From: Ruminiclostridium sp.
Lineage (GTDB): Bacteria; Bacillota; Clostridia; Oscillospirales; Ruminococcaceae
Length of the DNA: 39,557 nucleotides
Assembly (NCBI GenBank): GCA_017635675.1
Contig: JAGBLA010000190.1
Coordinates: 1-39,557, forward strand
Direction of reading: 5' to 3'
A program made the translations under genes and the position numbers. This document shows, in pieces, positions 1 to 39,557 of the stretch (positions are counted from its first letter, which is position 1; every line of letters begins with the position of its first letter). Below the pieces are notes generated by a model that was not told where the DNA came from, did not search any database, and was given only the letters and a program-made list of their open reading frames with translations.

Positions 1-134
1 AAGCAGTTCACGGGTATGCATATCCAGTTGAGCCCGAGGGACGCAAGATACTCCATTGAGCGTTCCGCTTCCTCTGTGGCAAATTTTCCCGTTCCCGAGT
101 AAAAGCCCCATGTATATCCCTTTATAAGTTCCAT
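1..134 (-). CDS. Glycoside hydrolase-like protein, N-terminal fragment
   Basis: This is the first 44 codons of a leftward gene that runs off the window edge. The start ATG at 134-132 has a GGAGG ribosome site 5 nt upstream and a consensus promoter at 166-194, so the start is well supported. The peptide begins MELIKGYTWGF and continues with a helix and the strand-like segment LGLNWICIPVNC. That opening resembles the first beta strand and helix of TIM-barrel glycoside hydrolases of the GH113/GH5-like kind. There is no signal peptide, so the enzyme would be cytoplasmic, like the other hydrolase at 35610. The family call rests on about 40 residues and is tentative. Confidence 0.5.
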   Translation of the reverse strand, partial: MELIKGYTWGFYSGTGKFATEEAERSMEYLASLGLNWICIPVNC

Positions 135-165
135 GACAGCCTCCGTCAAGTGTTTGATATACGGA

Positions 166-194
166 ATTATACATCAAAACTCTCCGTTTGTCAA
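166..194 (-). promoter_or_regulatory. Sigma-A promoter for the leftward gene at 134
   Basis: On the minus strand TTGACA (194-189) and TATAAT (171-166) are both perfect consensus and are separated by 17 bp. It lies about 30 bp upstream of the start codon at 134. Confidence 0.85.
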
Positions 195-278
195 CAAATC
201 ATTTCTGCCGCAATTTTTCATATATTGAGCCGCATGAAAAAATTCTTTAAAAAATTTACATAATTTACAAAAAAAGTA

Positions 279-307
279 TTGAAAGATACAAATAAATATG
301 TTATAAT
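279..307 (+). promoter_or_regulatory. Sigma-A promoter for the EAL gene at 459
   Basis: TTGAAA (279-284) and TATAAT (302-307) are separated by 17 bp. Transcription would start near 314, giving a leader of about 145 nt. The gene-free stretch 135-458 holds this promoter, the divergent promoter at 166-194 and a leader hairpin at 398-426. Nothing else was recognised in it. Confidence 0.8.
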
Positions 308-397
308 TAACTCATATAAATTAAATATCAAAACCATTTTCTTTTCTCAACTCACACGGTAATGTCAGCCGTTCAGCGCTGTATGGATATTTTAATA

Positions 398-426
398 GTG
401 TACGCCGGTTTTCTCCGGACGTGTAT
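398..426 (+). other. Hairpin in the 5' leader of the EAL gene
   Basis: Positions 398-408 pair with 415-426 around a 6-nt loop with one bulged A at 419, including some G-U pairs. It lies 33 nt before the start codon and lacks a U tract, so it is not a terminator. I could not match the leader to a c-di-GMP riboswitch (GEMM-I or GEMM-II) by eye. Confidence 0.4.
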
Positions 427-458
427 ATGATCGGTATTTATCTTAACGAGGTATTGAA

Positions 459-2159
459 ATGGACACAGCAAGAAGCCAGACCTATTACAAACTGTTCGCA
501 AGAATGATAGATTCAATGACCGACCTTAGCGATTTCGACCGCGAAGGGTTCATCAATATATTGAATGAGATCTGCAGGTTTTTTGACCTTTCAAAAGGCG
601 TCACCGAGTTTTACGAAAGTCTCAGCGCCGAGAAAGAGGGCAATGGTGAGATATTGATAGACTATGACGACGGACGCGGAGAAGGTTCTGTTGCCGTTTA
701 CAGGCGCAGTATCACCCCCTCAAAGACCGTCATCAAGAGCACTCTGTATAAAGCAGCGGATTCGGAACCTCTCTCCGACGATGAATACCGCAAGCTTGAC
801 CTTATGCTCAAAGCAATGCTGAGCTTCATAAGCAGGAACAGGCTCCAGTCATCGGTGGAAAAGCTCGCGTTTTATGATGAAAACGGTTATCCGAACATAA
901 ACTATTTCTCGCGTCATCTTGAAATGATGAACGAAAAGGGCGAGCTCAACGGCAACACAGTTGTTCAGTTCAACCTCTGTCACTTCTCCCTCATAAATCA
1001 GGAGATCGGCAGAAAAGCCGGAGATATAGTTATAAAGAACTATTACGAGCTTATAAAGGATTTTATCGGAGACAGCGGACTTATCTGCCGTATCGGGGGA
1101 GATAACTTCGCGGCGGTATTCAAAAGCTCGCTTATCAAGATCATACTTGATATACTTGCGGGATTTCCTGTCGTTTACGACAAGACCAACGAAAAACGTG
1201 TGATTGTTTCAGCTTTCGTCGGAGTTTACGAGATACCCGATGACTATGTTTTCGAGCGCCCCGATGATATACTCACCAAAATAAACAGCGCAGTGCTTGA
1301 CGCAAAATATGAATTCAACGGCACTGTGGTTTACTACACACAAAAGAACCATGTCGAAAAGGAAAAGATGATGCGCGTTCGCAGGTTCTTCAATGATGCC
1401 CTGAGCAACGGTGAGTTCAAAGCATTCTATCAGCCAAAGGTGGATATCATCACGGGTAAGATAGTCGGCGCGGAGGCTCTGTGCCGCTGGGTCATCGGAG
1501 ACAAGACCGTGCCGCCCGTCGATTTCGTGCCTATACTCGAAAAGAACACAGATATCTGCCTGCTGGATTTCTATATGCTCGATGTTGTCTGTAAGGACAT
1601 AAAACGCTGGCTGAGCGAAGGCAGAAAGGTGGTCAAAGTCTCTGTCAACCTGTCAAGAAAGCATCTTATAGACGCCGACCTTATCGAACATCTGCTCAAA
1701 ATAATCGACCACAATAAGGTACCTCACAAGTACATCGAATTTGAGCTCACCGAGACTACCACGGATGTGGAATTCAGCGTGCTCAAACAGATAGCAAATG
1801 CGCTTCGTGACAACGGTATCTCTATCGCCGTTGATGATTTCGGAGTAGGTTATTCCTCTCTCAACCTTATCCGCGAGATACCATGGGATATCCTCAAGCT
1901 CGACAGGTGTTTCATTCCCTCGGAAGAAAACTACGGTGTCACGGAGCTTATGTTCAGGCACGTTGTGGCTATGGCACAGGCTATGGGTCTTGAATGTGTG
2001 GCAGAAGGCGTTGAGACCGAGAAACAGCTTGAAATACTGAAAGAAAACGAATGCCGCATAGCACAGGGATTTTACTTCGACAAGCCGCTGCCCGTCGATG
2101 AATTTGAAGAAAAACTCGCGGACTACACCTATAAGCTCCCGGATTGTATCGCTACATAA
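459..2159 (+). CDS. Degenerate GGDEF / EAL c-di-GMP phosphodiesterase
   Basis: A predicted soluble enzyme of 566 aa that hydrolyses the second messenger c-di-GMP to pGpG. Residues 1-130 are an unrecognised N-terminal region with no membrane segment. Residues about 135-295 form a GGDEF fold whose signature is GGDNF (213-217), with the key Glu replaced by Asn, so cyclase activity is unlikely. Residues about 310-550 form an EAL domain. The expected metal and catalytic residues are all visible: E339 in AEALCRW, N397 in SVNLS, E429 in FELTE, D459-D460 in DDFGVGYSSL, K480, E516 in AEGVE and Q536. It has its own promoter and a strong terminator, so it is monocistronic. The start has only a weak ribosome site (ACGAGGT). 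A shorter paralogue of the same architecture lies at 33418. Confidence 0.9.
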   Translation: MDTARSQTYYKLFARMIDSMTDLSDFDREGFINILNEICRFFDLSKGVTEFYESLSAEKEGNGEILIDYDDGRGEGSVAVYRRSITPSKTVIKSTLYKAADSEPLSDDEYRKLDLMLKAMLSFISRNRLQSSVEKLAFYDENGYPNINYFSRHLEMMNEKGELNGNTVVQFNLCHFSLINQEIGRKAGDIVIKNYYELIKDFIGDSGLICRIGGDNFAAVFKSSLIKIILDILAGFPVVYDKTNEKRVIVSAFVGVYEIPDDYVFERPDDILTKINSAVLDAKYEFNGTVVYYTQKNHVEKEKMMRVRRFFNDALSNGEFKAFYQPKVDIITGKIVGAEALCRWVIGDKTVPPVDFVPILEKNTDICLLDFYMLDVVCKDIKRWLSEGRKVVKVSVNLSRKHLIDADLIEHLLKIIDHNKVPHKYIEFELTETTTDVEFSVLKQIANALRDNGISIAVDDFGVGYSSLNLIREIPWDILKLDRCFIPSEENYGVTELMFRHVVAMAQAMGLECVAEGVETEKQLEILKENECRIAQGFYFDKPLPVDEFEEKLADYTYKLPDCIAT

Positions 2160-2162
2160 TAC

Positions 2163-2197
2163 ATCTCCCCCGCCGGTCTTGGCGGGGGAGATTTTCT
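2163..2197 (+). terminator. Rho-independent terminator after the EAL gene
   Basis: A perfect 12-bp GC-rich stem (2163-2174 with 2181-2192) has a 6-nt loop and is followed by TTTCTG. It starts just after the stop codon at 2159. Confidence 0.9.
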
Positions 2198-2242
2198 GTA
2201 TTTCGCGTCTTATGAAAATTTTGCAAAATCAAGAAAAAAATC

Positions 2243-2271
2243 TTGCAATTCATACAGGAATATGATATAAT
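2243..2271 (+). promoter_or_regulatory. Sigma-A promoter for carB
   Basis: TTGCAA (2243-2248) and TATAAT (2266-2271) are 17 bp apart. Transcription would start about 40 nt before the carB start codon. No pyrimidine-type attenuator fits in such a short leader. Confidence 0.8.
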
Positions 2272-2316
2272 ATCATAGTATGTTTTTACAGCAATTCATG
2301 AACGGGGGAATGGCTT

Positions 2317-5300
2317 ATGCCAAAAAGACAGGATATCAACAAGATCATGATAATCGGCTCAGGGCCTATTATCATCGGACAGGCGTGTGAGTTCGACTAC
2401 TCGGGCACCCAGGCGTGCAAGGCGCTCAGGAAGCTCGGATACGAGATAGTTCTCGTAAACTCTAATCCCGCAACGATAATGACCGATCCGGACGTTGCGG
2501 ATATCACCTACATCGAGCCGCTCAATCTCGGACGATTGACCCAGATAATCGAGAAAGAGCGCCCGGACGCGCTTCTTCCCAACCTCGGCGGACAGTCGGG
2601 TCTTAACCTTTGCTCCGAGCTCTCAAAGGCGGGAGTCCTGGATAAATACAATGTAAAGGTCATCGGCGTGCAGGTAGATGCTATCGAGCGCGGCGAGGAC
2701 AGAATAGAATTCAAGCATACCATGCAGAAACTCGGTATCGAAATGCCGCGAAGCGAAGTCGCTTACTCTGTCGATGAAGCAGTGAAGATCGCGGAGCAGC
2801 TCAGATACCCTGTCGTTCTTCGTCCCGCTTACACTATGGGCGGAGCGGGCGGCGGTCTCGTGTATAACGTAGATGAGCTCAGAACGGTCTGCGCCCGCGG
2901 CTTACAGGCAAGCCTTGTCGGTCAGGTACTCGTCGAAGAGTCCATAAGCGGCTGGGAGGAGCTTGAACTCGAAGTTGTGCGTGACGCGGAAAACAATGTC
3001 ATCACAGTATGTTTCATAGAGAACATCGACCCTATCGGCGTACATACAGGAGACTCCTTCTGCTCCGCACCTATGCTGACTATCTCCGAGGACGTACAGA
3101 AGAAACTCCAGGAATACTCTTATAAGATAGTACGAGCTGTTGAAGTCATCGGCGGCTGCAACTGCCAGTTCGCACATGACCCCGTTTCCGGCCGTATTGT
3201 GGTCATCGAGATAAATCCCCGTACATCGCGCTCTTCGGCGCTCGCTTCAAAGGCTACCGGTTTCCCGATAGCTCTGGTATCGGCAATGCTCGCCTGCGGA
3301 CTTACGCTTTCCGATATTCCCTGCGGCAAGTACGGCACCCTCGACAAGTATGTTCCCGACGGCGATTACGTCGTTATCAAGTTTGCCCGCTGGGCATTCG
3401 AGAAGTTCAAGGGCGCCGAGGATAAGCTCGGCACGCAGATGCGTGCTGTCGGTGAGGTCATGAGCATCGGCAAGACCTACAAGGAAGCATTCCAGAAAGC
3501 TATCAGAAGCCTTGAAACAGGACGCTACGGTCTCGGCTTTGCTAAGAACTTCCACGACCTTACAAAGGAAGAGCTGCTTTTAAAGCTCACCTACCCCACC
3601 AGCGAACGCCAGTTCATCATGTACGAGGCGCTGCGCAAGGGTGCGACCGTAGATGAACTGTACGAGCTCACCAAAATAAAGCACTGGTTCATCGAGCAAA
3701 TTAAGGAGCTTGTCGAGGAGGAGGAAGAGCTTCTCAAGGGCAAGGGTCAGCTTCCCGCTCCAGGAGTTCTCAAACAGGCAAAGCTTGACGGATTCAGCGA
3801 CCGCTATCTCTCACAGCTCCTTGATGTCAAAGAAGACGAGATACGCTCCGAGAGGTATCGCCTCGGCATTAAGGAAGCATGGGAGGGAATTCATGTAAGC
3901 GGAACTGAAAACAGCGCTTACTATTACTCCACCTATCATCTGCCCGAGGACAAGAGCCCCGTCAATACCGATAAAAAGAAGATTATGATACTCGGCGGAG
4001 GTCCCAACCGTATCGGTCAGGGTATCGAGTTCGACTACTGCTGCGTTCACGCGGCACTCGCGCTCAAAAAGCTGGGATTTGAGTCTATCATCGTAAACTG
4101 CAACCCCGAGACAGTTTCCACCGACTACGATACATCGGACAAGCTGTACTTTGAGCCTCTCACCCTTGAGGACGTTCTCAGTATCTATGAAAAGGAAAAG
4201 CCTGTGGGAGTTATCGCGCAGTTCGGCGGTCAGACTCCCCTCAACCTCGCTGCCGACCTCAAAAAGAACGGCGTGAATATCCTCGGCACATCGCCTGAGA
4301 CTATCGACCTTGCGGAGGACAGAGATCACTTCCGCGCCATGATGGACAGGCTCGGTATCCCGATGCCCGAGTCCGGAATGGCTGTAAACGTCGATGAAGC
4401 GCTCGCTATCGCGAATAAGATCGGCTACCCCGTAATGGTGCGCCCGTCCTATGTGCTCGGCGGACGCGGCATGGAAATAGTTCACGACGACGATATGATG
4501 AGAGTTTATATGTCAGCGGCAGTAGGCGTAACTCCCGACAGACCTATACTTATTGACCGTTTCCTGCACAATGCCACCGAATGTGAGGCTGACGCTATCT
4601 CCGACGGAAAGCACTGTTTCGTACCCGCAGTCATGGAGCATATCGAGCTTGCGGGCGTTCATTCCGGCGACTCGGCATGCATACTTCCCTCAAAGAATTT
4701 AAGCCAGAAACACATAGATACTATAAAGGACTACACACGAAAGATCGCGGTGGAGATGAATGTCTGCGGTCTGATGAATATGCAGTACGCTATCGAGGAC
4801 GATACCGTGTATGTGCTTGAAGCAAATCCCCGCGCTTCCCGTACCGTGCCGCTTGTATCAAAGGTTTGCAGCATCAATATGGTACGCATCGCTACCGAGA
4901 TCATGACCTCGGAGCTTACCGGAAGACCCTCCCCCGTACCGGAGCTCAGAGACCGTGTTATACCACATTACGGCGTAAAGGAAGCTGTATTCCCGTTCAA
5001 TATGTTCCAGGAGGTCGATCCTCTGCTCGGTCCCGAGATGCGCTCCACCGGTGAAGTTCTCGGTATCAGTTCGTCCTTCGGAGAGGCATACTACAAGGCT
5101 GAGGAAGCTACCCAGACCTGTCTCCCGTCAGAAGGAACCGTACTGCTGAGCGTATGCGACCGCGACAAGGGTGAACTTGTTGAGATAGCGAGTGCGTTCG
5201 ACAAGCTCGGGTTTAAGATACTCGCTACAGGAAAGACTTACGAGATGATAGTTGACGCAGGAATAAAGGCTGAACGCATCAACAAGCTCTACGAGGGTCG

Positions 5301-5538
5301 CCCGAATATCACCGACGCGATAACCAACGGCGAGATACAGCTTATCATCAATACTCCCGCGGGCAAGACAAGCGTTCACAACGACAGCTATATCCGCCAG
5401 GCTGCGATAAAGCACCGTATTCCCTACATCACCACCATGGCGGCAGCAAAAGCAAGCGCTGAAGGTATCCGCGCTGTCAAGGAAAACACTCACATCGGCG
5501 TTAAATCACTCCAGGAATACCATAACGAGATATCATAA
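2317..5538 (+). CDS. carB: Carbamoyl-phosphate synthase large subunit
   Basis: CarB makes carbamoyl phosphate from bicarbonate, two ATP and ammonia delivered by the glutaminase subunit CarA, for pyrimidine and arginine synthesis. At 1073 aa it has the usual full length and shows the duplicated architecture. Each half opens with a matching motif (GSGPIIIGQACEFDYSG near residue 14 and GGGPNRIGQGIEFDYCC near residue 560) followed by an ATP-grasp domain. The last 140 residues are the MGS-like allosteric domain (ATGKTYEMIVDAGI), where UMP or ornithine bind in characterised enzymes. A run of G (2304-2308) sits upstream of ATG 2317. carA is not adjacent, and the gene has its own promoter and terminator, so the two subunits are encoded apart unless carA lies outside the window. 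Confidence 0.97.
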   Translation: MPKRQDINKIMIIGSGPIIIGQACEFDYSGTQACKALRKLGYEIVLVNSNPATIMTDPDVADITYIEPLNLGRLTQIIEKERPDALLPNLGGQSGLNLCSELSKAGVLDKYNVKVIGVQVDAIERGEDRIEFKHTMQKLGIEMPRSEVAYSVDEAVKIAEQLRYPVVLRPAYTMGGAGGGLVYNVDELRTVCARGLQASLVGQVLVEESISGWEELELEVVRDAENNVITVCFIENIDPIGVHTGDSFCSAPMLTISEDVQKKLQEYSYKIVRAVEVIGGCNCQFAHDPVSGRIVVIEINPRTSRSSALASKATGFPIALVSAMLACGLTLSDIPCGKYGTLDKYVPDGDYVVIKFARWAFEKFKGAEDKLGTQMRAVGEVMSIGKTYKEAFQKAIRSLETGRYGLGFAKNFHDLTKEELLLKLTYPTSERQFIMYEALRKGATVDELYELTKIKHWFIEQIKELVEEEEELLKGKGQLPAPGVLKQAKLDGFSDRYLSQLLDVKEDEIRSERYRLGIKEAWEGIHVSGTENSAYYYSTYHLPEDKSPVNTDKKKIMILGGGPNRIGQGIEFDYCCVHAALALKKLGFESIIVNCNPETVSTDYDTSDKLYFEPLTLEDVLSIYEKEKPVGVIAQFGGQTPLNLAADLKKNGVNILGTSPETIDLAEDRDHFRAMMDRLGIPMPESGMAVNVDEALAIANKIGYPVMVRPSYVLGGRGMEIVHDDDMMRVYMSAAVGVTPDRPILIDRFLHNATECEADAISDGKHCFVPAVMEHIELAGVHSGDSACILPSKNLSQKHIDTIKDYTRKIAVEMNVCGLMNMQYAIEDDTVYVLEANPRASRTVPLVSKVCSINMVRIATEIMTSELTGRPSPVPELRDRVIPHYGVKEAVFPFNMFQEVDPLLGPEMRSTGEVLGISSSFGEAYYKAEEATQTCLPSEGTVLLSVCDRDKGELVEIASAFDKLGFKILATGKTYEMIVDAGIKAERINKLYEGRPNITDAITNGEIQLIINTPAGKTSVHNDSYIRQAAIKHRIPYITTMAAAKASAEGIRAVKENTHIGVKSLQEYHNEIS

Positions 5539-5556
5539 GGCAAACAAACAAAAAAG

Positions 5557-5590
5557 AAGTGAGCTTCCTATCAAGAAGCTCACTTTTTTA
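5557..5590. terminator. Bidirectional terminator between carB and the surface-protein gene
   Basis: An 11-bp stem (5557-5567 with 5575-5585) has a T run on the right and an A run on the left. It can therefore end both the rightward carB transcript and the leftward transcript that stops at 5602. Confidence 0.85.
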
Positions 5591-5601
5591 TTATTAGTTT
5601 T

Positions 5602-7851
5602 TTATTCGATCGGATTCTTTGTGCGTTTTCTCTTAATGCTGCGGCGCCGTACAAGTGCTATGCACACGAGAGCTCCGCCTGCTGCCGCGGTACCGCCTGC
5701 GATTATCGCGCCGGTATGCGGATTCACATTTCCGTTATAGCTCGGATAGTTATTATTTGACGGTCTCGCAGTATCGTCAATGACAGTCGCATCCGGAGTA
5801 TTGCTGCTGTTGTTGTTTCCGTTATCATCATCAACTATGATACCCGGCTGAGCCGGCTGAGTCGTATCGGGCTCACCGTCGTCCGGATCATCACCGTTCT
5901 CGTCTATGACAGGAATATTTTCTTCCTCTCCCTCGACAGAAACTATGAACATATAAGGCGAAAAGCTGTCTGTCTCAAAATGCACCTTCTTAACGCCGTT
6001 TATGTCCTCGATTATGCTGCTTCTGATGAATTCGGGCTTTTCATCTACGATGTGATAAACACTTATACTGTTCGCGTACGGAAGAAGCGCGTTGGGTACC
6101 GGTATCTCAAATGTCACGGTTCCCTTGGCGAGTATTCCCTGATTTTCCTTGCCTGTCTGATCGTACATACTGATATCAAACGCATAGAACATTGCATTTT
6201 CGATATCAAGGGACTCTGCCGCGGCTGCCGCAGCATCGGAAGCCTCCTGTGTATTGGTAATACGTACGGTAGCGGGGCCGATGAAGTTCTCACGCTGAGA
6301 GATAAGACGGACTTTAACACCGTTGATGTCCGTAAGGTCGCTGTCAACTTTGATGAAGTCGCCGGAATCGCTGTCAGTGGTGGTCGCAGTGGTATCATCG
6401 TCGTCATCATCTACCGTGACTGTTACTTCTTCGTCCTCGGGGTCATCGTCGTATATAGTCCTTGTCACCGAAACAGCTGATGTTGTATTTGAAACCGTGA
6501 TCGGTGCGCCGGTGGTTATCCCCGAAGTCGTCACAGAAACTATGGGTGCTGCGGTGGTCGTCGTGGTCGCTTCTTTCAGCTTGTATGACACAAAGATGTT
6601 CACATCCGTATCTCCGACCGTATATGTCGCTCCGTTTGCGAACGCCTGATTGTTTATGGTTATGTAATTTACGTCGTAGTTTATGGGAGCGGTGACATTA
6701 ATGGTGAGCTGCTCACCCTTTGTCGCGGTGGACGGCGGGATAACAAGCACGCCCTTTGACGATCTTATCGCGATGTTGTTCACTGTCGCGTTCATATTGT
6801 CTGCGGAGAACGTCACCTTGCACACCGAGCCGTTGGAATGAAAACGCAGTCCGTTTCTGTATGCGTAAGTCTCGGCATAGGAATTGGTGTAACCCCATAT
6901 CTCGGTGTTCGTGTTATAGAATGCATTGTCGCTGATATTCTCAAGGGCGTTCGGTATTACTACCGCAGAAAGGTTGGTACAGCCGGAGAATGCCATGGTA
7001 CTGATAGTCGTTACTAAATCGGGGATATTGACTGCGGTAAGCGAAGAGCAGTCCGCAAACGCGCAGCTCCCTATCGTTTTGAGCGTGGTGGGAAGTGTAA
7101 CCGATACCAGCGAGCGGCAGTTGTGGAATGTGTAGTCATCAACTGTCACAAGATTCTTCGGGAGCTTGAGGGTCTTCATCGACGAACAGCCCTCAAATGC
7201 CGATGTGCCTATGTTTTTCACAGTGTCGGGGATATCTGCGGCTTCAAGAGCGGTACAGCCGGAAAAGGCTGACTGCCCGATGTATTCGAGGGATTTCGGG
7301 AAAGTGACTTTCGCAAGGGCGCTGCAGTTGTAGAAAGCGGAGTACCCTATCTCTTTTACGTTATCGCCTATCTTTACCTCTTTAAGTGATGTACAGCCTG
7401 AAAACGCGTAAGCGCCGAGCTTTTCAAGTTCATTCGGCATATCCACCTTTTCCACCGCCGTAAGGTCTCTGAATGCGTGGTCGCCTATGGTCCTGACGCT
7501 TTTCGGGAGCTTCACGCTTTTTATCTTTGCCCGCTGGCTGAAGCTGCTGAACGCGTTTGAATATATGCCGGTGACCGGGTACTTGACCGGGCTTATGGTA
7601 TCGGGTATAGACACATCGTATGAATCCAATGTAAGGTCAGAGGGGCGGTATTCGCTTATCGTTGCGGTGAATGTTCCGCTATTCTTATCTACATCGAGTA
7701 TGTAGCCGAAGTCACCGTCGTAGATAGTTGTGCTTGTCTGTGCGGAGGCTCTTGCAAAGCCTCCCGGCAGCATCAGCAGCATTATCGCAAGCGCACCCGC
7801 AACAGCTGTGATACGTATAAGAAGATTGTTTCTCAAACGCTGATTTTCCAT
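5602..7851 (-). CDS. BspA-like leucine-rich-repeat surface protein with NPxTG-like anchor
   Basis: A secreted surface protein of 749 aa, probably for adhesion or interaction with other cells or polymers. I start it at ATG 7851, which has GGAGAG 7 nt upstream and leads straight into a signal peptide (hydrophobic AGALAIMLLMLPGG, likely cleaved after ARASA). The frame is open further upstream to 7965, but there is no ribosome site there. Residues about 90-310 hold roughly nine BspA-type repeats of about 23 aa with the recurring pattern IG.SAF.GCTSL. A beta-sandwich-like segment, a Thr-rich linker and an acidic stretch (EDEEVTVTVDDDDDD) follow. The C-terminus reads NPHTG, a hydrophobic segment and RRRSIKRKR, which is the layout of a sortase sorting signal with a non-canonical motif. 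It is monocistronic with a perfect consensus promoter. Confidence 0.85.
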   Translation of the reverse strand: MENQRLRNNLLIRITAVAGALAIMLLMLPGGFARASAQTSTTIYDGDFGYILDVDKNSGTFTATISEYRPSDLTLDSYDVSIPDTISPVKYPVTGIYSNAFSSFSQRAKIKSVKLPKSVRTIGDHAFRDLTAVEKVDMPNELEKLGAYAFSGCTSLKEVKIGDNVKEIGYSAFYNCSALAKVTFPKSLEYIGQSAFSGCTALEAADIPDTVKNIGTSAFEGCSSMKTLKLPKNLVTVDDYTFHNCRSLVSVTLPTTLKTIGSCAFADCSSLTAVNIPDLVTTISTMAFSGCTNLSAVVIPNALENISDNAFYNTNTEIWGYTNSYAETYAYRNGLRFHSNGSVCKVTFSADNMNATVNNIAIRSSKGVLVIPPSTATKGEQLTINVTAPINYDVNYITINNQAFANGATYTVGDTDVNIFVSYKLKEATTTTTAAPIVSVTTSGITTGAPITVSNTTSAVSVTRTIYDDDPEDEEVTVTVDDDDDDTTATTTDSDSGDFIKVDSDLTDINGVKVRLISQRENFIGPATVRITNTQEASDAAAAAAESLDIENAMFYAFDISMYDQTGKENQGILAKGTVTFEIPVPNALLPYANSISVYHIVDEKPEFIRSSIIEDINGVKKVHFETDSFSPYMFIVSVEGEEENIPVIDENGDDPDDGEPDTTQPAQPGIIVDDDNGNNNSSNTPDATVIDDTARPSNNNYPSYNGNVNPHTGAIIAGGTAAAGGALVCIALVRRRSIKRKRTKNPIE

Positions 7852-7980
7852 GATAGCTCTCCGTTTCAATGTTCCGGCGGACGTCGGAGTATTGTTCGTC
7901 TGCGTTATACTGGCAAACGACCCACAGGACAATTTTGCACGAAATACGGCAAAATCCAACATCATTATATATCAAGTTAC

Positions 7981-8009
7981 ATTATACTACAAATCAACCA
8001 ATTTGTCAA
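7981..8009 (-). promoter_or_regulatory. Sigma-A promoter for the surface-protein gene
   Basis: On the minus strand TTGACA (8009-8004) and TATAAT (7986-7981) are exact consensus with 17 bp between them. The leader to the start codon at 7851 is about 120 nt. Confidence 0.85.
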
Positions 8010-8204
8010 TATCTTGTATGAACATTTCTGCAAAAACATGAACACAGCGCACAGGAGCGCGTCGGACGTTCAATCCGTTTTCTATATGTGGTGCCTTCAA
8101 TACAGCTCGCAGAAACATACAGTGAACCAAAAGGCGCTCTGCACAAAATTTACAGACAAAAGCTGCTGCAAATCGGAATATCAGACAAAAATCACCCGCG
8201 GTCA
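8010..8204. other. Gene-free stretch between divergent promoters
   Basis: Within the 416-bp gap 7852-8267, this part lies between the promoter at 7981-8009 and the one at 8205-8233. It has a base composition closer to coding sequence than the flanking AT-rich promoter DNA. I found no convincing ORF with a ribosome site, no tRNA fold and no riboswitch. Confidence 0.4.
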
Positions 8205-8233
8205 TTGACTTGATAACACTTATAGCATATAAT
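8205..8233 (+). promoter_or_regulatory. Sigma-A promoter for cysE-ttcA
   Basis: TTGACT (8205-8210) and TATAAT (8228-8233) have a 17-bp spacer. The leader is only about 28 nt, too short for a T-box or SAM riboswitch. Confidence 0.85.
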
Positions 8234-8267
8234 TATTGTAGTATTTATTTTTTCAAGGAGATACGCC

Positions 8268-9224
8268 ATGAGACAGATAGAGGACAGAATAAACGATACC
8301 GTTAAGGTACTGCTCGAAGACTATGAAAACGGGCGAGTAATTGATGAAGTCAAAAGCTTCGACCACCCCGACAGAGATGTGGTGATCGACATCATTTACA
8401 GTATCCGCCGCATCATTTTCCCCGGCTACTTCCGCAACAAGTCATACCGGGTATATACCGTCCGAAACAACATCTCCATGCTCACGGAAGATGTGATATT
8501 CAAGCTTATCCGCCAGATATCCATAGTTCTCCGCTATGACGAGGAGCTTCGCGACCTTGATGAAATGACCCTTGCAAAGCGCGCCGAGGATATCACCTTC
8601 GAGTTTCTCTCAAAGCTTCCCAAGATACGCGAATACATAGAAATGGACGTGGAAGCGTCATTCGAGGGCGACCCCGCGGCATATAACAAGGACGAGATAA
8701 TCTACTCCTACCCCGGACTTTTCGCTATCCTCGTAAACAGGATAGCTCACGAGCTTTTCCTGCTCAAAGTGCCGCTTATCCCGCGTATCATGACCGAGTA
8801 CGCACACAGCCTTACCGGTATTGATATCCACCCCGGCGCGTCTATCGGCAGATACTTCTTCATCGACCACGGCACAGGTATAGTTATCGGTGAAACTACC
8901 GAGATAGGCGACAACGTAAAGGTGTATCAGGGCGTTACCCTCGGCGCGCTCTCCACACGCGGCGGTCAGAGCCTTCGCAGCAAAAAGCGTCACCCCACTA
9001 TCGAGGACAATGTCACCATTTACTCCGGCGCGTCCATTCTCGGCGGAAATACCGTCATCGGTAAGAATGCTGTCATCGGCGGCAACGCATTCATCACAAA
9101 ATCCGTCCCCGCGGGCGCAAAGGTTAGTGTCGTAAACCAGGAGCTGCGCTATAACTTCGACGACAAGAATTCCAACGGCAGCTCTGCTCACACTCCCGAC
9201 ACCGACTGGTTCTACATTATATAA
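8268..9224 (+). CDS. cysE: Serine O-acetyltransferase
   Basis: Transfers acetyl from acetyl-CoA to L-serine to make O-acetylserine, the first step of cysteine synthesis in the cytoplasm. The 318-aa protein has a long helical N-terminal domain (about 1-180) and a C-terminal left-handed beta helix of hexapeptide repeats, visible from IHPGASIG to VIGGNAFITKSVP. The expected active-site segments are present (DHGTGIVIGETTEIGD and YQGVTLGALS). The N-terminal domain and total length fit the longer clostridial type (EpsC-like) rather than the shorter Bacillus enzyme. AAGGAG lies 7 nt before ATG 8268. It is the first gene of an operon with ttcA, linking cysteine supply to tRNA thiolation, which uses cysteine sulfur. 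O-acetylserine sulfhydrylase is not in the window. Confidence 0.93.
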   Translation: MRQIEDRINDTVKVLLEDYENGRVIDEVKSFDHPDRDVVIDIIYSIRRIIFPGYFRNKSYRVYTVRNNISMLTEDVIFKLIRQISIVLRYDEELRDLDEMTLAKRAEDITFEFLSKLPKIREYIEMDVEASFEGDPAAYNKDEIIYSYPGLFAILVNRIAHELFLLKVPLIPRIMTEYAHSLTGIDIHPGASIGRYFFIDHGTGIVIGETTEIGDNVKVYQGVTLGALSTRGGQSLRSKKRHPTIEDNVTIYSGASILGGNTVIGKNAVIGGNAFITKSVPAGAKVSVVNQELRYNFDDKNSNGSSAHTPDTDWFYII

Positions 9225-9236
9225 GCGAGGAGCGGA

Positions 9237-10100
9237 ATGGAAAACGAAATGACACGCGCGGAAGAGATAATGAGCTCGGTAGTCCGCAAATTCCGCAAGC
9301 CGATATGGTGTAAATTTCTCGAAGGTATCAAGACCTACGAGATGATAAAGGAAAATGACAAAATAGCGGTCTGTATCTCCGGCGGCAAGGACTCGATGCT
9401 CATGGCGATGTGTATAAAACAGCTGAGCAAATACACAAAGATACCGTTCACTGCGGAGTTTCTTGTCATGGATCCGGGCTATGAGCCGGAGAACCGTCAG
9501 CGTATAATCGACAACGCGGCGCTGCTTGACATACCGATACACATTTTTGATGCGAAGATATTCGACGCCGTGGAGGTCATCGGCAAGAACCCCTGCTATA
9601 TGTGCGCCCGCATGAGACGCGGCTACCTGTACAAGAACGCTAAAGAGCTCGGCTGCAACAAGATAGCCCTCGGACATCACTTCGACGATGTGATAGAAAC
9701 GATACTTATGGGTATGCTGTACGGCTCACAGATGCAGACTATGATGCCGAAGCTTCACAGCGAGAATTTCGAGGGTATGGAGCTTATCCGCCCTATGTAC
9801 ATGGTGCGCGAGGCGGATATAATCAACTGGCGGGACTATAACGACCTGCACTTTCTCAACTGCGCCTGCAGCGTGACCAAGACCATAGATGTGACGGGCG
9901 ACGGCGGCTCCAAACGACAGGAGATAAAACAGCTCTTAAGGCAGCTCCGCGCGGTTGACACAAAAATAGATATGCATATCTTCCGCAGCGTCGAGAACGT
10001 GAACCTGCGGACGCTCATATCCTACCACGACGGAGGCGAATACCACCATTTCCTCGACGACTACGACGAGGGCAGAAGCATAAAAGACTCAAAAAAGTAA
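9237..10100 (+). CDS. ttcA: TtcA-family tRNA thiolation protein
   Basis: A PP-loop ATPase of the TtcA/TilS superfamily, 287 aa, predicted to install 2-thiocytidine at position 32 of tRNAs with an Fe-S cluster. The PP-loop SGGKDS is at residues 48-53. A C-x-x-C pair lies in NPCYMCARMRRG, ALGHHFDDVIET follows, and a further Cys lies in NCACSV. This is the cysteine layout of the cluster-binding TtcA group. The gene starts 12 nt after the cysE stop, with GAGGAG upstream of its ATG, so translation is probably coupled within the operon. The exact modification cannot be proven from sequence, because close homologues are annotated simply as PP-loop or tRNA 2-thiocytidine proteins. Only a weak hairpin is seen after the stop. 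Confidence 0.82.
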   Translation: MENEMTRAEEIMSSVVRKFRKPIWCKFLEGIKTYEMIKENDKIAVCISGGKDSMLMAMCIKQLSKYTKIPFTAEFLVMDPGYEPENRQRIIDNAALLDIPIHIFDAKIFDAVEVIGKNPCYMCARMRRGYLYKNAKELGCNKIALGHHFDDVIETILMGMLYGSQMQTMMPKLHSENFEGMELIRPMYMVREADIINWRDYNDLHFLNCACSVTKTIDVTGDGGSKRQEIKQLLRQLRAVDTKIDMHIFRSVENVNLRTLISYHDGGEYHHFLDDYDEGRSIKDSKK

Positions 10101-10192
10101 TGCAGGACGTATTAAAGAAGGTTTCCAAAAGATGCCACTCTTCCGAAAAGACAGGGCGGCTTTTTGTATGCGCAAGTTTTTTCAAAAAGGTA

Positions 10193-10221
10193 TTGATTTT
10201 TTCGGCAAAATAGTGTACAAT
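10193..10221 (+). promoter_or_regulatory. Sigma-A promoter for ackA
   Basis: TTGATT (10193-10198) and TACAAT (10216-10221) have a 17-bp spacer, 54 bp before the ackA start codon. Confidence 0.75.
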
Positions 10222-10274
10222 TAATAGGTAAAATTTGCCTTGAAGGCATAGAAATCTTGAAAGGAAACGATAAA

Positions 10275-11474
10275 ATGAACATTTTGGTTATCAATGCGGG
10301 CAGCTCGTCGCTCAAGTATCAGCTCATCGAGATGACAGACGAGAAGGTCATAGCAAAGGGTCTCTGCGAGAGAATAGGCATCGGCGGACACATCAAGCAC
10401 TCTACCTTCGATGACAGAAAATACGAGGCTGACTGTGAATTCCCCACCCACACCGAGGCTTTTGAAAAGGTAGTTGAAGTCCTCACGAAGGGCGACGCGG
10501 CAGTCATCAAGGATATGTCCGAGATAGCTGCGGTAGGTCACCGCATAGTCCAGGGCGCCGAGGTATTCCCGAAGTCCGTGCTCGTTACCGATGAAGTCAT
10601 CGACAAGATAGATGACCTGCGTGAACTCGCTCCCGTACACAACCACGGTCACGCACTCGCTCTGCGCGCCTGCAAGAAGGTAGTTCCCGCTTCCGTTCCT
10701 CAGGCTGTTATCTTCGATACCGCGTTCCACCAGACTATGCCCGAGAAGGCTTATATGTTTGGTATGCCTTATGAAGTATATGAAAAGTACGCTGTGAGAA
10801 AGTACGGCTTACACGGCACATCTCACCGTTTCGTTACAATGAAATACGCTATGGAGACAGGCAAGGACCTTGCAAACCTCAAGATAGTTTCCTGCCACCT
10901 CGGAAACGGTTCCTCAATTACAGCAGTCAACGGCGGCAAATCCGTTGATACATCAATGGGTTTCACTCCTCTTGACGGCGTTCTTATGGGAACACGCTCC
11001 GGCTGTGTTGACCCCTCCGCTGTGACATTTGTTGCCGACAAGCTCGGTCTCTCCGCTCCCGAAATGGCTGAATACCTCAACAAGAAGTCCGGTTTCCTCG
11101 GTGTTTCCGGAGTTTCCAGCGATAACCGCGACGTTGAGGCTGCTGCCGCTCAGGGCAACAAGCGTGCTATCCTTGCGGGCGAGATACTCCGCTACGGCAT
11201 AAAGAAGTATATCGGCGCATACGCCGCTGCTATGAACGGTCTCGATGTTGTCATCTTCACCGGCGGTATCGGCGAGAACGCTGACCTCGTAAGACGCGAT
11301 GTATGCCGCGATATGGATTACTTCGGCATAAAGATAGACGAACAGCTCAACTCTACTATCCACGGCAAGCTCTGCAAGATCTCCACTGCGGACAGCAAGA
11401 CAGAGGTATGGGTGATACCCACCAACGAGGAGCTTCTTATCGCACGCGATACCAAGGCACTCTGCGGACTTTGA
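10275..11474 (+). CDS. ackA: Acetate kinase
   Basis: Converts acetyl phosphate and ADP to acetate and ATP, the substrate-level phosphorylation step of acetate fermentation. The 399-aa length is typical. The start is ATG 10275 (MNILVINAGSSSLKY), preceded by AAAGGA. A TTG at 10257 is in frame but has no support. Family signatures are clear: NAGSSSLKYQ at the N-terminus, HRIVQGAE, FDTAFHQTMP, YGLHGTSHR, CHLGNGSS, MGTRSGCVDPS and FTGGIGENA. The codon choice is strongly biased, as in enolase, suggesting high expression. The partner phosphotransacetylase gene pta is not adjacent, and the gene is monocistronic with its own promoter and terminator. Confidence 0.97.
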   Translation: MNILVINAGSSSLKYQLIEMTDEKVIAKGLCERIGIGGHIKHSTFDDRKYEADCEFPTHTEAFEKVVEVLTKGDAAVIKDMSEIAAVGHRIVQGAEVFPKSVLVTDEVIDKIDDLRELAPVHNHGHALALRACKKVVPASVPQAVIFDTAFHQTMPEKAYMFGMPYEVYEKYAVRKYGLHGTSHRFVTMKYAMETGKDLANLKIVSCHLGNGSSITAVNGGKSVDTSMGFTPLDGVLMGTRSGCVDPSAVTFVADKLGLSAPEMAEYLNKKSGFLGVSGVSSDNRDVEAAAAQGNKRAILAGEILRYGIKKYIGAYAAAMNGLDVVIFTGGIGENADLVRRDVCRDMDYFGIKIDEQLNSTIHGKLCKISTADSKTEVWVIPTNEELLIARDTKALCGL

Positions 11475-11494
11475 TAACCTTTATAAGATACAGA

Positions 11495-11527
11495 AAGACC
11501 GAACGTCTGAAACGTCCGGTCTTTTTT
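11495..11527. terminator. Terminator between convergent ackA and sufB-like genes
   Basis: A hairpin pairs AGACCG and ACGT arms with ACGT and CGGTCT arms across one mismatch, followed by a run of six T on the plus strand. The minus-strand side has a shorter T stretch, so it ends ackA well and may also serve the opposite operon. Confidence 0.8.
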
Positions 11528-11529
11528 GT

Positions 11530-12462
11530 TTATTTGAGAAATCCGTTTATTATCTGCTCCTCGGCTTCCGCTTCGGTAAGACCTAAGGTCATAAGCTTTA
11601 TGAGCTGCTCACCCGCGATCTTGCCTATTGCGGCTTCATGCACGAGCGCCGCGTCAACGCTGTTGGCTTCAAGCGCAGGCAGAGCAAGTATCCTGCCCTT
11701 GTCCATGATGATCGAGTCGCACTCGGTATGTCCGCTGCACGCGGCATTGCCGATTATGCAGGCGTCAAACTTCTGATATGAAGTGTCACGCGCTACAGAG
11801 CGCGATACTACGTCTGCGCTGGAGCCGTCCTCATTCAGCGATACCTTGTAGGTGCTTACCGCGTTCTGATTTCCGTGAGTCATGAGCCTTTCACGGACTA
11901 CGAGCTTCGCGTCCTTTTTAAGCTCCGCAATGGTGGAGCGCTCGGTGGAATCAACGCCCTTTATCTGCGCCATTTCCATTTCCATGCTGCTTCCCTCTTC
12001 CATGTACACCTCGGTCACGGGATTGAGGATTCGCTTGCCGTTGCCGTCGCCTGAGCCGTAGTGCTTCTCCACATAACGGACATGGGAGTTCTTACCGACA
12101 TAGAAACGATGTATGCCGTCATGCTCGGAGTCCTGGCTTCCACAGTTGTCGATACCGCAGCCCGCAACGATAAGCACATCACAGTCCTCACCGATATAGA
12201 AGTCATTGTACACGGTCTCCTTGAGTCCGCTCTCGCTGAGCACCACGGGAATATGCACACTTTCGTGCTTGGTTCCGGGCTTTATGCGTATATCAATGCC
12301 GCTGCCCTCGGTCTTGGAGGTAATGTCGATGTTCGCGGTGGAGTTCCTGCCTACGGACTGACCGTTTGCGCGGAAGTTATACGCACCCTCGGGAACATCA
12401 TGAAGGTCTGCGACTTCACGCATGAGCTGCAGCTGTACTGCGTCCATTTTAAGCATTGTCAT
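11530..12462 (-). CDS. SufB/SufD-family Fe-S scaffold protein (short form)
   Basis: Partner of the SufC ATPase in assembling Fe-S clusters. The 310-aa protein is shorter than E. coli SufB (about 495 aa) or SufD (about 420 aa). It keeps the beta-helix core (VEKHYGSG, NPVTEVYMEEG) and the C-terminal helical region with CSGHTECDSI and ALVHEAAIGKI, which carries the conserved Cys, His and Glu residues of the SufB/D family. It overlaps the sufC end by 14 nt, and GGAAGGAG precedes ATG 12462. A second ATG 6 nt downstream is also possible. A lone short SufB-like protein with SufC and no SufD, SufS or SufU fits the minimal SUF-like (SMS) type known from anaerobes. Confidence 0.85.
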   Translation of the reverse strand: MTMLKMDAVQLQLMREVADLHDVPEGAYNFRANGQSVGRNSTANIDITSKTEGSGIDIRIKPGTKHESVHIPVVLSESGLKETVYNDFYIGEDCDVLIVAGCGIDNCGSQDSEHDGIHRFYVGKNSHVRYVEKHYGSGDGNGKRILNPVTEVYMEEGSSMEMEMAQIKGVDSTERSTIAELKKDAKLVVRERLMTHGNQNAVSTYKVSLNEDGSSADVVSRSVARDTSYQKFDACIIGNAACSGHTECDSIIMDKGRILALPALEANSVDAALVHEAAIGKIAGEQLIKLMTLGLTEAEAEEQIINGFLK

Positions 12463-13198
12463 TCACTCCTTCCGAAAGCTTGTAGCAAGTGCCTGCCGTA
12501 TATTTCGTGCCGACTATCCCGGGAAGTATCTCTTCCTTAGTTCCCTGCTTTTCTACCCTGCCGTCCGCGAGAACGATTATCTCGTCCGCGATGTTCAGTA
12601 TGCGTTCCTGATGTGAAATTACTACTATCGTTCTGCCCTTGTCGGACTTCTGCATATTCTCGAAGATACGGATAAGGTTCCCGAAGCTCCAGAGGTCTAT
12701 ACCCGCCTCGGGCTCATCGAACAGCGCAAGCTTGACATCTCTCGCAAGGACCGTGGCTATCTCTATGCGCTTCAGCTCACCGCCCGACAGCGACGCGTTC
12801 ACCTCGCGGTTGATGTAATCCTTTGCGCAGAGACCCACCTCAGACAGATACTCACACGCCGCGTCTATCTTTATTGGCTTGCCTGCCGCGATACGCAGCA
12901 GGTCCAGCACCGTCAGTCCTTTGAACCGCACGGGCTGCTGGAACGCGAAACCTATGCCAAGCCTTGCACGCTCGGTTATGCTCTTATCGGTGATGTCCTC
13001 TCCGTTGAAGATTATGCTGCCCGCGGTGTTCTTTTCGATACCCGCGATAAGCTTTGCGAGCGTGGATTTTCCCCCGCCGTTCGGTCCCGTGATAACAACG
13101 AATTTGTTGTCGGGAACTGTAAGGGTTATGTTCCTTACGATCTCTACCTTTCCTCCGTCGCCCTGCGCGTCGAAGGACAGATTCTTCAATTCAAGCAT
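12449..13198 (-). CDS. sufC: SufC-family Fe-S assembly ATPase
   Basis: An ABC-type cytoplasmic ATPase of 249 aa that powers the SufB-like scaffold. Visible motifs are Walker A GPNGGGKST, the Q-loop region FAFQQPVRFKG, the signature LSGGELKR, Walker B LALFDEPEAGID and the H-loop ISHQ. There are no membrane segments and no permease partner, so it is not a transporter. AAGGAG lies 8 nt before ATG 13198. It follows rlmN by 23 nt and overlaps the next gene. RlmN itself needs a [4Fe-4S] cluster, which makes the operon partnership sensible. Confidence 0.93.
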   Translation of the reverse strand: MLELKNLSFDAQGDGGKVEIVRNITLTVPDNKFVVITGPNGGGKSTLAKLIAGIEKNTAGSIIFNGEDITDKSITERARLGIGFAFQQPVRFKGLTVLDLLRIAAGKPIKIDAACEYLSEVGLCAKDYINREVNASLSGGELKRIEIATVLARDVKLALFDEPEAGIDLWSFGNLIRIFENMQKSDKGRTIVVISHQERILNIADEIIVLADGRVEKQGTKEEILPGIVGTKYTAGTCYKLSEGVNDNA

Positions 13199-13221
13199 TC
13201 TGCTCTCTCCTTTGTTCTGTT

Positions 13222-14250
13222 TTAAGCTTTATTATCACTGCCGTGTGCGGAAAGCTGACCGCAGGCGGCATTTATCGTGTCACCCAGCGAACGGCGCATC
13301 GTTACGCCCACTCCGTGCTTTTTCAGCGTATCATAGAACCCCATTATCCGCTCGTGCGGACTGCAGCGGAACTCACTGTCCGCCCCGCTGTTGTAGCGGA
13401 TAAGGTTGACATAGGCGTTCATGCTGCCTATAAGCCCGGCAAGCTGCGCCGCACACTCGTCGCTGTCGTTCACGCCGTCGAGCATCACATATTCAAGCGT
13501 GATACGCCGGTTTAGCTTTTCGGAGTAATCACGCGCTGCACCCATGACCTCGCTTATCGGGTACCTGCGGGTTATGGGCATAAGCTTCCCGCGCAGCTCG
13601 TCTGTCGGCGCGTGAAGACTTATCGCGAGATTGACCGGGTAAGCGCTCTCCGCAAGCTTATATATCCCAGGTACCACACCGCAGGTGGAAAGCGTGATGT
13701 GCTTTATCCCGATGTCAAAGCCCTTCGGATAAGTCATTATGCCAATGAAGTCCAGCACATTGTCAAAGTTTTCAAGCGGTTCACCGATACCCATTATGGA
13801 TATGCCGCCCGGGCGTATGCCAGAATGACGGGCTGTTCCAACCACCTGACCCGCCATTTCCGATACGGTAAGGTCGCGCCGCCGCTTAAGCCGCCCGCTC
13901 ACACAGAACGCACAGCCCATATTGCAGCCTACCTGCGTTGATACGCAGATATTATGCCCGAATTCATGCTTCATCAGCACCGATTCCACCGTACAGCCGT
14001 CAGACAATCGCCACAGGTATTTGTCAGCGGTATCGGAAGTGAGAGTCTGTATTCTCTCCGGGAGTGTGAAGGTCAGCCCGCTGCGCAGTCTTTCAAGAGT
14101 CGCGGTATTCAGTGGCAGACCGTCAAACGTATCTGCAAGCCGCTCCCCATATACTGCGGGAAATATGGTATCGGCACGGGAAGCTCTTTCGCCCATGCTC
14201 AAAAGCTCCTCACGAAGTCCGTCATAGGTCAGTGAATAAATATCAGTCAT
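13222..14250 (-). CDS. rlmN: 23S rRNA / tRNA adenine-C2 methyltransferase RlmN
   Basis: Radical-SAM enzyme that methylates C2 of A2503 in 23S rRNA and of A37 in some tRNAs. The protein is 342 aa from ATG 14250, which overlaps the previous gene's stop by 8 nt (ATGACTGA); in-frame codons further upstream lie inside that gene. The cluster motif CxxxCxxC is at C109, C113 and C116. The two catalytic cysteines of the mechanism are C102 (in ICVSTQVGC) and C330 (in AACGQL). MGIGEPLENFDNV and the SLHAP segment match the family. Related Cfr enzymes methylate C8 of the same adenine, but the CGQL ending and the length favour RlmN. It sits in the operon with citrate synthase, an exonuclease and sufCB. Confidence 0.93.
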   Translation of the reverse strand: MTDIYSLTYDGLREELLSMGERASRADTIFPAVYGERLADTFDGLPLNTATLERLRSGLTFTLPERIQTLTSDTADKYLWRLSDGCTVESVLMKHEFGHNICVSTQVGCNMGCAFCVSGRLKRRRDLTVSEMAGQVVGTARHSGIRPGGISIMGIGEPLENFDNVLDFIGIMTYPKGFDIGIKHITLSTCGVVPGIYKLAESAYPVNLAISLHAPTDELRGKLMPITRRYPISEVMGAARDYSEKLNRRITLEYVMLDGVNDSDECAAQLAGLIGSMNAYVNLIRYNSGADSEFRCSPHERIMGFYDTLKKHGVGVTMRRSLGDTINAACGQLSAHGSDNKA

Positions 14251-15196
14251 CTTTCGGCTTTCTCGCGTTACGCGCCGCATCACGGAACATCTCGCGGCGC
14301 TTGTCGCGCTTTTCCTTGCTGCGCAGACGGCTCTTATAAATGAAATCAAGCTCATCGTTCATAGCGAACGCCGAGATGTTTATAAAACCGTCCTTGTGGG
14401 TGCAGCGGAAGAACAGCGCTCCAAGGTCATGACACTCGCCCACGGCAACGAAGGTGTTCTTGCCCTGGCGCACCGGCTCGGTGCCGAAGAAATCCTTGCC
14501 GCAGTGAGGACAGCAGAAATGCAGCCTTCTGCACTCGGCGACCATTCCGCTCGGGTTCTTCACGAACGCGCTCCTTACCGTGAACAGCGGTTTCTGTGTC
14601 TCCCACGGCGGGCGTTTTGCCGCCGCCTGTACGGCAAAGCCGGAATAATTCCGTATCCCAAGCTCAATGTCGAGCTTTGTCGCTATCAGGTACGTCATAT
14701 ACGCGTCATTCAAAGCGTCGTGCGCCTTTATCTCGTCGGTTATACCGAGAGCCTCAAGAGCCGTCCGAAGTCCTGTCTGACGCATGAACGTGCCTGTCTG
14801 CGCCGAGAATATACGCTGGAGATTATAGTTTGCGGGGAGCTTGAACTCCTCAATTCCGTGAAACTTCAGATTATCTCGGATTATCGGTATGTCATCGTCG
14901 CCCCATGTTATCAGCACTGTGTCATCTCTGAAAAACTCCGACATACGGCGTATCGCTTCCGGGAAAGGCATACCGCCGTCGATATCAGCCTGGGTTATCC
15001 CGGTGAGTGTGCTTACATACGGATTCATGGTAAGGTACACGCGTGGCTTTATCATCAGTTCCTCACGGTGAGTGAGCTTCATATCACCGTCCGCGGTTAT
15101 AAACCCGATCTGTACTATCTCGCCGTGAGGGAGCTCCTCGGATTTCTCCGAGTTCATAGGCTGGTTCCATTCAAGGTCAAAAATCAAATAATTCAT
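14243..15196 (-). CDS. DnaQ-like DEDDh 3'-5' exonuclease with zinc-ribbon-like tail
   Basis: A predicted 3'-5' exonuclease of 317 aa resembling the ERI-1/KapD-like group. The DEDDh active site is readable: D and E in IFDLEWNQ at the N-terminus, Asp in WGDDDIP, and His-Asp in AHDALNDA. Residues after about 200 add a domain with CPHCGKDFFGTE and a later Cys pair region (GECHDLGALFFRC), which looks like a zinc-binding ribbon, followed by a basic tail. The substrate is unknown; ERI-1-like enzymes act on structured RNA. It starts 5 nt after the citrate synthase stop and its end overlaps the rlmN start, so it lies in the middle of the operon. Only a weak AGAAAG ribosome site is seen, suggesting coupled translation. 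Confidence 0.85.
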   Translation of the reverse strand: MNYLIFDLEWNQPMNSEKSEELPHGEIVQIGFITADGDMKLTHREELMIKPRVYLTMNPYVSTLTGITQADIDGGMPFPEAIRRMSEFFRDDTVLITWGDDDIPIIRDNLKFHGIEEFKLPANYNLQRIFSAQTGTFMRQTGLRTALEALGITDEIKAHDALNDAYMTYLIATKLDIELGIRNYSGFAVQAAAKRPPWETQKPLFTVRSAFVKNPSGMVAECRRLHFCCPHCGKDFFGTEPVRQGKNTFVAVGECHDLGALFFRCTHKDGFINISAFAMNDELDFIYKSRLRSKEKRDKRREMFRDAARNARKPKDD

Positions 15197-15201
15197 CAGA
15201 C

Positions 15202-16593
15202 TTATCTTTCTTCGAGAGGTATATATTCAAGATGCTCCGCGACGTATTTGTACGCAGGGCGGATTATCTTGCCGTTGTTGATTATCTCCTCAAGACGGTG
15301 CGCCGACCAGCCCGAGATACGGGATATAGCAAAGATAGGCGTGAAGAGTTCCTCCGGTATGCGAAGCATATCGTACACGAAGCCGCTGTAAAAATCCACG
15401 TTCGCGCATATCGGCTTGAACAGGTGCCGCTTCTCGGCTATGACCTCCTTGGCTATCTTCTCCACACGGTCAAAGAACTTGAATTCCGCCATTCTTCCCT
15501 TCTCTGCGGCAAGCTTTTTCGCGTAGTCCTTCAGTATCAGCTCACGGGGGTCGGAACGGGTATATACCGCGTGACCTATGCCATAAACAAGTCCTGTGCA
15601 GTCGAAAGCCTTCTTGTCCACTATCTTTTCCACGTATTCGCGTATCGCCGTCTCGCTGTTCCAGTCGAGGACATGGGTCTTTATATCTTCAAGCATGTGC
15701 TTGGCTTTAAGGTTCGCGCCTCCGTGACGGAAGCCCTTAAGCGACGCTATCGCGGCTGCTACCGCCGAGTATGTATCGGTACCCGACGAGGTGACTACAT
15801 GGGTAGTGAAGGTGGAGTTGTTGCCGCCGCCGTGCTCTGCGTGTATCACCAGCGCGATGTCAAGCACAGCCGCTTCAAGGTCGGTGAACTTACCGTCCTC
15901 GCGAAGCATATACAGTATGTTCTCCGCAGTGGAATAATCCGGGCGCGGATTGCGTATCATAAGGCTTTCGTGCAGCTTGAAATGACGGTACGCACAATAC
16001 GCGTACACAGATATGAGCGGCATCTTAGCGATTATCTGTATGGACTGACGCAGCACGTTCTCGGCGGAGATGTCCTCCGGGTCGTCGTCATAGGAATACA
16101 GCGTAAGTATGCTCTTCTGCAGCGCGTTCATTATGTTGGAGCTCGGAGCCTTCATTATAACATCGCGTGTAAAGTTCGTCGAGAGTGTCTGATATACGCT
16201 TATGAGCTTATCGAAACGCACGAGCTGCTCGGAGTTCGGGAGAGCCCCGAACAGCAGCAGGAACGTCGTTTCCTCGAAGTTGTGCCGCCTTCCCGCGAAT
16301 CCCCTGACCATATCCACAATGTTGTAGTTATGGTAATAAAGCCGTCCGTCACAGGGTATTTTCTTGCCGTCGATGATGTCGTAGGAAACAACATCGGATA
16401 TCTCGGTAAGACCGGTAAGCACCCCCTTACCGGAGCTGTCACGGAGCCCGCGTTTAACATCATATTCGACGTACAGCGACGGATCTATTTTCCCCTCGCT
16501 CAGACAGGTGTCATAAAGCTCCTCAAGAAGTTTCTTTTCATCTTCCTTCGGGCTTACTATCTCCTTGTCGGTATCTCTTTCTTTAAACATCAT
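15202..16593 (-). CDS. Citrate synthase
   Basis: Condenses acetyl-CoA and oxaloacetate to citrate, here probably for glutamate synthesis in an incomplete anaerobic TCA pathway. The protein is 463 aa. I start it at ATG 16593, which follows AAAGGAATGTT; codons upstream to 16623 are in frame but unsupported. Catalytic residues are visible: H254 in HAEHGGG, H341 in YGIGHAVYTR and D400 in NVDFYSG. The longer N-terminal part (about 100 residues before RGFAGRRHNF) is typical of the large clostridial type. A 2-methylcitrate synthase cannot be excluded by sequence alone, but no propionate genes are nearby. It is the first gene of the five-gene operon with its own promoter at 16629-16657. Confidence 0.92.
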   Translation of the reverse strand: MMFKERDTDKEIVSPKEDEKKLLEELYDTCLSEGKIDPSLYVEYDVKRGLRDSSGKGVLTGLTEISDVVSYDIIDGKKIPCDGRLYYHNYNIVDMVRGFAGRRHNFEETTFLLLFGALPNSEQLVRFDKLISVYQTLSTNFTRDVIMKAPSSNIMNALQKSILTLYSYDDDPEDISAENVLRQSIQIIAKMPLISVYAYCAYRHFKLHESLMIRNPRPDYSTAENILYMLREDGKFTDLEAAVLDIALVIHAEHGGGNNSTFTTHVVTSSGTDTYSAVAAAIASLKGFRHGGANLKAKHMLEDIKTHVLDWNSETAIREYVEKIVDKKAFDCTGLVYGIGHAVYTRSDPRELILKDYAKKLAAEKGRMAEFKFFDRVEKIAKEVIAEKRHLFKPICANVDFYSGFVYDMLRIPEELFTPIFAISRISGWSAHRLEEIINNGKIIRPAYKYVAEHLEYIPLEER

Positions 16594-16628
16594 AACATTC
16601 CTTTCGGTTAGAGACATATACATCTTTT

Positions 16629-16657
16629 ATTATAAACAAAATTCGCGGAATAATCAA
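16629..16657 (-). promoter_or_regulatory. Sigma-A promoter for the citrate synthase operon
   Basis: On the minus strand TTGATT (16657-16652) and TATAAT (16634-16629) have a 17-bp spacer. It drives citrate synthase, exonuclease, rlmN, sufC and sufB-like. No other promoter was seen inside the operon. Confidence 0.85.
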
Positions 16658-16746
16658 GTCTTATCCCGGAATGTTGTGCATTATGCATATTTTGTACAGC
16701 TTTAAAGCCGCAATATCAGTGCAATACTACAACAGTCCACTTAAAA

Positions 16747-16775
16747 ACATATCAAAGCAAGCCCCCGCATATAAA
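16747..16775 (+). promoter_or_regulatory. Candidate sigma-E (sporulation) promoter for spoIIID
   Basis: ACATATC (16747-16753) and CATATAAA (16768-16775) are 14 bp apart. This fits the mother-cell sigma-E pattern (ATATT-like -35 and CATACA-like -10), the factor known to transcribe spoIIID in Bacillus. No sigma-A promoter is seen here. The match is by eye. Confidence 0.45.
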
Positions 16776-16810
16776 TTGATAGACCAAAATTTAAACAAAG
16801 GGGCGATATC

Positions 16811-17101
16811 ATGTCATACATCAAAAGTACAGGGACAGGAGCCGCCGAAGGCTCTAAACAAGAAAGATGTGTAAGCCTCGCACAGTACATGATCGACAAC
16901 AAGGCAACGGTAAGGACAGTCGGAAAGGTATTCGGAATAAGCAAAAGCACCGTTCACCAGGATATAACCGTGCGTCTTGAACGCATTGATCCCGAGCTCC
17001 ACCGCCGGGTGCGCGAGATACTCGAACAGAACAAGCAGGAGCGGCATATCCGCGGCGGTCTCGCGACAAAACGCAAGTACAGCCTGCAAAAGAGCGGTTA
17101 A
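16811..17101 (+). CDS. spoIIID: Sporulation regulator SpoIIID
   Basis: A small DNA-binding regulator that acts in the mother cell during sporulation, activating and repressing sigma-E and sigma-K dependent genes. The 96-aa protein has the SpoIIID helix-turn-helix TVRTVGKVFGISKSTVHQD and the family's conserved RGG.ATK.KY near the C-terminus. It carries about 12 extra N-terminal residues compared with the Bacillus protein and lacks its acidic tail. AAAGGGGCG lies about 8 nt before ATG 16811. It stands alone between the leftward citrate synthase operon and the signalling cluster, and its presence marks the organism as an endospore former by ancestry. Confidence 0.93.
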   Translation: MSYIKSTGTGAAEGSKQERCVSLAQYMIDNKATVRTVGKVFGISKSTVHQDITVRLERIDPELHRRVREILEQNKQERHIRGGLATKRKYSLQKSG

Positions 17102-17110
17102 CAAAGACGC

Positions 17111-17158
17111 GGGAGGGTGAGAAGCTTTTCAAAAGGCTTCTTCCCCTCCCTGTTTATT
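17111..17158 (+). terminator. Terminator after spoIIID
   Basis: A long hairpin pairs GGGAGGG-GAGAAGC (17111-17124) with GCTTCT-CCCTCCC (17136-17150), followed by TGTTTATTAT. On the minus strand the T stretch is poor, so it is a weaker end for the convergent signalling operon. Confidence 0.8.
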
Positions 17159-17163
17159 ATTTA

Positions 17164-18012
17164 TCATGTGAACTCAAAGAATTCCTCAAGTCGTGTGAGC
17201 AGAGCCTTTCTGTCAAAGGTCTTGAGCAGATAGCCTGTCGGGTTGAGCTTCAATATCTCCATTACGTCATCTCTTGCGCTGTTTCCCGTAAGGAAGAATA
17301 CAGGGATAGACTTGGTCTGTGAGTCGTTCTGGAGCATAGCAAACATCTGCGCTCCCGAGCATACAGGCATCTTGTAGTCCAGAAGTATAAGGTCAACATC
17401 GTTCTTTGCGAGCCACATTATCGCCTGCAGCGCCGAGCTTGCAACGCCTACCTCATAGCCGTCCTTGAGCCAGTTGCGGATAATTCTCAGATACGACGCG
17501 TCATCGTCAACGAGCAGTATCCTTCTCTTGCGCACCGCCACCATGTCCGCGGTCATCTTTCTCTTGACGGGTGCCGCTTCCGCGGTTCCGTCTTCCTTGG
17601 GCTTATCGTTATCTCCCATTTTCTTTTCGCCCTCGTTCATATACTCGAACACGGTCTGAACAAATGAATCCATGTTCATAGGACGGTCAAAGAACTGTAA
17701 TATGAAATCCTCGGATATGTAGCGCATCGCTATCTCATAGTCCTTGCGCTTGGCTATGATTATGAGCATCTTGTTTGACTCGTAGAGCTTGTCGTTCAGA
17801 TAAGAAAGCATATTCTGCAGCGACGCGGTCATAGCCGCCATTCTCTCGTCAAGGTAAAGCACGATAAGTCCCGCGCGGTCAATGTTGCTGCCGATGTCGG
17901 TGGTGCGCGCCACGACCTGATACGCGCTTATTTCCTGGGCTATGAGTTTCTGCTCCATGGATTTTATCGCGAAACTCTCTGAGGTACTGATTATCATTAC
18001 GTTTTTAAGCAT
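17164..18012 (-). CDS. Pseudoreceiver-receiver response regulator, no output domain
   Basis: A soluble 282-aa protein with two receiver-like domains. Residues 1-125 have the alternating strand-helix pattern of a receiver (VMIIST, LIVLYLDE, MLIIIAK) but lack the acidic pair and the conserved Lys (FFDRPM), so they form a pseudoreceiver. A charged linker (about 127-160) follows. Residues 163-282 are a complete receiver with D169-D170, phospho-acceptor D212 in LILLDYKMP, T242 and K264. There is no DNA-binding, enzymatic or RNA-binding output, so it probably works by protein contacts or as a phosphate sink. It is the last gene of the leftward signalling cassette, 51 nt after the receiver-Hpt gene, with AAAGGAA upstream of the ATG. 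Confidence 0.82.
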   Translation of the reverse strand: MLKNVMIISTSESFAIKSMEQKLIAQEISAYQVVARTTDIGSNIDRAGLIVLYLDERMAAMTASLQNMLSYLNDKLYESNKMLIIIAKRKDYEIAMRYISEDFILQFFDRPMNMDSFVQTVFEYMNEGEKKMGDNDKPKEDGTAEAAPVKRKMTADMVAVRKRRILLVDDDASYLRIIRNWLKDGYEVGVASSALQAIMWLAKNDVDLILLDYKMPVCSGAQMFAMLQNDSQTKSIPVFFLTGNSARDDVMEILKLNPTGYLLKTFDRKALLTRLEEFFEFT

Positions 18013-18063
18013 TTGCTGAAATTCCTTTCATGTTGTTATTTATAAAGCATTATACTGCGCGGT

Positions 18064-19119
18064 TTATCCGCTGTCATCAGCGCCATATACTCTCTCGGCA
18101 TATCTGTGGGCGGCAGTCCTGATACCGTTCCAGTCGAGAGCCATGAACGCTTCGTTCACCGCGTCATATATCTCTTTGTCCTCGGGCAGGAGCCTATGCT
18201 CCTCAAGCGAGGTCATTACCATTTCAACAAGGTCGTAATCCATCTGACCCGCAAATTCCTCCAGCGACGTGAACGCGTCCTCAAGGAAATCGCTGTCCGC
18301 AAGCGGGCGGTCGTCCTCTTTCTCTTCCCCGCCGCTGTCGCCCGAAAGCCGTGAGAGCTTTTCGGAATAGCCTTTGTAACGCGTCAGCAGGTCATCGGTG
18401 TTACCGTGAATGAAGTCAAGGTCACGGGCATCTCCCGCGGCTTCGAGCTGTCTTGCGAGCTCCGAAAGCTCCGCAAGCCCTATTATGCGCGCCGAGCTTT
18501 TCAGCGCGTGGACTTTGATAGTGTAGTTTTCCCAGTCCTCGTTATCGTAATACCCGTGTATCTCATCGTACATCTTTCCTATGGAGCTGTGGAATATCGT
18601 GAGCGCCGACATATAGCCTTCCTCGCTGCCGCAGTTCTTAACGCCGTCTGTGATATTCAGCTCCGGTATCTCCGAAAGCCACTCCGGCAGGAGCGACTTC
18701 GGCGGCGGCATAGACTCCTCAATGTTCATCAGCTCCCTGCGCTTTTCCTCCGACAGATACAGAAGGAGCGCGGCATGGAGCAGATCGTAATTGACAGGCT
18801 TTTCAAGATAATTCGCAAATCCCTGCATCATGAAGAAGTCGTCCCCAAGCACCTGATCTGCCGTTCCGAGTGCTATCGCAGGAGTTTCGCGGTTCACGCT
18901 CCTGTCGCCCGAGCGTATCTCCTTCAGAGCATGGACACCGTCCGCGTCGGGCATGAAGTAGTCTATGAACATGATATCATACTCGTCTTCGCAGGCAAGC
19001 TTGACACTCTCGTCACAGTCGGAAGCTTCCGCTGTCTCTGTACCGAGCCGTCCGAGAAGCCCGGTAAGATATTTCCGCTCTACCTTGCTGTCATCGACGA
19101 CAAGCACCTTAACACTCAC
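18064..19119 (-). CDS. Receiver-Hpt phosphorelay protein
   Basis: A cytoplasmic phosphorelay intermediate of 351 aa. Residues 1-122 are a receiver with D9-D10, phospho-acceptor D53 in IMFIDYFMPDADG and K107 in YLEKPV. Residues about 155-255 form an Hpt domain with phospho-histidine H204 in VHALKSSARIIG. The last 80 residues are acidic and unassigned; the spacing of helices could mean a second, degenerate Hpt. The start is GTG 19119 preceded by AAAGGAG; an ATG 8 nt further upstream is out of frame and runs into a stop. It lies 27 nt after the HD-GYP gene. The intact Hpt is notable because the Hpt in the upstream gene has lost its histidine, so this protein could supply that step. Confidence 0.88.
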   Translation of the reverse strand: MSVKVLVVDDSKVERKYLTGLLGRLGTETAEASDCDESVKLACEDEYDIMFIDYFMPDADGVHALKEIRSGDRSVNRETPAIALGTADQVLGDDFFMMQGFANYLEKPVNYDLLHAALLLYLSEEKRRELMNIEESMPPPKSLLPEWLSEIPELNITDGVKNCGSEEGYMSALTIFHSSIGKMYDEIHGYYDNEDWENYTIKVHALKSSARIIGLAELSELARQLEAAGDARDLDFIHGNTDDLLTRYKGYSEKLSRLSGDSGGEEKEDDRPLADSDFLEDAFTSLEEFAGQMDYDLVEMVMTSLEEHRLLPEDKEIYDAVNEAFMALDWNGIRTAAHRYAERVYGADDSG

Positions 19120-19146
19120 TCATATCCGCTCCTTTCATACTTGTTT

Positions 19147-21993
19147 TTAACCGTGCAGCTTATATTCGGTATCACTGTCGATTATACGCACCATTGCATC
19201 GGCAATCAGCGGGTCAAACTGTGTACCCTTGCAGCGAATTATCTCTTCGCGCACCTCTTTCTGGGATCTCAGCTCGTGGTACGCTCTGCGCGAGGTCATC
19301 GCATCGTAAGAATCGGCAACGCATATTATCCTTGCAAGCTCGGGTATATCGGTGCCTGCGAGCCCATCGGGATAACCGCGTCCGTCATACCGCTCGTGGT
19401 GCCACCGCGCGCACTTTGCTGCCTCGGGCATCTCGGTGATGACCTTAAGTATCTCGTATCCCACAACGGTATGCGTCTTTATCTCTGCGTACTCCTCGTC
19501 GGTGAGCCGTCCCGGCTTGTTGATTATCTCCTCGTGAACGCCTATCTTTCCCACATCATGCAGCAGACCGATGATATACAGCTCGTCCTGCTCCTTCTTG
19601 CTCTTGCCGAGCTGCTTTCCTATCCATGCCGCGTACTGTCCGACGCGCTGAGAGTGGTCGTTGGTGTACTTGTCCTTAGCGTCCACCGCCTTTGACAGTG
19701 CTATCATGACCTCGTGTGAAAGATGTCCTATTCTTTCGGTCTGACGGTTTATCTCGCGCCGCAGATGTCTTTGCAGGGCGGAAAGCTCAACTATCCTGCG
19801 GACGCGGCTGACAAGTACTTCCGGTACGAAAGGCTTGCGCACGAAATCCGCGGCGCCGCTGCGGAACCCTCTCACTTCGGCTTCTCCGCTGTCGTCGGCG
19901 GTCATGAATACCACCGGGATATCGGCTGTTTCCTCAATAGACTGCAATGCACGGATAACGTCAAATCCGTTCATGCTCATAAGGTTCACATCAAGAAGTA
20001 TCAGCGCGGGATTGTCCTCCTGAGCGTGGATTATACCCTGTTCGCCTGTCTCCACGGAAACTACGCGATAATAGCTCGCAAGTATCTTCTGTATCATCGT
20101 ACAGATAATCTTTTCATCGTCTATCACGAGAATAAGCGGTCTTACATCAGGCTGCACAGAGCTTGTTATGTTTTCAGTCTCGTCACCGGACAGGTACAGC
20201 GCAGCGGAAAGCTGTTTCAGCAGGCGTTTCACATTCTCGATGAACGCTACGTGCTTTGTTTTAAGCTCCTCGATGTTGCCCTTGATGTAGAGCTTCTCGA
20301 CAGCGGCTGCACGGTCGGACAGCACATCGGCGCCGATAAGCCGCGACGCGTCCTTTATCGAGCACAGCATCGCGCGGTAATTGTAATAATCGCTGTTCTC
20401 AATGTATTCATCAAGCTTCTGGACTACACCTGTCATTGCAAAATCATACAGCGCGGCAATGTAGAAGTCCGCGTCCGAACGGAAATATTCCTTCGCCGCC
20501 GCAAGCCGCAGGAACGGCAGCTCCTTTTGCAGCAGTCTCCACTCCGGCGGCCACGCTGACTGGTTGATACGCTCCTCGTCCACAGGAAGATACCGCAGTA
20601 TAACATCTTTTATCGACTTGTCGCTGAACGGTTTGGTTATGTACTCGGTGAACCCCGCGTCAAGGTACTTCTCTTTCTCGCCCTTTATCGTGTTTGCGGT
20701 GAGCATTATCACCGGTATCCCGTCGCACAGGTGCTCCTCCTTTATGGTACGCATAGCCTCCATGCCGTCCATTACAGGCATCATGTGATCCATGAAGATA
20801 AGGTCGTAATGCTCGGAACGAATGCGGTCTATCGCTTTCTCACCGTCGGAAGCGCTGTCCGTCTCGAACCCCATTGAACGCAGTATTCGAACGAGCAGGT
20901 CAACGTTCATTTCGGTATCATCTACCACAAGGATACGAAGCTCCTGTGCTCCGTCGAAGGGGGAAAGCCCCTCCGCGTCCATGTCATATTCATCGGGATG
21001 CTCTTCATCATCATCACCTGCCGCGATGTCCTTGAGCACAGTCTCTCCGCCGATGTCAACGAACTCGAAAACGCTCTCGAAGAAATCAAGAAGTCTGCGC
21101 GCGGCAAGCCTTGCCTTGCGTGAATACTCACGTGTGGCATCTTCGTCCGTGTCCTCCATGATTATGTTATTATAGCCCATTATAGCGTTTATCGGCGTTC
21201 TTATCTCATGGGACATCTGGGACAGGAACTGGGTCTTTGCGTCGTCCGCAGCTATCGCCTTGAGCTTTGCCTGCTCCTCCTCCTCACGTGACAGGCGGAG
21301 CTTTTCCATTGCCTCCTCGAAGTTGTAATAATCCGGCGTTTCATGTGACAGGAATACCAGGAACAGTCCGAATACCACTCCGACCATTGCAAGCAGGTAG
21401 CCCGGCAGTATGAATATCTGGAGTATCACGGTTATCCACATAGCTATGAACGAGCACATGATAGCTATGAGCTGCGTGCGCCTGAAATAGCGGCGGTAAA
21501 CTATCAGAGCCACCAGCGAGTATATGTTGAAATATGACGGTATGCCGTAAGCTACCAGCATGAACAGCGGGCCTTCGTAGTAATCGCCGTTCTCGTCGAA
21601 ACCTAAAACATTTCCTGTAAGAAAATTCTGGAGAAAAAGCACCATTGTCCCCACAAGAATTACCTGATTGATTATCATACACGCCAGACGCACCTTTATG
21701 CTTATGCTTTCCTCAACATAGTCATAAATATAGATTATGAAACAGAATGCCGAGCATGTAAGGAAGATATGGTCGATTGTATTCAGAACGATGACCAGAC
21801 CGTTTGATACGCTCTTGTCCGGGGTAACGACCGCCACGATAATATCAAGTATATTTGAAAGCATAACGAAAAGCACCGTTCTTCTGAACGATCTTTCCTT
21901 GTTCGTCCTGTTCTTGTATCTTGTGAGCAGGAACAGATATATCGTAACCACGAACGGTATCGTAACGACCTCGGCAATCGCATTATAGTTCAA
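19147..21993 (-). CDS. 7-TM HisKA-receiver-Hpt(degenerate)-receiver-HD-GYP protein without kinase ATPase domain
   Basis: A 948-aa membrane signalling protein. Residues 1-216 contain about seven membrane segments. Residues 252-310 are a HisKA dimerisation and phospho-acceptor helix pair (H262 in SHEIRTP). No HATPase domain follows: the chain goes through an acidic linker into receiver 1 (354-470, D402, T432, K454). Residues about 480-600 resemble an Hpt, but the histidine is C544 (CSIKDASRLIG). Receiver 2 spans 620-735 (D668, K720). The C-terminus (about 755-940) is HD-GYP with H812-D813 and HHERYDGRGYPDGL, predicted to hydrolyse c-di-GMP. The start is TTG 21993 with a perfect AGGAGGTGA site; it begins 18 nt after the upstream kinase gene. 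H262 would have to be phosphorylated in trans or serve only dimerisation. Confidence 0.9.
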   Translation of the reverse strand: MNYNAIAEVVTIPFVVTIYLFLLTRYKNRTNKERSFRRTVLFVMLSNILDIIVAVVTPDKSVSNGLVIVLNTIDHIFLTCSAFCFIIYIYDYVEESISIKVRLACMIINQVILVGTMVLFLQNFLTGNVLGFDENGDYYEGPLFMLVAYGIPSYFNIYSLVALIVYRRYFRRTQLIAIMCSFIAMWITVILQIFILPGYLLAMVGVVFGLFLVFLSHETPDYYNFEEAMEKLRLSREEEEQAKLKAIAADDAKTQFLSQMSHEIRTPINAIMGYNNIIMEDTDEDATREYSRKARLAARRLLDFFESVFEFVDIGGETVLKDIAAGDDDEEHPDEYDMDAEGLSPFDGAQELRILVVDDTEMNVDLLVRILRSMGFETDSASDGEKAIDRIRSEHYDLIFMDHMMPVMDGMEAMRTIKEEHLCDGIPVIMLTANTIKGEKEKYLDAGFTEYITKPFSDKSIKDVILRYLPVDEERINQSAWPPEWRLLQKELPFLRLAAAKEYFRSDADFYIAALYDFAMTGVVQKLDEYIENSDYYNYRAMLCSIKDASRLIGADVLSDRAAAVEKLYIKGNIEELKTKHVAFIENVKRLLKQLSAALYLSGDETENITSSVQPDVRPLILVIDDEKIICTMIQKILASYYRVVSVETGEQGIIHAQEDNPALILLDVNLMSMNGFDVIRALQSIEETADIPVVFMTADDSGEAEVRGFRSGAADFVRKPFVPEVLVSRVRRIVELSALQRHLRREINRQTERIGHLSHEVMIALSKAVDAKDKYTNDHSQRVGQYAAWIGKQLGKSKKEQDELYIIGLLHDVGKIGVHEEIINKPGRLTDEEYAEIKTHTVVGYEILKVITEMPEAAKCARWHHERYDGRGYPDGLAGTDIPELARIICVADSYDAMTSRRAYHELRSQKEVREEIIRCKGTQFDPLIADAMVRIIDSDTEYKLHG

Positions 21994-22011
21994 GTCCGGT
22001 CACCTCCTTCC

Positions 22012-24276
22012 CTATTTCCGGGTACGTTTCATAAGCTTCTGCACAGCATCGTAAAGCACGCTGTCGTCACCGATGTAGCTCTTGAGCTCCTCTATGCGCT
22101 GTTCGCTGCTTACAGCCGCGGCAGCAGGCTGCGGCGCAGCTCCGACGGCGACACGTTTCTTATTCTTATTGAGTATTATCTTGTCGTTCGGCAGGTACCG
22201 CAGCAGCGTCTTTTCAAGCTCCGCGGCATCGATAGGCTTTGAAAGGTAGTCCTCAAAGCCGTCTTTCATGTACTGCTCCCGCGCGCCCGCTATCGCGTTC
22301 GCTGTAAGCACGATGCACGGCTTTTTGCAGTTCGGGTTGTCAGTACGGCTGCGAAGCTCCTTGAGCATCTCAACGCCGCCCATGCCCGGCATACGGTCAT
22401 CTATGAACAGAACATCGTATTCCCGTTTCTCGGTATGCAGAAGCGCGTTCTTCGCGCTTATCGCCGTGTCTATCATTATCTCGGTGTTTTTCAGCAGTCC
22501 CGACGCCACTGTAAGATTCATCTCGATGTCATCTACGATAAGGATATGCGCCGTAGGTGCGGTGAACTGCTCGTGATACTCCTCCACAGCCTCCATGGTA
22601 TGGATATAGCTCTTTTCATAGTCACCCATGGGAGCAGGGTCACGTACCTCCTGACGGACCGTGAACGAGAACTCAGAGCCCTTTCCGTACTCGCTCTTTA
22701 CATCAAGCCGCGAATCCATCATTGCAAGAAGCTGCTTTACGATGCTTATGCCAAGTCCTGTGCCTTCAATAGCGCGGTTCCTTACCATGTCCACGCGCTC
22801 AAAGGGCGAGAACATCTTTTCCATGTCCTCCTCCCTTATGCCGATTCCGGTGTCCTTCACCGATACTTTAAGGTCAATGTACCCGTCAAGCGTGTTCTCA
22901 AAATCGAACACGGCTATCACGCTTCCGCTCTCGGTATATTTTACCGCGTTGGTAAGAAGGTTCAGCACGCACTGTTTGAGGCGTATGTTATCTCCGAAAA
23001 GCCCTCGGGGTATATTGCTGTTCGCATTCACCACGAAACTCAGTCCCTTTTTCTCCGCCCGCGGCCGCATCATGCACGCAAGGTCATATACCATGAGCGA
23101 CAGGTCGTACTCAACAGGCACAAGCTCCATTTTTCCTGATTCGATCTTCGAGAAATCAAGAATATCGTTGATGATCGAGAGCAGCGTATTTCCCGCGTTG
23201 CGTATATTAAGCGCGTACTGCTTGAGATCAGGATCGCTGAACTCGCGGAGTATAAGCTCATCCATACCGAGTATGGCGTTTATCGGAGTTCTTATCTCAT
23301 GGGACATACTCGCAAGGAAGTCGCTCTTTGCCTTTGAGGCTTCCTCCGCCACTATCTTTGCTTTTATCAGCTCGTCGTTCTCGTGTATCTTTCCCGAAGT
23401 GATTATAAGGTATATCGAACCTATGGTGAAAAGCACGGTTATGAGCTGGAACACGCGCCCGACAAGATTGCCTATGCTGTACGCGCCCTCCGCCGCAACA
23501 TCGGCAGCCACAAATCCCGCTAAATAGAAATCCGTCTGAGGTATCTCGGACGCGAATACATAGTATTCTCCTTTTGATGTGCTCACGCGCTTGGAGGCGG
23601 AAATATCTGTTTCGAGCCCTTGCGTAAGCGTTGAGAATACCGACGATATCTCACTCCCGTAAAAGAAATCTATATCATCGACAGTGGAATGTTCAAACGG
23701 TATTATAAGCTCGTCATTCACCGAAAGCACGAGCGCCTTTCCCATGCCCTCAAAGCAGGATATGCCGAAACGCCTGCTTATATTGCCCTTCGGGCAGAGC
23801 TCATACATGACATACTTTATATTCTCGCCGTGGTAAACGGGATAGCTGAACAGGAGCCCGCGCTTGTCATTGTAGCTTATATGCCCGCTGCCGCGGAATG
23901 ATGACTGTATGCCCGGAAACTCACGTGTAGTGACAGGCTCGCCGCAGATGACCGTACCGTCGGTAGCTATGATACCGAGCTTCATGTTTTCGTTGACCTT
24001 CACCATGGCGTCAAAAACATGGTCTATACGGTCGGGGTTCTGCTCTACTATCGCCGCCCTGTAAGAAAGGCTGAGTATCTCGGTGTTCAGCGTTTCGGAA
24101 GCCTTTTCGGCAACTGTTGCAGCCTGCCTTGCCACCTGTCCCTCGACAAAGCGGTAAAGAAGAGTTTGTATGCGGCTGCTCAGCAGCATTCCCACAAACA
24201 GCAGCACTATGATAAAGCAGATGTTGACAGCAGTGCGCGGATTATAAAGTGATGCTTTGACGTCACTTAGCTTCAT
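22012..24276 (-). CDS. Membrane hybrid histidine kinase with extracytoplasmic sensor
   Basis: A complete hybrid sensor kinase of 754 aa. Membrane segments at about 17-35 and 273-294 flank an extracytoplasmic sensor region of about 235 residues that looks like a Cache-type fold. HisKA has H326 in SHEIRTPINAIL. The HATPase domain has the N box (N439 and N443 in NLLTNAVKYT), G1 DTGIG (475-479), the F box PFERVD and G2 GTGLG (505-509). A C-terminal receiver follows with D626 in FIDDRMPGMGG, T658 and K680. The final 30 residues after an Ala/Pro-rich linker resemble the start of an Hpt and may be truncated. Its ATG overlaps the end of the BMP gene by 14 nt, with GGAG 9 nt upstream. It is the only gene in the cassette with a kinase ATPase, so it is the likely phosphate source. 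Confidence 0.93.
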   Translation of the reverse strand: MKLSDVKASLYNPRTAVNICFIIVLLFVGMLLSSRIQTLLYRFVEGQVARQAATVAEKASETLNTEILSLSYRAAIVEQNPDRIDHVFDAMVKVNENMKLGIIATDGTVICGEPVTTREFPGIQSSFRGSGHISYNDKRGLLFSYPVYHGENIKYVMYELCPKGNISRRFGISCFEGMGKALVLSVNDELIIPFEHSTVDDIDFFYGSEISSVFSTLTQGLETDISASKRVSTSKGEYYVFASEIPQTDFYLAGFVAADVAAEGAYSIGNLVGRVFQLITVLFTIGSIYLIITSGKIHENDELIKAKIVAEEASKAKSDFLASMSHEIRTPINAILGMDELILREFSDPDLKQYALNIRNAGNTLLSIINDILDFSKIESGKMELVPVEYDLSLMVYDLACMMRPRAEKKGLSFVVNANSNIPRGLFGDNIRLKQCVLNLLTNAVKYTESGSVIAVFDFENTLDGYIDLKVSVKDTGIGIREEDMEKMFSPFERVDMVRNRAIEGTGLGISIVKQLLAMMDSRLDVKSEYGKGSEFSFTVRQEVRDPAPMGDYEKSYIHTMEAVEEYHEQFTAPTAHILIVDDIEMNLTVASGLLKNTEIMIDTAISAKNALLHTEKREYDVLFIDDRMPGMGGVEMLKELRSRTDNPNCKKPCIVLTANAIAGAREQYMKDGFEDYLSKPIDAAELEKTLLRYLPNDKIILNKNKKRVAVGAAPQPAAAAVSSEQRIEELKSYIGDDSVLYDAVQKLMKRTRK

Positions 24277-25378
24277 CTATGACCACTCCTTCCGCGAACC
24301 AGTCCATACCGTACAAGAGAGCTCTGTCGGAGAGCACTTCGTCGTCGGCGCACCGCAGTACGCCGCTGTTATCGTATATTTCCCCCGAGAAAATGAACTT
24401 TCCGGCTTTAAGCTCGTCTATCGCCATTGAGACCTCTGTTCTTGCCCGCAGCGATACATTCCCGGAATACCCGTCAAGCTCCACGGCATCATCTTCTATA
24501 CCGAGCCAGCATACGCGCCCCTTGTCATCGCTGTTCATGCGCATATCCCTGAGCAGTGAGGAATAGATCTTCGACCACCTGCACATTATGCTCGTAAGGT
24601 GATGCGCCGTATATTCGCCGTTCAGCTCATACATTCCGATGAAATCTATTTTTGCCGCTTCACAGGCTTCGGGAACGCTCTCGCGGTTCTGATGATACAT
24701 TATTACATCGGCTGACTGCTCCGCAAGGCGCTTTACGGCATCCTTCTCTTTTTTTGCATTGTCCCACGAGCCCGTAAATATCACCCGTACCTGCGCTTCG
24801 GGCGCAATACGGCGGACTCCGAGCGTGAACGCGTTTATCCCGCGGTTCACCTCGTTATTCGGCATAGCCGCCACATAGCCTATCGTACCCGTCCTTGAGG
24901 TAAGCCCCGCTATTATCCCCGCGAGATACCGCATCTGATACATTCTTCCGAAATAATAGACCGCTTCCTTTTGCTCGCTGTCCGACCCGCTCACGTAAAG
25001 TTTCACGTTCGGATACTTCGCTGCCATTTCGTCAGCGTAATTCGCGTAGCCGTAGCTTGTCAGGAACACCGCCTCACAGTTCTGCTCAACGAGTTTCGCC
25101 ATGGCGTTGAAACACGCGGTGCGGTCCTCCGGCACGTTCTCGCAGATAATAAGCTCAGTGTCCTGCGCCCTGCAGGCGGAATCAAGTCCTCCGTAATTCG
25201 CTCCGTTCCAGCCGGATTCGGTGACTTTTCCGCTGAACACCGCCCCCACGCGTGTCCGCGACGGCGCGTCAAGCGTGGAATTGATTATCAGTACAAGAGC
25301 CGCGCCGATTATCAGAAGCACGATAGATATATACAGTCCCCTTAAGATCAGGCGGGCATCTCCATTATCATTAGTCAA
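24263..25378 (-). CDS. Membrane-anchored BMP-family ligand-binding protein (second copy)
   Basis: An extracytoplasmic binding protein of the basic-membrane-protein (BMP/PnrA/Med) family, whose known members bind nucleosides. One N-terminal membrane segment (LYISIVLLIIGAALVLII) lacks a lipobox Cys, so it is anchored by the helix. The family core is plain: YYFGRMYQMRYLAGIIAGL, IGYVAAMP, NRGINAFTLGVRR and GSWDN. The frame is open to 25405, but only a TTG at 25378 has a ribosome site (GGAGG, 9 nt); ATG 25396 is the alternative. It overlaps the preceding paralogue by 8 nt and the kinase by 14 nt. No BMP permease or ATPase genes are nearby, which favours a sensing role over transport. Confidence 0.85.
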   Translation of the reverse strand: MTNDNGDARLILRGLYISIVLLIIGAALVLIINSTLDAPSRTRVGAVFSGKVTESGWNGANYGGLDSACRAQDTELIICENVPEDRTACFNAMAKLVEQNCEAVFLTSYGYANYADEMAAKYPNVKLYVSGSDSEQKEAVYYFGRMYQMRYLAGIIAGLTSRTGTIGYVAAMPNNEVNRGINAFTLGVRRIAPEAQVRVIFTGSWDNAKKEKDAVKRLAEQSADVIMYHQNRESVPEACEAAKIDFIGMYELNGEYTAHHLTSIMCRWSKIYSSLLRDMRMNSDDKGRVCWLGIEDDAVELDGYSGNVSLRARTEVSMAIDELKAGKFIFSGEIYDNSGVLRCADDEVLSDRALLYGMDWFAEGVVIDEAK

Positions 25379-26495
25379 TCTCAACGCCCTCCACATACCA
25401 GTCAAATCTGTTCAGCATATTAACGTCGGACATGGATTCGCCTTCCGGTATCCGTATTTCTCCGGTATTGTCCCTTATCGGTCCGTAGAATACGTCGAAC
25501 GAGAAAGTATCGAACCTTGCCCTCGCCTTTTCGAGCGCCTCTCTGCACGCCGGTACCGCATTGCCGGTCTCAGCCGGGTCAACAAGCTTCACTATCCCGC
25601 TCTCTATGCCGAGCCATTTATACCCGCTGCTGAATTTGCCCTGCAGGCACGCGAGTATCTGCTCACGGTAGTAGGGCTCCCAGTTCCACACACAGCCTGT
25701 GAGATATGTGTAAGGAAAAACATCGGAGTTATCGTAATTATATCCTATCGTCCATATTCCGCGCTCATTCGCCGCTTCAAGAGGAGCCGCAGAGTTGGTG
25801 TGCATAGTCATTATATCTGTGTCATAGCTGTCCATAAGCTTCTCCGCGCAGCTTTTCGCAGCCGCGCCGTCGTCCCATGATTCACAGAAAGCCACGTGCA
25901 CCACCGCGTCGGGATTGACACTGCGCACCCCTAATGTGAATGCGTTTATACCGCGGTTCACCTCGGATATGGGGAACGACGCGACATAGCCTATGCTTCC
26001 CGTCTCGGTCTGAAGTCCCGCGACAATGCCGCTTAAATAGCGTATCTGATACATTCTGCCGAAAAATGTGCATATATTCGGAGCTTCCTCAAGCCCCGTT
26101 GCATGAAGGAACCATATATCGGGGAACTCTGCGGCGGCAGCGTTTATATACTTCCCGTAGCCGAGAGAATTCGCTATTATTATGCGGCAGCCGCTCCCGG
26201 CAAGCTCACGTATGACATCTGAACATTTCTCGTCCCCGGGGACATTATCCCTGCATATTATTTCGAGATTGAGGTCGTCCGCAACGCTTATGAGCGCTTC
26301 ATAGTGAGACTGTCCCCAGCTTCTGTCATCTTTCGGTCCGCCGAGGATAAGACCCACCTTGGTGCTGTCCTTCAGAACGTCAACGCGCACGTCGCCCTTG
26401 GTGAAGTTCAGTATGATTATCACAGTGAGCAGCAGTATCGAAAACACTATCACGCTCACTATGAGACTTATCTGTTTCATGCTGAGATTACGCAT
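25371..26495 (-). CDS. Membrane-anchored BMP-family ligand-binding protein (first copy)
   Basis: A BMP-family extracytoplasmic binding protein, paralogous to the next gene. The N-terminal helix (IVSVIVFSILLLTVIIIL) has no lipobox Cys, so it is a membrane anchor. The binding domain begins VGLILGGPKDDRSWG and includes CTFFGRMYQIRYLSGIVAGL, IGYVASFP, NRGINAFTLGVRS and ESWDDG, matching segments of its neighbour almost residue for residue. The rest has diverged, so the two copies may bind different ligands or form a heterodimer. I start it at ATG 26495 (AGAGG, 8 nt upstream) rather than at GTG 26504. It lies 35 nt after the helicase stop and 8 nt overlaps join it to its paralogue. Confidence 0.87.
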   Translation of the reverse strand: MRNLSMKQISLIVSVIVFSILLLTVIIILNFTKGDVRVDVLKDSTKVGLILGGPKDDRSWGQSHYEALISVADDLNLEIICRDNVPGDEKCSDVIRELAGSGCRIIIANSLGYGKYINAAAAEFPDIWFLHATGLEEAPNICTFFGRMYQIRYLSGIVAGLQTETGSIGYVASFPISEVNRGINAFTLGVRSVNPDAVVHVAFCESWDDGAAAKSCAEKLMDSYDTDIMTMHTNSAAPLEAANERGIWTIGYNYDNSDVFPYTYLTGCVWNWEPYYREQILACLQGKFSSGYKWLGIESGIVKLVDPAETGNAVPACREALEKARARFDTFSFDVFYGPIRDNTGEIRIPEGESMSDVNMLNRFDWYVEGVEID

Positions 26496-26530
26496 TTGCC
26501 GCACCTCTTGTATGTCTGACAGGCGAAGAG

Positions 26531-28876
26531 CTATTCGCCGTCCTCGTCTTCACCGGGCTCCGATGTGCCGGTATCGGAGAGTATCGCCATAATGTCCGCC
26601 GATATAGCGTGTTTGAGCTCCATGATAGCTTCAAGATCCTCCTTCACGCCGAAACGGTCATAGTAGAAATAAAGTATATCGCACTTGCGGTATGCGAGCT
26701 CATGGTCTTCAAGCCCGCTGCCGCGCTGTTCTATGCGGTTTATGTAGGTATGGACCGACCTGCGGTCATTGTTCACCTCACACTCAAAGAGCTCAAACCA
26801 GAAGTCGTAAAGCTCCTTTCGTGTCTCCGCGAATGGTATTGTTACAAATCTGTAGTTGAGGAGCTTGTCCTGTGAATAACGCTCCAGGTCGCGCGCAAGG
26901 TTCACCTCACGCTCAACGGAATTCTTTGTGAACAGTCCGTCGTCCGGTATGGTACCCCACCGCAGGAGTATCTCGGACAGCGGCATATCCACCACAAGTA
27001 TTGATTCGGGTATGCGAAGCCGCGCTCTTGTGACATCGTGGCTCTTGCTGCCGAGCTTGCGGATTATGTCCCCCTTGAATTCGGCGGCATTGTAATAGCC
27101 CACATCGTACATTCCCATTCTTCCCGCGCGTCCCGCTATCTGCTTTATCTCCGTGCCGTGCAGGAATCGTCTTCGATGTCCGTCGTACTTGTACGCTTCA
27201 AGGAATACCACGCGTTTTATAGGCAGGTTCAGTCCCATGCCAACCGCGTCTGTGGCTACCACCACATCGGTCTCGCCGTGAACAAATCTCGCGACCTCGC
27301 TTCTGCGCACATCATAGGGCAGGTCGCCGTATATTACGCTCGCTTTGACCCCTATGCGCTTTAACTGCTCGGCATAATGCAGCACGCCCTTTTTCGTGAA
27401 AGCTATAAGAGCGTCCTCACGCTCAACGTCACGCGGGAACACGAATGGTCTCGGGTCGCATTTAAGCGGCACGGTACGCTGATGCTCGACTATCTGCCAA
27501 TCGTCTCCGCACAGCTTTATCAGCGAAATAAGTATGTTTTTCGCGTTCTCGGCGGCACACAGGTGTATCTCCTCCGCCATAAGACCCAGTATCGCAGCTG
27601 TCCAGGCTCCGCCGCGCTCCTCGTCCTCAATGAGCTGACACTCGTCCACCACCGCAACATCATAGTGCTCGTTGGGATTTAACATCTCAACGGTCGATGA
27701 TGTATGCTTAGCGAAGGGAATGTCTATCTCTTCCTCGCCTGTTATCATGCGGCACGGCACGCCTTCAAGATTGAACTTCTCGCATATCTCATAGGCAAGA
27801 AGTCTCAGCGGCGCAAGGTAAACGCCTGTTTCCGCCTTTCTGCACGCTTCGAGCGACTGATACGTTTTTCCCGAATTCGTGGGTCCCAAGTGAAGTATGA
27901 AGTGGCGGCGCATCTTGCGGGCTCCGGGATAAAGCAGCGTAACGTCCTCGGGTATCTCTTTCATTATAAGCTTATGCGCCGATTCCGACGCGGATATCTG
28001 CGCCTGAATGTTTGAGAGGGTCCTGCGATAGCTGTCGCTGCCGGTAATCACAGGGTAAAGCGTATCACGGTCGAAACGCTTTATTATAGCCGTGGCGGTG
28101 AGCTGGGAAAATTTGCACCTTGCCCTCTCCCTGCCGATGAAATCCCGTATCATTGAGCGCTTGGCGGTGTCGCCGTATTCCGAGCCCTCAAGAACCCTCA
28201 CAGAGGCTATGTAAAAGAACAGCTCGTCTATATTGCCGCATGGATACTCGGAATTGTATATCACATTGTTGAGACGTTTCATATTCAGCGTCGATTCATC
28301 ATAAACGCGGCGCCTGAAACGCTCAAGGTCGTTGGCTGTGACGAATTCTCCTGTGAGCTCATGCATATATCTCGCGGGGAAAACGCTGCGAAGGTCTGAG
28401 TAATGACGGACTATCATTTCCGCAAGCAGATTAGCCGCAAGCGTCTTGTCGTCGTCGCTGAATTCGTATTCCGTGAAACGTTCGTAGTATTCCTCCCGCT
28501 TGTTGCGCTTGTTTCTTCGGTTGTTTTCCTTTTTGCGTTTTCTGGAATTTCTGCGCTTTTCTTCTTTTTCCGCCGCCGACACACCCGAAGTGCCGCTTTC
28601 GGTGTACTTACGGTAAGCGCTTGCCACACGCGGCTGCTGCGCCGCGTTTTCCGCGCAGAGCTGATTATAGAACTTACTCTTCCCAAGCTGCTCCTCCACA
28701 GCCTTTATGCCCTCCGGAGTCCTGATATGCTCCGCGGCTGCGCTTTTCCGAGCGTTCTCGTCGGGCTCTGTACCCTGAATGCTGTCCATATATCTGCGCT
28801 TGACAGCTATCTCTGCACTTACGCGGCAATTATGCTTGCTGCGCTCTATGAATTGTTCAATGGTCTGTATCGCCAA
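26531..28876 (-). CDS. SUV3-like ATP-dependent RNA helicase
   Basis: A large superfamily-2 helicase, 781 aa, most like the SUV3 helicase of the mitochondrial RNA degradosome. The first 130 residues are charged, with a very basic patch (about 107-128, many KR and RN pairs) suited to RNA binding. A helical region follows. The helicase core starts at about 324: Walker A GPTNSGKT (331-338), the Walker B variant VVDECQ (409-414) in place of DEAD, then VVVATDAVGMGLN and motif VI QIAGRAGRMG. The start is TTG 28876, with GGGAGG 9 nt upstream; the first ATG is 29 codons in. It lies 33 nt after the ArsR gene and 35 nt before the BMP genes, with no terminator visible between, so it may be co-transcribed with both. 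Confidence 0.85.
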   Translation of the reverse strand: MAIQTIEQFIERSKHNCRVSAEIAVKRRYMDSIQGTEPDENARKSAAAEHIRTPEGIKAVEEQLGKSKFYNQLCAENAAQQPRVASAYRKYTESGTSGVSAAEKEEKRRNSRKRKKENNRRNKRNKREEYYERFTEYEFSDDDKTLAANLLAEMIVRHYSDLRSVFPARYMHELTGEFVTANDLERFRRRVYDESTLNMKRLNNVIYNSEYPCGNIDELFFYIASVRVLEGSEYGDTAKRSMIRDFIGRERARCKFSQLTATAIIKRFDRDTLYPVITGSDSYRRTLSNIQAQISASESAHKLIMKEIPEDVTLLYPGARKMRRHFILHLGPTNSGKTYQSLEACRKAETGVYLAPLRLLAYEICEKFNLEGVPCRMITGEEEIDIPFAKHTSSTVEMLNPNEHYDVAVVDECQLIEDEERGGAWTAAILGLMAEEIHLCAAENAKNILISLIKLCGDDWQIVEHQRTVPLKCDPRPFVFPRDVEREDALIAFTKKGVLHYAEQLKRIGVKASVIYGDLPYDVRRSEVARFVHGETDVVVATDAVGMGLNLPIKRVVFLEAYKYDGHRRRFLHGTEIKQIAGRAGRMGMYDVGYYNAAEFKGDIIRKLGSKSHDVTRARLRIPESILVVDMPLSEILLRWGTIPDDGLFTKNSVEREVNLARDLERYSQDKLLNYRFVTIPFAETRKELYDFWFELFECEVNNDRRSVHTYINRIEQRGSGLEDHELAYRKCDILYFYYDRFGVKEDLEAIMELKHAISADIMAILSDTGTSEPGEDEDGE

Positions 28877-28909
28877 ACCACAGAGCCTCCCTTTTTATTG
28901 TTTTTCACG

Positions 28910-29272
28910 TTATTCGCTGATGTGCTCCATTCCCTGTCCGAGTATAGAGCGCACATGATCGTCAGCGAGCGAATAAAAGACCGTCTTGCCGTCCCTGCGG
29001 AACTTCACCAGGCTCGCCTGTTTTAAAATACGGAGCTGGTGCGACACAGCCGACATACTCATACCGATAAGAGTTGCTATGTCACATACGCAAAGTTCCG
29101 CCTCGAACAGCGCGTACAGTATCTTTATACGGGTGCTGTCACCGAATATCTTATACAGCTCGGCAAGGTCGAACAGAGAATCCTCGTCCGGCATTACCGC
29201 GCTTATTTTCTGTACCTTATCCTCATGCACATGACGAAACTCACATGAGGGGATTTTTTCTTCTTCGTTCAT
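28910..29272 (-). CDS. ArsR/SmtB-family metal-responsive repressor
   Basis: A winged-helix metal sensor of 120 aa that would release DNA on binding a metal ion. The helix-turn-helix region is CDIATLIGMSMSAVSHQLRIL. Two metal sites can be read. The alpha-3 site has ELCVCD (CadC-type Cys pair) plus an N-terminal Cys and His residues in CEFRHVHED. The alpha-5 site has DDHVRSILGQGMEHISE, with Asp, His, His and Glu at the same spacing as the zinc site of SmtB. This resembles CadC-like cadmium, lead or zinc sensors. No metal ATPase or transporter is adjacent; the neighbours are a CAP protein 6 nt upstream and the helicase downstream. No clear ribosome site was seen. Confidence 0.88.
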   Translation of the reverse strand: MNEEEKIPSCEFRHVHEDKVQKISAVMPDEDSLFDLAELYKIFGDSTRIKILYALFEAELCVCDIATLIGMSMSAVSHQLRILKQASLVKFRRDGKTVFYSLADDHVRSILGQGMEHISE

Positions 29273-29278
29273 ATTATG

Positions 29279-30259
29279 TTATCTGAGGAACAGCTGCACC
29301 CAGTGTCCCATTCCGCCTTTCACGTAATGACCTACGCCTATACGGGTGAAGCTTACGCTTAGTATGTTCTCCCTGTGCTTCGGCGAGTTCATCCAGAGCT
29401 CAACGATATGTGCCGGAGTGTCCTCGCTTGTCATTCCGATGTTCTCACCCGGCTTAGGATGTGAAAGTCCGACCTCGTCGAATACCGTGAAACAGCTCGA
29501 CCCGTCAGGACGGGTATGGTCATACTTGACATAAAGCTCCTTTGCGCGTATGTCGGCGGCTTTCATCATATCCGCGTCTATCTTCAGCGCGTCAAGTCCG
29601 CGAGATGTGCGTTCGATGTTCACAAGTCTTACCACCTCCGCAAGTTCGGAGTCTATCTTGTCCGCGGATATTTCGTTGAAGGACGCAAGCTCACCGTAGG
29701 ATACTATCTTGCTTGATTTCATGCCGTTCTTATATGCACGGAATCTGAACACTGTACCTTCGGTATAGATCGGCTCGCTTCCGGTCTTGTACTCGTAGGA
29801 CTTCTTTGTGGGATCGGTGCCGTCAATGGTATAGTAGATCGAAGCGCCGGCAGTCGCGGTGGTGACTTTGAGCAGCTTGAGCCCGGAGGAGGACTCTTTC
29901 ACCGTTACCTGTAAAGCCTGTACCCGCGGCTGTACTGTAATGTTTATAGAAGCTGCGGTCGTTCCCTTTTTGGTCACTTCTATCGCTCGGATAGTTGCCT
30001 TGCCGCTCGCCTGAAGGGCTCCCGTGTACTTTGCGGAGCTTGTTGTCGGCTTTTTGCCGTTAGCGGTATAATAAATGGTATTTGTGCTGTTCTTCGCCGT
30101 AAGAGTGAGCTGCACCTTGTCGCCGACATACTTTACAGAATATTTTATCTGAGACGATGACGCGGCGGAAGCTTTGACAGGCATTATCACCGTTACTGCC
30201 GCAAGCATGATGACAAGCGCTAAAACGACAGATACTAATCTTTTCATTGTTGTGTTCAT
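29279..30259 (-). CDS. Secreted CAP-domain protein with two beta-sandwich repeats
   Basis: A secreted protein of 326 aa. A signal peptide (VSVVLALVIMLAAVTVIM, likely cut after ASA) is followed by two repeats containing IYYTANGKKPTTSSAKY and IYYTIDGTDPTKKSYEY, the pattern of chitobiase/beta-hexosaminidase C-terminal-type or Fn3-like domains. The last 125 residues are a CAP (SCP/PR-1-like) domain, with YDHTRPDGSSC, PGENIG, WMNSPKHRENIL and GVGHY containing the typical His and Glu residues. CAP proteins of spore formers are often cell-wall or spore associated; the exact role is unknown. GGAGG lies 7 nt before ATG 30259. There is a 55-nt gap after the DUF1015 gene with no clear terminator. Confidence 0.88.
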   Translation of the reverse strand: MNTTMKRLVSVVLALVIMLAAVTVIMPVKASAASSSQIKYSVKYVGDKVQLTLTAKNSTNTIYYTANGKKPTTSSAKYTGALQASGKATIRAIEVTKKGTTAASINITVQPRVQALQVTVKESSSGLKLLKVTTATAGASIYYTIDGTDPTKKSYEYKTGSEPIYTEGTVFRFRAYKNGMKSSKIVSYGELASFNEISADKIDSELAEVVRLVNIERTSRGLDALKIDADMMKAADIRAKELYVKYDHTRPDGSSCFTVFDEVGLSHPKPGENIGMTSEDTPAHIVELWMNSPKHRENILSVSFTRIGVGHYVKGGMGHWVQLFLR

Positions 30260-30314
30260 TTCATTTCCTCCTGTGATGACCGTATATCCTGACTGTTTAT
30301 AACATACTTCACGT

Positions 30315-31577
30315 TCAGCGGTCTATCCTGCGGCATTCCATATAAAATCTCTTATCCGCCGCGTGACCCATTGAGAATGTTTTGCGCGGCAGTGCTCCGT
30401 CCTTGATTACGGTGCGGAAAAGCTCGGATTTCTGCATATCGGGCAGGATAAAGCCCACTGTGTTCTCCTTGCGTGAAAGCTGCTTTACCACATCCGCGCC
30501 GTGAATGTAATCGACCTTGCCGCCGTTTTCCGCGATATACCCGTCGATAAAATCCTGCAGGCTGCCGACGGCAAGCTCGGAAGTACGGTTGTGTATGTAG
30601 CCGAGACGCTCCGTGCCGTTGATGACGGATATCACGCGCTGGCTCGTGGGAGTTCCGCTCAGCCCGAGCTTCTCCTCCGCCGCTTTCATGAATTTCTCGG
30701 TATCGACGCCCTTTACGATACGCTGGATAGCCTCGAAACGAATTGCGGGGCTGTGGAGGTTGACTATCTCCACGAGCGCGTATCTTGCAGGGTGAGAGGA
30801 GAAGTCTCTGCCCGGTTCGGAGGCTTTGAGCCTTTCATAGTACTCCTTCGCCGTTGCAAGGGAATGGTTGCCGTCGCCTACCGCGTACAGCAGTGTCGGA
30901 TAGCCGGAGATCCCGTATCTGCGGTTGAAAACCGCATTGTCGTCCATTTTGCAGAGAGCCTCGTTCACCTGTTTTTTCAGCTTGTCGTCAAGCAGATAGC
31001 CCTTTATTCTTCCCGCACCTTCCATAAGAGGAGTGTCATACAGCGGCTTTGCGCGCTCACGTATCTCGGAGCATGGCTCAACGACGGTCTTTTCCTCGTC
31101 GTCTATCAGTACCAGCACGTGCGGCAGCTCTATCTGCGCTCCGAGACGCACCTTAAGTCGAGGCGGTATGCGCTCGGGGACGGTTGCCTCGGTAGCTCTC
31201 ACAAGCGAATCGCTCCCGAGACGGTAATCGTACTTTTCAAGGTCGAGCGCGCCCACAAGTCCCTTGCGCACCATTCCGTCGGACTGAACACGTTCCACAT
31301 ATATCATGGCATCACTGTAATACGCGAAAACTCCGCTTTCAAGCATACTGCGCATATTCTCGTGTATGCGGGTGATACGCCCCTCAACGTCGTTCTCTTC
31401 AAGATACACCTCAGGGAGTATAAGCCCGAGAGTTGAAGGGCTTTCACCTACCCTTTTCTCCACTCTTGCCCAGTATTCGGGTTCTCCGGTGTACTGGTCG
31501 CAGGCTGCCACCGCCCACTTTTCCATATCCGCCTTAGCCGGCAGCAGTATATCCGCCGGGCAAAATCCACAATCCAT
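30315..31577 (-). CDS. DUF1015-family protein
   Basis: A soluble 420-aa protein of the DUF1015 family, whose function is not established. Recognisable segments are AACDQYTGEPEYW near the N-terminus, a long central part with YAVGDGNHSLATAKEYY (characteristic GDGNHS motif), then HSPAIRF and a C-terminal GFILPDM. The start is ATG 31577 with GGAGG 8 nt upstream; an in-frame start at 31598 has no support. Family members are often found near serine or glycine metabolism genes, but none are adjacent here. It is the first gene after a strong promoter and may lead the long leftward run of genes, with CAP, ArsR and helicase following. Confidence 0.88.
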   Translation of the reverse strand: MDCGFCPADILLPAKADMEKWAVAACDQYTGEPEYWARVEKRVGESPSTLGLILPEVYLEENDVEGRITRIHENMRSMLESGVFAYYSDAMIYVERVQSDGMVRKGLVGALDLEKYDYRLGSDSLVRATEATVPERIPPRLKVRLGAQIELPHVLVLIDDEEKTVVEPCSEIRERAKPLYDTPLMEGAGRIKGYLLDDKLKKQVNEALCKMDDNAVFNRRYGISGYPTLLYAVGDGNHSLATAKEYYERLKASEPGRDFSSHPARYALVEIVNLHSPAIRFEAIQRIVKGVDTEKFMKAAEEKLGLSGTPTSQRVISVINGTERLGYIHNRTSELAVGSLQDFIDGYIAENGGKVDYIHGADVVKQLSRKENTVGFILPDMQKSELFRTVIKDGALPRKTFSMGHAADKRFYMECRRIDR

Positions 31578-31609
31578 TATTATTACCTCCGAAAACACAT
31601 ATATATTTG

Positions 31610-31638
31610 ATTATAGCATATTATTATATTTATTGCAA
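31610..31638 (-). promoter_or_regulatory. Sigma-A promoter for the DUF1015 gene
   Basis: On the minus strand TTGCAA (31638-31633) and TATAAT (31615-31610) have a 17-bp spacer, 33 bp before the start codon. It is the only strong promoter seen ahead of the ten leftward genes. Confidence 0.8.
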
Positions 31639-31733
31639 CAACTTTTTTTCAATTAATATCATTCCGCAGAAAAATCCGTTATACGGATAAGCATATTTCA
31701 CAAAAAATTAACGCATAATGCACAAATTTCATC

Positions 31734-33148
<1,415 letters not shown>

Positions 33149-33171
33149 GTTTCGTCGAAATAACGAAAATC

Positions 33172-33206
33172 AACGGCTCCCGCATCACGGCGGGGGCTGT
33201 TTTTAT
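33172..33206 (+). terminator. Terminator after eno
   Basis: A 12-bp stem (33172-33183 with 33190-33201, two G-U pairs) is followed by a T run. Confidence 0.88.
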
Positions 33207-33230
33207 GCCCCGCCCTTAAAAAGTCACTTT

Positions 33231-33249
33231 TGTAACCGAACTGTAACCG
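33231..33249 (+). repeat. Two direct TGTAACCG repeats upstream of the second EAL gene
   Basis: TGTAACCG occurs at 33231-33238 and 33242-33249, an 11-bp period. It lies 34 bp upstream of the -35 box at 33283. Direct repeats with this period are typical of OmpR/PhoB-family regulators, so it may be an activator site. Confidence 0.45.
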
Positions 33250-33282
33250 TTTGGTCAAATTGACGAATTTTTCAAAACACTA

Positions 33283-33311
33283 TTGAAAAATGTTTGAATT
33301 TTTGTTATAAT
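33283..33311 (+). promoter_or_regulatory. Sigma-A promoter for the second EAL gene
   Basis: TTGAAA (33283-33288) and TATAAT (33306-33311) have a 17-bp spacer, identical boxes to the promoter of the first EAL gene. The leader is about 100 nt. Confidence 0.8.
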
Positions 33312-33417
33312 AAAATTACAGTTTAGGTATTTAAATTGTGTATATTGAACAGCTTCCCTTTTCCCTGACTGACATGAAATATATACTTTTTAAGCGTTTC
33401 AGGACGGAGGTGCTTGT

Positions 33418-34686
33418 ATGACCGACAGTATAACCGGACTGCCCGGTTTTGAAGACTTTCTGGCACAGGCGGGCGCAGTTATATGCTGCGAGGATAAGAA
33501 TTACCTTATCGCGGCTATGGATATTGCGGATTTCCACTATATCAACACCGAGTGCGGCTATGATACCGGTGACGCCGTTCTTCATGACTTCGCCGATGTT
33601 ATGAAAATGCTGCTTCCGAACATGGTTGTCGGCTGCCGCTCACATTCCGACCACTTCATCGCTCTGATAAGCATTGAAAATATCGACAGCGAACGCGTCA
33701 TTCAGGAAGTAAAACGTCAGTCAGTCATCTTAAAAGACATTATCTCCAAGAATACCAAAGGTATCTCACCTAACATCAACGTCGGCATATATTACATTAA
33801 AAAAGGCGAGACAAATATCGTGGCAGCGGTCGATAAAGCAAATATCGCCCGCCGCACCTGCAAAGGCAATTATAATCTGCCGTGTGTCGTTTACTCGGAA
33901 CATCTTATGGACATCAAAGAAAACAGCGCTAAGATCCTCCCCATTTTTGACGATTCGTTCCGCAAGGAATCTATCCGTGTATATCTCCAGCCTAAGATCT
34001 TCTCCGATACCAAGAAGGTCATGGGTGCGGAAGCACTTTCCCGCCTCGTGGACTCAAACGGTCGTGTCATTCCCCCGTCACAGTTCATAGCTGCTCTCGA
34101 AAAAACAGGCAAGATAGTCGATCTCGATTTCTATGTTCTTACCTTCGTCTGTAAGCTTATCCGCAAGTGGCTTGACAGCGGCATCGAACCTATTACTATC
34201 TCTTTCAATCTGAGCCGCCTGCATTTTTACAGCAGCACCCTTGTGGAAGACCTCAAAAGGCTTGTCGAGGAGTACAATGTCCCTCCTCAGTATGTTGAGA
34301 TAGAAGTCACAGAATCCATATTCTTTGAGTCTTCGGAGATGATCGTGAAAAAGGTCAACCTGCTCCGTGACTATGGTTTCAAGGTGAGCGTGGACGACTT
34401 CGGCACCGGGTATTCTTCACTGAGCCTTATCGGTATGCTGCCGGTAGATGTGGTGAAGCTCGACAAGAGTTTCGTAAAGGAAAGCCTGAAATCCGAGCGC
34501 GGCAACGAGCTTATGAAAGGGCTTATTCGCATACTCAACGAGATAGACCTCGAAATAGTGTGCGAGGGCGTTGAGACCCAGGAAGAGGAGAACATCGTTT
34601 CAAGCTTCGGCTGCCGTGAGATACAGGGTTATCTTTACGACAAGCCTATCCCCACCGACGAATTTGAAACAAAATACCTTAAATAA
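33418..34686 (+). CDS. Degenerate GGDEF / EAL c-di-GMP phosphodiesterase (second copy)
   Basis: A soluble 422-aa protein predicted to degrade c-di-GMP. Residues about 1-165 are a GGDEF-like fold (it opens TDSITGLPGFEDFL), but the signature is SHSDHF at 75-80, so cyclase activity is lost. Residues about 180-420 are an EAL domain with the catalytic set in GAEALSRLV, SFNLSRLH, EVTES, DDFGTGYSSLSLI, KLDKSF, CEGVET and QGYLYDKPIP. Compared with the paralogue at 459 it lacks the first 130 residues. The two share domain order and an identical promoter -35/-10 pair, so they look like ancient duplicates with different inputs. GGAGG lies 7 nt before ATG 33418. It is monocistronic. Confidence 0.9.
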   Translation: MTDSITGLPGFEDFLAQAGAVICCEDKNYLIAAMDIADFHYINTECGYDTGDAVLHDFADVMKMLLPNMVVGCRSHSDHFIALISIENIDSERVIQEVKRQSVILKDIISKNTKGISPNINVGIYYIKKGETNIVAAVDKANIARRTCKGNYNLPCVVYSEHLMDIKENSAKILPIFDDSFRKESIRVYLQPKIFSDTKKVMGAEALSRLVDSNGRVIPPSQFIAALEKTGKIVDLDFYVLTFVCKLIRKWLDSGIEPITISFNLSRLHFYSSTLVEDLKRLVEEYNVPPQYVEIEVTESIFFESSEMIVKKVNLLRDYGFKVSVDDFGTGYSSLSLIGMLPVDVVKLDKSFVKESLKSERGNELMKGLIRILNEIDLEIVCEGVETQEEENIVSSFGCREIQGYLYDKPIPTDEFETKYLK

Positions 34687-34690
34687 CAAG

Positions 34691-34728
34691 AACAGCAGAC
34701 CCGCAAATAACGAGTCTGCTGTTTTCTT
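34691..34728. terminator. Terminator between the convergent EAL and SleB-like genes
   Basis: A 10-bp stem AACAGCAGAC (34691-34700) pairs with GTCTGCTGTT (34713-34722) and is followed by TTCTT. It sits between two convergent stops and probably serves the rightward gene, and possibly both. Confidence 0.75.
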
Positions 34729-34741
34729 CGCTCTGTCACAC

Positions 34742-35410
34742 TTATGAACAGAAGCGGTGGTCGCCTATGACAGCTATCACTGGACGGGAATAGATAAATC
34801 TGTTGCTGGTCTTTGCAGGATTGTAGTAGTATATCGCTCCGCCTGTGGGATCCCACCCCGCAAGTGCGTCACGCGCGGCCGAATAGGCGCTCTCGGTGAC
34901 AGGCTGGTTGAACTGCCCGTCGCTCAGAGCAGTGAACGCACCGTTCTGGTAGATAACTCCCGCAAGAGTGTCCGGGAAGGACGGGTGCTCGATACGGTTG
35001 CAGATAACGGCACCGATAGCGACCTGTCCTACGTAGGACTCTCCCCTGCCCTCGGCTGAGATGATACGCGCAAGGAGATTGATGTTCGCGTCCGTCGCTT
35101 CGGGTACTACTCCGATAGTGATACCGAGCCTTTTAAGCGTCGCTTCGTCGGCGATACCGCTTTGCTTGAGTCCCTGCTGACGCTGGAACTTCGTTACCGC
35201 CTGACGGGTCTGTTCTCCGTAATAGCCTGTTATCTCACCGTTAAACAGCCCGCGCTCCTTAAGTACGCGCTGTATCTCTTCCACCTCTGTCCCCGAGGAG
35301 CCTGTGCGGGAATACGCAGGCAGTGCCTCCTCCGGGAGCGATGTCTGCGCTACTGCCGCGCACAGCACTATCACCGTAAGCACAAGCAGCATTCTGAAAA
35401 AACTGTTCAT
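34742..35410 (-). CDS. SleB-type cell-wall / spore cortex hydrolase
   Basis: A secreted peptidoglycan hydrolase of 222 aa, probably a spore cortex-lytic enzyme of the SleB/Hydrolase_2 group. An N-terminal signal peptide (LLVLTVIVLCAAVA) is followed by a peptidoglycan-binding domain (about 37-95; EVEEIQRVLKERGLFNGEI, YGEQTRQAVTKFQ). The C-terminal catalytic domain has LARIISAEGRGE, with the catalytic Glu, and GQVAIGAVICNRI, ending in GAIYYYNPAK and IGDHRFCS. In Bacillus such enzymes work with YpeB in germination; ypeB is not adjacent, so a general cell-wall role (CwlJ- or YkvT-like) is possible. AAAGGTGA precedes ATG 35410. A TATAAT at 35483-35478 (minus strand) has no good sigma-A -35, fitting a sporulation-type or activated promoter. 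Confidence 0.88.
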   Translation of the reverse strand: MNSFFRMLLVLTVIVLCAAVAQTSLPEEALPAYSRTGSSGTEVEEIQRVLKERGLFNGEITGYYGEQTRQAVTKFQRQQGLKQSGIADEATLKRLGITIGVVPEATDANINLLARIISAEGRGESYVGQVAIGAVICNRIEHPSFPDTLAGVIYQNGAFTALSDGQFNQPVTESAYSAARDALAGWDPTGGAIYYYNPAKTSNRFIYSRPVIAVIGDHRFCS

Positions 35411-35542
35411 ATCTGTTCACCTTTCATTTACAGTATCTCTTGCTTTCGCAAAAATATTTTTCCGCAGTTTTTTCCGAATTATACGGCAGTATCATCTATT
35501 GGATAATTTAGCCTGTTCAAACAAAAATTTTCCTCAAAGCTA

Positions 35543-35571
35543 TTGCAAATACGCTTAAAATGTGCTATAAT
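35543..35571 (+). promoter_or_regulatory. Sigma-A promoter for the GH26-like gene
   Basis: TTGCAA (35543-35548) and TATAAT (35566-35571) have a 17-bp spacer, 38 bp before the start codon. Confidence 0.8.
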
Positions 35572-35609
35572 TATTCAGTAAACGTTTTCATAGCAGGAGG
35601 ATACCCGTC

Positions 35610-37058
35610 ATGGACAACAGCATCTACAAAATACATCTCGGAGCGGCGGAATGTGCCGTGGATCTCGGCGACGGAAGCGAGCGCGGAGAATATGTGAGCC
35701 AGGATTACATACTTAACCGCCTCGGACGTCCGCACAGAGCCATCAGCCTTATGTACTGCTACTACCCGCTCGATAAGGAATGGCCGCAGCGCATAAGCGA
35801 AGCCTGCAAGGACAAGGAAGTTTCATTCGCGTGGGACTACCCTTATGATGACTACTTCACTTACAAGGGCGGCATCAACGGTGATCTCAACGATGAGCCA
35901 TTCAGATATATGCGCGAGATCCGCGCCCACGGACAGGACGTTATCCTCACCCTTACCATTGACCCGAACGTACCCGACGAGCACCTTGTTGCTGTCGCGA
36001 AGGATCTCTCCACCTTCGGACGCATGATGCTCCGCATAAACCATGAATGTACAGGCGACTGGTTCTCGTTCACCAAACGCGCCTCATATCAGCAGATAGC
36101 GGATTTCTACGTGAAATTCAACAATATTCTGAAAGAACACGCGCCCAACGTCAAGACCATTCTCTGCGCGGGCGGAGTTGAAAAGCCCGAGGACACACAG
36201 ATAGAAAAGGAAGCGGAATTTGCTGACGCAGTGCGTGCAACCGATGTATGGTCTATCGACAAGTATATGGCGCTGCACTGGGGCTGGCCTTACGATGTGG
36301 CGGAACACGGCGGCAATTCTCACGGGCGCTCGGCGGTAAAGGACGTATATGATATGGCAAAGCGCAGCCGCGCGCGTTTCAAGGAGCTTTGCGGCGGCAC
36401 AGACAAGCCCATGGTGCTGAGCGAGCTCAACGCTGACGGCGATGTCACGGGAGCTTATGAACAGGCGGATATGATGAAGCTGTTCTGTGATATGCTGAAA
36501 AACGACCCCGACCGCTGGCTCAGCGGATTTACCATGTATCAGTTCCGTGACCGCGGACGTCTCGGACTTGAAATCGAAGACCCCAACGACCCGAATGTGG
36601 GTATTGAGCAGCCGCTTATGCGCACCTACCGCGACATTATCCATGACAGTTTCTTCATGCCGAAAATAACGGTAAGCGGTAATACCGAGCTGCCGATAAA
36701 GCTGCGCTGGGGCGGCGCAGAGGACGCGGAAGGCATAGCGATACCGCTTAACTTCGAGAAAGATCCCGTTTTCTGCGAGGTGACGTTCGAGGAAGAGCTC
36801 AATCTTATGCTGGAGCTGAACGGGCGCTGGTTCTACAAATCCCCGAAGGTAAAAACTATCGACCTTATGAGCGCGTTCTATGATTCACGGCTCACCGAAG
36901 CCAAGGGGCTCACGCTGAAAATATTTGCGCCGCCCGCATCGGGTGAGAACGATCCCGCTGACGGTTCTGACTGGCAGACCAACAGCTACACCGCCATAAC
37001 AAAGCTCCCAACGATACGTATTCGTTACGAAGCCGTCGAGCCCTCAAAGGACAAATGA
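35610..37058 (+). CDS. GH26-like glycoside hydrolase family protein, no signal peptide
   Basis: A 482-aa TIM-barrel protein of the clan GH-A type. The best active-site candidates are E146 in LRINHECTGDW, which resembles the HExNG acid/base motif of GH26 mannanases, and E272 in MVLSELNADGD as nucleophile. Other barrel landmarks are WDYPYDDYF, TLTIDPN, VWSIDKYMALHWGW and FTMYQFRDRG. Residues after about 350 form a separate beta-rich domain of unknown type with FEEELNLMLELNGRWFY. There is no signal peptide or membrane segment, so it is cytoplasmic or exported by an unknown route; the substrate is unassigned. It is monocistronic with GGAGG before ATG 35610 and a strong terminator. A pseudo-enzyme role cannot be excluded. 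Confidence 0.65.
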   Translation: MDNSIYKIHLGAAECAVDLGDGSERGEYVSQDYILNRLGRPHRAISLMYCYYPLDKEWPQRISEACKDKEVSFAWDYPYDDYFTYKGGINGDLNDEPFRYMREIRAHGQDVILTLTIDPNVPDEHLVAVAKDLSTFGRMMLRINHECTGDWFSFTKRASYQQIADFYVKFNNILKEHAPNVKTILCAGGVEKPEDTQIEKEAEFADAVRATDVWSIDKYMALHWGWPYDVAEHGGNSHGRSAVKDVYDMAKRSRARFKELCGGTDKPMVLSELNADGDVTGAYEQADMMKLFCDMLKNDPDRWLSGFTMYQFRDRGRLGLEIEDPNDPNVGIEQPLMRTYRDIIHDSFFMPKITVSGNTELPIKLRWGGAEDAEGIAIPLNFEKDPVFCEVTFEEELNLMLELNGRWFYKSPKVKTIDLMSAFYDSRLTEAKGLTLKIFAPPASGENDPADGSDWQTNSYTAITKLPTIRIRYEAVEPSKDK

Positions 37059-37101
37059 ATTGTTTGAAAGACTTAAATTCGTTGAAGTCGGTGTAAAACA
37101 A

Positions 37102-37136
37102 AAACTCCTATGGTTCTTCCATAGGAGTTTCTTTTT
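37102..37136. terminator. Terminator after the GH26-like gene
   Basis: A perfect 12-bp stem (37102-37113 with 37119-37130) has a 5-nt loop and is followed by CTTTTT. On the minus strand it ends in a T run too, so it can also end the leftward prophage genes. Confidence 0.9.
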
Positions 37137-37147
37137 ATCTGTCGTTT

Positions 37148-37402
37148 TCAATGTATGTTACGCGGTGCAGGCTTTCTGTTGTCCTTCCACACAGAAAGGT
37201 CTTTCGCAAGGGAACGGATCCCGTCCGAAGGAGCGCCGGAGAGTATGCGAGCCTGTTCATCTTTGAGCTGTTCGGCGGCTTCGTGCAGGACGGTATCCAT
37301 AATCTCACCGCTGACGCTCTTTTCAAGCCCCGCAAGTGTTTTGTCAAGCTCTGCTATCTGTCGGAGCATAGCGGCGTGATCCATTTCTATGAAATCTGCC
37401 AT
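37148..37402 (-). CDS. Small phage-type protein, possibly HK97 gp10-like fragment
   Basis: An 84-aa protein with a helical, coiled-coil-like N-terminal half (about 8-50) containing AGLEKSVSGEIMDTVLHEAAEQLKDEQ broken by few hydrophobic positions; the pattern of a helix pair then an Ala-rich helix resembles the start of HK97 gp10-type head-tail proteins. The rest ends abruptly after about 27 residues, whereas that family is usually longer, so it is probably truncated. GAGGTGAT directly precedes ATG 37402. It lies 18 nt beyond the terminator at 37421-37459 and so seems cut off from upstream transcription. It may be only a leftover of the prophage. Confidence 0.4.
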   Translation of the reverse strand: MADFIEMDHAAMLRQIAELDKTLAGLEKSVSGEIMDTVLHEAAEQLKDEQARILSGAPSDGIRSLAKDLSVWKDNRKPAPRNIH

Positions 37403-37420
37403 ATCATCACCTCAAGGCAT

Positions 37421-37459
37421 AAAAAATACCGATCTGCATTCGCATGCAAAACGGTATTT
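37421..37459 (-). terminator. Terminator after the candidate immunity gene
   Basis: On the minus strand AAATACCG (37459-37452) pairs with CGGTATTT (37431-37424), with an inner TGCAT/ATGCA pairing, followed by a T run. It closes the toxin-immunity pair and separates it from the gp10-like gene. Confidence 0.75.
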
Positions 37460-37477
37460 GTGGTATTCTGTTTACTA

Positions 37478-37798
37478 TTAAGCTGCTTTGATCCGATCAA
37501 GAGCGTGCTGAATAAAATCTTCCCTTAACATCATATCATATTTCTCAAAATAATAAATGTCATGGGAATCCCAACTAAATATTCCGTCGGAGTATAAAAC
37601 TGCACAATATTCATCGACAGTCTTACGTGTAAAAGCATCGGTTATTCTTCCGGATGAAGCGGATATAACATATGTCCTATTCCTTAAATAGCCTAACAGC
37701 TTGCTTTTTTCGTCATTGGAAATTATTTTCTTTTTAAACGCTGACATATTAAAAGTGCCTTCTGTGCTATAACAATAAGCGATATGGTTATCAGTCAT
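37478..37798 (-). CDS. Candidate immunity protein paired with the portal-fused toxin
   Basis: A 106-aa protein I do not recognise from a family. It has no signal peptide, no membrane segment and a mixed charge pattern (TDNHIAYCYSTEGTFNMSAF at the start; aromatic-rich SDGIFSWDSHDIYYFEKYD in the middle). Its ATG overlaps the stop codon of the toxin-like gene by 8 nt (ATGACTGA), as expected for a translationally coupled immunity gene. It is AT-rich compared with the chromosomal neighbours and is followed by a terminator. These are the position, size and composition of an immunity protein, but the role is inferred from context only. Confidence 0.55.
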   Translation of the reverse strand: MTDNHIAYCYSTEGTFNMSAFKKKIISNDEKSKLLGYLRNRTYVISASSGRITDAFTRKTVDEYCAVLYSDGIFSWDSHDIYYFEKYDMMLREDFIQHALDRIKAA

Positions 37799-38999
37799 TA
37801 CCGAACACCTCCATCTTTCCTATCCTTGAGTAATCCTCTGACATTATTTTAAAGCTACCATCATTAGATGCAAATATCATTTCTGTAGGTGCTTTAACTT
37901 TTACGCCAAGAAGTCGTGAAAGCTCTTTGGCAACACAAGTGCCATTTACCTCTTTGCCCGTGTCGCAACAAAGCAACCTTATCTTTTGCCCATGATAATC
38001 GCTTCTTAATGTTATTATTCTTGCTAATTCCGCCGAATCGACCACGCTATCAAAAATTTTAACACTATCTGATGAGCCATGTGCTTTTATATCGTACCAA
38101 TCCTTTTCAGGCGGTACCTTTTCAATCATTTCACCGTATAAGCTTTCAGGGTTATTAAGGTCTTTCGTTACAAAATTTGTACCTTCCTGTGATATAGCTT
38201 TGCTTATATCGGCTGGATTATACGTGCCTTTCAGTATTGCACCTTTTTCGTTTTCGTCGTCAATACCGCCGGGCACCCCGCCACCAGCGCCCCCGCCGGG
38301 CATACCGTCGGAATAACTTCCCATAAAATAACCGTGTTCTCCTTTTATCCAATGCCTTCCTCTTGTTTCAAGTATAGCACGAATCTGCTCATCTGTCAAG
38401 TGCTCCGCGTTCATCTTTTCGAGCTTACCGGTATTCGGGGTATAGATCTCCCTTGTCTTCGGATCCACAAGTACAGCGTCCAGTCCGAGCTTTATGAAGT
38501 TGAAGCCGAGAGGCGGCTTGTCTTCCATTTCTCTAATCTCGTCGAGCTGGTAGATATTATTCTGTAACGCCACAGCGTAAGCGTTCATACGGCTTGCGAA
38601 GTCCCCGCGTGTCAGCTCCGAGGTATCGAATACAAAGTAATAATGTCCGGCTTTCTCTGCTTCCGTGAGCAGGTCGGTGTCAAGCGCGGACTCTATCGTA
38701 TTGATAAGCGGCATAAGGCAGTTCTGGACGAACTGTGATATGGTAGTCTCGGAAGCCTTACCATTCAGAATATCAAGCGGCATACAGAACAGCTTGCAGA
38801 GCTCAGCGGCGTTTGTCTTCTTATTCTCGTTAAGCTGAAGTTCGACACTTGTGGAGCTTGCCTCTTGGAATGAAATGCCGCTGTTCATAACAACAACGCT
38901 ATCAGAATACTCGTTGCCGTAAAGATCGCGCCAAGATTCCTGCAAAGCTCTTATTTCTTCGGGTCCGACTGTAGAATCAGCCTTATCGGTATCAATAGA
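37791..38999 (-). CDS. Truncated HK97-type portal protein fused to a toxin-like C-terminal domain
   Basis: The reading frame is open from 38999, but the N-terminal half of the portal is missing and no ribosome site is seen (an internal TTG lies at 38945). Numbered from that TTG, residues 1-170 are portal C-terminus: LQESWRDLYGN, the core ELCKLFCMPLDILNG, ISQFVQNCLMPL, IESALDTDLL and the NEIR-like DEIREMEDKPPLG. A linker follows (KGEHGYFMGSYSDG, then a Gly/Pro-rich run at 214-228). Residues about 235-384 are an AT-rich domain with H289-G290, and C326-C327 in IRLLCCDTGK, then LLGVKVKAPTEMI. This layout resembles toxin domains with a caspase-like (clan CD) fold. No database check was possible, so portal is fairly sure and toxin is inferred. 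Confidence 0.6.
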   Translation of the reverse strand, partial: SIDTDKADSTVGPEEIRALQESWRDLYGNEYSDSVVVMNSGISFQEASSTSVELQLNENKKTNAAELCKLFCMPLDILNGKASETTISQFVQNCLMPLINTIESALDTDLLTEAEKAGHYYFVFDTSELTRGDFASRMNAYAVALQNNIYQLDEIREMEDKPPLGFNFIKLGLDAVLVDPKTREIYTPNTGKLEKMNAEHLTDEQIRAILETRGRHWIKGEHGYFMGSYSDGMPGGGAGGGVPGGIDDENEKGAILKGTYNPADISKAISQEGTNFVTKDLNNPESLYGEMIEKVPPEKDWYDIKAHGSSDSVKIFDSVVDSAELARIITLRSDYHGQKIRLLCCDTGKEVNGTCVAKELSRLLGVKVKAPTEMIFASNDGSFKIMSEDYSRIGKMEVFGND

Positions 39000-39330
39000 T
39001 TACCTTCTCGGACGGGAAAGCAAAGAACAGACAGCGCTTGACAGTCTTGTCGGGCAGTTCGATATGACCTTGCTCGAAAGAAAGATAATAGATGAATACC
39101 TGAAGCTCCCGCGGGACGTTCGTGGGGATATGGTGACATTTCTGCATAGGGCTGTACTGGAAGCCGAGGGAGCCACGCCGCCTATTTCTCCCGAAGAGCA
39201 AGAAGTCATTGACAGGTATCGGCAGCTAAATAAAGAGGGAAAAGAAAAAGCCGCCGATAATATCGACGGCCTTGTTACGACAGGAAAATATAAAAAATCT
39301 TATACGAATGGACTTCATATCCTTTTTTAA
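38983..39330 (+). pseudogene. Phage repressor (XRE/cI-like), N-terminal half lost
   Basis: The plus-strand frame reads LSVSIDYLLGRESKEQ, the segment that follows the helix-turn-helix in many XRE-type phage repressors, then a helical region (MTLLERKIIDEYLKLP, SPEEQEVIDRYRQL) up to the stop at 39330. The DNA-binding helices that should precede it are absent, because the sequence to the left is the portal gene in the opposite orientation. An ATG at 39064 could start a short 88-aa remnant, but it has no ribosome site. It is part of the decayed prophage. Confidence 0.6.
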
Positions 39331-39403
39331 ATGCAGCCTGTTCAACGGCATAACCGAACCCCTCGCCCATATTATTGCTCCACCCTGTATTTATTTTCTA
39401 TAG

Positions 39404-39419
39404 TACTATTATAATAGTA
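39404..39419. promoter_or_regulatory. 16-bp perfect palindrome over a TATAAT box
   Basis: A perfect palindrome of 16 bp contains TATAAT in both directions. It lies in the AT-rich gap 39331-39505 between the repressor remnant and the next gene. It could be an operator, but AT-rich palindromes also occur by chance. Confidence 0.35.
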
Positions 39420-39505
39420 TCACTAAAGCAACATATATTATAACATATATTTATGTGCTATGTCAAGTTATAATAGATATAAGATGTGTACGGGGAGGTC
39501 ATATT

Positions 39506-39557
39506 ATGGCAAACAAACTTAAAATCACCAAAAGGTCGAATGTCAAGGGCGAGGACG
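39506..39557 (+). CDS. N-terminal fragment, possible Arc-like DNA-binding protein
   Basis: Seventeen codons of a rightward gene that leaves the window. GGAGG lies 7 nt before ATG 39506, so the start is convincing. The peptide begins MANKLKITKRSNVKGED. A basic opening like this is seen in Arc-type ribbon-helix-helix proteins of phages and plasmids in this group of bacteria, but too little is present for a firm call. A TATAAT at about 39470 lacks a good -35. Confidence 0.4.
   Translation, partial: MANKLKITKRSNVKGED

Follow-up and report, generated by a model that had tools for sequence, protein, structure and literature searches.

The window, that is, the whole stretch of 39,557 nucleotides of Ruminiclostridium sp. 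DNA that was analysed, carries on its reverse strand a portal gene fragment that runs in frame into a separate domain and is followed by a small gene. The features assigned at this locus are listed below.

38421..38984 (-): truncated HK97-type portal, C-terminal half (profile matches and DNA identity to related portals)
38244..38420 (-): C-terminal extension of the portal with its Gly-rich linker (RGRHWIKGEHGYFMGSYSDGMPGGG...), forming the carrier's side of the graft point (linker of locus L033 and DNA comparison)
37794..38243 (-): putative polymorphic toxin domain, H289 and C327 being its conserved His and Cys (leave-one-out HMM and the carriers of its relatives)
37478..37798 (-): putative immunity gene, 106 aa (leave-one-out HMM and position after the toxin domain)
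37424..37459 (-): terminator-like hairpin, right edge of the cassette (folding energy and recurrence in related loci)
37148..37402 (-): truncated gene, a copy of the one conserved 3' of the cassette in related phages (DNA identity)

The ORF joining portal and tail spans 38945-37791(-), starts with TTG and encodes 384 aa, in the order portal part, portal extension, Gly/Pro-rich linker and separate domain of ~150 aa. Its residues 1-142 matched positions 178-321 of PF04860 Phage_portal (9.3e-26), its residues 2-146 matched positions 194-341 of TIGR01537 (8.2e-28), and the portal piece matched phrog_12 (4.1e-35). The TIGR01537 score of 97.5 bits lies under the cut-off of 112.05, probably because the N-terminal half of the portal is missing. 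Homology to portals begins only at ~38984, upstream of the listed TTG at 38945, and the portal DNA of the window is 74-90% identical to portal genes of L010-L013, L033, L034 and L046. A MuF protein as the carrier was rejected, because the carrier matches the portal models PF04860 and TIGR01537 and gave no match to a MuF domain such as PF04233 or PF06152. The small ORF spans 37798-37478(-) and encodes 106 aa, and its start codon, ATG, falls within the last 8 nt of the portal ORF (overlap 37791-37798). The GC content is 0.389 in the tail and 0.346 in the small gene, compared to 0.490 in the portal part, 0.525 in the following gene fragment and 0.502 in the window, and the block of tail and small gene is sharply bounded, from ~38290 to 37474. 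The initial annotation had described a portal C-terminal half continuing through a Gly/Pro-rich linker into an extra domain, an 8-nt overlap with a small next gene, and AT-richness of both tail and small gene; the profile matches, the coordinates and the GC values agree with it on all three points.

The fragment at 37402-37148 belongs to the gene that lies 3' of the cassette in L010, L011, L012, L013, L033 and L046 (73-93% DNA identity). The name 'gp10-like' is a weak label for this gene, with E 0.2 only for the fragment against PF04883 HK97-gp10_like, and the full-length copy in L033 gave no Pfam match at 0.01 and no PHROGs match at 0.001. Between the small gene and this conserved gene, the hairpin at 37459-37424 has a GCGA loop and a U-run, with a folding energy of -17.9 kcal/mol and a z of -5.2; its 34-nt pattern, with one free position, occurred in 8 of 82 loci, namely L012/L048, L013/L049, L033, L046 and the window's own L001 and L053, the last being the window itself. 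The element is truncated on both sides, and the contig ends ~570 bases past the portal piece. A search of the window's genome (assembly ~85% complete) with queries from a related phage, run without a positive control, revealed no portal N-terminal half or TerL elsewhere. The locus is thus most simply a prophage remnant, since the portal lacks its N-terminal half, the following gene is truncated, and no match to TerL or the missing half was obtained elsewhere. Beside the remnant, a 482-aa ORF at 35610-37058 (+) looks glycoside hydrolase-like by eye, with no Pfam match above cut-off.

The viral contigs L010, L011 and L012 carry portals 84, 81 and 68% identical to the window piece, in complete ORFs of 527, 667 and 595 codons from stop to stop, respectively. 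In each of them TerL precedes the portal, the conserved gene follows it, and the tail is different. A tape-measure-like ORF comes next in L010 and L012; in L011 the conserved gene is preceded by three extra small ORFs, and the stretch examined showed no tape-measure ORF. The portal DNA of the window, L010, L011, L012 and L033 is 77-87% identical over matched stretches, and the tails differ. In L033, from a Ruminococcus MAG, the linker RGRHYIKGEHGYFMGSYSDGMPGGG is near-identical to that of the window up to MPGGG and then diverges, and the DNA identity between the two extends to ~38290. The tail of L033 is JAB-like by eye, with no Pfam match, and looks frameshifted. In blastn comparisons, identity to L010, L012, L013 and L033 ends at 38361-38290 and restarts at 37473-37461, just past the stop of the small gene (37478). 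Because the flanking identity stops and resumes at these edges, the variable block consists of toxin and small gene. The comparison thus indicates that in related phages one portal is shared as far as a conserved graft point and bears varied tails beyond it, usually followed by a small gene and then by the conserved gene; the earlier suggestion that a portal serves as carrier is borne out by L010, L012 and L033, where the layout is kept and the tail is a different one. The structural module of L033 includes major capsid (PF05065), prohead protease (PF04586), connector, tail-terminator and major-tail proteins, and none of the nine ORFs scanned matched MuF. In L033, the capsid, connectors, major tail protein and protease are all upstream of TerL, and TerL and portal share a single uninterrupted frame of 1150 codons (L033:4306-7755).

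The truncation of the element on both sides, together with the finding of no intact portal with the exact window tail, would also fit a chance in-frame fusion during prophage decay, in which a deletion joined a portal stump to a foreign toxin. However, the gene order of the window recurs in L033 together with an almost matching linker, L010 and L012 show this layout with different tails, as does L011 with its extra small ORFs, and DNA identity to these phages is found on both flanks of the cassette. A fusion made by decay is therefore very improbable, and was rejected because of the synteny and the DNA identity on the flanks.

Portals were surveyed to compare tails and next genes. Portal matches were obtained in 14 of 297 genomes of the family (E <= 1e-30) and 11 of 394 genomes of the order (E <= 1e-25), both counts including the window's own genome and the order set overlapping the family set; further portals came from 15 genome contigs and 23 viral contigs. 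The resulting table had 56 sources including the window, from which L047 (no portal match), L040 and L075 (cut by contig ends) and seven exact duplicates were removed, leaving 46 distinct portals; L030-L032 stand outside the table and have short tails. A portal counted as long-tailed when 90 aa or more followed the core, and a small next gene had to measure 50-135 aa and start -30 to +120 nt from the stop. By these definitions, 22 portals were long-tailed and 24 short-tailed, and a small next gene followed 20/22 and 4/24 of them, respectively (Fisher p 3e-7, a value that ignores kinship and comes from a sample picked by similarity to the window's portal). The two long-tailed portals without a small gene by this rule were L033, where a 40-codon frame is visible by eye ~100 nt downstream of the portal, and L015 (L015:4323-6014), which has a C-terminal P-loop kinase domain (AAA_33, 1.1e-10) and no small gene next to it.

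Several of these tails belong to named families: Ntox50 in L012 (1.6e-19), CdiA_C in L066 (9.1e-9) and DUF4258 in L035 (3.7e-7), with DUF4258 in L056 slightly under the cut-off. The tails of L010, L011, L058 and L061 matched no family above cut-off, that of L011 being metallopeptidase-like by eye. Among nine next genes scanned, that of L061 encodes a CPCC-family protein and that of L066, after the CdiA_C tail, a crAss001_48-related protein, and the other seven matched no family at cut-off. One unnamed tail class is common to 11 portals, and BLAST links 10/11 of their next genes; the only BLAST link across tail classes was between L064 and L066 (E 0.009). The class had been picked from BLAST links before its tail and next-gene models were built, and the models trained on the 11 also matched the pair in L036 and L046, neither of which was in the training set. 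At L036:3588-4186, the tail and small gene of this commonest class are detached and lie directly upstream of TerL; no such detached pair of the window's own class was seen in phages. An orphan cassette was also considered for L046 and rejected in favour of a broken portal, as the portal frame is broken there and the tail follows directly. The Ntox50 tail has relatives in 40 annotated phage records; among the 20 listed, the telling names are minor head, capsid and head-morphogenesis, and none is portal.

The window's own tail domain, with the sequence ...YDIKAHGSS...IRLLCCDTGKEV..., contains H289 and C327 at the positions annotated earlier for the His-Gly and Cys motifs. In alignment A6, all 10 rows keep the Cys and at least 90% of them the His-Gly, one row being too short to reach it. 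A toxin HMM built without the window recovered the window tail at 2.6e-25 among 4847 ORFs. Searching the 297 family genomes with the tail gave four matches besides the window's genome, of which L002, L003 and L005 are true relatives; the remaining one, L004, was rejected as a false match, RtcB-like by eye. The profile search of the 394 order genomes added L067, L068 and L069, and plasmid records added L077 (Rhizobium), L078 (Streptomyces), L079 (Rhodococcus) and the fragment L080, these being four of the six matching plasmid records. Ten further relatives (L083-L091 and L093) emerged when 391 genomes of the class were searched; they come from nine genomes and six genera, four of the ten falling in one genus, and both His-Gly and Cys were seen by eye in all ten; L092 was discarded as a false match, MiaA-like by eye. 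Phage records and viral contigs gave no relatives of the tail, all of which came from genomes and plasmids. Among the members scanned, which did not include L083-L091 and L093, no curated Pfam or NCBIfam model covered the domain at cut-off. The sequence comparisons thus indicate that the tail domain represents a widespread family with a conserved His and Cys.

This one domain is found on differing carriers: the portal in the window and MuF2 in L005 and L067, the latter identified with Pfam (PF06152), the rest being assigned by eye only. By eye, the carriers are MuF-like in L002, L089 and L093, RHS-like in L084, CdiA-like with adhesin repeats in L077, HINT-like in L078 and WXG-like in L079, where an annotated FtsK/SpoIIIE gene lies near the domain; the carrier pieces scanned from L077, L078 and L079 had no Pfam match. 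On MuF head proteins and the other toxin-like carriers alike, the domain is at or near the C-terminus. The initial annotation had proposed a search for other portals with such tails; complete portals with other tails were found, and the genome searches of family, order and class and the scans of viral contigs produced no second portal with the window's domain. The portal carrier of this toxin class is thus represented by one truncated copy.

The domain had also been likened to clan CD (caspase-like) peptidases. The order of the His-Gly and Cys motifs fits this likeness, but no profile or PDB match was significant, and the placement in clan CD is unproven. DUF4347 gave a sub-threshold match (0.008 with the whole ORF, 0.0015 with the tail alone) in 1/7 members, and profile searches of the PDB with the tail family returned chance-level matches only and no solved relative. 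The hhalign probability of the tail family against one CHAT-like protein (L081) was 0.4. The DUF4347 reference search matched nothing, controls included, and the CHAT search of 21 genomes gave one sub-threshold match (L081), so that neither provided a usable reference set; in 60 genomes, no relatives of the CHAT-like protein beyond L081 itself were found.

The same motif order could suggest that the tail is an autoprocessing clan CD peptidase that trims the portal and is no toxin. Most caspase-like domains in polymorphic toxins are described as releasing peptidases, and C-terminal ones may be toxins, according to parts of PMC3482391. In the homologues examined, the tail is at or near the C-terminus, so that little or nothing is left after it to be released. 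Furthermore, unrelated domains occupy the same spot on other portals of the lineage, and the tail has a dedicated small-gene partner. Autoprocessing as the sole role of the tail is thus very unlikely.

The partnership of the small gene with the toxin domain is seen across genomes. Small-gene homologues follow the tail domain in all ten model loci and in L080, and the domain and the small-gene family occur together in the window, L002, L003, L005, L067, L068, L069 and the plasmid loci L077-L080. The small genes of L077-L080 matched a model that predates their discovery at 3.3e-26 to 6.7e-11 (among four sequences). An HMM built from the other nine loci recovered the window's small gene at 1.2e-15 among 4847 ORFs, and in each leave-one-out run 14/14 matches fell within cassette-bearing loci, some of them being repeat copies of one locus. 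In the held-out test, the small-gene family directly followed the domain in 8/10 of the later loci, the eight coming from four genera; L090 and L091 had no recognisable small-gene partner. The co-occurrence of the two genes in other genomes, on which the initial annotation had made its reading depend, was thus found both in the leave-one-out runs and in the held-out loci. These results support the 106-aa gene as the cognate partner of the tail domain and a putative immunity gene, and tail and small gene together look like a polymorphic toxin-immunity pair.

In polymorphic toxin contexts of the RHS, CdiA and WXG types, the standard partner gene encodes an immunity protein. The domain and the small-gene family recur in RHS-, CdiA- and WXG-like contexts (carriers assigned by eye), and in the portal survey tail class and next gene travel together. 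Both observations argue against the alternative of a polyvalent-type effector tail, directed against the host or its defences and delivered early in infection, with the small gene as an accessory or regulator. Portal fusions to PBECR, 2H and InPase have been interpreted in that way in passages of PMC5512222, and some of the tails fit it, such as the kinase-like tail of L015 without a small gene. We consider this role unlikely for the window's tail.

MuF toxins of temperate phages, as outlined in PMC5576092 and, for Bxa, in PMC11699363, consist of a head-module protein with a variable C-terminal toxin and a small downstream immunity gene, and are over-represented in Firmicutes prophages (PMC5576092; PMC11699363). 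According to the survey figures in PMC5576092, a small next ORF followed 89.4% of 191 toxin genes and 25.5% of 952 short ones; the toxin was proposed to be loaded with the head and to act in the infected cell, immunity protecting lysogens. The portals described here resemble this system in their variable toxin tails and small next genes, and mirror its argument from the size of the next ORF (20/22 vs 4/24), and the window's domain itself occurs on the MuF2 proteins of L005 and L067. In contrast, the carrier in the window is an HK97-type portal and not the MuF protein usually encoded beside it. Portals that carry effector domains have precedents in print, with fusions to PBECR, 2H and InPase as well as to Nudix and ART-type domains (PMC5512222; PMC9503650, both as far as their passages on portals go). 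Those polyvalent and NAD-ADP-ribose fusions likewise place an enzymatic domain on the portal, proposed to be packaged and injected; unlike the loci described here, swapping cassettes with immunity genes are not described in these passages, and the term 'immunity protein' is absent from the main text of PMC5512222. Tox-Caspase, as portrayed in sections of PMC3482391, has a catalytic pair of H and C, is C-terminal in some members and is widespread, including in Firmicutes and Caudovirales. It resembles the window's domain in the H and C pair and the C-terminal place of some members, and differs from it, in a comparison by description only, in its T2SS, T6SS, T7SS and PVC carriers and its immunity families Imm36 and Imm57 (PMC3482391). 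Portal-borne toxin-immunity cassettes were not found in the open-access literature, as covered by titles, abstract openings and passages, subscription journals and preprints being outside the scope of the search.

With a probability of roughly 75%, we interpret the locus from these comparisons as a prophage remnant in which the C-terminus of an HK97-type portal still bears a grafted toxin-immunity cassette. The tail domain would be toxic, and the small protein would neutralise it. In an intact phage, the tail would ride on the portal ring and be kept in or at the head. Portals are normally dodecamers, so that probably about a dozen copies would be present per virion. Because the portal stays in the particle, proteolytic release would be needed, and the tail may be freed from the portal by the prohead protease or by the toxin's own activity. 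The freed tail would then enter the infected cell with the DNA and inhibit cells without the immunity gene, which would shield the lysogen. By analogy with MuF toxins, head-loading of the tail, action in the infected cell and immunity of the lysogen are probable. Delivery from the window copy is probably dead, since its portal lacks the N-terminal half, and because this portal cannot assemble as it stands, an immunity reservoir is probably the likeliest remaining role of the locus.

If this reading is true, phage-borne polymorphic toxins are not limited to the MuF protein but extend to the portal ring, which the particle cannot do without, and the mechanistic question arises how the toxin reaches the cell when the ring to which it is fused is left in the capsid. 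The analysis yields specific portal-tail genes together with their candidate immunity genes. It also points to a putative His/Cys toxin-immunity family that phage and cellular carriers share, and no curated model was found for the members scanned. More tentatively, and with a likelihood that we place a little short of even, HK97-type portals of phages of gut Clostridia may form a separate class of polymorphic-toxin carriers: phages without MuF would mount a swappable toxin on each ring subunit, recombine at a short pre-toxin motif such as RYNPYHDPTNGRFTSG, free the toxin by means of the prohead protease and deliver it together with their genome, and chromosomal remnants would persist as immunity reservoirs.

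The motif form RYNPYHDPTNGRFTSG precedes the tail in 10/22 long-tailed portals and also occurs in three non-portal ORFs; on one reading, it may be a joint for recombination or processing. At L035:9547-10737, a prohead-protease-like gene has a C-terminal extension with RYNPYHDPTNGRFTSG, and the sequence after it resembles, by eye, a tail fragment with a small gene; a second structural protein may thus be a carrier. The pair of small ORFs after L035:10697 was rejected as a cassette, its likeness being by eye and the models giving no match at E 0.01. A protease-like gene is located ~4 kb upstream of the portal stop, and not directly 3' of the portal, in L010, L011, L012, L033 and L034. At L036:2873-4186, a 261-aa ORF with the RYNPYHDPTNGRFTSG motif is followed by the detached tail and small gene, before TerL.
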